Assembly: GCF_932294415.1 (NCBI RefSeq)
Contig: NC_065539.1
Span: 32,366,001 to 32,430,000 of the forward strand
Direction of reading: 5' to 3'
Source of the DNA: Quercus robur
Lineage: Eukaryota > Streptophyta > Magnoliopsida > Fagales > Fagaceae
Length of the DNA: 64,000 nucleotides
Below, in pieces: positions 1-64,000 of the stretch (its first letter is position 1; every line of letters begins with the position of its first letter). The position numbers were made by a program, and so were the translations under genes. The notes beneath the pieces were generated by a model. The model was not told the origin of the DNA, searched no databases, and saw nothing but the letters and a program-made list of their open reading frames with translations.

Positions 1-360
1 AGAGGGTTGGATTTAGCATGAAGCAAGTGGGTGATGTAAAACTGCTTGCTAGGGGTTTTATATGTCTAATGGTACATTTGTAGTGTTAAAGATTTGAATC
101 ACAAGCTAGTACCATAGCTTAGAGACAAAATGAAAATTTCATGAGAAATAGAATTAATTATATGTTAATTACTTCCTTTTTCTACACTTAGTTTTGTCTT
201 TATGGTTCTTCTAAAAATAATTGTCTTTATGCATTAATTATATATTAATTCATTTTTTGTTTTATCATTAAGAAAAAACTAGCTTGTAATTTCATGTATA
301 TGCATTGATACATTTTAAATATGCAACTAGATGCATTTTAAAATGTATCAATGCATATAC

Positions 361-499
361 AGTGGCCCACTCTCTTGCTAGATTTGCTAGGAATGTCCAT
401 GATGAACTGTACTGGATGGAGGAGTCCCCCCCACCGGCTTTACATGCTTTGTACAATGACTTTTTATCTAGTGAATGAATGAATGTTGCTCCCGGTTTC

Positions 500-514
<15 letters not shown>
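361..514 (+). mobile_element. 5'-truncated L1-type LINE tail with A-tail
   Basis: Only the last part of a plant LINE ORF2 remains. Plus-strand translation gives the familiar C-terminal tail (HSLARFARNVHDELYWMEE then PPPALHALY), a stop, a short 3' end and an A-run from about 500. A 22-bp direct repeat flanks it (319-340 and 537-558), fitting a target-site duplication. Between the left target copy and the LINE sequence is an inverted copy (339-360) of the DNA just upstream (296-317). It is non-functional. Confidence 0.75.
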
Positions 515-515
<1 letters not shown>

Positions 516-537
<22 letters not shown>

Positions 538-540
538 TAT
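516..540. repeat. (TA)n microsatellite
   Basis: An uninterrupted TA dinucleotide run directly follows the A-tail of the LINE fragment and leads into the right target-site copy. Similar TA runs occur at about 5017-5045, 5321-5342, 23604-23628 and 31924-31945. Confidence 0.9.
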
Positions 541-2439
541 GCAACTAGATGCATTTTATAATTCCTATGATCATTATTATATTTTATTAACTCATAAAAA
601 AGCCTTGTAACAATATTTTTTAATAGAAAATGCAAATTGTTTGTGCATGTTTATTTTATTTCAGGAAAAATTTTATTTTACTTAACTTAATTTTTGTTAT
701 TGCAATGCCATAAATTAATTTAATGTGTGCATATTTTGAATAAGATATGAATAATTAACTTCCAAAACATATTATACATTTTCACTCATATTTATATTTG
801 AACTAATTAATAATAAATTTCTATAAGAAAATCTTGGTTTTAAATAGATTGGAAGTAATTTCAAATGGGGCCTAAATAGAATGAGTTAGAAGTAGTTTTA
901 GATTAAGTACATTTAGATGGACTTAAAATAATTTTAAATAGGTTAGAAGTATTGTACATTCAAAATTTTAAAAATGAGATGGAATGACACTTAATTAACA
1001 CAAATTAAGCCCATTTAAAATGTAGAGACATTTGCCAGTAAATTAGTCATCTATTGTACGTACTATCAACATCTCAGATTTGATATCTCATAGCTCTAGC
1101 TTTAGCTATATGTTAGTAGTTTATTAGCATTACTTTTTTTTTTCTTTTTTTTTTTGAAAATTCACATTTTAATTATTTTGTTTGTTTTCGATTCTGTTTG
1201 TTTTTATTTTATTTTATTTTATTTTATTTTTTGTTTTCAAACTACCATAGTTTGGCCTTTGTTGTACTATTATTTGGTTTTATTTTTATTTTTCGTTTTA
1301 TGTCTACTTTACGACTTTGGTCTTAGTGTTGTGTTTTAAAGCTAGTTTTATAAACTATAGTTTTAGTCATTATATTTTTATTCTTATGGGGGCATTGGAA
1401 AAGAAAAATAATAAGAGTTCAATTTTAGAGGCTAACAATTTTTCCTTTTAAATTATATTCTTAAAGTTCAATTTTTTCCTAAATTATTGGATATGTTAAT
1501 TATAATCACAATTTAAGTTTTTAGTTATAGTTTTAGAAAAAAAATATATTCTAGAATTATCTTACTCAATGTCAAAATAATGGCCCTCAATTAAATGATA
1601 AGCTTCCTTTTAAAGAACAAAACAAAAAAAAAAAAAAAAGGAGTTGTTTAGTTATCTTAAAATAAATAAAAAAAACTTAAAACTAAAAATTGAATATGCT
1701 ATAGAATTCTTATGTTTAAAAAAGAAATAATTCTTGTTGGTGTTACCTTTGATATAAAACTAACAAAATCCTTTTTTAGATAGAAACTAACAGTTCCTTG
1801 TTTGTTGCAATGAATGATAAATACTTGCATCAAAATTAAGAAATTGATTTGACACATAACACAAAATTAGACTTCAATTTTAAAATTTAATTGACTTTTT
1901 TTTGCAGTTTTGACTATATAAATAGAAATTTCAATGAGCAAGAGAATACGGTTAGGCTTTGGATAGGGGATGAACATGTATATATATGGGCAAAACTTAG
2001 ATATGGTACTTAGGTTCTATTCCTTAAATTTCTCTCTTAAAATTTGGTCATGTGGCAATATTTAACTAAAAATGCTCTTCCATCCTATGATAAAAAAGCT
2101 ACATAGTTGAATTTTAAGAAAGAAACCTAAGGAATAGTACTTAAATATTGTACCTAAATTTTGTCATAAATATATCATAGCTCTGTAGCTAATAATCCTG
2201 GGCCATATGTAAATGTAAATACATAGCTTTATCACTAGATTGTTAATAATTTATCTTCAGAATATGGAAAACATACATTATTTTGTTTGGCTTCTTGTAA
2301 GTATTATTACCTCTGGTACATGTGTGTGTATAAAGCTAGTTGCAATTTCAATTTCAAATATATGTTTGAAAAATTTTAAATCAATTTTAACCTAATAACA
2401 TTAATGATTAATATTTTGTAGTGACTTTAATTTTCTTTT

Positions 2440-3740
2440 CTTGTGTTTGATTGTATATATTCTTTGTTCATATTATGTGTTTGTGAGATCTTTCTTTGTG
2501 TGTGTGTGTATGGCATTAGAAGTTATTTCAAAATAATACTAAATGATCAATATTGTGTTAGTGGGTGGCTTGAGTAACTTCGCATGATCAATGCAGTGTT
2601 AGTTAGTGGCTTGAATACAATACATATTAAAGATTGAGTGCTTATATCATGCACTGATTTCTTTCCTTGATTGACAACATTAAATTAGCTGTGGTTGGAT
2701 GGTATTTGATGGTGTCTACTTGCCGCCCTAAATTTTTTAGAGATATTTTTGTATTTGGGGTTTTGTGAGAGGGTCTTTATGTCATTGTAATCTCCTTAAA
2801 TATTTATCTTTTATGGACGTATGTAGGTTAGATCGCATAAAACCTTAGTGTTCTTTGCTTGTGTGTGATTGCATATATTCTTTGTTTGTATTGTGTGTTT
2901 GTGAGATATTTCTTTGTGTATATATTTTGTTTATTTGTGGTATTAGAAGTTATTTCAAAATTATTAGAAGTTATTTCAAAATAATTTTGAATGATTGATG
3001 CAGTGTGAATTTGTGGCTTGAATAAATTCACGTGATTGATGCAATGTTAGTTGGTGACTCGAATAACTTTGCATAATTGATGTAGTGTTAATTGGTGGCT
3101 TGAATATAATACTTATTAAAGCCCTTGGTGCAGTGGTCACTCCACAAGTATAAATGTTTGTGAGTGTGGGGGGCAAGGGTTAGGGTTCTAATCTCCCGGA
3201 AGGAGTTTCACACACATATACGCTTAGATTAGGTTAGAGTAGAAATTCTATCTTGTATCAAAAAAATACTTATTAAAGCTTGAGTTCTTGTTGCACAGTG
3301 AGTTCTTTCCTTGCATGATAACAATAAATTAGCTGTGGTTTGAGGTCTTTGGTGGTGTCTGTTGCCTGCCCTAAATTTTGTGATAATTACTTGTTTGTAT
3401 TTAGGATTTTGTGCAAATGTAGCTTGAATAACTTTGCATAATTGATGCAATGTTAATCAATAGCTTGAATATAATACCTGTTAAAGCTTTAGTTCTTATC
3501 ATGCATTGGGTTTTTTTTCTTTAATTGATAACATTAATTTAGCTGTGGTTTGAAGGTCCTTGGTGGTGTCTGCTGCCGCCCTATATTTTATAACAGTTAG
3601 TCGTGTTGTGTATATCTGGGTTTTTGTGCAAATGTCTTTTATGTCCTTGTACTCTGTTTAAATATCTATTAGTTTAAAAGTGTGTAATTGTATATATTCT
3701 TCACAGTATTATGTGTTTGTGAGATCTTGCGTGAAAAATG
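2440..3740. repeat. Diverged tandem repeat array, about 3 units
   Basis: A non-coding unit recurs head to tail. Each copy has a block ending in 'gtgtttgtgagat', a block 'gaagttatttcaaaat', a block 'gtggcttgaata', then 'aattagctgtggttt' and a block resembling 'tgccgccctaaatttt'. Copies start near 2440 and 2859, with a partial copy from about 3420. The second is lengthened by a SINE insertion. Related blocks occur at 15390-15560, 23550-23585 and 30018-30130. Nothing here looks coding. Confidence 0.7.
3123..3265 (+). mobile_element. SINE with perfect target-site duplication
   Basis: A retroposon of about 143 bp. It opens with a 'gcagtggtcactcc' segment resembling the tRNA-like head of plant SINEs, and ends in 'ttgtatc' plus an A-run. 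The 14-bp direct repeat ATACTTATTAAAGC flanks it at 3109-3122 and 3266-3279. The neighbouring repeat units at about 2608-2625 and 3470-3487 carry the same site without the insertion. A related copy lies on the minus strand at about 6110-6237. Polymerase III boxes were not rigorously defined. Confidence 0.8.
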
Positions 3741-4022
3741 GAAAGTTAATACGTTGAATCATCATGTTAGAAATCAACTTGGAAGTAAGGAAGTGAGTAG
3801 GCAATTTATTGGACAAAAAACTATGTGTTTTCAGTAATTAATAGCAAAGTCGTGGCCAAAGTATTCAGTCATGCAAAGACTAATTTGGAACTAATGCATG
3901 GTTCGATAATAAATGTGATAGAGAAGATTATCATAATGATTATGGTGAAAAAAAGATAATGATGAAGAGCCGATAGTTCCTAAGTTTGTGAAGGATAAGA
4001 GAAAGAAATTAAAGAGGTTAGA
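3740..4022. other. Non-coding AT-rich spacer
   Basis: Host DNA between the tandem repeat array and the CACTA element. I see no ORF, RNA gene or recognisable repeat boundary here. Confidence 0.5.
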
Positions 4023-5014
4023 GCCTACAACAAAATGCATTTTCGGCGACAAAAATTTTCATCATCAAAAACCCAATTTTTTGTCACCGAAAGTTTTTTG
4101 GAGACGAAATTGGTTTCGTCACTAATGCCCTATCACCAAAAGTACAGTGGCGGAAAATTTTGTCGCCAAAAGTTTTCCTCGATAAATATACTATTCAGGG
4201 ATGAAATAGTTTCATCACCAAATGTATTTTTTTAAAATTAAATCATATTCGGTGACAAAAAATTTTGTTGCCAAGAACATTTTTAAAAAAACTTCGGCTA
4301 CATATAGCGATGAGAGAGTCCGTCATCAAAACCATTTTTAAGAATTTATGCTATATTTGGCAATGAAATTTTTCATCACCAAAACAAAATTTTTAAAATT
4401 ATTTTTTTATTTCTTCCAAATATTTTGTCACCAATTTTTTTGATTTAAATTTTGCTATATTTGGTGATGGAACAATTCGTTGCCAAAACTAATTTTCTAT
4501 TTTCATTTTTTTCCTTTCTTTTATATTAACCTATAACATGTCATTACATTATTAGAACCTTACATTTGAATAACACATTTATAAGAAAATGATCCATACA
4601 ATTCAAAAGTAAAAATAAAACAAGTATTCGATTCCCTTTCATGACGACTTCTTTTTCCTTGCCTAATCTGATCCCAGCACATCTATAGCGACAAATTTTT
4701 TCATCGTCAATGTGTTACACTTTTAGTGACGAACTATTTTCATCGCCGTAGCTGAATTCCGATCCACACCCTACTTTTCCCTTTGGAGCACTACTTTCCG
4801 CAAGAATAATAGCAACAAAATTTGTACTTTATCGCCAAATGTTTTTCTTTTGATATAAATGGTGATGGATTTATTCATCACCAAAGTGTTACAATTTTAG
4901 CGACAAAATGTGTTGTCGCCCATAGCTGAATTTAGTTTTGTGCCCCACTTTTCCCTTTGGTGCCCTACTTTTAGCAAGACTAATAGTGACGAAGATGTAA
5001 TTTCATCACCAAAT

Positions 5015-5048
<34 letters not shown>

Positions 5049-5145
5049 GGCGACAAAAGCTGAATTTCGTCGCTATGCATGAGTTTTTGGCGACGAAAAA
5101 AAATGTCACTAATATTCGTCATTGAAGATACATTTTGTTGTAGTG
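4023..5145. mobile_element. Non-autonomous CACTA (En/Spm-like) DNA transposon
   Basis: The right end read inward is CACTACAACAAAATGTA, the classic CACTA terminus. The left end is its slightly decayed partner (GCCTACAACAAAATGCA). The interior is built of many short subterminal repeats in both orientations around the core 'ggcgacgaaa' / 'tttcgtcgcc', which is typical of transposase-binding arrays of this superfamily. There is no transposase gene, so it would need a partner in trans. A 3-bp target duplication is not clear (AGA against ATG), in keeping with age. A (TA)n run sits at 5017-5045. Confidence 0.8.
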
Positions 5146-5508
5146 ATGATAGTGAAAGCTTCAAGCGTGAAGCAAGTGGCTATAATGAAACTGCTTGCTA
5201 AGGTTTATATAAACTACAGTACATTTGTACTTTTGTAGTGTTGAAGATTTGAACTTTGAAGCACTAGGCATGATAGTAGTTTGGGGGCAAAATGAAAATT
5301 TCATGAGGAATAGAAATAATTATATATATATATATATATATATTAATAACTTCCTTTTTCCACGCTTATTTTGTGTTTATATATTAATTACTTTTTGTTT
5401 TGTCTTGGGGGACAAATATAAAAATTCAATGAGCAAGAAAATAAGGTTATGCTATGGACAGTGGATGTAAACGGAAATATGTTATAGCTCCATAAGTAGT
5501 TAATAGTC

Positions 5509-5699
5509 ATCGAGCTTAGTAACATGAGCTTGTAACCGAGTTGGGGCATTAAAGTGGTTGATTGTATGTTATGATTGGCTAGGATGGATGTGGTTAGTAG
5601 GTTTGTCCAAGTTGGAGTCAACTTTAGCTTGCCCAGTTGCCCTTGGGTTAAAGGGCATGCCCCACCCACAATGGATGGGTAGCAATTACAAAAAAAAAG
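5509..5699 (+). mobile_element. Small A-tailed retroposon insertion
   Basis: A 191-bp insertion ending in an A-run. It is flanked by AGTTAATAGTC (5498-5508) and AGCTAATAGTC (5700-5710), a target duplication with one mismatch. Copy A has the uninterrupted site at 2187-2197. I could not assign it to a SINE family: no clear A or B box is visible, and it might be a LINE 3' fragment. Confidence 0.65.
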
Positions 5700-5989
5700 A
5701 GCTAATAGTCCACTTCCGGGCTATATGTAAATGTAAATATATAGCTTTATTGCCAAATTGATAATGATCTGCCTTTAAAACGTAGAAAGCATAAATTATT
5801 TAATTTTTCTTTTTGTTTTGGTTCTTGGAAATATTATTACATCTAGGACGTGCAAGGCCGACACCATCACTGGGCCAATTAGGCAATTGCTTAAGGCGCA
5901 CCAGTTTTACTCAATAATGATATTTCTGTATCAATAAGAGTATTAATTAGACCGCAAATATTAGCCAAAAGATAAAAAATAAATAAATG

Positions 5990-6290
5990 AGAAATGCTAT
6001 GGACACAACAAATTGTCATAATAATTTCACTACATTCCTAAATTAATACTCCAAGTCTCCAACTCACATATGGGCCTCCACAATCTCTAATTTATTTTTT
6101 TTGTTTTGTTTTTTTGTTTTTTTTTTAATACAAGATAGAGATTCTACTCTAACATAATATAAGTGTATATGTGTGTGAAGCTCCCTCTTGAAAACTTGAA
6201 CCATAACCCTTGCCCCCAACACCCCATAAACGCCTTACTAAGAATGCTATGAAATTATTGTAACATTTTTTTGTGTCCCTATCATTACTC
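5990..6290. mobile_element. MITE with nested minus-strand SINE
   Basis: Inverted ends match: 'gctatggacacaaca' with 'ataatttca' on the left, and the inverse of 6240-6285 on the right. The middle (about 6110-6237) is the reverse complement of the SINE family seen at 3123-3265, including the inverse of its 'ttgtat' plus A-run end. There is no coding content. Confidence 0.55.
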
Positions 6291-6564
6291 AAAGTAATTG
6301 TTTATCAAAGACAAAATATATAAATTATAAATAAAAAAAATTAGCAAATAGTGTACGTGGACCACCTTCTACTTACTTCTTTGTTTTTGTTTTGTTTTTT
6401 TTTTTTTTTTTTAAATAAAAGTTTATCTTTATAGCTTTATGTATATGTTATGTTGTTAACAAAGAGTTTTGTGAAAAAATAATCGAGTCTCAAAAGGGTT
6501 CTCTAGATCATTTGTTACTAGCAATGAACACAATATAATAATAAAAAATAGTTGAAAATAGATC

Positions 6565-8660
6565 ATTTGTTACCCACCTTTTCTTTGCAAACGACAGCCT
6601 GCTATTTTGTAGAGCAATACTGACAGATTTGGTAGTAATCCAAGCATTTTGGCGGTGTATGAACAAGCTTCAGGGCAGCAAATCAATAGAGATAAAACCA
6701 TGCTCTTCTCTAGCAAGGCTATGGTTGAAGAAAAGAAGGAGGAAATTCTGAATTTCCTAGGTGTTTCGAAGATTAAATAGTAAGAAAAATATCTTGGTCT
6801 ACCAGCAGTAGTGGGAAAAAACAAAAAGGCTAGCCTCAATTACATTAAGGAAAGAGTTTGGAGCAAGTTACAAGGATGAAAGGAAAAATTGTTATCCCAA
6901 GCGAGTAGGGAAGTTTTGATAAAAGCGATAGTACAAGCAATTCCAACATTTGCAATGGGTTGCTTTAAATTACCGGTGGGATTATGTCATGATATTGAGA
7001 TGCTTATTCGGAAGTTTTGGTGGGGTGAGTATGGTGAGCGGAGGAAAATTCATTGGAGGAACTGGGAGATATTGTGCAAACACAAGCTGGATGGTGGATT
7101 AGGCTTCAAAGATTTGGTCAAATTCAATGAAGCGATGCTCACTAAACAAGTATGGAGGCTGCTACCAGATAAGTCATCACTTTTCTTCAGAGTGTTCAGT
7201 GCCAAATAATTTCCAATAGGTTCGGTTCTTGATGCAAAAAGTTCAAGGGGGTCTTTTGCTTGGCAGAGCATTCTCAAGGCAAGACATGTCATAGAGAGAG
7301 GGATGCTATGGAGAATTGGAGATGGAAAAAAGGTCCATTTATTTCATGATAATTGGATCCCTGGTGACTTCCCATCAAAAGTAGTACCTTGCAGATTGGA
7401 TGTTTCAGACAAGCCCATAATCTCTACCATGATTGACCCAGATACAAGGACTTGGAATGAAGAGCTTCTGAAAAATTCCATCACCCCTTTTTTACTCCAG
7501 AAAATCGTGGCCATTCCAATCTGCAGAACTGAATAGGAAGATTGCCTAGTTTGGCCGTGAAGCAAGTGTGATTCATACACGGTGAGAACAGGATATCAAC
7601 TCCTTTGTGAGTTAACAAATTCTAAAGGGGCCTCCGACTCAAACACAACAGCATAAAAGGCTTTCTGGAAGCGTATTTGGAAATTAAAACTTCCAAATAA
7701 AATGAATATTTTTTGTTGGCGTGCTTGCTTTGATGCCCTCCCAACATTGAAGAACCTCCATCAAAGAAAAGTGCTTAACTCCTCTCTGTGTAACGCCTGC
7801 AGATTGTATAAGGAATCAACTTTCCATGCTCTATGGAACTGAGTCAATCAAACCAATATGGGGACCAAGATTTAATGCTCTTCGAGGCGATATTCCTAAG
7901 GTATCCTCCTTCTGGACCTGGTATACTTCATTGGACAACACCAAGAAAAGTTGGAGCTATTCACATGTGTGGCATGGCTTATTTGTTTTAGGAGGAATAA
8001 GAAGAGACTAAATGAACTGTGCCTTTCTCCAGAGAAAATTCTTAATGTAGCTCTAACGCTACTTAATGAATTCCAAGCAAAACCAGCGTAGCAACCACAA
8101 TCTAAACCATCGAAAGCTGTGAAGTGGAAACCACCAGGACCAGAAACCTACAAAGTCAACTATGATGGGGTGATGTTTGCAGAGCTGGGTGAAGCTGGAA
8201 TTGGTGTTGTGGTCAGAAATGAAAAAGGCGAAGTGATGGCCTCTCTAGCAGAAAAAATTCTGAGTCCAGAAAGTGTTGAAATGCTTGAGGCTTTGGCGGC
8301 GAGGAGAGCTGTAATCTTCTCTGTCGAATTGGGTCTTCATCTAGTGGTCATTGAAGGTGATTCAGAAATTGTGTTTAAAGCCTTATCGGGTTGGTGTTTG
8401 GAGCGTTCTGGCATTGGTCATATTATCAAAGACCGTAAGTCCATTTCGGGTTTCCTACAAACTTGTTCCTTCTCACATACTCGAAGGAAGGGCAATTGTG
8501 TGGCCTATGCCTTAGCTAAATGAGCAAGGATGTCTTTCCCTCTCTTAGTTTGGATGGAGTATGTTCCTCCAGACATTTCTTATTTAGTTTTTGTTGATGT
8601 AATTTCTTAATTCTACCTTTAATAAAATAGAATTATATCCCTCTCAAAAAAAAAGAAAAA
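6565..8660 (+). pseudogene. Dead 5'-truncated LINE ORF2 (reverse transcriptase to RNase H)
   Basis: Plus-strand translation starts just before the reverse transcriptase active site (HLFFANDSLLFCR, where the usual ADD is AND). It continues through 'YLGLPAVVGK', the '[17 protein letters not shown]' block, a zf-RVT-like block near 7660-7850 (FWKRIWKLKLPNKMNIFCW) and an RNase H domain at 8119-8523 (YKVNYDGVMF, IEGDSEIV, NCVAYALAK). Stop codons (for example near 6778, 6877, 7207 and 7534) and a frameshift after 7534 break it. It ends in an A-rich tail at about 8646-8668. It is a different family from the intact LINE at 16187. The loss of one catalytic aspartate and the stops make it inactive. Confidence 0.85.
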
Positions 8661-9000
8661 AAAAAAAGTCTTCAAAAAATAATTATAAAAAAATTACATG
8701 AACAACTCATAAATAAACAACAAATTCACAAAATAAAAAATAAAAAAATTGCATTTAAACAAATTAGAAGAATATATTTTAAGTAAAAAAATATCATTTA
8801 ATTAAATTTAAATATATAAAAGCCCCAATTTAAATGTTGCCTTAGGCCCCAAAAGCCCTTGGGCCGGCCCTTGGTGTTTATATATAGAGCTAGTTGCTTT
8901 AGATTTTAAATCTATTTTAATCCAACAATGGTAATTATTAATATTTTGCAGTAACTTTTGTTTTCTATCGCGTTTATTGCATCTCCAGAGATAAACGCAC

Positions 9001-9424
9001 TTACAAAGTTAGAACTTAAAGTAATTCTTAATTAACTAAAATAATTTTATAAGATAATTTATCATTTTTATAAACTTTGATAAGTCTAAACAAGTTTCCT
9101 AATTTTCGATAGATATATGGACCAGAAATAGCCAAAATTATTTTATTTATTTCGATTTTAAAAGGCTTCTATTTGGTAAAGTGGTTCAAACATACATTTT
9201 CAGTTTTTAAACAACCTTACACATTTTTCCACACACTTTTTCATCCACACGTATTTCAAAAAACTACAAATAACATTACTCAAACTCCTCAACTAAATGG
9301 GCCTTCTTATTTTTTTCAAGTATTATCATTTGTAATATTAAGTATCTTATGTTTAGTTATTTCTTTAAATTATATTGATTTAACATTTTATTATCTCAAT
9401 AAAGCATTTACAAAAAATTAAACC
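9001..9424. other. Non-coding spacer
   Basis: AT-rich DNA. An 82-residue ORF at 9173-9421 reads as low-complexity hydrophobic sequence with no recognisable domain. The edges 'atttggtaaagtgg' and 'caactaaatggg' hint at an old MITE, but no target duplication is clear. Confidence 0.4.
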
Positions 9425-10437
9425 TTAAGCCCTCGTTTGGGAGGAGAGAATGGAATGGAATAGAAATGAATGAAAAAAATAATTTTATAATATTCTTCCC
9501 TTCTTTTGTTTGAGAGTTTTAGTGGAGCGAATGAAAAATCTATTCCCTTAAAGTTTCGTTTGGGAGTTCATAAGGGAATGGAATAGAATGATCATAAGGG
9601 AATAGAAATGAATGGAATGAAATGTATTTAAGCAAGGGAAAGGAATGGAAAAGAATGAAATGAAATAGAATTAAATGGCCTTGATTGGATGTTTTAAAAA
9701 GAAGAAATGGAAAAGAATTAAAATGAATGGAATGTAAGTAATTTAGTTTGGGAGTAACATAGAGAGAATAAAATAAAATCATTTTATGACAATATTACCA
9801 TTAAATCCTTATTTTTTTTAAAAAAAGGATAAATATATAAGGGTATTTTAGGAGTATTAGCGAAAAATTCATTAAATCTAATTTCATTTTCTCACATTCC
9901 TCCCAATTTCAAGGAGAATGAAAATTTGAGGTTTTAAGGAAATAGAGAGGAATGAGTGTTCCCTTTTACCCATTCCATTCCCTCCCACTTAAACTCCCAA
10001 ACAGAGGAATAGACTTTCCATTCCCTCCATTAAAACTCTCAAATAAGAGAAGGAAAAAATATTCTAAAATTATTCTTTTTATTCATTTCCATTCTATTCC
10101 CTCCTCTCAAACAAGGGTTAAAACTTTAAATTTTTAACCCTCCCGAAATTGAGAGGAATGTAAGGAAAAAAAAATAGATTTAATGAATTTTTTTACTAAA
10201 ACTACAAAAATGCCCTTATATATTCAATCATTTATTTTAAAATAGGGGTCTAATAGTAATATTGTTATAAAATGAATCCATTTCATTCTCTCTATGTTAC
10301 TTACAAACAAGATTACTTATATTTCATTCATTTTCATTCTTTTCCATTCCTTTATTTTAAAACATCCAATCAAGATTACTTAATTTCATTTCATTCCATT
10401 GTCTTGCGAACTCCAAAACAAAGCCTAAAAGTGAAAA
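9425..10437. mobile_element. Two interleaved long inverted repeats (foldback/MITE cluster)
   Basis: The segment beginning 'ccctcgtttgggagg' (9429-9600) is inverted at about 9940-10127 ('cctcctctcaaacaaggg'). A second pair, 9546-9920, is inverted at 10135-10437 (compare 'cttgattggatgtttta' with 'taaaacatccaatcaag'). Purine-rich 'ggaatgga' motifs dominate the left arms and 'tccattcc' the right arms. There is no transposase. The interleaved order suggests one element inserted in, or recombined with, a relative. Positions 10438-10714 after it are low-complexity, with nothing recognised. Confidence 0.65.
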
Positions 10438-10714
10438 CAACAAAAGCCTTTGTCCAACAAAAAAAAAAAAGTCTACAACTCTATACGTTATACGCATATA
10501 ATTCTAATGTATTAGAACAAAGCAAACAAAAGAAATTTCTAATGGAACAAATCAAGTCCTTAAGCCATGAATGAATAAAAGTTAAAAACAGATAAGAGAA
10601 ACTAATTTCATTAAAAAAATTCCTACTTATAAATTAGACTCAACAACCAAAACTCATTAGACAAGATAGGAAAAAGTTTTTTTTTTTTTTTTTTTTAAAG
10701 AAAAAAAGAAAAGA

Positions 10715-10719
10715 GAAAC
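10715..10719. repeat. Copia target-site duplication, left
   Basis: The 5-bp sequence GAAAC directly precedes the left LTR and is repeated at 15289-15293 directly after the right LTR. This defines the insertion precisely. Confidence 0.9.
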
Positions 10720-10892
10720 TGTTAGAAATACTGAATGATTGTATATTGTATTTCTCAGTGAAAGAATATACATGAGTGCCTTTATATATATGAGGCATAT
10801 GAGTGCAGTACAAGTAAGAGTGTAGTACAAGAATGTGTGCTATACAAGTAATCTAGTTGGGCCTAAAGCCCACAACATTATACACATTAACA
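10720..10892 (-). repeat. Copia 3' LTR
   Basis: A 173-bp TG...CA terminal repeat. It differs from the other LTR at five positions by my count. It holds the run 'tttatatatatgag', and the polypurine tract (inverse of 'cccccctc') adjoins it at 10894-10901. Confidence 0.93.
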
Positions 10893-10905
10893 GCCCCCCT
10901 CAAGC

Positions 10906-13900
10906 TCAAGGTAGATGTGAGACCAACTTGAAGTTGTCAACCAAAGTACGAAGGCGTCCCTTAGGATGTGACTTGGTGAAGATATCTGCAAGTTGATCTT
11001 TAGAGGAGACTGAGATCAGCTTAAGAGTACCATGGACAAGATGATAACGGATAAAATGACAATCGATCTCGATGTGTTTAGTCCGTTCATGGAAGACATC
11101 ATTGTGAGTAATATGAATGGAACTCTGGTTGTCACAATAAAGAGGAGTAGCAGAGGATGTAGACATATCTAAGTCTTTGAGAAGCCATCGTAGCCAAAGG
11201 AGCTCAGATGTGGTATCAACAAGGGCACGATATTCTGCTTTAGTACTGGAACGGGCCACATAAGTTTATTTCTTGTTTCACCAAGAAATCAGAGAAGAAC
11301 CAAGAAGAAAGCAATAACCAGTGGTGGACTTGCGATCAGTGAGATCTCCTGCCCAATCAGCATCAGAAAATGCACGGAGAATAAGAGGAGACTGAGCAGA
11401 GTAGAAAAGACCATGGAATAGAGTGCCCTTTAGGTATTAAAGAATGCGCAGAACAGTAGCATAGTGAGTCGATCGTGGAGCAGACAGATATTGGTTCACC
11501 TAGTGAACAGCATAGGAAAAGTCTAGACGAGTGACAATGAGATAAACTAGGCTGCCAACCAAGCGTCTGTAAAGAGAGGGATTAGACAATGGTTTCCCTT
11601 CTAAGGGAGTCAGATGCGCATTAAACTCAACTGGAGTGTCAACAATCTTGCTATCAGTGAGTCCAGCTCGAGAAAAAAGTTCAGAGCATACTTGGCTTGA
11701 GTAATATAAAGTCCATCTATAAAATGAGTGATTTCAAGACCCAAGAAGTAGCTGAAATGTTCAAGATCTTTCATCTCAAACTGCTGACTGAGAAAATCCT
11801 TGAGTTCTTGAATGCCACTAAGGTCATCATCAGTTATGATCATATCATCCACATATAGGAGAAGTAAAATAATGCCTTTGTCAGTGCAACGAAGAAATAA
11901 GGCAGAATCATAATGACTGGCCATGTAACCTAAGCGAGAGATGGTAGAGCTGAATTTGGCAAACCAAGCTCGTGAAGCTTGTTTAACGCCATAAAGTGCA
12001 CGTTGAAGGTGACACACCTTGTTTGAATCAACAGAGAGACCAAGAGGAGGTTGCATATAAAATTCTTCACTTAAATCCCCATTAAGGAATGCATTTTTGA
12101 CATCCATTTGAAAAATGTCTCATTTACTGGCAGCAGCAACAGTTAAGAGGGTACGAACAGATGAGATGCGAGCAACCGGAGCAAATGTCTCTTCATAATC
12201 AATCCCATACTCCTGTGTAAACCCTTTTGCAACAAGACAAGCTTTGTAGCGCTCAATGGACCCATCAGAGCGAGTCTTAATCTTGTAGATCCAATTACAA
12301 CGAACCACAAATTTCCCGGGGGGGGAGTGTCACCAAATCCCAAGTATGGTTTTTAGATAATGCATCAAATTCCTCTTTCATTACAATCTGCCATAAAGGG
12401 TCAATGGAAGCCTTACGATAGGTGTGAGGCTCGTGTAGTGTAGCAAGGGCAGTGTAACAATGATAGTCAAGTAAATGTGCAAGAATAGATCTTACCCGAG
12501 TTGAGTGACGAGGTGGAATGTCTTGTACAAGATTTTCAGGCGGAGCAGGAGCAAGGGACCCAAGCTCAGGGTTGGGGTTAGGTAGCTCATCTTCGACTTG
12601 TTCATCTTCCACCTGTTCATTAAAGGGTGAACTAGGAAATGGATTAGTGATATCTGGTGGTTGGACAGAGAAATCTACAGGAGAATCAAGAGCAACTATA
12701 GGAGGATCAGGAGCAGCTACAGAAGGGAATATGTGCCTCATCTGGAAAGAGATCTAAGACAGAGGAGGAAGATAGGGAGGCACGGAAGTGAGAGAGCTCG
12801 ACAAAAACGCGATGTTCCCAAAAGACAACATTGCGGGAGATACGAAGACGATGAGAGACAGGATCATAACACCGATACCCTTTTTGAGTTTCGCCATAGC
12901 CAAGAAAACAACAAAGCCTTGACCGAGGCTCAAGTTTGTTATGCTCATGTGGTTGAAGAAGAATGAAACAAGCAAAACCGAAGGAGCGAAGGTGGTGATA
13001 GTCTGGAAGTGACCCAAAAATGCGCTCATATGGAGTTTGATTTTGGATGACAGGACTTGGAATGCGATTAATAGTATGAACAGTATAAAGAGCAGCTTTG
13101 CCCCAAAAAGGAGCAGGAACTTTGGCAGAGAGAAGGAGAGCACGAACAGTGTCAAGAATATGACGAAGTTTTCGTTTAGCTCTACCATTTTGTTAAGAGG
13201 TACCTGGACAAGTTAGTTGATGAACAGTGCCATAGGAATGCAAAACAGCTTGGAAAGCATATTGAGTGTACTCAAGAGCATTATCAGATCGAAAAATTTT
13301 GATACGTTTGGAAAATTGAGTTTCAACCATTTTTGCAAAATTATAATATACTTGTAACAATTCAGAATGATGTTTCATATTAAAAATCCAGCTATAGCGA
13401 GAGTAATCATCAACAAAAACAACAAAATATCGAGATCCACCAATACTAGAGACAAAGGAAAGCCCCCAAACATCAAAATGAATAAGGTCAAAGATATCAG
13501 TGGATATTGATTCACTAATATTGAAAGGCAAAACTGGTTGTTTTCCTAACTGACATGAAACACAATCAAAATTTTTTGTAGATACTAAACCTAACAAACC
13601 TCTAGAAGCCAATTATTGTACTCGTGAAGAGGATGCATAACCAAGTCGAGCATGCCAAAGTGCAAGGGAAGGAATAGAAGGAATTGCACCAGCTGCAGCA
13701 ACAGAAACAGGAGCAACAAGTGGAAGACGAAGGTTGTCCACAGGAAACATACGCCCAACTCTAGGACCGATCCCAAGCTCCCGTCCCGTCCTCGAATCCT
13801 GCACAATACACCCAGAATAATCAAAGATAATGCAATAACCCAACTCAACTAATTGTCCAACAGAAAATAAATTATAAGAAAAGTCAGGAACATTAAAGAC

Positions 13901-14350
13901 TCCAGGAACCAAGAGATTGGAGGTCGCAACGGAACCTATATTATGACCAGACATTGTGGAACTATTTGCTGCGCGAATATTAAGAGGGTGCGGTGCAGGT
14001 TTAAGGTCAAAAAATAAGGACGAATGAAGTGTCATGTGATTGCAACAAGCAAAATCCATAAGCCAAGAGGTAGGAGACATACCAGATAAAGCTAAGAAAG
14101 AAGAGGAATAAGATGCATTACCAACCATACGAATGACATTGGCGATGATATTTATAAGGTCATCTCTGAAAATGGTGAAAGTGGATCCAGAAGACTGAGA
14201 CTTTGCAGAGATGGAAGCCATAGGTTGGACACTCTTAGTGTTAGCAACTGTAGCAGCAGAAATGGAAACAACTGATTTGTTGCGTTGATAGCAAGTCTCA
14301 ATATTATGGCCAAAACGTTTGCAAAAATTGTAAAAACGTTTGTTGAATTA
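10906..14350 (-). pseudogene. Copia pol remnant (protease, integrase, RT, RNase H)
   Basis: Reading on the minus strand. A zinc knuckle remnant near 14290-14335 reads YNFCKRFGHNIETC, with the first Cys now Tyr. The protease reads WLMDFACCNHMT where the family has a D-S/T-G triad, so the active site is lost. The GAG-pre-integrase and integrase core (13612-13193) include HFDVWG and FRSDNALEYT. An in-frame stop lies at about 13190-13192. Beyond it the sequence reads NGRAKRK where the third catalytic acid (AERK) is expected. The RT (12308-11610) has a stop for Trp before DIFQMDVKNAFLNGD, but retains LLLYVDDM. The RNase H (11259-10906) contains MARSSTKAEYRAL and TKHIEIDCHFIR. The domains fall in at least three frames. 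Confidence 0.88.
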
Positions 14351-15099
14351 TCGACAATGATTGTTGCAAAAGGAAGAAGACTTGTCCTTATTCTTCATTT
14401 AGAAGCAAAATATGCAAAAATGGATTGCAAAAATGAAATCTACGCAAAAAAATGGGAGGGAGCACCTGGACTGCAAAAAGTCAACTCTGAGAAAAAGTCA
14501 ACGGTCAACTCCCAGTTATGACGTCAGCAAGATGACATAAGCTAATGACATCAGCTAGGGCTTACGTGGATACTGATGTGGCAGTGCTGACGTCAGCAGG
14601 TGACCCAGCGGCGCGTGAGGTGTGTGGTTCAATCTTCATCGAATCTTTGGACGGCGAATGAGGGCGCGTGTTGAGTCCGATGAGATTGATTCTTTTCCGA
14701 CAATGTAGATCGGAGAAAGAGTATTCCGATGACGGCGGCGGTGAAATGATCGGAGCAATACTGACGGCGCATAAAAAAACTATCGAATCTTTGACCGGCG
14801 CCTGGCAGCGCGTGTAGGGTCAGATGATGATGATTCCGACGAAGTTGTGTAGATCGGTTGAAAATATACACAGTGATATGTCTTATGTCTTAATCGGAGG
14901 TCCGATGTGGAAGGTCCAACGAAGGCAGTTATCTTGGTGGCAGTGTTCAAGTTTCTGGCGGTGAAGATTCAACCTTGGGCACCTCTGACAGCGGTGGGGC
15001 GGTCAGAAGAGGGCACGGAAAAGGTTTACTAACCGAAGAAGTCAAGGTAGCGGAAAATACCAACAAAGATAAGACTACAAGACACAAGAAAGTTAGAGC
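14351..15099 (-). other. Copia leader/gag-position region without gag
   Basis: This stretch lies between the primer-binding site and the zinc knuckle remnant, where gag should be. I cannot read a gag protein on either strand. The content includes repeated 'gacgtcagca' motifs and G-rich segments. Gag appears deleted or replaced. Confidence 0.5.
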
Positions 15100-15114
15100 A
15101 ATGGCTCTGATATC
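15100..15114 (-). other. Copia primer-binding site (initiator Met tRNA)
   Basis: On the minus strand the sequence just inside the 5' LTR reads TGATATCAGAGCCAT. This is one base from the TGGTATCAGAGC complement of initiator methionine tRNA that most plant Copia elements use. Confidence 0.85.
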
Positions 15115-15115
15115 A

Positions 15116-15288
15116 TGTTAAAAATACTGAATGATTGTATATTGTATTTCTCAGTGAAAGAATATACACAAGTGCCTTTATATATATGAGACATATGAGT
15201 GCAGTACAAGTAAGAGTGTAGTACAAGAATGTGTGCTATACAAGTAATCTAGTTGGGCCTAAAGCCCACAACATTATACACGTTAACA
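15116..15288 (-). repeat. Copia 5' LTR
   Basis: A 173-bp terminal repeat (TG...CA) nearly identical to 10720-10892. On the minus strand it precedes the primer-binding site, so it is the promoter-side LTR. The target duplication GAAAC follows at 15289-15293. Confidence 0.93.
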
Positions 15289-15293
15289 GAAAC

Positions 15294-16171
15294 AATATTC
15301 TAATTATACTATTTTATTAGTAAAGGGAAAACAAAATTGAGGATGGTCTCCGAGCCAAATGTTGCTTTACCCCTACTTGTAATTAACGTAATTAGAAATA
15401 ATTTCGTATGATCGATATTAGTGCGTGTTAGTCGGTGACTTGAATATAATGTCTATTAAATTAAGGCCTGTGTTCTTCCCGTGGATGACAACGTTCGTTA
15501 AATTAAACATGCATGGTTGGGTGGTATTTGGTGGCAGTGGAAAGCTACATGTTGGCATTAGTAATTAAAAATTAATTACGTGGGAAAGGAAAATCCCTTA
15601 ACCTTAATTCCAATCTGCATTCAGACCCAGCTAGCAGAACACCTTGGATACATTAATCCTCCCCCAAATGGCTGTACGTACGCGCACCAGAGTAGGTTCA
15701 ACTTAACAAAGAAATAAGGAGTCAAATATCAGAATGACTGGTGAGCCGCGTTGAAGAAAGCTTGGGGCAAACACATGCATGCATGGTTTGCTTTCTGCAG
15801 CCAAATGCAGGAACGAACTGTACGTTGTTTAGATTTTGTAATAATTAAACATGAACTAACTTTGTGTGAATCTTTCTGCCAAATGATTGGGCTCAAGAGG
15901 GAGGAGATGAATCACTTGGGAGAGCGTGCACTCTGTTTATATATTTTTAGCGACATGTAGAGAAGAAAATATGTACGTTTATAATCCATTTATTTGTTGT
16001 TTTTTCCTCCTCAAAAGAAATTGATGTCCATGGATCATTGCTGGCATATGCTCCTTTTTGTTCTTTTGCTCACACACACAGACAAATACACTGTTTAGTG
16101 TATACACATTCTCATATTTATGTTACATGGTGTTTATATGGATGCCATTTTGGTGCAAGTATTGATAGTGT
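15294..16171. other. Non-coding host DNA, partial copy of the local repeat
   Basis: Blocks at about 15340-15560 ('cccctacttgtaa', 'cttgaatataatgtctatta', 'ggtggtatttggtgg') match the local repeat seen at 2440-3740 and around the Helitron. The rest is AT-rich. Short ORFs here (for example 15751-15960) show no recognisable domain. Confidence 0.5.
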
Positions 16172-16186
16172 AATAACACAACATTC
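16172..16186. repeat. LINE target-site duplication, left copy
   Basis: The 15-bp sequence AATAACACAACATTC here is repeated exactly at 21978-21992, right after the A-tail. An exact 15-bp duplication implies a young insertion. Confidence 0.9.
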
Positions 16187-16320
16187 GTTTTCGCTCCTAA
16201 CTCTTTCACGTCGCTCTCGTGCTCTCGTGCATGTAGATGCAGTTGTGTCTTGCAGGTCTCCTTGCAAGAGTGTTGTGACCTCCTGTTTCAGTGAGGTCGG
16301 TTTAGTAGCTCTGCGAAACT

Positions 16321-17814
16321 ATGACGGCAGAGCTGGAAGAGTTATGGAAGAAACTCTCTTTTACGGAAGAGGAAGATGAGAGTATTTCTCTGGGGAGCAA
16401 TAGCACAGAAGCAGCAAAGGAAATAGGTAAGAAATGCCTCGTGATGAAGGTGCTGGCACACAGAAGTATATCGCTGGAAGCACTTCGGAAAAACTTGAGG
16501 ATGATATGGAAGCCCAACAAAGGAGTGCAGATAACGGAGATTGACGATGAGCTATACTTAGTCGAGTTTGGAGATGGACGGGACAAGAAGAAAATTATGG
16601 ATATGAGCCCCTGGAGCTATGAGAAACAACTAGTTCTGTTAAAGGAGTTTGAAGGTGAACAAGTTCCAAAGGATATATCTATCAAGCAGTCGCCGTTTTG
16701 GATTCAGATTCATAACCTCCCATTGATGAGCAGAACCTGTGAGACGGGCTGGGCTATAGGGTCCACGCTAGGAGAGGTGATGTCCGTTGATGCAGCTGAA
16801 TCTGGGGTTCAATGGGGAAAGTATCTCCGGATTAGAGTGAAGATCGATGTTACAAAGAAGTTAGTCAGAGGAAAGAAAGTTAAGATTGAAGGGGGCGAGC
16901 AAAGATGGATTAGTTTCAGGTATGAAAGGCTTCCAAATTTCTGCTACAGATGTGGAATGCTGAACCACGACCTCAGGGACTGTGCGGAAGCAGTGGAGAA
17001 AGAAAACCAAAAGGAGCAAACAAACCTTCAATATGGACCGTGGTTAAGAGGTGAGACAATTCAAAGGGTCGGAGGTGAGGCACCTAGAGGAGGTCAGAGT
17101 TTTGGGCTGAGTATGGGAGACAAACAAGGAGGAAATGTGGGAAAAATCTCGGGGAAGCCATCTCACGCGCCACCTGTGGCATTGGGGGTGGAAGTTGCAG
17201 AGGGGTCAGCGATGAACGACCTAGGAAACAGGGAGAAAGAGGATGGGACAAAAGGGCATGATACTAGAGATCAAGCTCCAGGATGTATTCATGAAAATGG
17301 TATGGGCAGTAGTTTCGGGTTGAACAAGGAAAGCAGTATTCTTTTACAGGAAAAGGAAAGTTTGACCAAACCCACAATCCAAAATGAAGATGTGAGTGAT
17401 CAGAGGGGGGAGAAAGGGACTCAACAGAAGCAAGAGCCTCATTTTGACTTCCTTTTGGCGCCAAGTTTGAAAGGCCTAAGTGGGGTTGAAAACCCAATTA
17501 AAAATGAGAAAGAAACAGGCCCAATGGCCATATGTTTTAATGAGGAGACGGGCTGGGTGGCAGAGACGTTGGGCCCGAAGAGTGGGCACTGGAAAAGACT
17601 CGCGAGGAAGGCCCATTGTAATGATGAGAGCATGGGCCTTGACTTACTGGGGAGCAAAAGGCCTGGTCCGGTTCCCATTATGAAACTTGAACAAGACTTA
17701 GTTGTGCAGAAACGAAAGAAAACAGCGAGCAAAGGACAAAACACTCAGGAAAAGGAAAATGATAGGGATGGCGAAGAGGCGGCGACTGCGATGCAGGGCC
17801 GCCGAGCCACATGA
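16321..17814 (+). CDS. LINE ORF1: DUF4283/zinc-knuckle nucleic-acid-binding protein
   Basis: A 497-residue protein. In plant L1 elements ORF1 binds the element RNA and forms the ribonucleoprotein with ORF2. Residues about 30-165 have the DUF4283-type pattern (RSISLEALRKNLRMIWKP, later PFWIQIHNLPL). A CCHC zinc knuckle follows at residues 208-221 (CYRCGMLNHDLRDC; C208, C211, H216, C221). The rest is polar, low-complexity and Lys/Glu/Gly-rich, typical of the variable tail. The start at 16321 is the first ATG in the frame after the leader and gives the whole domain. The stop codon overlaps the ORF2 start (ATGA), so ORF2 may be translated by termination-reinitiation. No frameshift or missing motif was seen. 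Confidence 0.9.
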   Translation: MTAELEELWKKLSFTEEEDESISLGSNSTEAAKEIGKKCLVMKVLAHRSISLEALRKNLRMIWKPNKGVQITEIDDELYLVEFGDGRDKKKIMDMSPWSYEKQLVLLKEFEGEQVPKDISIKQSPFWIQIHNLPLMSRTCETGWAIGSTLGEVMSVDAAESGVQWGKYLRIRVKIDVTKKLVRGKKVKIEGGEQRWISFRYERLPNFCYRCGMLNHDLRDCAEAVEKENQKEQTNLQYGPWLRGETIQRVGGEAPRGGQSFGLSMGDKQGGNVGKISGKPSHAPPVALGVEVAEGSAMNDLGNREKEDGTKGHDTRDQAPGCIHENGMGSSFGLNKESSILLQEKESLTKPTIQNEDVSDQRGEKGTQQKQEPHFDFLLAPSLKGLSGVENPIKNEKETGPMAICFNEETGWVAETLGPKSGHWKRLARKAHCNDESMGLDLLGSKRPGPVPIMKLEQDLVVQKRKKTASKGQNTQEKENDRDGEEAATAMQGRRAT

Positions 17815-20800
17815 GTATCTTGGCTTGGAATTGCCGGGGTCTAGGATCACCCCCGGCAGTTCGGATTCTCACCGACGAGGTGAAATCCAAAAATCCGATC
17901 CTCTTGTTCCTTGTGGAGACCAAAGCTCGTTCCAGCAGAATGAAGGGCTTCATGAGGAAATTGGAGATGACCCAGGGAATTGATGTTCCTAGCGACGGCA
18001 TGAGCGGCGGGTTGGCTATGATTTGGAAGGAAGGCGCAGATATTCGGTTCAAAAGCTGCTCCAACTCGCATATCGACGTGGTGGTATACGATGAGAAGGG
18101 GCGGAATCCATGGAGGGCGACCGGGTTTTATGGGCATCCGGATGCAAGGAAGAGGCATATATCATGGAGTTTGCTTGAAACATTGAAGAAGCAATGTGAT
18201 ATGCCGTGGGTGGTCTTTGGCGATTTCAACGAGATCACCCACCCCGATGAAAAGCTTGGATGGGCAGACCGTGATGCAGATCAAATGAGAAAATTTAGAG
18301 ATTGTCTGAGTGTGTGTGGCCTTAATGATTTGGGTTTTGTGGGAAGCAGATTTACTTGGTGCAACGGACGGTTTGGGGACCAACGGACCCTTGTTAGATT
18401 GGATCGGGTGGTGGCCAATGAGGGCTGGCTTGCTAATTTTTCTGAAGCGCAAGTTCACCACGTCTCAATGGCAGCTTCGGACCATTGCCTCTTGGCTTTG
18501 TTCTTAAGGAAAAAGGCGCCACCAAAGAAAGTGAAAAAGAGATTCTTTTTCGAGGCCATGTGGATCAGAGATGAAAGATGCAAGGAAGTTATTGAAGGGG
18601 CTTGGGATCCATTACGGGCTGATGTGGACATTCAGGAGAGAATTAAAAATTGTCAAGGGCAGCTTAGAAGATGGAACAATGGGGTCTATGGGAATGTGAA
18701 TAGGGTGCTGAAGCTGAAACAGGACAGACTTAGACACCTTGAAGGGTTGAATCTCTTGCACGAGACAGCGGCAGAAATTCAGGGCTTGAAAAAGGAGATC
18801 AATGAGATACTCATAAGGGAAGAGGTTATGTGGAATCAAAGATCAAGGGCTTTATGGATCAAATGTGGCGACCGCAATACTAAATTTTTCCATGCCACGG
18901 CAAATCAAAGACGAAAGACTAATAAGATTGAGGGGATTCGGGGCGCGAACGATGTTTGGTTTGATCAGCCGGAGGACATTGAGAGAGAAGTCCTTGAGTA
19001 TTTTTCATCCATTTTTAGCACAGCCAGTCCATCTTCTTTTGCTGCTAGTTTGGGTGCCATTAATCCGCTGGTCTCGGATGAGATGAATGCTACTCTCCTT
19101 AAGGAGTTTAGTGTGCTGGAAGTCCGAAATGCTCTGCATCAAATGCACCCTACCAAAGCCCCCGGCCCCGACGGTATGTCCCCTATCTTTTATCAAAAGT
19201 ACTGGAATGTGGTTGGGCATAATGTTACAAACTCTGTTTTGCAAATTCTGAATACTGGTTGCATGCCGTATGGTTGGAATGAAACTTATATTTGTCTTAT
19301 ACCTAAAGTCAGCTCCCCCCAAAAAATATCTGAATATAGGCCCATTAGTCTTTGTAACGTCCTCTATAAAATTGTAGCAAAAGTCCTCGCTAATAGGTTG
19401 AAACTGATTCTACCTGAAGTTATTAGCGAGTCTCAGAGTGCATTTGTTCCAGGAAGACAGATAACTGATAATGTGATTGCAGCGTTCGAAACTATGCATA
19501 GTGTTGATTTACGAAGAAGAGGGAAACAGGGTCTGATGGCAATAAAACTTGATATGAGCAAAGCGTACGATAGAGTGGAGTGGGCTTATTTGGATGCAAT
19601 GATGAGAAAATTGGGGTTTGCAGAGAGATGGATCAAGCTGATTATGATGTGTGTTACGACAGTGACTTACTCTGTTCTAATTAATGGAGAGCCGAGGGGA
19701 AAAATAAGTCCATCTAGGGGTCTTCGACAAGGCGATCCCATTTCCCCGTATCTCTTCCTATTATGCTCTGAAGGGCTGTCTGCCATGTTGAAAAGAGAGG
19801 AGACAGTGGGCAGAATAAAAGGGGTGTCGGTGTGCCGGGGTGCTCCTCAAGTGTCCCATCTCTTATTTGCAGACGATAGTATCATATTTTGTAGGGCAAG
19901 TGTGAGTGAAGGGCAGAGGGTGATGAAAGTATTGGCGGATTATGAACAAGAATCGGGGCAGAAGTTAAATAAGGAGAAGACATCTTTGTTCTTTAGTAGA
20001 AATACAAATAGAGATTGTCAAGAAGAAATTAAGGAGTTGTTTGGGGCCCAAATCATCCAACAACATGAAAGATATTTGGGATTGCCCCCGCTTGTGGGCC
20101 GTGGAAAGAGGAAAGCTTTCTCTCGGGTTAAAGACCAAGTCGGGAGGAAAATAGCTAATTGGAAAGGTAAGCTATTGTCCAATGCGGGTCGTGAGATTCT
20201 TATTAAGGCGGTTGCTCAAGCCACGCCTACATACACAATGAGCTGCTTTAAGTTCCCGGATTCACTTTGCAAAGAGCTTAATTCGATGACGCGAAACTTC
20301 TGGTGGGGGCAGAAAGATAAGGAGAGAAAAATGGCTTGGATCTCTTGGGAAAAGCTATGTATCCCTAAATCGGAAGGCGGCATGGGGTTCAAAGATCTTA
20401 AGGCTTTCAATCTCGCGCTCCTTGCCAAGCAAGGGTGGCGGCTTCAACAAAACCCAAACTCCATTACCTACAAAATACTAGAAGCAAAGTATTTTAAGGG
20501 GAGCAACTTCATGGAGGCAAAATTGGGCAGAAGACCTTCTTATGTGTGGAGGAGTTTGCTGGCAGCAAGGGAAGTTCTTGAGAGGGGGTCCCGATGGATC
20601 ATTGGGGATGGAAAAAAGGTTAAGACCTGGGAGGATAGATGGCTCCCAACTCCAAACACCTTCAAAGTAATGAGTCCGCGGTGTCAAGTTCAAGTGTTGG
20701 ATAGGGTGGAGAATCTAATAGATAGGGAGAAAGGCTCTTGGGATGCAGACTTGGTGAAGAGCAATTTTGTTGCTCATGAGGCAGAAACCATTTTAAGTAT

Positions 20801-21944
20801 CCCTATTAGTAGCACTCTCCCTAAGGACTCTCGGGTTTGGGCAGGAACAAGGAATGGTTTGTTTACTGTTAGAAGTGCCTATGAAGTGGCTTTCAATCTC
20901 ATTAAGGAAGGAAATCAGCAAGTGGCCTTAGGGGAAAGCTCAGACAGATCAAAAATGAAGGTTTTTTGGAGGTTTATTTGGAAGTTGGAGTGCCCGAATA
21001 AGGTAAAACAGTTTTTCTGGAAAGCCTGCAAAGACATACTACCCACCAACTCTATGCTTGTTTCTCGGAAAATCACCGGGATTGATAGTTGTGGGTTGTG
21101 TGGGATTCGTGAAACCTCGGGTCATGCTCTTTGGGGATGCAAATTTGCTTCAGAGGTATGGAAAAATGGGGGTCTGCCAACAAGAGTAAGAGACCAGCTT
21201 CGGTACTCAAATGAATTCATAGATGTGGTGTGGAAGCTGAAGGAGGATAAGTGTATCCAAGACTGGGAGTGGTATGCAATCATGGCATGGAAGATATGGA
21301 ATAACAGGAACTCTTTCAAGCATGAAGGCCTGTGTAAACAGCCAAAACAAATTGCAGTAGAAGCCCGAAACTACACTGAGGAATGCAGACAGAGTGATCC
21401 TTCACCTAATGGAATTCAGGTTCGAACCAATACTTGCTGGCAACCGCCAAGGGCTGGTTGGTATAAAGTCAACGTGGATGGAGCCATTTTCAAGGATGCT
21501 AGGTGCTGCGGTGTTGGAGTCGTGATCAGGAATGAAAAAGGCCAAGTCATGGGAGCTTTAAGTAAAAGAATACATCTGCCCCTGGGGCCTTTAGAGATTG
21601 AAGCAAAGGCTATGGAGGAAGGCATTCAGTTGGCAAAAGATCTTAGTCTTAAGGAGATCATCATTGAAGGTGATGCAAAGCAGGTGGTGATGGCCATTTC
21701 CGATTCTTCCTCGGCCCCAAGCTCGATCAAGAAGGTGATTGAGGGAATGCGTCTCTGTTTGCTGCATTTTAATCACTGGACGGCTTCCCATGTTGGCAGA
21801 AATGGTAACATGGTTGCGCACCAGTTAGCCAAGCATGCTTTGTTTGAGGAAGAATGTACTGTTTGGGTGGAAGATACCCCCCATTTTGTATCAAATCTGG
21901 TTCTTATGGATGTAATCTCTATGGATAATTGTCCAAATCAATGA
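17811..21944 (+). CDS. LINE ORF2: endonuclease, reverse transcriptase and RNase H
   Basis: A 1377-residue protein that nicks target DNA and copies the element RNA in place. Domains in order: an apurinic-type endonuclease at residues about 1-225 (LAWNCRGLGS, the E of VETK at 36, VVFGDFNEI, ASDHCLL); a reverse transcriptase at about 440-720 (KAPGPDGMSPIFYQKYW, RPISLCNVLYKIVAKVLANR, MAIKLDMSKAYDRVEW, LRQGDPISPYLF, with FADD at 686-689); a zf-RVT segment at about 1040-1120 (FWRFIWKLECPNKVKQFFWK, CGLCG); and a C-terminal RNase H at about 1215-1345 (VNVDGAIF with D1223, IEAKAMEEG, IEGDAKQVV, NMVAHQLAKHA). Every key motif I can check is present and no stop interrupts it. The ATG overlaps the ORF1 stop by one base register (ATGA). 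Confidence 0.93.
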   Translation: MSILAWNCRGLGSPPAVRILTDEVKSKNPILLFLVETKARSSRMKGFMRKLEMTQGIDVPSDGMSGGLAMIWKEGADIRFKSCSNSHIDVVVYDEKGRNPWRATGFYGHPDARKRHISWSLLETLKKQCDMPWVVFGDFNEITHPDEKLGWADRDADQMRKFRDCLSVCGLNDLGFVGSRFTWCNGRFGDQRTLVRLDRVVANEGWLANFSEAQVHHVSMAASDHCLLALFLRKKAPPKKVKKRFFFEAMWIRDERCKEVIEGAWDPLRADVDIQERIKNCQGQLRRWNNGVYGNVNRVLKLKQDRLRHLEGLNLLHETAAEIQGLKKEINEILIREEVMWNQRSRALWIKCGDRNTKFFHATANQRRKTNKIEGIRGANDVWFDQPEDIEREVLEYFSSIFSTASPSSFAASLGAINPLVSDEMNATLLKEFSVLEVRNALHQMHPTKAPGPDGMSPIFYQKYWNVVGHNVTNSVLQILNTGCMPYGWNETYICLIPKVSSPQKISEYRPISLCNVLYKIVAKVLANRLKLILPEVISESQSAFVPGRQITDNVIAAFETMHSVDLRRRGKQGLMAIKLDMSKAYDRVEWAYLDAMMRKLGFAERWIKLIMMCVTTVTYSVLINGEPRGKISPSRGLRQGDPISPYLFLLCSEGLSAMLKREETVGRIKGVSVCRGAPQVSHLLFADDSIIFCRASVSEGQRVMKVLADYEQESGQKLNKEKTSLFFSRNTNRDCQEEIKELFGAQIIQQHERYLGLPPLVGRGKRKAFSRVKDQVGRKIANWKGKLLSNAGREILIKAVAQATPTYTMSCFKFPDSLCKELNSMTRNFWWGQKDKERKMAWISWEKLCIPKSEGGMGFKDLKAFNLALLAKQGWRLQQNPNSITYKILEAKYFKGSNFMEAKLGRRPSYVWRSLLAAREVLERGSRWIIGDGKKVKTWEDRWLPTPNTFKVMSPRCQVQVLDRVENLIDREKGSWDADLVKSNFVAHEAETILSIPISSTLPKDSRVWAGTRNGLFTVRSAYEVAFNLIKEGNQQVALGESSDRSKMKVFWRFIWKLECPNKVKQFFWKACKDILPTNSMLVSRKITGIDSCGLCGIRETSGHALWGCKFASEVWKNGGLPTRVRDQLRYSNEFIDVVWKLKEDKCIQDWEWYAIMAWKIWNNRNSFKHEGLCKQPKQIAVEARNYTEECRQSDPSPNGIQVRTNTCWQPPRAGWYKVNVDGAIFKDARCCGVGVVIRNEKGQVMGALSKRIHLPLGPLEIEAKAMEEGIQLAKDLSLKEIIIEGDAKQVVMAISDSSSAPSSIKKVIEGMRLCLLHFNHWTASHVGRNGNMVAHQLAKHALFEEECTVWVEDTPHFVSNLVLMDVISMDNCPNQ

Positions 21945-21977
21945 AAGGTGAATGATGTTTGTTATCAAAAAAAAAAA

Positions 21978-21992
21978 AATAACACAACATTC
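21978..21992. repeat. LINE target-site duplication, right copy
   Basis: AATAACACAACATTC, identical to 16172-16186, immediately downstream of the A-tail. Confidence 0.9.
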
Positions 21993-22335
21993 CTTTTTTG
22001 GTGGGAGTCCTTCTGTTACTATAAATAAAATCACAATTTTTATTATAACTCTGTTTTGTAATCGACTGTAACTGTTTGTAGATCACTTTTATATATATAT
22101 TTATTTTTTACCAATCACAATAAACTATATGGAGTGTTGTGACAAAACTTACTCTTTTTTTGTTTTTTTTTTTTTTGTATTAGTATATAATAGATTTTTT
22201 TTTTCTTTTTCGTGGATACCAGCTTGAAGTTTTGAACAGTTTGGCTAATAAATTAAGCCAAGGCTTTTGCTTTAAGTGAGAGTGGGAGACCATATCTCAG
22301 GTTTTAAATCTATTTTAATCTGACAACTATAATGA
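21993..22335. other. Non-coding host DNA, copy C of the local repeat (start)
   Basis: The end of this stretch ('ggttttaaatctattttaatctgac' region, 22299-22325) matches copy A near 2375-2395 and copy B near 8910-8930. No gene is seen. The Pack-MULE interrupts the unit immediately after. Confidence 0.5.
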
Positions 22336-22344
22336 TTCATATTT

Positions 22345-23435
22345 GGGTAAATTCCACAAACCTACCTTGAGGTTTGTGGAAATACCAATGAGGTCCACAA
22401 CATTCTAAAACCTACCAATTTAGTCCTTAAAAGACAATTTTATCCCTACCCTTCAGTGATAATACCAATCTTCCCCATCTTGCTTCTCTCTCTCTCTTCG
22501 TTCCTCTCCCTTCTCTCTTCTCTCTTTCTTTCTCAGATCTCTCTCAAAACCCACCGCCCAACAAACCCATATCACCCATAGCCACTAGAAAAGTCACTGA
22601 CCACCACACTCATACCATCTTCTCCGGCAATAATTTCGGCATCGTTGACTGGGAACGAAAGGCTACTTCGGCGAATCGAGCCGTACAGTCTCTCAGCGTC
22701 AAGAGGAACGGTGTTCTGAATCAAAACATGCTGAAACTTATCCTCAAGCCGAGACATCGCATGCTGAATCGCCGAATAAGCTCGATCCACAATCTCCGAA
22801 TCGGACCTCACCGAATAGAAAGAGAAGTTTTTTTTTTTTTTTTTTTTTTTTGTCTGAACTGACATAAATAAATCTTACAATTTTATGGATGATTGTTCAG
22901 TAATTTTATCATGTGTATATGTATTGGTTTCTTGAAAATTTAGTGGATGTTTCTGGGTTTGATTTAAAAATGGGTTCTTGGTGGTGAATGTTTTGTTTAA
23001 ATGTGTTGATTTCTGTTGGTTTGTAGAGTAGGTTTCTGGGTTTGATTAAAAATGAGTTTTTGGTGGTGAATGGTTTGTGTAAATGTGTTGAATTTTGTTG
23101 GTTTTATAGGGTATGTTTCTGGGTTAGATTAGAGATGGGGTTTTGGTGTTGAATAATTTTGTGTTGGTTTTAATAGAGTAAAAAAAGAATTTATAAGAAA
23201 AGAAAGGAATGGCGGAACAGGTATTGGAAAGGAGCCAAACAGTGATTTTTGAGAGAGAGATCTGAGAGATAGAGAAAGAGAAGAGAGAAGGGGAGAGGAA
23301 CGGAGACAGATTAGAGAAAGAGAAAGAAAGTTAGGGATAAAATTGTCTTTTAAGGACTAAATTGGTAGGTTTTAGAATGTCGTGGACCTCATTGGTATTT
23401 CCACAAACCTCAGGGTAGGTTTGTGGAATTTACCC
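22345..23435. mobile_element. Pack-MULE (Mutator-like element with long TIRs)
   Basis: A 1091-bp element. Its ends are inverted copies: GGGTAAATTCCACAAACCTA at the left and its inverse at the right, continuing inward for about 200 bp including a CT-rich/GA-rich stretch. The 9-bp direct repeat TTCATATTT flanks it exactly (22336-22344 and 23436-23444). Nine bases is the hallmark of Mutator-like elements. Instead of a transposase it holds a fragment of a host gene (EXO70), which makes it a Pack-MULE. Copies A and B of the host repeat show the site without this insertion. Confidence 0.88.
22608..22831 (-). pseudogene. Captured EXO70 (exocyst subunit) fragment
   Basis: Minus-strand translation contains [20 protein letters not shown] and then [32 protein letters not shown]. 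This matches the conserved N-terminal part of plant EXO70 proteins, where the pattern is SRLEDEF.H.L..NTVPLDA..LYGSIRR. EXO70 is a subunit of the exocyst complex that tethers secretory vesicles at the plasma membrane. Only about 70 residues are present. An A-run on the coding strand (plus-strand T-run, 22829-22851) joins its upstream end. It lacks the rest of the gene and is not expected to make a working protein. Confidence 0.8.
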
Positions 23436-23444
23436 TTCATATTT

Positions 23445-23595
23445 TCAAGTAACTTGCCCTTTCTTTTCTTTTTTTGAACCATTTTTTTTTTCAGGAGAGG
23501 AGTCGGTCCCTGAGTCAAACGTGCGGCTCTTCCCCTACTTGTAACCTAATTAAAAATAACTTCATACGATTGATATAATGTTACTCTTTATCTTA
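23445..23595. other. Host copy C between Pack-MULE and Helitron
   Basis: Includes the blocks 'cccctacttgtaa' and 'taattaaaaataacttc' shared with 15385-15420. It ends at the Helitron insertion point. Confidence 0.5.
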
Positions 23596-23949
23596 TCTAT
23601 ATATCTATATATATATATATATATATAAAATAATAGGTGAAGCACTTAAATTAGAATTCCTAATTAGAGTTCTAATTTTGTGTCATGTGTCTAAATTTAT
23701 CCTCCTAATTGTTCAATTCAAATCTGAAATTGGAGTCCAATTTTGCTCCATCTCTTATGGAAAGTTGTCCTCCTCTCTTTCTTCCTGAATAAAACGCTAG
23801 GTTCACCTCACCTTCTAGAAATCTGTGTTTTACATTAAATGTTGTGCTATTTTTTTTTGGCTAAATAAAACCTTTTGATATCAGACACGCTTGCTTCACC
23901 TCCCCTTCTACAATAATCAAACGCAAATTAGAAATACAACTCCCCACAG

Positions 23950-24360
23950 ATCCAAAACTCTCAGATTCAACACCTCCAGAACTCACACTTCGACCCCAAC
24001 AACACACACGATGACTTCTTGGAGCCTTCGTGTTCTTGGCCTAACCTCAACCCTAAAACCCCGTGGGACCTCAAGCCCAGAGAACTCTCCGATGAAACGC
24101 CACCGTCTAACCCTGACAACAATGTTCCTTACCAGTTCGACCATGACTCTTCCACCCTCGCTTCCAAGCTCCATAGCCACCAGATTTCTGGCGCTACTAA
24201 GTCCTCCTCTGCCGCTGCCATCATGCTCCAGCAACAACTCTTCATGTCTCGCGGTGCCAGCGCTAGAGCCGGCGAGTCTGGTCTGATATAGATGTCGCTT
24301 TCTTTGGGTGCCTCCAACGATGTCGTTGATGGGTCATCGTCTTTCAAGTCTCCCAATACA
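23950..24360 (+). pseudogene. Captured 5' exon fragment of an LRL-type bHLH gene
   Basis: Reading one frame: QNSHFDPNNTHDDFLEPSCS, then WPNLNPKTPWDLKPRELSDE, ASKLHSHQISGATKSSSAA, MLQQQLFMSRG, a stop (24289-24291), then MSLSLGASNDVVDGSSFKSP and a GTGAGT donor at 24361. This resembles the N-terminal exon of plant bHLH factors of the LRL group (bHLH66/69/82), with conserved DDFLE, MLQQQL-SRG and DVVDGSSFKSPN patches. A small gap after DDFLE and an in-frame stop show that it is broken. The DNA-binding bHLH domain is absent. The assignment rests on remembered family patterns. Confidence 0.68.
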
Positions 24361-27300
24361 GTGAGTTTTCGAGTTTTGAGTTTGACTTTACAGTAACCGT
24401 TTGTGCTTTGATTGGTATTAATGTAAATAGTGGTGAATTATGAGGGTGTTTTTTGTTTAATTTACCAGGGATCAATGATGAATGCTTTTCAGCTGTGACT
24501 GTTCTTATTTAATATTTCCTGGTTATTCGTATTTTTTTATTTCAAGTATTTTTAATTTATATCTGTCTATGTCAATTCCTTTCTCTACAGAGATGAGTTG
24601 GGTTCTTTCTAAGCTTTTCTTTTTCAGGGTTTGTAGGTGGAAAGGGAAATCCTTGCAAGCAATCCAAGTCTGAGTAGAAGCAGTACTACCAGGTATAGTT
24701 TCTACTTTATTGGAACCATCAATGGTAATTTTTTTTTAATTGAATGTTAAATATACTTTATGTTTGGATATTTGGTTGGATTGGTTTGATTTTTAGGTAT
24801 TTGGGTTAGAATTTATTTTTTTTCATTTACGTATTTGGGTTTGGATTTTTTTTTTTTCTATTTTTTTGTTTTAAATATTATGATTAAAATGGTTCTGGGC
24901 TATTCTGTGATTGATTTTACAATCTGCATACTATGCTGCTTCTCTCTTTACAACAATCTGAACCTAAACAGGTATGTATTGTTTTAGACATTTCTTATAT
25001 GATTTATTCTATTCTAATCTATTTGTTTATAGGACTTCTACTAGATGTTTCTTTGCATATATTTTATTTTAATTTTCTTCAATATATTTATTTAATGGTA
25101 TATTGCTATGATCAACATGAAGATTAATTAATATTTTAGATGCCTCTTAGAAGTAGTGAATCTAATTTTTAATATTAGTGCTTCTCCTCAAAAAGTCTAA
25201 ATATGTGCACATTCTCATGGATTGATTCCTTATTGTACAACTTTGCCCACTTTTGAAACTGGTGGATATATGACAAAAAAAAGGTATACAATAGTTTTTA
25301 GTGGTAGATGATTTTAATATAGTTAATTTTTTTTAAGTTCTATTGCCATTTATAAATGGCCATTAATATCAAATTGAATCAATTATGAATCTAAGAGCAT
25401 GCACCGTGAAACTAAATTGAATTTTAGTATAAAACTTTGAAATGAATAGCAAAGTAGAAATTGACAATGAACATTCCACCTAACAATTATCAGTGAATAT
25501 TCCAAGCCTTTATGTAGGGGTGGATTCTTTTATTTAAGTTCTCTTATTTAGAACTCCCTTCATGCCATATCATTAAGCATTATGATATGTTAATCATGGA
25601 AAATTTTGTGTATTGTTGTGTTTTCCTTCTCTAAAATGGGATATGCTATGAAGTTTTCGGGTTTATGCATGTGCAGAAATAATAATAGCTTAATATGCAT
25701 CTTTTAATGAACCAATGTTGTATTCTATTAAAAATACACCAAATTTTATTTTGTTTTAAAATACATCAAGTAGGCTTTAGGATTGAGGTTGAATTTTTTT
25801 TCCCCCATCAATTACATTTCAAGGTTTGCTATGACTTGAGCTACATTGTCTAAGGAAGTCAAACACTTTAGTGAGAATTCTGTTTTTTTGTTTATGTGTC
25901 CTTAGTATGTTTAATCATTTGGTTGATTTATAAATTGACATGCTATATCAATAATAGGCTGTTGGTTGTTGCATCTTCATCATGATCACAAGGCCTCATC
26001 AATATAATTGTTTTGACATATAGAAAAAAAGCCCATTTACAACTATACAATGTTTAAGTTAAAAAGTGAAAGGTTATACCGTGTGAAACAAACACGTCTA
26101 AAAAATTAAAGCCAGATGCTAAATCTCACACAAACGTTAAACCCACTCATCCAAAGCTAACTACCATTAAAACTACCTATTTTCTTCCTCAAATAAACAT
26201 ATTTTTCAATATGTTTTTTCCGTCCTTTTGTCAAAGCACGAATTCACAAAGATCTTTATCAGATAAGATGATGGGTATTTTGCAAGAAGATTACTAAATC
26301 AAAAGGTTAGGAACCGCCATTGTGAGATTGTCTTACCAGTCTTCAACCTTACTGCTACTTTTAGACTGCTGGACCCGCTACTAGCATTTATGTTTTTAAA
26401 ATTAGGACGTTAAATATGATTTAGGCATTTGGGTTAGATTTGATTAGTTTATATTAGATTTCCTTTTCACTGTTCAAGTGACGTCACACGGCAGCAAGAG
26501 AGAAGAGCAAGAAAAAATATTGTAGACAAAGAAGGTATAGGCAATAGGGAGAGGCTTTGGTTGAACTTTGAAGTTAACAAAGAAGATAGATTAGTCTCTT
26601 TCTCTCTATATCTCTTTCTTTATTTTTTTTTTTGTTCAAAAAAATTTTCTTGCTTTTTGTTTAGTTCTAAATTTTGGATATCATAGTTTTTTATTGCGCA
26701 AATGTTACTATTTTATTATTTATTGACATTGTTTTAGGCACGAATGAAATATCTTCAACCCACGATTCAAATGTTATCAGGTACTAGATCTCTTGGAGAT
26801 AGCAAAAGATATCACTTTCTTACCCTTTTTCATAACCATCATAACTCCAAAGTCAAAATAGAGCAACGTCTTTGCCAAACAAACTTCTTCTTCTCTTATT
26901 GTGTATGTTGTGTTTATATTCAATTGCTACTCAAATCAATTTCTTCTAAAGAAAAACCCATACAATATATCCCTTTTTTTAAGCGGGGCAGGTTAGTATG
27001 ATTTCAAGAGAGAGGAATATGCAAATATGTCTATTTTCTTAATGCCAATCTCTTTCTCTCTCCTTGGAAGACTGACAATTAAGGGGTTTTATTTTTTTAA
27101 AAGGGCACTATTTCGTTTCTATATCCTAAAAAACAATATTGCAAGTTTGGGTATCTTAGTATCTATTTTTTTGTTAGTTTTTATCACTCATGTTGTTGAA
27201 TAATTTGTTTTGTTGAATTATTTTTGAAAATTTGTGCACTCATCTTAATTTGACTGAATTTTGCATATAAACTCATGTTGTTGTTGCATATATCCTCATG

Positions 27301-29900
27301 TTTAAGTTGTTTTTCATATTAAATAAGTAGTGTGGTACTCAGTTAAGGTACATCAAGATGTTTCTTCATATTTAGGTGTGGGTAGACTCATTACATGACT
27401 TTGAGTATCCATATTCTAAATTCGCAACATATGTGCACCTTGACAGCAAGTGTAAACTATAATATGGTGAAATTTACTGGCTGTGTTCATAACTAGGACC
27501 TTTTTTTTTTTTTTTCATACATGCCTGCTTTTTGTTTCCTTTTAAAGGTTGGATGGAATACCATGTTGTCTTTAGCAAGATGCTATATGGGATGGATGTT
27601 GTCTACAAGAGTGAAGTAGAAGGATATCTTCCTTTATTGTTTTGGGATGTTATTGGTCAAATATATATATATATAAATTTTACCATTTACCTAGAGATGG
27701 TGTCTTTAAGAAAAGTCTTCAAAAATCTCATCCACAATCCATCTATTTCTAAGTTATTTTCTTAGAACAATGGTCATAGTCCATATGCAGTTTATTAACA
27801 AATTAACTGTTTTTAAATGGATAACATTAGAACTACGTTTTGATCCAATTTAGTATTGGTTTCCTATGAGCATTCAATGTTACAACCTTATACCCAATTC
27901 TTGATATGCATGTGTTTGCATCTGCACCCAATTAGTGACCAACAAATTGGATAATTTATAATATAATAATCCTTAGTTTTATAGTGCAACTCAATGCATC
28001 ATTTTATGTTTTATGCTAATGCTATTTTTTATGAATATTTTTATTTTGCTAGGTCTTAATTGCTACTTAGAGCCAGAGAGTAGTTGAAAAGGGGTAGAGA
28101 CAAATAAGAAAATGAATATTGATGAAACTGAGAAAAGTGCAAATATTATCAAGATCCTAATGAAATAGGAGTTGATGGAAAATGACAACGGTAGGAAGAA
28201 TCAAGAAATTGAAAACCAAATGTACACGGCTCAAGGAAAGAGCAAGGCAATGCAGATTTCTATTGGTACTAGCTCTTATCTTTTAATGATTGGTATTGAG
28301 AAAATTCTATAATGGAAGACTTGGATAGGCCTACCATAGCCACTTCCTTTGAACTTACATAGGCTTGGACATTTGATCTTGAGGGACCAATTTTTAGTTT
28401 CAATCAGTGCAAGTACAAAATAGGGATTGGCTTTAAGGGATCTCTTTTTCCTCTCCCCTTACCTCATGATATATTTTTTGTTTTACTTTGTATTCTTGGA
28501 ATGAATTGTCCTCTTTGCAAAGTAAATTGAGGAGTTACAGTAAGAATCCTATAATGGTGAAGAGGTGTTTTGTATTTTCCTCATTATGTTTCATTTGAAT
28601 ATATTTCATGCATAAACACAGATTAAGAGGGATTTTACAATCTCCTAAAAGAAGGAAGTTTATAAAAAAATAAAAAACAAGGAAGTTTTTTTCTTCCTTT
28701 TGTCTTTTTCTTTTTTGACAGAAGTATTTAGTTTTCTATTGTTGTTGTTAGCTTTGCTTATTTTGTTTATTCATTTGTTTTTATTGTGTATGTCTTGAGT
28801 ACTTATAGATGATTTACTTTTATTAATTTATTTTATGAATAGATGATTACATAATAATCGGTGGAAAGTTTCATGAATTCCATAACTTGGGTGTGCGTAT
28901 AATCTTATATATCTCTTTCTGTAATTTTGGAGTAAAGCCTAATAAATTTGAGGAACCTTTGTGTAATTAATCTTGATTCTTGCTGTTGAAATTAGGAACT
29001 GTTATCAACTTCCTTTTAATGACTATTTTTGACTTTTTTCTGTAGTTTCTCTTTACACTATTCCCCTATTTTTACTATCCCTTATTGAGTACTTATATAC
29101 GAAATAGGACATAGAATTATTTTAGTGTTATTAAACTTCAATTTGGTTTTATTAGACATTCAGATTTTTGCTGTTTACTTCAAATAAACCTGCCATGTTT
29201 TGTGTTTTCAATGATATTTTTATTCTCATATGCTATTGTAGATTTATCACTTCTTTGTTTAGGATATTTGTGTCACATTTGGTTTGCTTTTGTTTAGAGT
29301 ATTTGGGTTAATTGGTTTTGGGTAGCCAGAGATTTGAGTTTTGCATTTGCTAGAGACTCTGCTTTGAGTTTGCTCGCTGGCAAGAAAAAGGGAAGGGGTA
29401 GCCATGGTTCATGGGGTTTTGGATGGTTCACTGACTACAGTGTTCAGTTCCAAAGCCAAAGGAGTTGATGGATTTAGCAATTTTTGGAGAAGATTAATAT
29501 GAACTAATTGTATTTGATTGATGACAATATAGACTTCATTATTATTCCTGTTTCTTTTTCATCACGCGGTTTAGTGGCTTGATGAAAGTACAAATTTAAA
29601 AAAAAAAAATCATGAATCTAAATATTTATGAGGATTGAAAAAATTAACATAGAGAAAATAGTTTGTTTCCCATTGGTTTAAGTTTTACATTTAGTTTGCT
29701 TTATAAATGTCCAATAGCATCACTTAAAAAATAAAATGCAATATATATTTTTATTGTTTTATCTAATTCTATCCTCGTGATAAACCCAAAAAGACAAAAA
29801 AGAAATTGACCAATAATATCACTATAATGAACCGATCCTGTGCACCAAAATACAATATATATGAGTTTAGTAATATAAAATATATACTGCCAAGTTTTGT
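24361..29900. other. Helitron interior without recognisable genes
   Basis: AT-rich DNA with many T-runs. Short ORFs (for example 24482-24673, 26744-27001 and 27532-27765) have no domain I recognise. GC-richer patches at about 26470-26600, 28060-28260 and 29330-29480 could be further captured fragments, but I cannot identify them. Confidence 0.4.
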
Positions 29901-30017
29901 TAATGAAATTTTCTAGTTAATAATATAAATTTAGACTTAACTGAGCATTTTAAACATGAATAAACTCATGATTAATAATATATCCATTCCCGTGTGGTAG
30001 CATGAGCTACATACTAG

Positions 30018-31415
30018 TTGAATATAATGTCTATTAGTGGTTTGTGCTCTTTTCGTGAATTATTATTAGACGTGGTTTCGTGGTATTTGATGCAATAGAA
30101 ATCATTTGTTCTACTTTTTAATTTGTATTCTATTTTATTTATATTATTTTTTATTTATCATATGTTTGGTTTTTTTTTTTTTTTTTTTCATTTTTTAACT
30201 TAGGTTATTTTATAATAAAAGTTAAAAAAATAAAATTGACAAATTTTGAGTAATGGAGCAGAAAATAAAATGCAAAAAGTAAAACAATGGATTTGTATTC
30301 ATATTTAACGGCATTCATGCTGACATTAGTTAGTTTTCTACGTACAAGGCTCTCTTAATTGTATATAGGGGTGTGTTTGTGGCCTTTAAATTTTGTAAGA
30401 CAGTTATTTGTTTGTGTTTGGATTTTTGTGACCTTAATTTTCATCTCTTGTGTCTTGTGTGTGGTTATGCACTAACTAACTCGGGAGAGATTCAAATCCA
30501 AATTTTCCTTATTAAGAGAATTGGATAATAAATTAATAATGCTATAAAACTTAAATAATTCAATAAAAAGCTCTTCATAATGACATAATTAATCTATGTT
30601 AATTGATAATTTAAAGCAATCCATATTAAAAATATTATAGTGATAAATAGATAAGCCATTGGACCTGTTGGAAGTATAGTTTGGAAAATTGTCCAAATTG
30701 ATTAACAAAGTTACAAAGTAATATCAATAATATATCAATAAAACAAGATATGCTCAAATTAACTTATAAGCAAAATAGACAAGTATAAAAGTGTATAAAA
30801 TTAAGGATTAAGTAAAACTTATCGTCGAGGCACGGAACTAAATCCACTGTTCTTAAGAAGCGATTTCGCCTCCACTGGAATGAATCCGTTGGTGCAAATG
30901 GCTCAGGCGGTCGCTCTCTAGGATACAACAGCAACTCTGTTAATGTGCACTCACAAACAAAGTTTCGAACTTCACAAATGCCCAAGAGAAAATTTTCAAC
31001 AGAAGCAAAGTAACTAGAGTATCAAAAGTAATATATGTTTTATTATTTTTAACTAATATCATATATACAGATTTTTTTTTTTTTTCTTTTTGATAGTCTT
31101 AGAGCTCTAAAAAAAAGGAAGTAGCTGAAGATGATTAGAGTGAAAAAGGGAAAGGCAAAAAAAAAAAGGAATTTTCTTTCCCATTGATGTCACAAGCCAC
31201 TATGTATTTTCTGCAAAATATGGAAATGTGCAACTGACTATTTTATAATGAAATATGAGAAGATTGAGGATTTTGTTTGCTGCCGAAAATTCCCATGCTA
31301 GCCAAGGAAAATTCTAGAGCATGGGCTTGGGATTTACAACAAAATATCATGGGTTTAAATTTTAAAACATAGCCAACGGGACCTACCATTTGATGGTTCT
31401 TATTCGGTACATTAA
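30018..31415. other. Host copy C remainder and unidentified conserved-looking patch
   Basis: Positions 30018-30130 and 30300-30470 match the local repeat family. A GC-richer patch at about 30815-31000 (minus-strand ORF 30985-30764, MGICEVRNFVCECTLTELLL...) stands out from the AT-rich surroundings and reads like a degraded repeat or exon. I do not recognise it. The remainder holds nothing I can support. Confidence 0.35.
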
Positions 31416-31714
31416 GGGTCCGTTTGGATACTGCTTATTTTGCTGAAAACTGAAAATACTGTAGCAAAATAATTTTTAAATGTGTGAGTAGTGTCGTGAG
31501 ATCCATTTTTAATTTTTTTTTTTTCTAAATAAAGTAGTTGTGGATCCCGTAAACAATATATGAACAGTATGTGAATAATACGTGAACAATACATAATAAG
31601 TACATAACAGTATAATCCACGTGCATTAAAAAAATAAGTGCATAAAAAAAATAAAAATAAAAATAAAAAGGCCAAATGCAAACGCTGGCTTTTTGTCCTT
31701 ATCCAAATGCCACC
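31416..31714. mobile_element. MITE with 'GTCCGTTTGGATA' ends
   Basis: It begins 'gggtccgtttggatac' and ends with the inverse 'ttatccaaatgccacc'. The interior contains 'actgtagcaaaataat' and repeated 'gtgaacaat' motifs. There is no coding capacity. Similar ends occur at 45830-46024 and 55683-55880, so this is a family in the window. Confidence 0.65.
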
Positions 31715-32540
31715 TAATTCTAAAATATTTAATATCAACGTTAACGTTGATTTCCATCATACAATATGTGTGTATAATCCATACCCCATTACCCAATACG
31801 CATAATAAACACGTTTTCTTTTTCTTTTTCTTTTTCAATTATGCAGAAGATATTCTTAGGAAATGCCTTTTTCTACCTTTGAGGCTCATGTATTTTTAGA
31901 CAAGAATCATTAATTTAAGGCACATATATATATATATATATATATGATGGATATTTTAGTCATGGCATGCGTCAGCTAGATCATAAGAGGCTCTGTCCGC
32001 AGTTGCCAGGTGGGGGCTAATCAGTTTCGATTAATTAGGTGTACGTCTTTCATTTGAGTCGGAGATAAAAAGTTGTCCAATCACATAGACGTAGGCTTTT
32101 TCTTAGTAAATATACGATACAATATATTATATATTTATAATTAATGAAATTCGTGCTAGCTGTTGTTTGAAATCTGAGTAGCCGACCAAAAATTGAATAT
32201 AAATTATATAGAATAATGGATCTTTCTAAAATATCAGAGAATGTGTGCTTGTCAAATACACCAGTGATGAATGATGATAGATCATAATTAAAAAGCATTT
32301 TGTAAGAAAATTCGAAAGATTCTTTGTTTGAAGAAACGAAAAGAAAGGAAAATGTCATATGAAAAGTGATAGAAAGTGCAAGACCTATTGCCCCATTTTA
32401 TTCAAGAGTTTAATGGCTGACCAATGAAAACACTACTACTATAATAGGTTGACTAACATAAAGCCCAAATTGATCCAATAGCATTTTGTGCATGGAGAAG
32501 TCTCAATTCAATTATAACATATTTGACTTACGTACCTAAA
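31715..32540. other. Non-coding spacer
   Basis: AT-rich, with a TA run at 31924-31945. A 102-residue minus-strand ORF (32358-32050) has no recognisable domain or codon pattern. Confidence 0.4.
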
Positions 32541-32544
32541 AGCA

Positions 32545-33023
32545 CTCAATAGTGATACTATATTGCTATAATGCTAAATTTTAGCTCCACAGACACTAAA
32601 ATCATGCTCCAGCAGTAGAGCTAAATCTATTTTTTTTAGTTCCACTGTTCATGAGAGCTAAAAAAAAAACATTATTTTATTTCAGCTGTTGATTAAAAAA
32701 ATGCCACTTGCTTTCTCATTCACTCTCACCATGCCTCTCTCTTTCTCATTCAGTCTCATCTCATCTCTGAACCTCATCTCTCTCAATCTCACTCTCTCAA
32801 CTCCGGAATCTCTCTCAATCTCACTCTCTCAACTCCGGAATCTCTCTCAATCTCACTCTCTCAACTCCGGTCTCTCAAGCTCACGTTTACTGTTGCCGAC
32901 CCAACTCATCGTCAACGTCGCCGCCACCAAAGCTTGACGTCATCGACTCACCAATCGTCCCAAGCCACCGATCAACCTCAGACCCATGCCGTTGATCGCC
33001 TCAAACCCACTTCTCTTTCGTTT

Positions 33024-33054
<31 letters not shown>

Positions 33055-33425
33055 TTAGCTCCGATCGAGTCTTACATTACCCGACTCACCTCAAATCGGA
33101 GTATTCCATTTCACTTTGCACTCATCATCACTGTTTATGATCACTGATCGATGATCGGCGCAGGTCTCGTCGGCCGGTACTGAATCGGACAGAGTATCAC
33201 GCATAGGTTTCGGTTTGGCTGTGTTGATTTTTCTGGGTTTTTGTTTTGTTCTTCTTCACTGGTTTTGATAGGCACGGTGGGGTTGTAGTTGTGCAGTGAT
33301 TTTTATGGGTTTGGTGGTTGTGGTAGTGTGTTGGTTGAATGAAATATTATTTTATTATAGTGTTTATATTATTTTATTGTATTAAAAAGTAAAATAGCTC
33401 CATTGCTGTAGGGTGTGTGAATGTA
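32545..33425. mobile_element. Probable TIR element with C-rich internal region
   Basis: The flanks carry repeated 'ttttagctcca', 'tagagctaaa' and 'aaaatagctcc' motifs in opposite orientations (32575-32665 and 33385-33420). The middle is strikingly C/T-rich, with a 32-bp tandem repeat and a (CT)n run at about 33026-33049. ORFs here (32689-32937, 32934-33140) are Ser/Leu-rich translations of repeats. Element boundaries and superfamily are uncertain. Confidence 0.4.
32775..32870. repeat. 32-bp tandem repeat, 3 copies
   Basis: Three head-to-tail 32-bp units end in 'caactccgg' at 32806, 32838 and 32870. The last two are identical and the first differs only at its start. The sequence is built of 'tctctcaatctca' motifs. 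Confidence 0.9.
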
Positions 33426-33429
33426 AAAT

Positions 33430-33730
33430 ACATAAAGTGACTTCTATAAGGAAAAGACTTCTAGTCAAAGGAAGAGAGGTCAACCCTCTACTACTATAAA
33501 AGCCTCAATACTCTCACCAACCAAGGTACGCATAATTCACCCCATCTCTGGTACTCTAGAATTGTGAACAAGAGGTTTCTCTAACTTGGCCGTCAGAGGG
33601 TATTTGGTCGGTACCACACCGGTACTCCTCTTAAGATCTTCAGCTTTTGTGTTGTGCAGGTTCTTGTCAGGAGCACGTGAAGACCATGTGACTCACTAGT
33701 GATTTTTTCGGCATCATCAATAATCAAAGG
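33430..33730 (+). mobile_element. Gypsy-type LTR fragment
   Basis: It contains 'tataaaagcctcaatactc' and 'ctaacttggccgtcagaggg' followed by 'accacaccggtactcc' and 'ttttttcggcatcatca'. This text pattern is familiar from the R/U5 part of plant Gypsy (Tat-like) LTRs. No second LTR or coding region is next to it, so it is a remnant. ORFs at 33792-34145 downstream are not supported. Confidence 0.5.
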
Positions 33731-34481
33731 TTAAGTAATTGCTATGCCAATGGGCAACATTAAGGATAGGATTAGCCACTAATATTCTTTCTTGCAGCTA
33801 TTTTCTTTTCATATGTGCTCGTCTTGGTGGAGTCATAGAGGAGACAATTGGATGCATGGATCGATGGGAAATGGCGGCAAAGTATGTATAGAGTTGAAGA
33901 GATATAATAATATAATTATTTATTTTTGTTTTATCAAAAGTATGTTGACTAGGCCAACAAAAGGGATGTACGTAGTAGCTAGTAACATAGTTGCCTTTCA
34001 CTATGTTGAACATTTATATATACTTTATAATAAATTTCCCAAGAGATATAGCATCGACTTAATTGACTTTTCTTGGCTAAGTGAAAATTTTCTTTATGCA
34101 ACTTTTATGATTGAAAATCTGTTCATTTTCGACTTCAAAAGGTAGTTTAACTTTAACCTTAAATATTGGGCAAACATAATTTCTCTCTTAAGAAAGAAAG
34201 TTTTACCACATAGTTATAGCAGGTATTGTTCTCTTACTCTTACTCGTGTTATTACATAGCAAGAAGATAAAGATATGGCATGCCCCAGAATTCAACGTAT
34301 ATATATTGTGCTAGACGTTGGACTTCAATTTGAAAATTTAGTCTGCATGGTCATACTGTCCATATGAGTTGAGGAATTAAGCTTTGCAAATGCTCATTTT
34401 GTTTGTTGACAACCTTCCATGCATGGTAGATGGTGAAATGATAACCCTCGTTACGCAGCTAGGTATCCTTCCACCGGAGTT
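33731..34481. other. Non-coding spacer
   Basis: AT-rich. The 117-residue ORF at 33792-34145 shows no domain and has an AT-driven composition. Nothing else is recognised. Confidence 0.4.
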
Positions 34482-34490
34482 AATTATAAG

Positions 34491-34648
34491 AGAAAATTAT
34501 TGTATACTCCTGGAATACCATAAATGCGTACTCCCACCTCTCACATGAATGGTGAGTCCTCCTAATTAAATTAATGATAAGACCCACTATTCATGTAAGA
34601 GGGGAGACTACTCATTTATGGCACTCCAAGATTACCTAATAATTTTCC
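34491..34648. mobile_element. Mutator-type MITE with 9-bp target duplication
   Basis: A 158-bp palindromic element with arms of about 65 bp (left 'gaaaattattgtatactcc', right the inverse with 'aataattttcc'). The 9-bp direct repeat AATTATAAG flanks it exactly (34482-34490 and 34649-34657). There is no coding capacity. Confidence 0.85.
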
Positions 34649-34659
34649 AATTATAAGTG

Positions 34660-35191
34660 AGAGAAATATAATATTCATATGTTAACCGCTTGTCAACTTT
34701 AATGCTATTACATTGTTATCTTTTTCTTTTACTAATCAAATTTAAGAAAGAGAGAAATAGTTGAGGACTTACTGTTAGGACTATGTTAGAACTCAAGGCA
34801 CAAGCCAACTCAATATGAAGCGAAAAAAGACTGAATAACAGAGTATTTGGCCTAAAGACTAAAGTATTGTTCGGCAGTTAGTTCAGAAAATCGAGGCCTC
34901 AGATCAACAATTCTTGGGCACCCAAGGAGCCAATTAGTATTGGTGGCTTAGATGGGTTCCAAATTAGCACTTCACCCTCCTTGGGATTGGAGACATGTTC
35001 CAGCTGATTGCCTTGAGTTGAAGCTCAAATTAAGGTAATTCAAGTGTTGGAATATAACAGGATTTTTTTTTTTTTTTTTTTTGAGAATCAATAAAAAGAT
35101 AAATCTTAGATAAAAAAAAAAAATGAATCTTGTTATCAATGATGTTTCTTTATTACAAATTTGTCCATAATATTAGCAAGAAAATAAAATA
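34660..35191. other. Non-coding spacer
   Basis: Contains a moderately GC-rich stretch at 34785-35050 that may be an old repeat remnant, then T- and A-runs. No domain or repeat boundary is identified. Confidence 0.35.
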
Positions 35192-35196
35192 TAAAC

Positions 35197-35980
35197 TGTA
35201 GGATCACAATTCAGGACCCAGGCCCAACAGGTATGGGGTTCTGGCCCAAGGAGCCCGAAACAATGAATTTATAAAGAGTGGGTTACAGAACTAGGCCTTA
35301 ACGAAGTGTATACTAGCTAAAATTGGGTCATGCAACAATTGAAAGTAAGAAAATCCCATTTATGTCCATTAGATATTCAGTCCGAGGAGACGTGTAAGAG
35401 GTATATCGGTCCCTGCTCAAAGGCTATGGTTCTAACACTGTTCTTCTGTTCAAAGTTCCCTTTTTTTTCTCCATCCCCTTCTTCATGGGGACTCCCTCTC
35501 TTATATAGTCCTCTTGAAGTCATCAGGGCTTTATATTTGTTGATCATCTAGACCTTCACTTGAGTGCCTGTCCCATTGGACATCCCCCCCATCTTTCTAT
35601 GAGTTGTGATAGCCAAGGCAACACTGTTCACAAGTCCTCTCCACATTAATGCGGCCAGAAAAGTAGTTGCCATACATTTGATCTGGCAGCTGCAGCCTCA
35701 CCCTTGGCATCCTACGCTTTCTTCCTTCTTACGAGCTTGTGAGACTCATCCTTGTTAGTGCTCGTTGGGGTGGATCCTACTAGCAGGCAGAGTGCATGTT
35801 TGAACCATATTTGGTACGTCCGAGGAGACATTTCTCCTCGGACCGCCTTTTAAGCATCTTCAGGCTCACAAGAATTAGGCCCGGAGTCCTTTTGGCACCC
35901 ACGCCTTCTCCTCGGACGTGGTCAAATTTTCCATACGGGACCCAAGGCCCATTGTATGATCTTGGGCCTTTGCCCCTACA
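35197..35980. mobile_element. Solo LTR (784 bp)
   Basis: It begins TGTAGGATCAC and ends GCCCCTACA (TG...CA with short inverted ends). The 5-bp direct repeat TAAAC flanks it exactly (35192-35196 and 35981-35985). There is no internal region. It contains 'cttatatagtcct', a TATA-like site, and repeated 'cctcgga' / 'tccgagg' motifs. It was formed by recombination between the LTRs of an inserted element. Confidence 0.88.
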
Positions 35981-35985
35981 TAAAC

Positions 35986-37184
35986 TATCATTTCATTTGG
36001 CATATAGTTTCATAATATAATGAACATATTAATTATTATTACTAAGATGAAATCTTGGAAATCATCCATTATTTTCAAATACAATAAACATGTTAATTAT
36101 TATCGCTAAGTGAACTTTAATTATTATTGCTCAGAATTCTTTTATCTTTTAGTTTGTTTTAACTCTTTACAAAATTCTTGTATTTAACAATTTAACTCAA
36201 TTTTGACAACTATTGTTCTTTATAATTGTATTATGTGTGTTTGGGTCTTGATTATAAGCTAACTTATTACTTAATCTTTTTTCCTACTGAAAATAAAGAC
36301 CAACTTTGTAATTTACCCTAAAAAAAAACCATCAATATCTACATTTAGTCATATAATCTTTATAATTGGTAATATGATTTATTTAAATCATACTAGTAGA
36401 TGATCTTATGAATTGCAACGTATTGAGGGAGGAGGAGATTCCTCCAAAAGAAATTTTTTTTTTCATATATATATTTAATCATTTCACCCAGATCTGTCTT
36501 TTATAAAAGATTCAACATCTGAGGACTGGAATCACTGGATGATGGCATAACTCACAGCACTTCATTAGATTCATCTCATATAAATTAACATTTTAAAAAA
36601 ATTACATTATATACACGAAGATAAACTGTCTATGGATTAATAATATTGTATTTGTCATGCAAAGGTATGCAGCATGGCAGCACTCCTAACTCTGTTATGG
36701 GACTCAACTGAGACAAACTAAAATCAGAATTCTGAACTTCATTATTGCAAGGTCAAGAGAAAACTCAGCAAAAGAAGTGAGTTTCCAGACAGTGAACGGT
36801 GCCTATAAGTGGAAAATTCGAAGAGTCTGTGCTCTCTCTAGCAACTTTTTTTCTATGCAAGAATTCCCTACTCCAAATGCAGCTCTATAACAGCTCCATA
36901 AGCCATGCACTCCCATCATCTTCTCTAAGAAATTAAAAGAATTTCACAATAAACTGACATTTCACATATTATTTTTACCTTCTATGAATGTTTCATGTGA
37001 AAAAGTAAACAAGTGGAAAGGTACAAAGAACATACAGATCTGATTTTTACTTTCAATGTACAGGTTAAATGGCTTGTATGAAGCTACTTCACAAAGTTTA
37101 CAGACTGTGCATGAAAATATAAACCTTTTAACCTTTTTTTTTTTTGGGTGTATGTATAAGTGTGACTTACATGGCGATCTTGGT
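35986..37184. other. 3' flank of the kinase gene
   Basis: AT-rich. The part next to the stop codon (about 36880-37184) probably includes the kinase 3' UTR. No other gene is seen. Confidence 0.45.
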
Positions 37185-43478
<6,294 letters not shown>

Positions 43479-44980
43479 GGTCTTGGTAGAACTCCCTCTT
43501 CTTTTTTTATAGCTTCATATTAACATTCTCTGGTCTTTTATGCCTTACTCCCTCTATGCCACACAATCTGTTCATTTGTACAAACTCAACCTTGAAACTT
43601 AACCAATGGAATTATCAACAACACCTATAGCTTCAAAGGCTTACTTTCACTATAAACTTGGACCAAGAATAGTGATAATATAAGATACTGTACAATTTCT
43701 TTAAAGGGTCATGTACATCATCTCCCACTCTTCAAAATTAGATCCACATTCAATGCCTCTCCCTATGGCTTCAAAACTTTGTATACGACGTAATGAAACA
43801 GTCTTCGACAAATATTCCCTTACAAGCAACAAAATGAAACAATTTCAAACAAAGATTCCACCGTATTTCGCATATTTACTCCATCATAAATAAACTGGAA
43901 GCAAAATTCATGGCTCTCACGGACACACATTTTTTGCACAACAAACACATCACAGGGGATTTTGCCTTAATTCCACAAAGGAACTTACAAATTCAACTGT
44001 GCAAGAAATAGCATAACATCAATTATCAACATCATATATGAAGCAATGAATAAAAATAAAAATAAAAACCATACAAAGAAAAAAAAAATGTATAGAGAAA
44101 AGAAAAAAAGGAGGGTATGTGAGAATTGAAATTAAAAATCTGATCCTGATGTTTCAATAAATAAAATAAAAAATACCCAGATTGATAAAATTGAATTAAA
44201 CATCAAAGAGAAGGAATGGTAAGAAGGGAACCTGGGAAAATGGTGCACGTGTACAAACTACATAGAATGGAATTAAGCTCCAAAGGTTGTTGCATTGGAT
44301 TTGGATTGAAGTCTGTACATTTTTAGTTTAATTTATTATTTAAAAAGAAAACCAAAAAAAGAAAATGGTGAGTTTGGGTTTGAGAGAGAGAGAGAGAGAG
44401 AGAGAAGAAGAGGCCGTTGCATAAGGGTCGGGAGTTCAAAATAGGGGGTGTGAGATAACGACATTGTTTGCTTAAAATAACGCGGCAGGCATATCAATTC
44501 AAGCCAAGGGAACACGAACAACAATGGCTTTAGATTCGAGGGCCTAACTGTAAACTAACTTATGATAACTGTTTCTGTCTCTATCTTAAATATTCTTTTT
44601 AAAGTTCTTTGGTCTCGAATGGCCCATGAAAGTTTTTTGGGTCATGGTTGCCTCATTCTAATTAATATTTTATGTCATGGGTCTACGGCCCATATTCCCA
44701 TTCTTCTTGGCTATGTAATTTAGACATTTTCTTTTTCACTTTTTCATTATTATTAAGTTTCGACCTATACCGTCTACTTCTAATAATTGTATTTTTTTAT
44801 CATCAAAATAATATACTAATTAATTTTTGATATAGACGGAAATTAAACTTCAAATATATTTTTCAATCATAAAAAACTTTTCTAGTTAAGCTATTTAGAA
44901 CTCACTTCTTTAAAAAAATTATTTAAATATATGTTTGTTAAAGGAATCTCTTTCTTTTCTTCTCTTTTTTTTTTTTTCAT
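43479..44980 (-). promoter_or_regulatory. 5' flank of the kinase gene, with (GA)n tract
   Basis: This is upstream of the kinase start. A GA-dinucleotide run at about 44383-44403 (CT on the gene strand) is common in plant 5' UTRs and core promoters. An acceptor-like sequence (inverse of 'cctgggaaaatgg' near 44231) suggests a 5' UTR intron, but I cannot place the transcription start. No other gene is seen. Confidence 0.4.
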
Positions 44981-44984
44981 TTTT

Positions 44985-45165
44985 AAGCAATGCTACAACC
45001 ACATATTATTTTACATCATTTTTACAAACTATTAATGTGACAAATTTTTACTGATTACCATTTAGGCCCACTATTGATATTACTTTTTTTACTTACTAAT
45101 AATCATTCAACACATCAGCACCTTATAAAAAAATGTTGTAAAATAGTTTATAGCTCTAGTATTTT
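44985..45165. mobile_element. MITE
   Basis: The ends are inverted relatives: 'agcaatgctacaaccaca' with 'attattttacatcattttt' on the left, and the inverse of 'aaaaaatgttgtaaaatag' with 'tagctctagta' on the right. No coding capacity and no clear target duplication. Confidence 0.5.
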
Positions 45166-45359
45166 CCTTTCTTCTTCTAGTTTTTTTTTTTTAATTTTTT
45201 TTTTATATAACACAAGAGACCTACAATAGATTCTAGTTCTACCTATGTTAGGAAGAGAAGTTTAGTGGAAGAGTAACAACGTTAGGGCACAAAAAAATAA
45301 AATAAAATAAAATCTATTTTCACAACTTGCTTAAAGTGGTAAGTTGCTATTTATGTAAT

Positions 45360-45617
45360 ACTTTCTTTGTCCCAAATTTTTGGTCACCTATTTCATTTTG
45401 GAATACCCAAAAATGTAGTTCTCTTTGAAAAGTTGATAAATAAAATTCTCATCCTACTCCTTAATTTAAAAGTCAATACCACCTTTTTTTAGAGTTTAAT
45501 TTATCGAGCGCAATTTTAGATACTTGTACCTTTTAACTAAAAAACAATTCATGAAATGATCTTACGTTGAAAAGTTAGATATTCTAAATAGGACCAACAA
45601 TTTAGAACATAGAGGAT
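45360..45617. mobile_element. Stowaway-like MITE
   Basis: The left end 'ctttctttgtcccaaattt' and the inverse of the right end 'aatttagaacatagagg' match the 'CTCCCTCCGTCCC' style of Tc1/mariner MITEs. TA dinucleotides lie next to both ends. Confidence 0.5.
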
Positions 45618-45829
45618 ATCGTTTTCAAGTGACCCTACTAGTAACACCATTTTTGTTACACACCAATCAGAATATCTCATCAAAAGTTATGAAAATAATT
45701 ATGAAATTATGTTAGGGAAAAGTGCCTCTTAGTGTAGCCTAAAAGTTCATTTGTAAGGACCCTCTTCAAGTTTTCATTCAAATATATTATTGACCGTATG
45801 GCCTTGGGAAAAAGTAGACTTGGCAAACA

Positions 45830-46024
45830 TGTTTGGAATCCGGTTATTTTGCTAAAACTGACAACTTTTTGTTGAAAGTACTGTAGATAAAGGTAAAAGT
45901 TAGATGCAATAGTATAGTGGGACCCATGAATAGTATCAAAAAATGCAATGGAACTCATGAATCTTAACAAAAATAAGCTAAATAGTAAAATAAGTTAGCA
46001 AAACTAATCACGCCAAACGGACAC
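45830..46024. mobile_element. MITE with 'GTTTGG' ends
   Basis: Starts 'gtttggaatccggttattttg' (shared with the element at 31416) and ends 'taagttagcaaaac...cgccaaacgg', its inverse. The interior contains 'gtgggacccatgaatagta'. No coding content. Confidence 0.6.
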
Positions 46025-46204
46025 TAAATGAGTTCAGATTCAAATTAAACCGTAAGAAATGGGTCAGACTTAAACAAGTTGAAAATCTTATGACCCTTAC
46101 CTAGTCTTTGATGGGTCAAATCAATCTAGTATGACTTGGATTTTTATGTACAGAAAAATTAAATAAATAAACTTGAGTATATTATTTTTATCTTGGTTCT
46201 AATA

Positions 46205-47285
46205 TAAATAAATAAATGGTAAATTACAAATTACACTTCTGAAGTTTGGGGTTGACAGGATTTTATATCCCAAAATTTCAAATTTTTTATTTTACACCCT
46301 AAAGTTTTGCTCCATTAGCAAGTCACCCCCCACAATTAGTTTCAGCTGTTAAGTGACACATCATCATGCTAATGTGTTTTATTTTTGCCAAATCAGTCCC
46401 AAAAAAGTCATAAAAAAATATACACTTATTTTCAAAGAAAATAAAGAATATTTTCAGTATTACAAATAAAAAGAACTTGGGTTATGGGATTTTTAAAATA
46501 AAAAAATAAAAATAAAAAAATCTTGATTAATCCATCCTAAAGATGACATTGATACAAACACACACCAATTCAAGAAAAAAGAAATATATATGATCTGTGT
46601 ATACAAAAGAAACCAAAAAAAAAAAAAAATCACAAAAGCTGAAATAAGATAACAAAAATATGGCATTAATTGAGACAAAATTTACCTGCAATTGGAATTG
46701 CTAAGTGACTACAAAAAACAATGGGAGTGAAAACTGATAGAGCTTTGGTAGGTCTATTGGCCTATTTAAAGATGGGGGTTGAGGAAGTTCATGAATCCAG
46801 CCACAGAAATGGAAAAAGGGCAATGGGTACTGGGTAGTATTTTTTGTAAACACATATGACACTTTTGTAACATCAAATCTAAGTTTGTTGAGAGAGAGAG
46901 AGAGAGAGACAGAGAGCACCATTTTTTTCCTTGGGGGTTAGCATTGTGAAACAAAGGTGGGTGGCTAAAAGGGTTGAAACTAGTGGTGGGAGCAGTGCAG
47001 GGTGGAGTTTAAGAACTGTGACGGAATGAAATGAGATATTTTATGAAATTTGATTAGAGAGAGAGAAATTCTGAAATTTGATTTTGGAAAGAAGGGGAAG
47101 GCGGGCTGTTGAAATTTTCAAGGTTAAATGGTCTTTCGATATATTACATATGTCCCACTATTATTGGATAGTCTTACCAGATTTGGTGCTAAAGTGGGGA
47201 GAGTGTCACTAAAACTACATAGTTTTGGGGTTGATTTGGCAAAAATAAAACACATCAGCATGATAATGTGTTACTTAACAGCAAG
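46205..47285. mobile_element. Long-TIR element, possible Pack-MULE
   Basis: The segment 46340-46398 ('gctgttaagtgacac', 'tgtgttttatttttgccaa') is inverted at 47224-47283, enclosing about 830 bp. The interior is unlike the ends: it has a GA run (about 46891-46908) and a stretch reading like a plant gene leader on the minus strand (CT-rich, then ORF 46922-46701), with no recognised protein. The right end seems truncated by the following repeat. A target duplication is not visible. Confidence 0.5.
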
Positions 47286-50200
47286 GTTGTCAAACCCAGA
47301 CCCAGACCTGACCATACAAGCCGGTTCGACCCAGATAACCTTGAACCAGATGAATATCTGGTTATTTAACAAATAGAACCGGTTCTACATTGTAGATACC
47401 GTATTTTGCCCGCCCTCAATTCTAAAAATATTAACTTTCTTCGGAGGGATAGCGAAAACATCTAGATTGAAGTGCAGCAACCCGTTTGGGCAGTGGAGCA
47501 CTTGAAGTGTCATTTTAGGTCAAATTGACCAAAATCTAGTCAACCCTAAGTTGGCCAAAAGTCAAAGTTGGTCAAAATAATCACAAAACAATATTTTTCA
47601 TGTTTCTACATCAAACTCAAGCTACTCGGTGATTTTCATCAAGTTTGACCCAAGTTGACTCTTAAGGACCTGAAAACCCTAATTTTAATCTGACCATTAG
47701 AACGGGTTGAGACTAGCGTCATCGCAAAGATTATTGAATTCCTTTTCCAATGACTATTCATGGGTTAAAATCGGAGTTAAAACGGTTGAGATGTCCGAAA
47801 AACCGTGCAAAGCACATTAGCTCGCTTCCCGAGGCCATAACTTTTGATCTGACCATCGAAATTTCATTTTCTTTAGTGTTATGGAAACTAGACATCCATA
47901 TCTTTCCAGGGACATCAAGATCAGCTCAATCAAATTTCGGAAAGGACTCCAAATATTCATCTAAATCTGAACCAAGGAAGAAGTCGGGATTGCTGATGTC
48001 AGCATTAGGCCCAGTAGCCACTAAAGGGCCGCCAAACCCGACCATCGGAAGCCGAATAGTCACTTTTCAGCTATTTATACCCCCATACCCCTCTCAAATA
48101 AAATAAAATAAAATAACAGTTCTAGGATTTTCGGAGCACTCTTCTAGGTAGATTCTCTCTATTTTCCTCTCTAAATCCTCTCCTAAACACATCAAAAAAC
48201 CTTTAATTTCTCTCTTTTCTCAACAATCAAGAGGTAGTGTTCTTGCACTCTTTTTTCCTCTCCTTGGTCTTAAGACCTTGGATTTGAGATTTTGAGGGTT
48301 ATCTTGCTTTATAACATGTTTTATTGTTTTCCATAGTATATTTTTGCTTTATCTTGCTCCTTAGCATGTTTCATAGCTTTCCTAGTAAGTCTCTTTGCTT
48401 TCAAACATGTTTTATTGCTTCGATGATGTTGTCCTAGCCTTCTTGGGCTAGGATATGCCTAAATACTATGTATGTGCTTAGATCTATATGCCTAGGTGCT
48501 TTTTGCCATGTTTTTTTTTTTAGATCTACATGTTTATGTGCTCTTTACCATGTTTATACTTAGATCTATATCTTTGTGTGCTCAGTGCCATGTTTATGTG
48601 TCTAGATCTACATGTTGGACACTATGCCATGTGCTTCTATAGCCCTTTTTGTCTCTTGATGTTTCTCTTTCTTGTGTTTTGGCCCTTTAGGTAGGGTTTA
48701 GATCTAGGTCTTGTGGTTTAGGCCTACATCCATACACCTAGGCCTATATCAAAGGGTTTGGATCATTTCTTTTATACATGTGTATGCTTGCTTGCTTCTT
48801 TGCTTTATATCCATGTTTGCCTATTTAGATCTAGGCTTTGCCATGCCTTGTGCTCTCCGTGGGTTTGTGTTTATTGGTCTTTGATGCCACTTGCTTATGT
48901 GGTTGCATCCATCCTATTTTTGGCTTATTTGGGTGTAACCACTTGCGAAAACACATCCCCGTAATGTCAGTTTGCTTGATGCATACTCTTTCTCTGCTCC
49001 ATGCGATGTTATGCTTGCCTTACTTGCTTTGTGCCACCCATTTAGCTCTCTTTGTTTCTTTGCATCTTTGCACGCTTATCTATATGTTCATGCATGAGTC
49101 CTTGCTTGCTTGTGTCATCAAGCCTAATTCCTACTATCTTGTACGAGTTCACTCCCGTCTTTGATACATGAGACCCCAAGTCCCTTTTAGGAATTTTTCT
49201 TGATGGCATGTATGTTACCCATACTCCAATCCAATGGAACTATGGACACCTAATCCAAACTTACATTTGTCCTCCTAGGACACCCCCTTTTGTTTGGTAA
49301 GATGTTTGTTTGCCCCCTTTTGGCTTTCTTTGCTAGTGTGTCTTTTTGCATGCTTTCTCTACCTCTTGGTTATCCCCTTTACTTGTCTGTTGCCTAGTTT
49401 TTTTGTTTGTTGCATGTACATGCTTGGAGTGAGGGCACTTAGAGCAAGGGCACGACTTCCTAGGTGCGAGCAATGAGGGCAAGGATGCAAACAAGATGAT
49501 GCAAGCCCAAAAAGGGCGACGTTCAGTAGATTAGGAGGCCTAGCCTCCCCGAGTGATTACATCTTTCTCTTTCTCTCTTAGCCTCTTCTCTAGAGCATTT
49601 TATTGGGTTTATCATCCTTGTACCCAGTTTTAGGCATCATCCCTAGGGTATAGCAATGTCTGTTTTATATTTCCTGCACCTTACTGGGCCATACCCTATG
49701 GATGTAAGCATGTGTCCTTTATCTTTCCTGCTCTTTGCTTGGGCCGCGTTCCCTAGGCAAGGCAATGTCTGATTTACATTTCCTGTACCTTGCTAGGCCA
49801 TACCCTTGAAATATTAGCGATGTCTGCTTTACTTTCCCGCTCTATGTGATAGCATTATGCATGATGTGTATATATATATGCTTGTATGTGGGTGATCGTG
49901 CATTTTGTATGATGGACTCTCGTGGCTACGTGAGCGACCCGAACTAGGCATGAGTGTTCTTAACCTTGTAGTGTGGGTATGTGCCCAAGTTAATTGTTGT
50001 AGGTGCATATTCACGCTATATTGTGTGCATAATCATCACGGTGTGATCGTCCTGATCCATGTCATCAAGTGAAATCGGTTTCCCTGTGTATGCAGCACGC
50101 ATCAAACATTTTGATGCTTTAAGGGGCTATGGCTCGTCCTAGCATGAGCATGTTGACACACACCGTATACACAGGCATGAAACTCTGCCGGTGCACCTTA

Positions 50201-50515
50201 GCTCACAAAACACGAAACTCTGCCGAATTTACAAAATGTTACTGCTCTCTTTTATTTTATGCTTGCTTATGTTACTGCTCTCTTTTGATTCTTGCAAAAT
50301 ATAAGTTATTATGTATTTGTTGTTATATTTGCCTTGTATTCACTTTTTTGGAGCTTTGATTTGTGAATAGACCAGTTCGGCATAATGGCCCAAATGGGTT
50401 GCAGTGAATCAAACCCAGTTCGCCCATTCAGCACTCTTATTCCACTTCTGGCCCCTTTCAACAACCCATGATATCATATTGGGTTTGGGCTTGGGGAACT
50501 GTCCTAAAAAAGGGC
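47286..50515 (+). repeat. Long LTR-like repeat (LARD-type), boundaries uncertain
   Basis: From 47391 ('tgtagataccgtattttgcc') the text resembles the start of large plant LTRs. It includes a 'tcagctatttataccccca' TATA-like site at about 48067-48085, then a long non-coding C/T-rich body. Degenerate repeats of about 65-70 bp around 'tttcctgcaccttactgggcc' lie at 49650-49850. Leucine/cysteine-rich ORFs (48758-49476) follow from base composition. The first 105 bases and 50370-50515 contain 'aaccggttc' and 'aacccagttcgcccat' motifs of another repeat. No gene is supported. Confidence 0.4.
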
Positions 50516-50522
50516 CCCACAG

Positions 50523-50770
50523 AGTGAAGAGAGCATTTTGCATTCAATTAAATGGGAAGTGAAAAACAGAGTAAGAGACAAATGTAGCTTTAAGAGATCA
50601 AATGAAAGTGTAGAATTAGGCAGGGAGTGGGGACTTCCAGAAAGCATGCTTAGTAGGATAGGCTCAAAGAGTAAATATTGGTGAGACTTTTTGCTTTGTA
50701 ATTGCGATTTTTTTCGAATTTAAACAGTAGAGTCAATCTGGTTTTGCTTTGTAAATAACTTCTAGGATTT
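50523..50770 (+). mobile_element. LINE 3' fragment
   Basis: This segment ('agagagcattttgcattca' onward) closely matches the 3' end of the degenerate LINE at about 55300-55510. It is an independent truncated copy of the same family. Confidence 0.65.
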
Positions 50771-50852
50771 CTACTTTTTAAGTCCGTTTGAGTGATTTAT
50801 GTTTTTTCATATTTAGTATTTTGTTTATTTTTATTTCTATACCGTAAGTGAC

Positions 50853-50981
50853 ACACCTAATTTTATAACATGCTAAGGTTTTAAGTTGTAATTAGTACAT
50901 AATAAAAGTAGTGGATTCATGTGAATGTGATGTTGGTCCTATCACAACTTAACTTCTTAGCATGTAGTAAAATTAGATGTT
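50853..50981. mobile_element. Small palindromic MITE
   Basis: The two arms of about 45 bp are inverted copies: 'acctaattttataacatgct' on the left, and on the right the inverse containing 'agcatgtagtaaaattag'. No coding content. Confidence 0.7.
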
Positions 50982-50989
50982 TCCATAGA

Positions 50990-51932
50990 GTTACTAATTT
51001 ATAATTGTTCTCTAACCGGTTCCCTTCTTTCTCATCCCATTGTTGGGAATTGCTTTGAATTTTTATTATGACTTGGAAAGTTAATTGAGTTTTCTTGATA
51101 AAGAAAGAAAATTAACTTGGTTACTTTTGGATTTCCTTCATGTGGAAAAAGAATCAATTCCCGCAAGGAAATTCTTTTGGATTCAAACTCAAATTGCATT
51201 CCATCCATCTCAGATTCAGACAATATAATTTTTTTAAGCTTGGATCCTACCAGATCCCACCAAATCTAACTCATTGAAAGCCCGAGTCAGCAGAAAGGGT
51301 GAAAATGTTGCTGGATATTGAGTCTTGCACGAAAAGAATTGGCAGCAGGCGAGAATGATGACAAGGGAAGAATTGGCAGTAGGTGAGAATGATAATAAGG
51401 CAATCACGTAAGAGCATTTCTATGTATTTAATCAGATTCAATCATTTTTGTTCTAAAAAAAATACTAACTTCCAGATGATCATACATGAACATGTACGAA
51501 ATATGCATACAGGCGATGAGGGTATGGGCATAGACACCAAAAGCCAAATGGGTGTCAACCTCCAACATCCAGACCTAACAATAGGCATAGAAGTCCAGAA
51601 GAAAAAACACAAGCTAATTTAACAGGAAAATAATAGATGTCAACGCTGTAATTTGTCCAATAGAAATCCATAGCCACTAACAATCATGTAGGTACTTCAA
51701 ACAAGAACTCACTATCTCCCCACACCCCAAATCAAGAAAACCAAAGAGAGGAAAAGAAAAAGAGAAGACCAGGTACACAGTGAAATCACAAGAATAGTTC
51801 CGAGAAAAGAAATAAGAAACTAACTAAGCATCAGGCCTAACAGTTGAGGTATAGAATTGCATTCCAGTATATTGGAACAATGGAGTCTGCTGCAGAATGT
51901 GCAGAACACAGAGGAGCTCGTGAATTATCGCT
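50990..51932. other. 3' flank of the KAB1-like gene
   Basis: Likely includes the 3' UTR just below 51933. ORFs at 51032-51223 and 51383-51622 are not recognisable. Confidence 0.4.
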
Positions 51933-54900
51933 TTACCTATATGAATCTGGACGCTTTGGCTTGCTTTGAACTACAGCCTCAATCTTCTCCATCACAGCAG
52001 GAGTCAGTAGCGGGATGACATCAATAGCTTTCATATTCTCTTGAATCTACATAGAAGAAAAAAGCTCTTTAATGGCATGCTTTATGGATTATATCATTTT
52101 CAGATTTTAGATGCTTACTAGCTTCATGTTCTAGCACCTTTGAGAGAAAAATAGGATTATATATAAGCATTTTCAATCAGGCAGAATAAAGAAATAAACT
52201 TTTTGGGGGAAACCTCAAAGAATGACCTTTAACATCACAAACCCATTTTTAAAATACATTCACAGATTAGGTGGGTTCAGAGGGGAAATATGAAGCAAAG
52301 ATATGCCCCAAGTGTGGCAACATGAATACAGCTCAGACACTCCATGAAGCTCCACATTAGACACATACAGTGTTTTTAAAGCACTGAAGCAAAGCTCATT
52401 TCAAAAAGCACGCCTTAGGCACTTTTTTTGGTGTTTTTTTGAAGAAGCATAAAGCATCCATAGGCGAGCTTTTTTATTTTATTGCTAAAAAAGATGAGAA
52501 TTAATAAAATTAATTGCTTGATCTTGAAGGAAATGACATGGACCATTGATTTATTATACAAATTATTCTTAAGGTGTCGTGTTGTATTTCAAAAGCAGTT
52601 TTTTTTATTTACATGTCAAAAGATACAAACAATTAAATCTGGGTTTAAGGAAGTGGTACGGATTCAGATTATACATCAATTAAAAGCGATAGGGAGTGGG
52701 ATCGAGTCCAAGAATCAGCCTCTCCAAAATGTTGGGGACAAAGCTGCCTAACATGACCTCTCTAGACTCCGCAAAAGTGGGAGCCTTCTCAATCAAATCA
52801 GGTAATTCACAGCAAACTACAGCTGCATCTAAGTCAGAATTTTTCTTTCCTTTCCTGTATCTAAGCTTCATTAAAAGGGATTAACAAAAGGGAGCTATGG
52901 AACAGTTTGGGGTTGTTTAAAGGGTAAGTAGGTCAGAACACCTGGCTGCTAATGGAGGATTTAAATGTGGTTAGAAACTCTTATGAAAAGTGGGGTTCTG
53001 GAAGTGTTTCAACATTTGTGATGGATTTTGGTTAGTGTTTATACAACACTGAAGTGATGGACTAGGCTTAAACAAGATGCTTTTATACATAGAGTAATAA
53101 AAGAAAAGGTATTGAGTTTGTGGCAGGGGAATGAGAGATGGATGAAGAAATACGGCCAGGCCACTAAAATTTTTAAGTCTATATCAGATCATTTATCTGC
53201 AGTGACGTCATTTGGTGAAGAAATGAATTTTGGGCACCAACCTTTCAATTTATTCAATTTCTGTGCAGATAATGATGAAATCCTATTTGTTTAAGAAAGG
53301 TTGAGAAACACACGTTGAAGGAGTTCCAATGTTTAAGCTATTCTCTAATTCTTTGATAAGGGTCGTACACATCTAGTTATGTGACATTCTCTTTTCCTTT
53401 TCTAATAAAACTTTTACTTTTCAAAACCAAAAAAAAAGGGTTTAAGCTATACTTTAAACTGAGGGCGGTGAAGAGAATCTTGAGGCAGATTAATCTGCAC
53501 AATCTGGCAGTATTTCTCAAAGGGTAATTCAAGTTAGATCCAAACTGGAACAAACCCAAAATTTCTTGATGAGGAATCCTAGAAATGAGTATTTGTGAAT
53601 AAGAAAAGGAGTGCATGCATGAGATGCTTTCAGTAAGTAAGGCTGAGGAAGCTTTTTTCAAACAAAAATCTAGGAATAAGTGGTTGAACTTGGGGAACCA
53701 CAACACCTCTGACTTTTATAGATTTGTTAAAGGAATATAACAAATTCACTCAAATGCTTATGAGATGATCAAGGAAACATGATGGAGAATCCGACCAGAT
53801 GATACACAATTGGCATTTGAGTTCTATAAAAGCCAGCTTGGAAAATCCAACTTACAATTTGGGGTTAATGAAGCCAGAAGAGAAAACACTGCTGAGGAAA
53901 TACAAAGAACTATTTTTTTTCTCTTAATGGTAATAAGGCCCTAGCCCATATGGGTTCTTGGCTTGTTTCTTCCATAAATCTTGGGCTATACAGTGTGAAA
54001 TGGAGGATGCAATCGAATCTTTCTTAAGGGAAGCTGTTAGGGAAAGTCAATGCAACAATTATAATCCTAGTCCCTAAGGTTCAGAATCCTTCCTACCTGG
54101 GTGATTTTAGGCCCATTTCATTCTGTAATGTCAAATGTGATATACAAGTGCATAACCTTCTGAAAAATCTGTTATACCATAATCAAACAACAGCATTTAT
54201 TACTAATAGAAGCATTATAGAACATGTGGTGATTGGCTGATTGCTCATGGGTGTATGCTTCAGTTAGCTGGGAATTTATCCTCCAATGTTTTGCTGCTGT
54301 TAGTGCAATGGGTCAGAACGTGCCTTATTACCCCTAAATTTTCAGTGGCTATTAATGGCAGCCTAGCTAGCTATTTTGAGAGAAATAAGGGATTAAGACA
54401 GGAGGATCTTTTGCCTCTCTATCTATTTGTGTTGGCAATGTAAGTATTTTCTAGACTGATTCTTGGGCTCCTCCAGTTTAGAGAAGGTCATTTTCCAATG
54501 AGATACATGGGTATTCCCTTAATCCCAGGTAAGTTATCTGCTCAAGATGAAAAAACATTTCAGGATAAAATCACTTCCGGAATTAACTCTTGGAATTCAA
54601 GGAACCTGTCCTTTGCAGGAAGACTACAGTTGCTGCCCTCAGTTTTATACACCATTGAAGTCTACTGAGAAAGCAGTTTTGTCCTCCCCAAGAAGGTAAT
54701 CACTATGATAGAGCAGGATTTTAATTCTTTCTTGAAAGATAAAAATTGGGCATGTAGGCCAGGAATCTCTAAGGATCTAGTAACCATAAAAGGCAAGCTA
54801 TCTTTGGTACCTATTAGGGATTGTGATAGACCCATTTGGACTCCTGCAAAGACAGGTTGCTTTTCTAGTGCAGAGACATGGAATGACTAAGATTTAGGCT

Positions 54901-57900
54901 ACATGAGGTAAAACTGTTGGAGATTGGTATGGTACTCTCTTGCAATTCCAATGCATGATTTTCTATGTGGTTTGGTACGAAGAATAGGTTCACTACAATA
55001 GATAGGTTAGCCAATGGGGGTAACAAGGTGAGATGAATTGTGTTTATTGCAGAAGAAACACTGAGACCAGGGAACATATGCTTTTCCAATGCACCTTCAC
55101 TGGCAGAATCTGGGAAGGAATCATGAAATGCTTCTTAATAGAGAACCCAGAATTTGGGTATTGTAGACTGGTGGATTGGGGTGTGGAAAGCCTTAAGGGA
55201 AAAATTTTAAAGTCTATTGTGGTCAAAACAGCTTGAGGAGCAGTGGTTCACCATATCTGGTGCCAAAGGAATTTCATAATTCATGGGGGACAGCTCAGGA
55301 GCGAAGAGAGCATTTTGCATTCATTAAACAGGAAGTGAAAAACAGAGTAAGAGACAAAGGTGGTTTTAAGAAATCAGATGAAATTGTAGAATTATGCAGG
55401 GAGCACGGACATTCAGAAAGCATGATTAGTAGGAAAATCTCAAAGAGTAAATAGTGCTGAGATTCTTTTCTTTGTAATTGTAGTGTTTTCTACTTTTAAA
55501 CAGTAGTCTTTTTCATAAGGGGAAAACAGAAGTTGATCTGGTTTTTCTTTCTGTTTTTTCATAAACACTAGTGCTGATCTGTGGGAACTTTAAGCTCTGT
55601 ATAGTGTACATTGTGTGTTTGATTGGTTTTAATCAATAAAAGTCATCTCATTCATCCAAAAAATAAATCCAACATTCAGTGTTTGTTTGGATTTGGCGTC
55701 TGCATTTTCCAAGTCTGCATTTTTGGCCTTTTTTTTTTTTTAAGTCCAGCGCCTGTTGCACTGTTCATGGGACATGAACAGTGCAATCAGGTATATGAAC
55801 AGTAACCAAAGCTCAAACAGTATTTTTTTTTTTTTTTTTTCCAGTTTTCAACAAAATAAACGGTATCCAAACGCCCACTCAGTCTCCTTTTTTTTTTTTT
55901 TTTTTTAAACGAACGCCAGATCAAAAAATGCAGTATATCATGTCACTACAATATGTTTTGAAGATATGATATTTTTACTTCTCAAAAAATAAAAATAAAA
56001 GGATATGATATTTTTAAAACTAACCTGAGACTCCTTTGTTGCTCCAGTAATAACAGAAGAGACATTAGGATTTGTTGCACACCATGCAATCGCAAGTTGA
56101 GCTAATGGCACACCGAGCTCATCTGCAATTGGCTTTAGTCCTTCTACTTTTTTCAGCACGTCATCAACCAATGACCGATTAGCAAGATTCTACAAGTCAA
56201 AATAAGAGTTTGACATGATAAATCAAGTTTTGCTATCAGTCACCAGACAGATTATAACATTTAAATTTAAATAAGAAAGAACAACATTGCTCTGTGTGTG
56301 TGTGTGCCGGTCCTTAAACCATGGACCCTTTGGTTTGCATTCATCACAAAAAGCCAACAGAACACCAAATAAAAGAAATGGAATCATCAATTGAAAAAGA
56401 GCTCTCGCATTAGAAATGTATTGTACAGGGATCTGCATCCAAACTGAACTACATGTGAGACAACACAGTATAGAACTAAAACGGTGCTACTTCACAAGGA
56501 TAATCACCCTGTGGCTAAAACAAATTTAAAAAAAAAAAAAAAGGGTCCCTGAGTCTTGTATAATCCACATATTTCACATTACGGAACATGTCATAAGCTG
56601 TGACATTCTTATACCCGAGTATAATGCATGCTGATGGTGGAAACCATCATTCTCTTGGATACACATGGATATCATAGAAGCAGTAATCACAGAAGCATTC
56701 AATATCACACAAACTACATAGGCACAAAGTCTATGAAGGGAGAGAACCAAAGATGATGGAACACTATCCCAATATAATGCACTTTGTTTCAGCCACCAAG
56801 AAACAGCCAAAGGTGAAATTAACATTCAATAATGAGACTTAAAAGGTAACATAAAGATATAGCAGAAAAAATAGTTGAAGTCAACAACAAATGTTGATGA
56901 GAACACAGAATAGCAAGTCACTTTAAAGAGCAAAATGTTCAACCTAGTAAAGACATACTTTGTAATTTTCCAATGCAAAGCGGCTATCAGATGGTATAAC
57001 TTTCTTGTTGTATTTTCCGGTGAGCACTCCAGACGCAAGTGGGCTCCATGTGGTAAGACCCAAGCCATAGTTGGTGTAGAGAGGAAGAAACTCAGACTCA
57101 ACCTGCATCCATTAAGATTAAAATAATACACAAGTTTATACATGTACAAGTGTTCCATCACTCATACGAAATTGAAGATTGAAATATATGGTGTCCACTA
57201 CATAATGATTATGCTAAAATAGATTTGGGTTTCCTAAAATTATGAAAATACCGAAGTAGTACACACACACACACACACTCATCAGAAGGCTAATTGAAAT
57301 TAAAAACAAAAAAACAAAAACCCATTTCCACAATGGAGAGAAAGAGAGAGAGAGAGACCTTGTGGCGAGAAAGCAAGTTATACTCAGGTTGTTCAACAAT
57401 GGGACCCACAAGATCCAACCTCTGAGCAACAGCCCAAGCTTCAGTGATCTGCTGAGCGGACCACTCACTAGTCCCCCAATAAAAAGCCCATCCCTTATCG
57501 ATAACATAATTCATAGCCCTAACAGTCTCCTCAATGGGAGTGGAAGTATCGGGACGATGACAATAGATAAGATCAACATACTCCGTATCAAGCCTTTTAA
57601 GCGAAGCCTTGGTCCCTTCCACAATATGCTTCCGAGACAAACCCTTGTCGTTGGGACCAGGACCACCCCAGAAGATCTTCGTCGACAACACCAAATCGGA
57701 CCGCTTCCAACCCAACTCTCGTATGGCCTGACCCATGATCTCCTCCGCACGACCATTGGCGTACACCTCCGCGTTGTCGAAGAAGTTCACTCCGTGGTCT
57801 TTGCAACATTGGAGGAGAGATTTAGCTTCCTTTACATCCAGTTGGTTTCCGAAGCTCACCCATGCTCCGTACGAGAGTTGGCTCACTTTCAGCCCTGACC

Positions 57901-57922
57901 GACCCACATTCTTGTACTGCAT
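51933..57922 (-). CDS. Aldo/keto reductase, K+ channel beta subunit (KAB1-like)
   Basis: A complete gene with four coding exons: 57922-57359, 57102-56959, 56189-56025 and 52046-51933. Junctions are GT-AG, every intron falls between codons, and the product is 328 residues, the family length. The protein is a cytoplasmic NADPH-dependent aldo/keto reductase fold thought to bind plant voltage-gated K+ channels as a beta subunit. The catalytic set is visible: D49 and Y54 in [12 protein letters not shown]82 in STKIFWGG and H122 in YCHRPD. Later blocks are [14 protein letters not shown] and [12 protein letters not shown], ending KPKRPDSYR. An in-frame ATG 27 bases upstream (57949) would add MRKTKQKKK; I chose 57922 because the family begins MQYKN. 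The last intron is about 4 kb and holds a LINE. Confidence 0.94.
52640..52880 (-). other. Unidentified coding-like patch in KAB1 intron
   Basis: Minus-strand translation of 52871-52680 gives [20 protein letters not shown], then [20 protein letters not shown], with a composition more protein-like than its surroundings. I do not recognise it. It could be a repeat remnant. Confidence 0.3.
52890..55645 (+). pseudogene. Degenerate LINE ORF2 in the last KAB1 intron (antisense)
   Basis: Plus-strand reading frames, opposite to the host gene, show broken LINE domains. An endonuclease piece near 52945-52985 reads [19 protein letters not shown] reverse transcriptase block near 54070-54150 reads [22 protein letters not shown]. 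Then come pieces of the RT thumb and zf-RVT ([18 protein letters not shown] near 55034-55090). Many stops and frameshifts are present and the 5' end is missing. The 3' end has an 'aatcaataaaa' site near 55630. Its tail matches the fragment at 50523. It is inactive and old. Because it lies within an intron it need not affect the KAB1 protein. Confidence 0.8.
55683..55880. mobile_element. MITE in KAB1 intron
   Basis: Starts 'gtttggatttggcgtctgc' and ends 'aacggtatccaaacgccc', its inverse. The interior has the palindromic 'gttcatgggacatgaac' and long T-runs. It belongs to the GTTTGG family at 31416 and 45830. Confidence 0.6.
57262..57358. repeat. Dinucleotide repeats at the KAB1 first intron donor
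   Basis: A CA run (about 57262-57279) and a GA run ending at 57356 directly abut exon 1. On the gene strand the donor is therefore GTCTCTCTCTC rather than GTAAGT. Splicing there is supported by exact continuity of the protein across to 57102. Confidence 0.75.
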
Positions 57923-58090
57923 TTTTTTCTTTTGTTTTGTTTTTCTCACTTACACAGACACAAACACAAACACAAAGAGTGAGTGAATGAAGAAGAATGA
58001 AAATGATTTGTTTATGTAGTACCAGTACTTTGTTTGTGGGACTGTGTGGGAACGGTGACAACTGGAATGGAGTGAGTGACTATAGTTGGC

Positions 58091-58122
58091 CACGTGAGGT
58101 TTTTGAGATTTTGACACGTGTC
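58091..58122 (-). promoter_or_regulatory. Paired G-box/ABRE-like motifs upstream of KAB1
   Basis: CACGTG occurs at 58091-58096 and again at 58115-58120 (in GACACGTGTC), 170-200 bases upstream of the KAB1 start. CACGTG cores are bound by bZIP and bHLH factors, and the second is an ABRE-like ACGT element. Function is inferred from the motifs only. Confidence 0.45.
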
Positions 58123-58332
58123 GAATATGTTTCAGTATATTGACTGTTTTGTCCTTTGGGATGTGTGGCAAGCAAGTGATGACAGAAAAAGTAATAGCCT
58201 TTTTCTCTCTCTCTCTCAACAAAAGTGTGTTTGGGTTGCGTGAAGATCTAGGCATCCCAGAGAAAATCATCGACGGCCAGGGGCGTCAGTGCTGGTGTCA
58301 CCCTGAATGTGTGGAGAAGTTATAGAAACTTA

Positions 58333-58612
58333 TAGTGGATCCTTATTTATTCACTATTCTACTAAAAAATTTTCATTTGTTTAAAATGGTTGAGTTAGTA
58401 ATTAATTTTTGTTTAAAAAAATTTTCTAACTAAGAATTTTTAACATGTGAAAGTTTGTTATTTATTCACCATTCCACTAAAAAATTTTCATTTGTTTAAA
58501 ATGGTTGAGTTAGTAATTAATTTCTGTTTAAAAAAATTTTCTAACTAAGAATTTTTAACATGTGAAAGTTTTTTAGTGGAATGATGGACTACATCACTTA
58601 TCCACCATATAA
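58333..58612. mobile_element. MITE with internal 115-bp tandem duplication
   Basis: The ends are inverted relatives: 'agtggatccttattt...ctactaaaaaa' and 'tttttagtggaatgatgg...tatccacca'. Inside, a 115-bp segment is repeated head to tail with few changes ('actaaaaaattttc' at 58361 and 58476). There is no coding content. Confidence 0.6.
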
Positions 58613-58913
58613 ATTTTATAATTTCTCCCGAATTTGTCAATTAATAAGCTCATTTTTAGCTCTTTTTACGGTTACATTTTACTTTTTCTAAATTTTTAAA
58701 AATTTTGAAGATACAAATACAAGTATACTTTGGGCAAAAGAAAACCAGGTAAATCATTCTCAAACAAACACTTTAATTACTAATTGTTTGAAATATACCG
58801 TAATATTGTTCTAGTAATATTATTTGTATTTTTAAAAAAAATATATGTGAATAAAAAAGTGTGTAGAAATGCGTATAATATTATTTAAAAACTAAAAAAA
58901 TATGTTTAAACTC

Positions 58914-59616
58914 TGTGGGGCCGGGGAACTTATGATCCGGCCCACGTTCTATTAGGGCTCAGGGCCCATGCCGAGGAGGGTGTGTGTCGAGGACGAATGA
59001 TGAAAGGCCGAGGTGTCAAGGGGAACAGCGGAGGACGACCCTATCCTCGGCACTCCAGGACTTCAAGAAGAAAAGCAACGTCTCGATGAAGGCTATCCCC
59101 AAACAGCCCCTTGAAGGGGATGCGAGTAGAATGGGGCCTACGTGGAGGTACGGTGCAAAATTGGTTCAAAGTAAACATGTCCCCTCCGCATTAAATGCAC
59201 CAGCCTGCGTCCTGACCATGTTAATGAGAAAAGATGCCTGGGCAGGGCGACTTCGATCACCACAACTAACAGAAAGTAAGGAGGGACAGCTGATGGGACG
59301 GGTATAGAAATAGGCACCTGCCTGACCAACAAGTGGAGGGCTAAGATCAACCCAGAAGGGCTATATAATGTAAAGGTTAATGCACCAAGGAGGTGGCTGG
59401 GAAAAATGGCCAAAAACCAGAGCCTCCCAGCCCGCCTCCAGGAGAAAGGCTCCTAGGGCGAACACGATTTTTGTTACGTATGCCCACCACGAAAAACCCA
59501 CTGTCTTGTGACCAAGGCCTAACCTTTCAAACCCACGCTCTATAAATGATATTGTTTGGGCCTTTTTACGTGCGAACCCAACACTGTTACGGGTCGTTAC
59601 GAATCGTGTCCTCACA
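58914..59616 (+). repeat. Gypsy 5' LTR (703 bp)
   Basis: Begins TGTGGGGCC and ends CCTCACA (TG...CA). It is GC-rich compared with its flank, with TATA-like sites at 59361-59370 (ctatataatg) and near 59551. The primer-binding site follows directly. The partner LTR lies outside the window. Confidence 0.85.
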
Positions 59617-59617
59617 A

Positions 59618-59636
59618 TTGGCGCCGTCTGTGGGGA
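59618..59636 (+). other. Gypsy primer-binding site
   Basis: TTGGCGCCGTCTGTGGGGA, immediately inside the LTR, is the familiar primer-binding sequence of many plant Gypsy elements. It fixes the element's orientation as plus. Confidence 0.85.
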
Positions 59637-59872
59637 AGGCTTGTGTGTTGGCATAGGCGGTAGGTCGAGACAGTTCCTTTGTCATTTCTAACAGCCGGTT
59701 GTGGTGTTCTAGCGTAAAGTTCCACTAGGGGCTATGTTTCTTTACTAAGGGCTACGCTTCGTAGCGTCAGCTGCACAGATGGTTCTAGAGGCTTGGCCGA
59801 TGAGCTAATTCCCCTAAAACCAAGGTCTCATGCCATAGACGAGGGGTTAATTCCCCCAACTACTTATCAATA

Positions 59873-60646
59873 TCAAGTTTTGGACAGAACCAAGGTATTG
59901 CATGGTGCTCGTACTTAAACCTATGGGGAAACCAACTACTTAGAAAAAAAATCAAGTTTTGGACAGAATCAAGGTATTGCATGGTCCTCGGACTCAAACC
60001 TATGGGGAAACCAACTACTTAAAAGAAAAACTGAGTTTTGAACAGAACCAAGGTATTGCATGGTCCTCGGACTCAAACCTATGGGGAAACCAACTACTTA
60101 GAAGAAAAATTGAGTTTTGGACAGAACCAAGGTATTGCATGGTCCTCGGACTCAAACCTATGGGGAAACCAACTACTTAGAAGAAAAACTGAGTTTTGGA
60201 CAGAACCAAGGTATTGCATGGTCCTCAGACTCAAACCTATGGGGAAACCAACTACTTAGAAGAAAAATCAAGTTTTGGACAGAACCAAGGTATTGCATGG
60301 TCCTCGGACTCAAACCTATGAGGAAACCAACTACTTAGAAGAAAAACTGAGTTTTGAACAGAACCAAGGTATTGCATGGTCCTCGGACTCAAACCTATGG
60401 GGAAACCAACTACTTATCAATATCAAGTTTTGGATAGAATCAAGGTATTGCGTGGTCCTCGGACTCAAACCTATGGGGAAACCAACTACTTAAATATCAA
60501 GTTTTGGACAGAACCAAGGTATTACATGGTCCTCGGACTCAAACCTATGGGGAAACCAACTACTTATCAATAAATATCAAGTTTTGGACAGAACCAAGGT
60601 ATTGCATGGTCCTTAGACTCAAACCTATGGAGAAGCCAACTACTTT
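59873..60646 (+). repeat. 79-bp tandem repeat array, ten units
   Basis: Units begin near 59873, 59952, 60031, 60110, 60189, 60268, 60347, 60423, 60497 and 60577. Spacing is 79 bp for the first six steps, then 76, 74 and 80. Each contains 'accaaggtattgcatggtcc' and 'cctatggggaaaccaacta'. Overlapping 72-73-residue ORFs arise because 79 is not a multiple of three. They are unlikely to be genes. Confidence 0.95.
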
Positions 60647-60649
60647 AAA

Positions 60650-61020
60650 GAAACCTAGATACTAAGCAGGACCTAGCAACTACACGTGACATCTCGAATG
60701 ATACCTATATCTCCATTGAATGGGGGATAGAAATGAGTTCAAGGCTCTACAGATGCTGGTAAGCTAACGTTCTGAAACATGATTCTAAATTTATCGCATG
60801 CACAACTATTCATACGTGTTAAGATAATTAATTCAAAATTCATAAATAATAATAAGTATCGACAAGGGCAACTAACAAGTAACCAAAATGAAAAAGGAAG
60901 AAAAGGATTTCATATATACATGTTCAACAGGTTCAAACTATTAGTAGATTACAAAGCTTTCAAAATGGAAAAGAAACAAGTTAATCGTTAAACTAAAAGC
61001 AAATACGACGCCTGGCCAGG
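60650..61020. other. Gypsy leader spacer
   Basis: AT-rich sequence between the tandem array and the 3' end of the antisense gene. Nothing coding is recognised. Confidence 0.45.
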
Positions 61021-61024
61021 GTTT

Positions 61025-63719
61025 CTACTTTTTTAATTTTGCGTCGGCCACGTCCTGGGAAGGCAGAACGGGATCAGTTTCGACGCCCAGGAGGATAGTC
61101 CCTTCTGGGGAAGGCTGAACAGGGTCAGTGTCGGTACTCTTGGGGACCATAGCAAGAGGAATTGCCTGTAGGGGCTGGGCAAGTATGGCTGGCTCCTCAG
61201 CATTAGGCGTCTGAATGCCAACCACGGGCTCAGTAACCTCTTTGGGTACCTCGAGATCCGTACGCTGAGATGTTTCTATTACATCCTGAAGTTCACCCTC
61301 TTTAAGCGTCTCGCTAGGAGAGGCGCCAACCTATACGGTTTCCGACTGAGTGACCCCTTCCTCGAATTGGTCGCTCACAGCCACGGAGCTGGTGGAGGTG
61401 GCCTCACGGATGGCTGTAGGGTAGAATATGTTCTCCGCTTTCCACAAATCGGATGAAGCATTCACCCCGGCTCACTTCAAGGCCTCTTTCCAAACCTGGG
61501 AGCAGTAAAGCCTGCATACTCTAGGAATCTGGGCTTTAAGGATGGCTTGGGTTTTAGCTACCCTCGCATTATAACCATCATCCTCGGCCGTTTCCTTGGC
61601 AGCCTCAGCCTCGTTTCTGGCAAACTCGGCCTCCCGCTTGGCCTTTATGGCTTCGTCACGGGCATACTCCGCGACACCTTTGTCATGCTCTGCCGTGACC
61701 AGTCTTTTATTTAAGTCATCGATCAGCTCCTTGGCTATTCGCAACTGATCCTCAGCTTCTAGCAGGCGCTTTGTTTGATCCTCGGCCTGTTTTTGAGCTC
61801 TAGCTAAACCCGCCGAGGCGTTATCCCTTTCTCGGATAACGTCTGTTAGGGCAGTCTTAGCCTTGGCAAGGTCTTCCTCAGAAGCTTGGAGAGTCCGCGC
61901 GGCCACTAAGCGCTTGGAGCGTTCATTCTCGGCCGCCTTACTCTTATTGTTCACCTCTTCCTCCATCCTATAGGTGGCCTGGAGAGCCTGTCAAGGGAGA
62001 TAAATACATCGTGAATGACAAACCGGGAGTGAGAGTTAATAAAGTTTTAGGTTTCAAGAGCCTTACCATGCCCAGGTACCTCTTCGTACTGAGGAAGACC
62101 TCCTGCATCCTCATTTTCTTCAACCCATCCATGTCGGTGGGAAGTAGCATGGTTCTCCCTAGTGCGTCTGCCATGTAACCACCCTCGCCATCTCCAAGGT
62201 CCCTCATGGACGCGGTTTCTAGCAGTGGACCCCCGTGGAGCATTGGGGCGGGAAGCCAGGCGCTTGGCGAGAATTGGGCCTCGATACCCTTTCCCTTGCC
62301 TTGGGAGGGTTGGACTTCGGTCTCCTTACCCTTGTTTTGGTGTCCAATCTTTAATTGCTTCACACGCGGGGCTTCCTCCCTTTCCTTAGAAGGTTGGAAC
62401 TTTCCCCCATCCACGGTTTCCCTACCCTTGGGACTCCTCTTCCTCTTTGAATCAGTGCTCTCCGGCCGAGGAGGCAGAGCTGGTGGGGGAGAAGCAGGAA
62501 GTTTGGGGCGAGGGGATTGTGGCTGTGACTTTGAGGAGGATGACCTAGTCTGGATAGCCTGGGGCGGAGGTGGTGGGGAAGGAGCATTGGGTTGTGGCGT
62601 TCCCTGCGCACCCTTCCCTAGTTGACCCTCGAGGAGTTCGAGTAGGGTGGTCAGGGGCTTTCTCTTGAGTCCCATCTCGGCTTGAGAAGATGTGCCTACT
62701 GATGACAATTCTGCCTCGGACAAGGCTGGGTCACCTATATCACCAGGAGGATCCTCGGATTGGTTGGCTAGGTCAAACACCCCAAACCCTTCCTCGGGCT
62801 GATCTAACTCGCCTTCGTCCTCCGTTATTTGATGAGACGAGGAGGGGCCCACCAGTGGGATGCTCTCTGGGACAGATGGTACTTTAGAGATTAGAAATCC
62901 TGTCTCGACCACGGTAATTTTTGGAAGCCGAGGGCGGCTCTCGCTGATCACGTGCCTAGGGTCGGCGAATGACTTCTGAACAGGAGCGTACCCTAATATT
63001 TTGTGAGCGGCTCGGACTTGACCATCTCCGTCATTTACCAAAACTGCCGCTTGTAGAACGGTCTCCAAGTCCACCCGGTTGACTAAGTGAAAATGCCGTT
63101 GATAAGCGTGTGGATTTACAAAAGAAAAATACATATACATGGTTAGTTACCGAACCACATCAGATTAGAATGGCATAAAGGATCAGCGCCCTTCCATTCC
63201 CTATACCCCACCTGGTTTTCCTTCTACTATGGGGCACGGATTGCCATTATGCCATTCACCAGAGACGATAAGGAAATCTTTGTTTAACCCCTTGTTGGAA
63301 TCAGGGAGGCATTGAATTAGTCGGACCCTTTCGTCTCTTGTCTTCATGTAGTAGGATTTCTCCTTCAAATTTTGGAGATTATAACACCAATTCACGTCAT
63401 GGTGGGTCAGTCTTAACCCCATCTTTTCGTTTAAAGCATCCACGCAACCCAGAATCCTAAACATGTTGCCGGTGCACTGGGTGGGGGCTAATCGGAAGTG
63501 CCTGAGGTAACCCCTCGTTACCGGCCCCATAGGGATTCTCATACCCCCCTCTACAAAGGCGAGGATGGGAATTACTACCTCGCCCGTTTCCCTCTTATAG
63601 TGCCATTCCCCCATCTTACAATGCCTCAGACTCACGTTGAGAGGAATCCTGTAATCGGCGATGAACTTATTCATTGCCTCTTCAGTATCGACTAATTTCC
63701 TCAGTTTCGATTTGGCCAT
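61025..63719 (-). pseudogene. Spliced antisense additional ORF of the Gypsy element
   Basis: It lies opposite to the element's own direction. Segment 1 (63719-63201) starts MAKSKLRKLVDTEEAMNKFI and contains GYLRHFRLAPTQCTGNMFRI and DFLIVSGEWHNG. Segment 2 (about 63110-62067) opens with AYQRHFHLVNRVDLETVLQA and turns Pro/Ser/Lys-rich. A 79-bp GT-AG intron (62066-61988) rejoins in frame to segment 3 (61987-61025), a long coiled coil (ASEEDLAKAKTALTDVIRE, AEHDKGVAEYARDEAIKAKR). Two in-frame stops (TGA 61474-61472, TAG 61333-61331) cut the C-terminus. The acceptor of the first intron is unclear (TTTTGTAA where AG is expected). It resembles the 'putative gypsy-type transposon' proteins of plants; its function is unknown. 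Confidence 0.7.
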
Positions 63720-64000
63720 CTCTATGATTTATGAAACAAACCCAACCAGCGACGAGAGAAGAAAGGGAACCAGAGAAAAATAAACCCAGAAAAGAAAAAG
63801 TACGAGTTAATGGAGGTAAGGAACTTACATAAAAGAGGAAAGACGCTTTGGATGGACTTTTTGTGCTGGAGATAGACTTGAGTTTGGGCGAAAGTTCAGA
63901 TGAACCCAAGGTATACGCGCTAGAACTCTTAAGTGCAAAACTGAAGAGACAGATCCGTTCCAAAAAATCTTTTATACTTTCTAGGGTAACTGCACAAATT
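63720..64000 (-). other. Upstream region of the antisense ORF
   Basis: A minus-strand ORF (63963-63682) overlaps the start of the antisense gene in another frame and is not recognised. This is probably the 5' leader of the antisense transcript. Confidence 0.35.

Follow-up and report, generated by a model that had tools for sequence, protein, structure and literature searches.

Positions 16187-21977 of the window (the whole 64,000-nucleotide stretch of Quercus robur DNA analysed here) hold a complete plant L1-type LINE that is structurally intact, with the following features:

16172-16186, no strand: left target-site duplication AATAACACAACATTC, 15/15 identical to 21978-21992
16187-16212, + strand: 5' extension of 26 nt, private to the window copy; other full-length copies align from 16213 only
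16213-16320, + strand: 5' UTR core, also present in families at 80% identity and in some that are more distant
16248-16254/16263-16269 and 16277-16282/16293-16298, + strand: stems of two small hairpins within the 5' UTR core
16321-17814, + strand: ORF1, 497 aa, with Pfam DUF4283 and zf-CCHC_4 (CCHC zinc knuckle)
17769-17809, + strand: conserved stem-loop in the last codons of ORF1, made up of a core and an outer stem
17778-17789 (5' arm), 17790-17792 (loop) and 17793-17803 (3' arm), + strand: core of the stem-loop
17769-17772 with 17806-17809, + strand: outer 4-bp stem of the junction stem-loop
17804-17810, + strand: 7-nt spacer of constant length between the core stem and the ORF2 AUG
17811-17814, + strand: ATGA overlap of the ORF2 start and the ORF1 stop, found in 95/100 junctions
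17811-21944, + strand: ORF2, 1,377 aa, with AP endonuclease (Exo_endo_phos), RVT_1, zf-RVT and RNase H (RVT_3)
ORF2 residues 1038-1117 and 1221-1343: zf-RVT and RVT_3, respectively (Pfam)
21945-21966, + strand: short 3' UTR
21967-21977, + strand: A-tail of 11 A, followed by 2 A common to tail and duplication
21978-21992, no strand: right target-site duplication, identical to the left copy

Structurally, the first-pass annotation had described two open ORFs, a full set of endonuclease (EN), reverse transcriptase (RT), zf-RVT and RNase H motifs, a preserved A-tail and a perfect 15-bp target duplication, all of which we confirmed, with every one of these Pfam domains in ORF2 and FADD at ORF2 residues 686-689. 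The A run spans 21967-21979 (13 A), and its final two A are equally assignable to the target duplication. An AP-type endonuclease together with an L1-like reverse transcriptase in ORF2, a target duplication and A-tail with no LTRs, and sister copies that are 5'-truncated (L009, L012) or carry an inverted 5' part (L013) identify the element as an L1-type LINE, and its ORF2 ends in an RNase H domain preceded by a CCHC motif, as in Ta11-type elements. The same two ORFs and the same ORF2 order of EN, RT, CCHC motif and C-terminal RNase H appear in the account of Ta11-type plant L1s with an archaea-like RNase H in the consulted portions of PMC5348765, whereas the final D of the D-E-D-R/H-D catalytic set given there appears as H1337 in our ORF2 when read by eye. 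The best PDB match was human L1 ORF2p (PDB 8sxt; colinear EN and RT, residues 2-883, E 3.7e-53), relative to which the plant protein has an added RNase H domain. Structure prediction for ORF1 from a three-row alignment gave a mean pLDDT of 29.6. The window's remaining LINE sequences are decayed, as had been noted: the piece at 6646-8607 has 36% identity and 12 stops, and of the fragments lying inside 54049-54752 one carries a stop.

Evolutionarily, the proposed recent insertion is supported by the open ORFs, the perfect target duplication, synonymous-biased substitutions and at least seven close copies. These other copies are 93-99% identical over the 3' kilobase, and six have their own, different duplication, while a search for a duplication around L014 found none. 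The other intact close copy, L010, is 99% identical to the window element, from which its ORF2 differs at 30 synonymous and 11 non-synonymous positions; because these differences are mostly synonymous, we take the window element to be young. Given the target duplication and the A-tail, target-primed reverse transcription of a polyadenylated RNA would have put it in place. A search of the assembly for a paralogous empty site (the two flanks joined) returned only the element's own flanks and partial matches (69-88%), none of them crossing the joining point.

The suggestion that this is a possible source element is not supported: incomplete copies lack its variants at the sites they cover, and its 5' extension has no second occurrence in the genome. 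The window element differs from L010, L011 and L014 at 30 near-private variants, of which L009, L012 and L013, all incomplete, carry none where they can be compared (0 of 6, 5 and 10 covered sites, respectively); four of the 30 are common to the old copy L015. The 26-nt extension had one match in 786 Mb at ≤3 mismatches, namely the window's own copy (reversed control 0), so that the search for a parent locus gave only this copy, and none of the other copies found aligns with 16187-16212, their common 5' core starting at 16213. Finding an intact young LINE is unremarkable in itself: among the 150 matches listed, at least 27 relatives keep the ORF2 frame free of interruptions over 1,320 aa or more, and the window element is one of many intact LINEs in this genome rather than an exception.

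The unexpected finding lies at the junction: the stop codon of ORF1 and the start codon of ORF2 share the tetranucleotide ATGA, preceded at a distance of 7 nt by a stem-loop of 11 bp. We compared 100 junctions: 20 full loci (13 selected for a similar ORF1 and seven belonging to the family of the window element, among them L016 and L017) and 80 hand-chosen from the 150 matches listed. The hand-chosen set required a match beginning at residue 1-3, took in 19 of the final 20 entries as the far group, and sampled the heavily interrupted middle ranks more sparsely. Alignment A3 leaves aside L057, L087 and L104, in which the hairpin is broken or degraded, and 23 repeats of one 27-nt hairpin. The junctions with ATGA came from a sample whose EN identity ranged from 43 to 100%. 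Where ORF2 is uninterrupted, ATGA was present in 28/28 junctions and all 28 had 10 or 11 of 11 stem pairs; the window copy's own stem carries one A-G mismatch. Interrupted copies kept ATGA in 67/72 cases, and stem pairs did not differ significantly between copies with and without an uninterrupted ORF2 (p 0.09).

The peptide that ends ORF1 (A-V-A-A-x-Q-H-R-R) is recognisably alike between families, and its conservation could in principle produce the hairpin as a by-product. The fold, though, was lost in synonymous-codon shuffles, with a z of -3.71 and 0/1000 shuffles as stable for the window junction and a mean z of -2.83 over 18 of the 79 eligible junctions, hand-picked for diversity, two of which gave weak results (L054, z -0.54; L049, z -1.40). 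In sliding scans, the last 17 ORF1 codons had a lower z than any other stretch of ORF1 or ORF2 in 4/4 elements scanned, which come from three families. Between the window element and L025, third bases were the same in 7/7 identical codons of the last 12, against 139/269 elsewhere (2/3 and 4/5 in the last 12 codons of the other two pairs, which are small numbers), and the V/H, A/R and E/L substitutions track U-A, C-G and A-U pairing. Taken together, these patterns make the peptide a very unlikely explanation. Third codon positions in the stem were 77-100% conserved, with the same base, in both the near (77) and far (22) groups, compared without L057, while the loop and upstream flank vary. Cells changed on both sides of a pair numbered 17 (5.2 ± 2.1 in shuffles, 0/500), 11 of them from one pair (columns 18-33), and the number of pairs with double changes was not above shuffles (5 versus 3.5, 111/500). 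When 70 nt of the window were shuffled by dinucleotides, z was only -1.83, with 8/200 shuffles as stable. As judged by sequence comparison, the overlap and a stem-loop at a fixed 7 nt are thus conserved through the sampled L1 lineages of one genome, beyond what the peptide explains and with compensatory changes.

Genome-wide, the stem pattern had 120+118 matches, with 0 for the reversed control. For 20 of the 28 perfect stem matches new to the sample, the position was an L1 junction in 20/20 cases (translation judged by eye), with ATGA exactly 7 nt downstream in 18; these loci were selected by the stem pattern and therefore test only whether the stem lies at a junction, not whether a junction has the stem. 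Matches to a covariance model were largely its own training rows. Searches of viral_contigs for the stem or ORF2, and of genome_contigs for the stem, found nothing; Rfam had no match, and among the papers listed from open-licence literature we found no description of the junction element.

Overlapping stop and start codons, with conserved structure or sequence near the overlap, are features of coupled termination-reinitiation, and because the AUGA overlap is accompanied by a conserved upstream stem-loop, we consider it probable that this intact, recently inserted LINE has its ORF2 translated by termination-reinitiation helped by the upstream hairpin. In this scheme, ribosomes would terminate ORF1 at UGA, the hairpin would re-form at the exit side, holding or positioning the post-termination ribosome, and a minority of ribosomes would restart at the overlapping AUG, so that a single unspliced RNA would yield abundant ORF1 protein but small amounts of ORF2 protein. 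Downstream structure may also contribute to the restart, since the window element and L010 have a stable fold just past the AUG (17820-17870 in the window; z -3.19 and -3.26, respectively); this fold is absent from the five lowest scan windows of L025 and L028. More tentatively, with chances we put slightly short of even, plant L1 LINEs as a group could share an RNA element not described before, in which a stem-loop of 11 bp at an invariant 7 nt before AUGA drives ORF2 termination-reinitiation.

Other routes to ORF2 were weighed. Leaky scanning was rejected, with 46 AUGs lying upstream in the window element and a purine at -3 in only 8/28 junctions. ORF2 does lie in the -1 frame, open for 6-53 codons upstream of its AUG (the upper value limited by the stretch compared), as frameshifting into an ORF1-ORF2 fusion would need; a canonical heptamer within 50 nt was nevertheless found in 0/28 junctions and the ATGA overlap would serve no need, which makes this route extremely improbable. 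The hairpin could alternatively be an RNA-protein signal (ORF1p/ORF2p recognition, packaging or cis-preference), with the ATGA overlap alone coupling translation. The stem is kept in sequence and not just in pairing, whereas the loop and spacer are variable, a pattern that would suit specific binding of the stem; two further small 5' UTR hairpins are retained in other families. Packaging, though, needs no constant 7-nt distance to AUGA across lineages, and we regard this explanation as rather unlikely. That the locus is just an ordinary intact LINE, its AUGA and hairpin inherited relics without function, would fit their retention in most interrupted copies sampled but not their persistence through deep divergence while about half of the third bases elsewhere changed, and we judge it very improbable.

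Termination-reinitiation has precedents: reviews, in their consulted parts, describe stop-restart in SART1 (UAAUG), victoriviruses and caliciviruses, and, for SART1 and human L1, a dependence of ORF2 translation on that of ORF1. SART1 needs a hairpin 34 nt downstream, whereas the stem here is upstream of AUGA; the victorivirus and calicivirus elements, as ours probably does, combine a stop-start overlap (AUGA in caliciviruses) with a needed sequence just upstream, and the calicivirus element is thought to contact 18S rRNA. The victorivirus structure is a predicted pseudoknot, in contrast to our stem-loop, and the human L1 ORFs are 63 nt apart, according to the review text consulted, rather than overlapping. 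Among plant elements, the poplar LINE Celine (PMC11288735, as excerpted) likewise has two overlapping ORFs, DUF4283 in ORF1, intact copies and target duplications averaging 15 bp, the length found here; it is, however, abundant and centromeric, whereas few close copies of our element were found, and a Celine example has a 5' UTR of 635 bp, in contrast to the short one here.

The same excerpts of PMC11288735 name reinitiation or an IRES as possibilities, describe no junction hairpin, and leave open how a single RNA of a plant LINE yields its second protein. With a conserved, well-delimited element of ~40 nt at constant spacing, a simple reporter could address this; if functional, the element would be an upstream-structured stop-restart signal encoded in a plant nuclear genome. 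The stem is also usable as an annotation marker, as all 20 perfect matches examined in the oak genome lay at L1 ORF1/ORF2 junctions.

The first-pass annotation had described the LINE as structurally intact, and this description held: the domains of both reading frames were confirmed, the 15-bp target duplication is perfect, and the remaining LINE pieces within the window are broken, as had also been stated. The parts of the element that matter here are the following:

16321-17814, plus strand: ORF1, with DUF4283 and a CCHC knuckle
17778-17803, plus strand: core stem-loop, followed by a 7-nt spacer (17804-17810)
17811-21944, plus strand: ORF2, with endonuclease, RT, zf-RVT and RNase H

Human L1 ORF2p is the best solved relative of ORF2 (E 3.7e-53), and the LINE itself is a further member of an already known kind of element. 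Elsewhere in the window, both on the minus strand, pieces resembling a Copia-type LTR retrotransposon occupy 11610-14347 (ORFs judged by eye), and 41211-43514 holds a 767-aa open frame, apparently a plant gene exon, with a PB1-like stretch recognized by eye.

The end of ORF1 and the start of ORF2 overlap in an ATGA (17811-17814), and a strong stem-loop ends just upstream. Across 100 junctions gathered, this motif is ATGA in 95, ATAA in three, and GTGA and ATGT in one each. Among 77 distinct 27-nt stretches, all 11 stem pairs form in 40, ten in 27, nine in six and eight in one, with three degraded or shifted; in 74 aligned rows a gapless 7 nt separates the stem from the AUG, with a spacer whose sequence varies by lineage (GAGCCAA, GGGAGCC, AGGTGCA). 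Genome-wide, the stem pattern at up to two mismatches gave 120 + 118 matches, and the reversed pattern gave none. Of 28 perfect matches outside the loci already sampled, the first 20 were examined, and all 20 lay, by eye, at L1 junctions: 18 have ATGA after 7 nt and then an endonuclease beginning as M-x-x-L-x-W-N-C (the W being a stop in one), and the other two have ATAA and a small local duplication, respectively. At one junction (L134, C6:52584427-52584760), a downstream repeat of part of the stem comes between the stem and the ORF2 start.

Because the stem encodes the end of ORF1, protein conservation had to be excluded. Synonymous-codon shuffles, weighting codons by their use in the junction ends, gave a z of −3.71 for the window copy; the mean was −2.83 across the 18 junctions shuffled out of 79 eligible, and two of the 18 were weak. 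When 70 nt were shuffled by dinucleotide, z reached only −1.83. In a sliding scan of 161-180 ORF1 and 449-455 ORF2 windows per element, the last 17 ORF1 codons had the most negative z in all four elements scanned, namely the window copy (−5.5), its relative L010 (−5.81), and L025 (−3.87) and L028 (−4.96) from other L1 families; since the first two are close relatives, these represent three independent families. Third bases of identical codons are the same in 7/7 of the last 12 codons versus 139/269 elsewhere between window and L025, 2/3 versus 121/235 between window and L028, and 4/5 versus 100/220 between L025 and L028. Covariation over the 74 rows, against 500 shuffles that ignore the relatedness of rows, gave 93.4% of cells paired versus 91.3 ± 0.3, 17 double-changed cells versus 5.2 ± 2.1, and a score of 0.169 versus 0.136 ± 0.005 (each reached in 0/500), as well as 17 further pair types versus 13.6 (6/500); the number of pairs with double changes, 5 versus 3.5, was not significant in these rows (111/500). 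Slid pairing partners were paired in 19-66%.

As to how ORF2 is translated, scanning is unlikely, with 46 AUGs to pass and an ORF2 AUG context mostly weak at −3, and for −1 frameshifting a canonical slippery heptamer occurs within 50 nt in 0/28 junctions. Two reviews (PMC5972666, PMC5902531) describe a stop/start overlap with a needed upstream sequence as the mark of coupled termination-reinitiation in caliciviruses and victoriviruses, to which the oak AUGA and upstream stem may be likened, and UAAUG with downstream structure in the SART1 LINE, which differs from the oak arrangement in the side on which the structure lies. The improbability of scanning and frameshifting, together with these precedents, leads us to infer that AUGA and the stem before it form a putative stop-restart element, at which ORF2 translation would begin by reinitiation after termination. 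Stem sequence and distance are constant while loop and spacer sequence vary, which leaves room for a putative protein-binding role of the stem. The stop-restart element would be at most a variation on an already known kind of signal; no description of it appeared among the open-access papers listed or in Rfam 15, though one may exist in print, most subscription papers lying outside the search. A lesser stable fold (17820-17870, −24.3 kcal/mol) begins 9 nt past the ORF2 AUG in the window copy and L010 and recalls the SART1 downstream structure; its synonymous-shuffle z is −3.19 and −3.26, respectively, and neither L025 nor L028 has it among its five lowest scan windows.

Near-identical copies with distinct target duplications were sought across 786 Mb in 42 contigs. 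A 971-bp 3′ probe (40 of 76 candidates scored, so copy counts are lower bounds) recovered at least seven further close copies at 93-99% identity, followed by a gap down to about 80%; six of the seven have their own, different target duplication, and none was found for L014. A 5′ probe recovered four of the seven with a 5′ end. L010 has both ORFs open, and L011, L014 and L015 reach the common 5′ start with broken ORFs. Two others (L009, L012) are 5′-truncated, and L013 (C38, about 7.387 Mb), with an inverted 5′ part and a 17-bp target duplication, is of the twin-priming type. Two older relatives, L016 and L017, are broken but retain their 5′ ends, at about 80% identity; a target duplication was found for L016 and none for L017.

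Between the window copy and L010 there are 60 differences in 5,751 sites, with 11 non-synonymous and 30 synonymous changes in ORF2 (dN/dS 0.10) and 8 and 9 in ORF1 (dN/dS 0.24). Under free post-insertion decay about 78% of changes should be non-synonymous, and the synonymous excess in ORF2 (p 4e-12) thus argues that most differences arose in lineages still copied under selection and that little has changed since insertion, in keeping with the recent insertion originally proposed. If all 11 near-private non-synonymous changes of the window copy are post-insertion, neutral divergence is about 11/4,162 sites (0.26%), which at a plant rate of 7e-9 per site and generation places the insertion at most some 0.4 million generations ago. 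C-to-T-like changes make up 9/30 in the window copy versus 89/137 in two dead copies (p 8e-4), consistent with few changes of the window copy having arisen while methylated. The suggestion that the element is a possible source fared less well: none of its near-private variants occurs at the covered sites of three incomplete copies, and the old L015 shares 4 of the 30, so no offspring is visible in the assembly.

The shared 5′ core of other full-length copies starts at window 16213, and some families at about 70% identity begin at the same position. L010 lacks the window element's first 40 nt and begins about 14 nt inside this core. Upstream of the core the window copy has an extra 26 nt (16187-16212) with no second match genome-wide at up to three mismatches, and L011, L015 and L016 have 10-12 nt of differing sequence; in all four, unrelated sequence of 10-26 nt with a G at its start lies between target duplication and core. 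These extra nucleotides likely derive from RNA ends or template switching. Within the 5′ UTR, 16248-16298 forms two small hairpins (UCUUGCA/UGCAAGA and GACCUC/GAGGUC), which distant families keep with different pairs (by inspection in L024, L026, L030, L035 and L036), such as UCCUGUA/UACAGGA in L030 and GGUCCU/AGGACC in L026; the second looks duplicated in L024 and L025.

The window element is not exceptional among the L1s of this genome. An endonuclease-domain search (5,012 candidates at first look) found 151 matches, and among the 150 listed, 27 by hand count, window and L010 included, keep the ORF2 frame open without a break for 1,320 aa or more, so intact L1s are numerous in this genome and come from several families. 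Uninterrupted ORF2s of other families include L025, L028, C40:12415177, C40:36555618 and C4:23361295; at the last three the junctions are the same throughout the sequence compared, and these elements may postdate the family of the window element.
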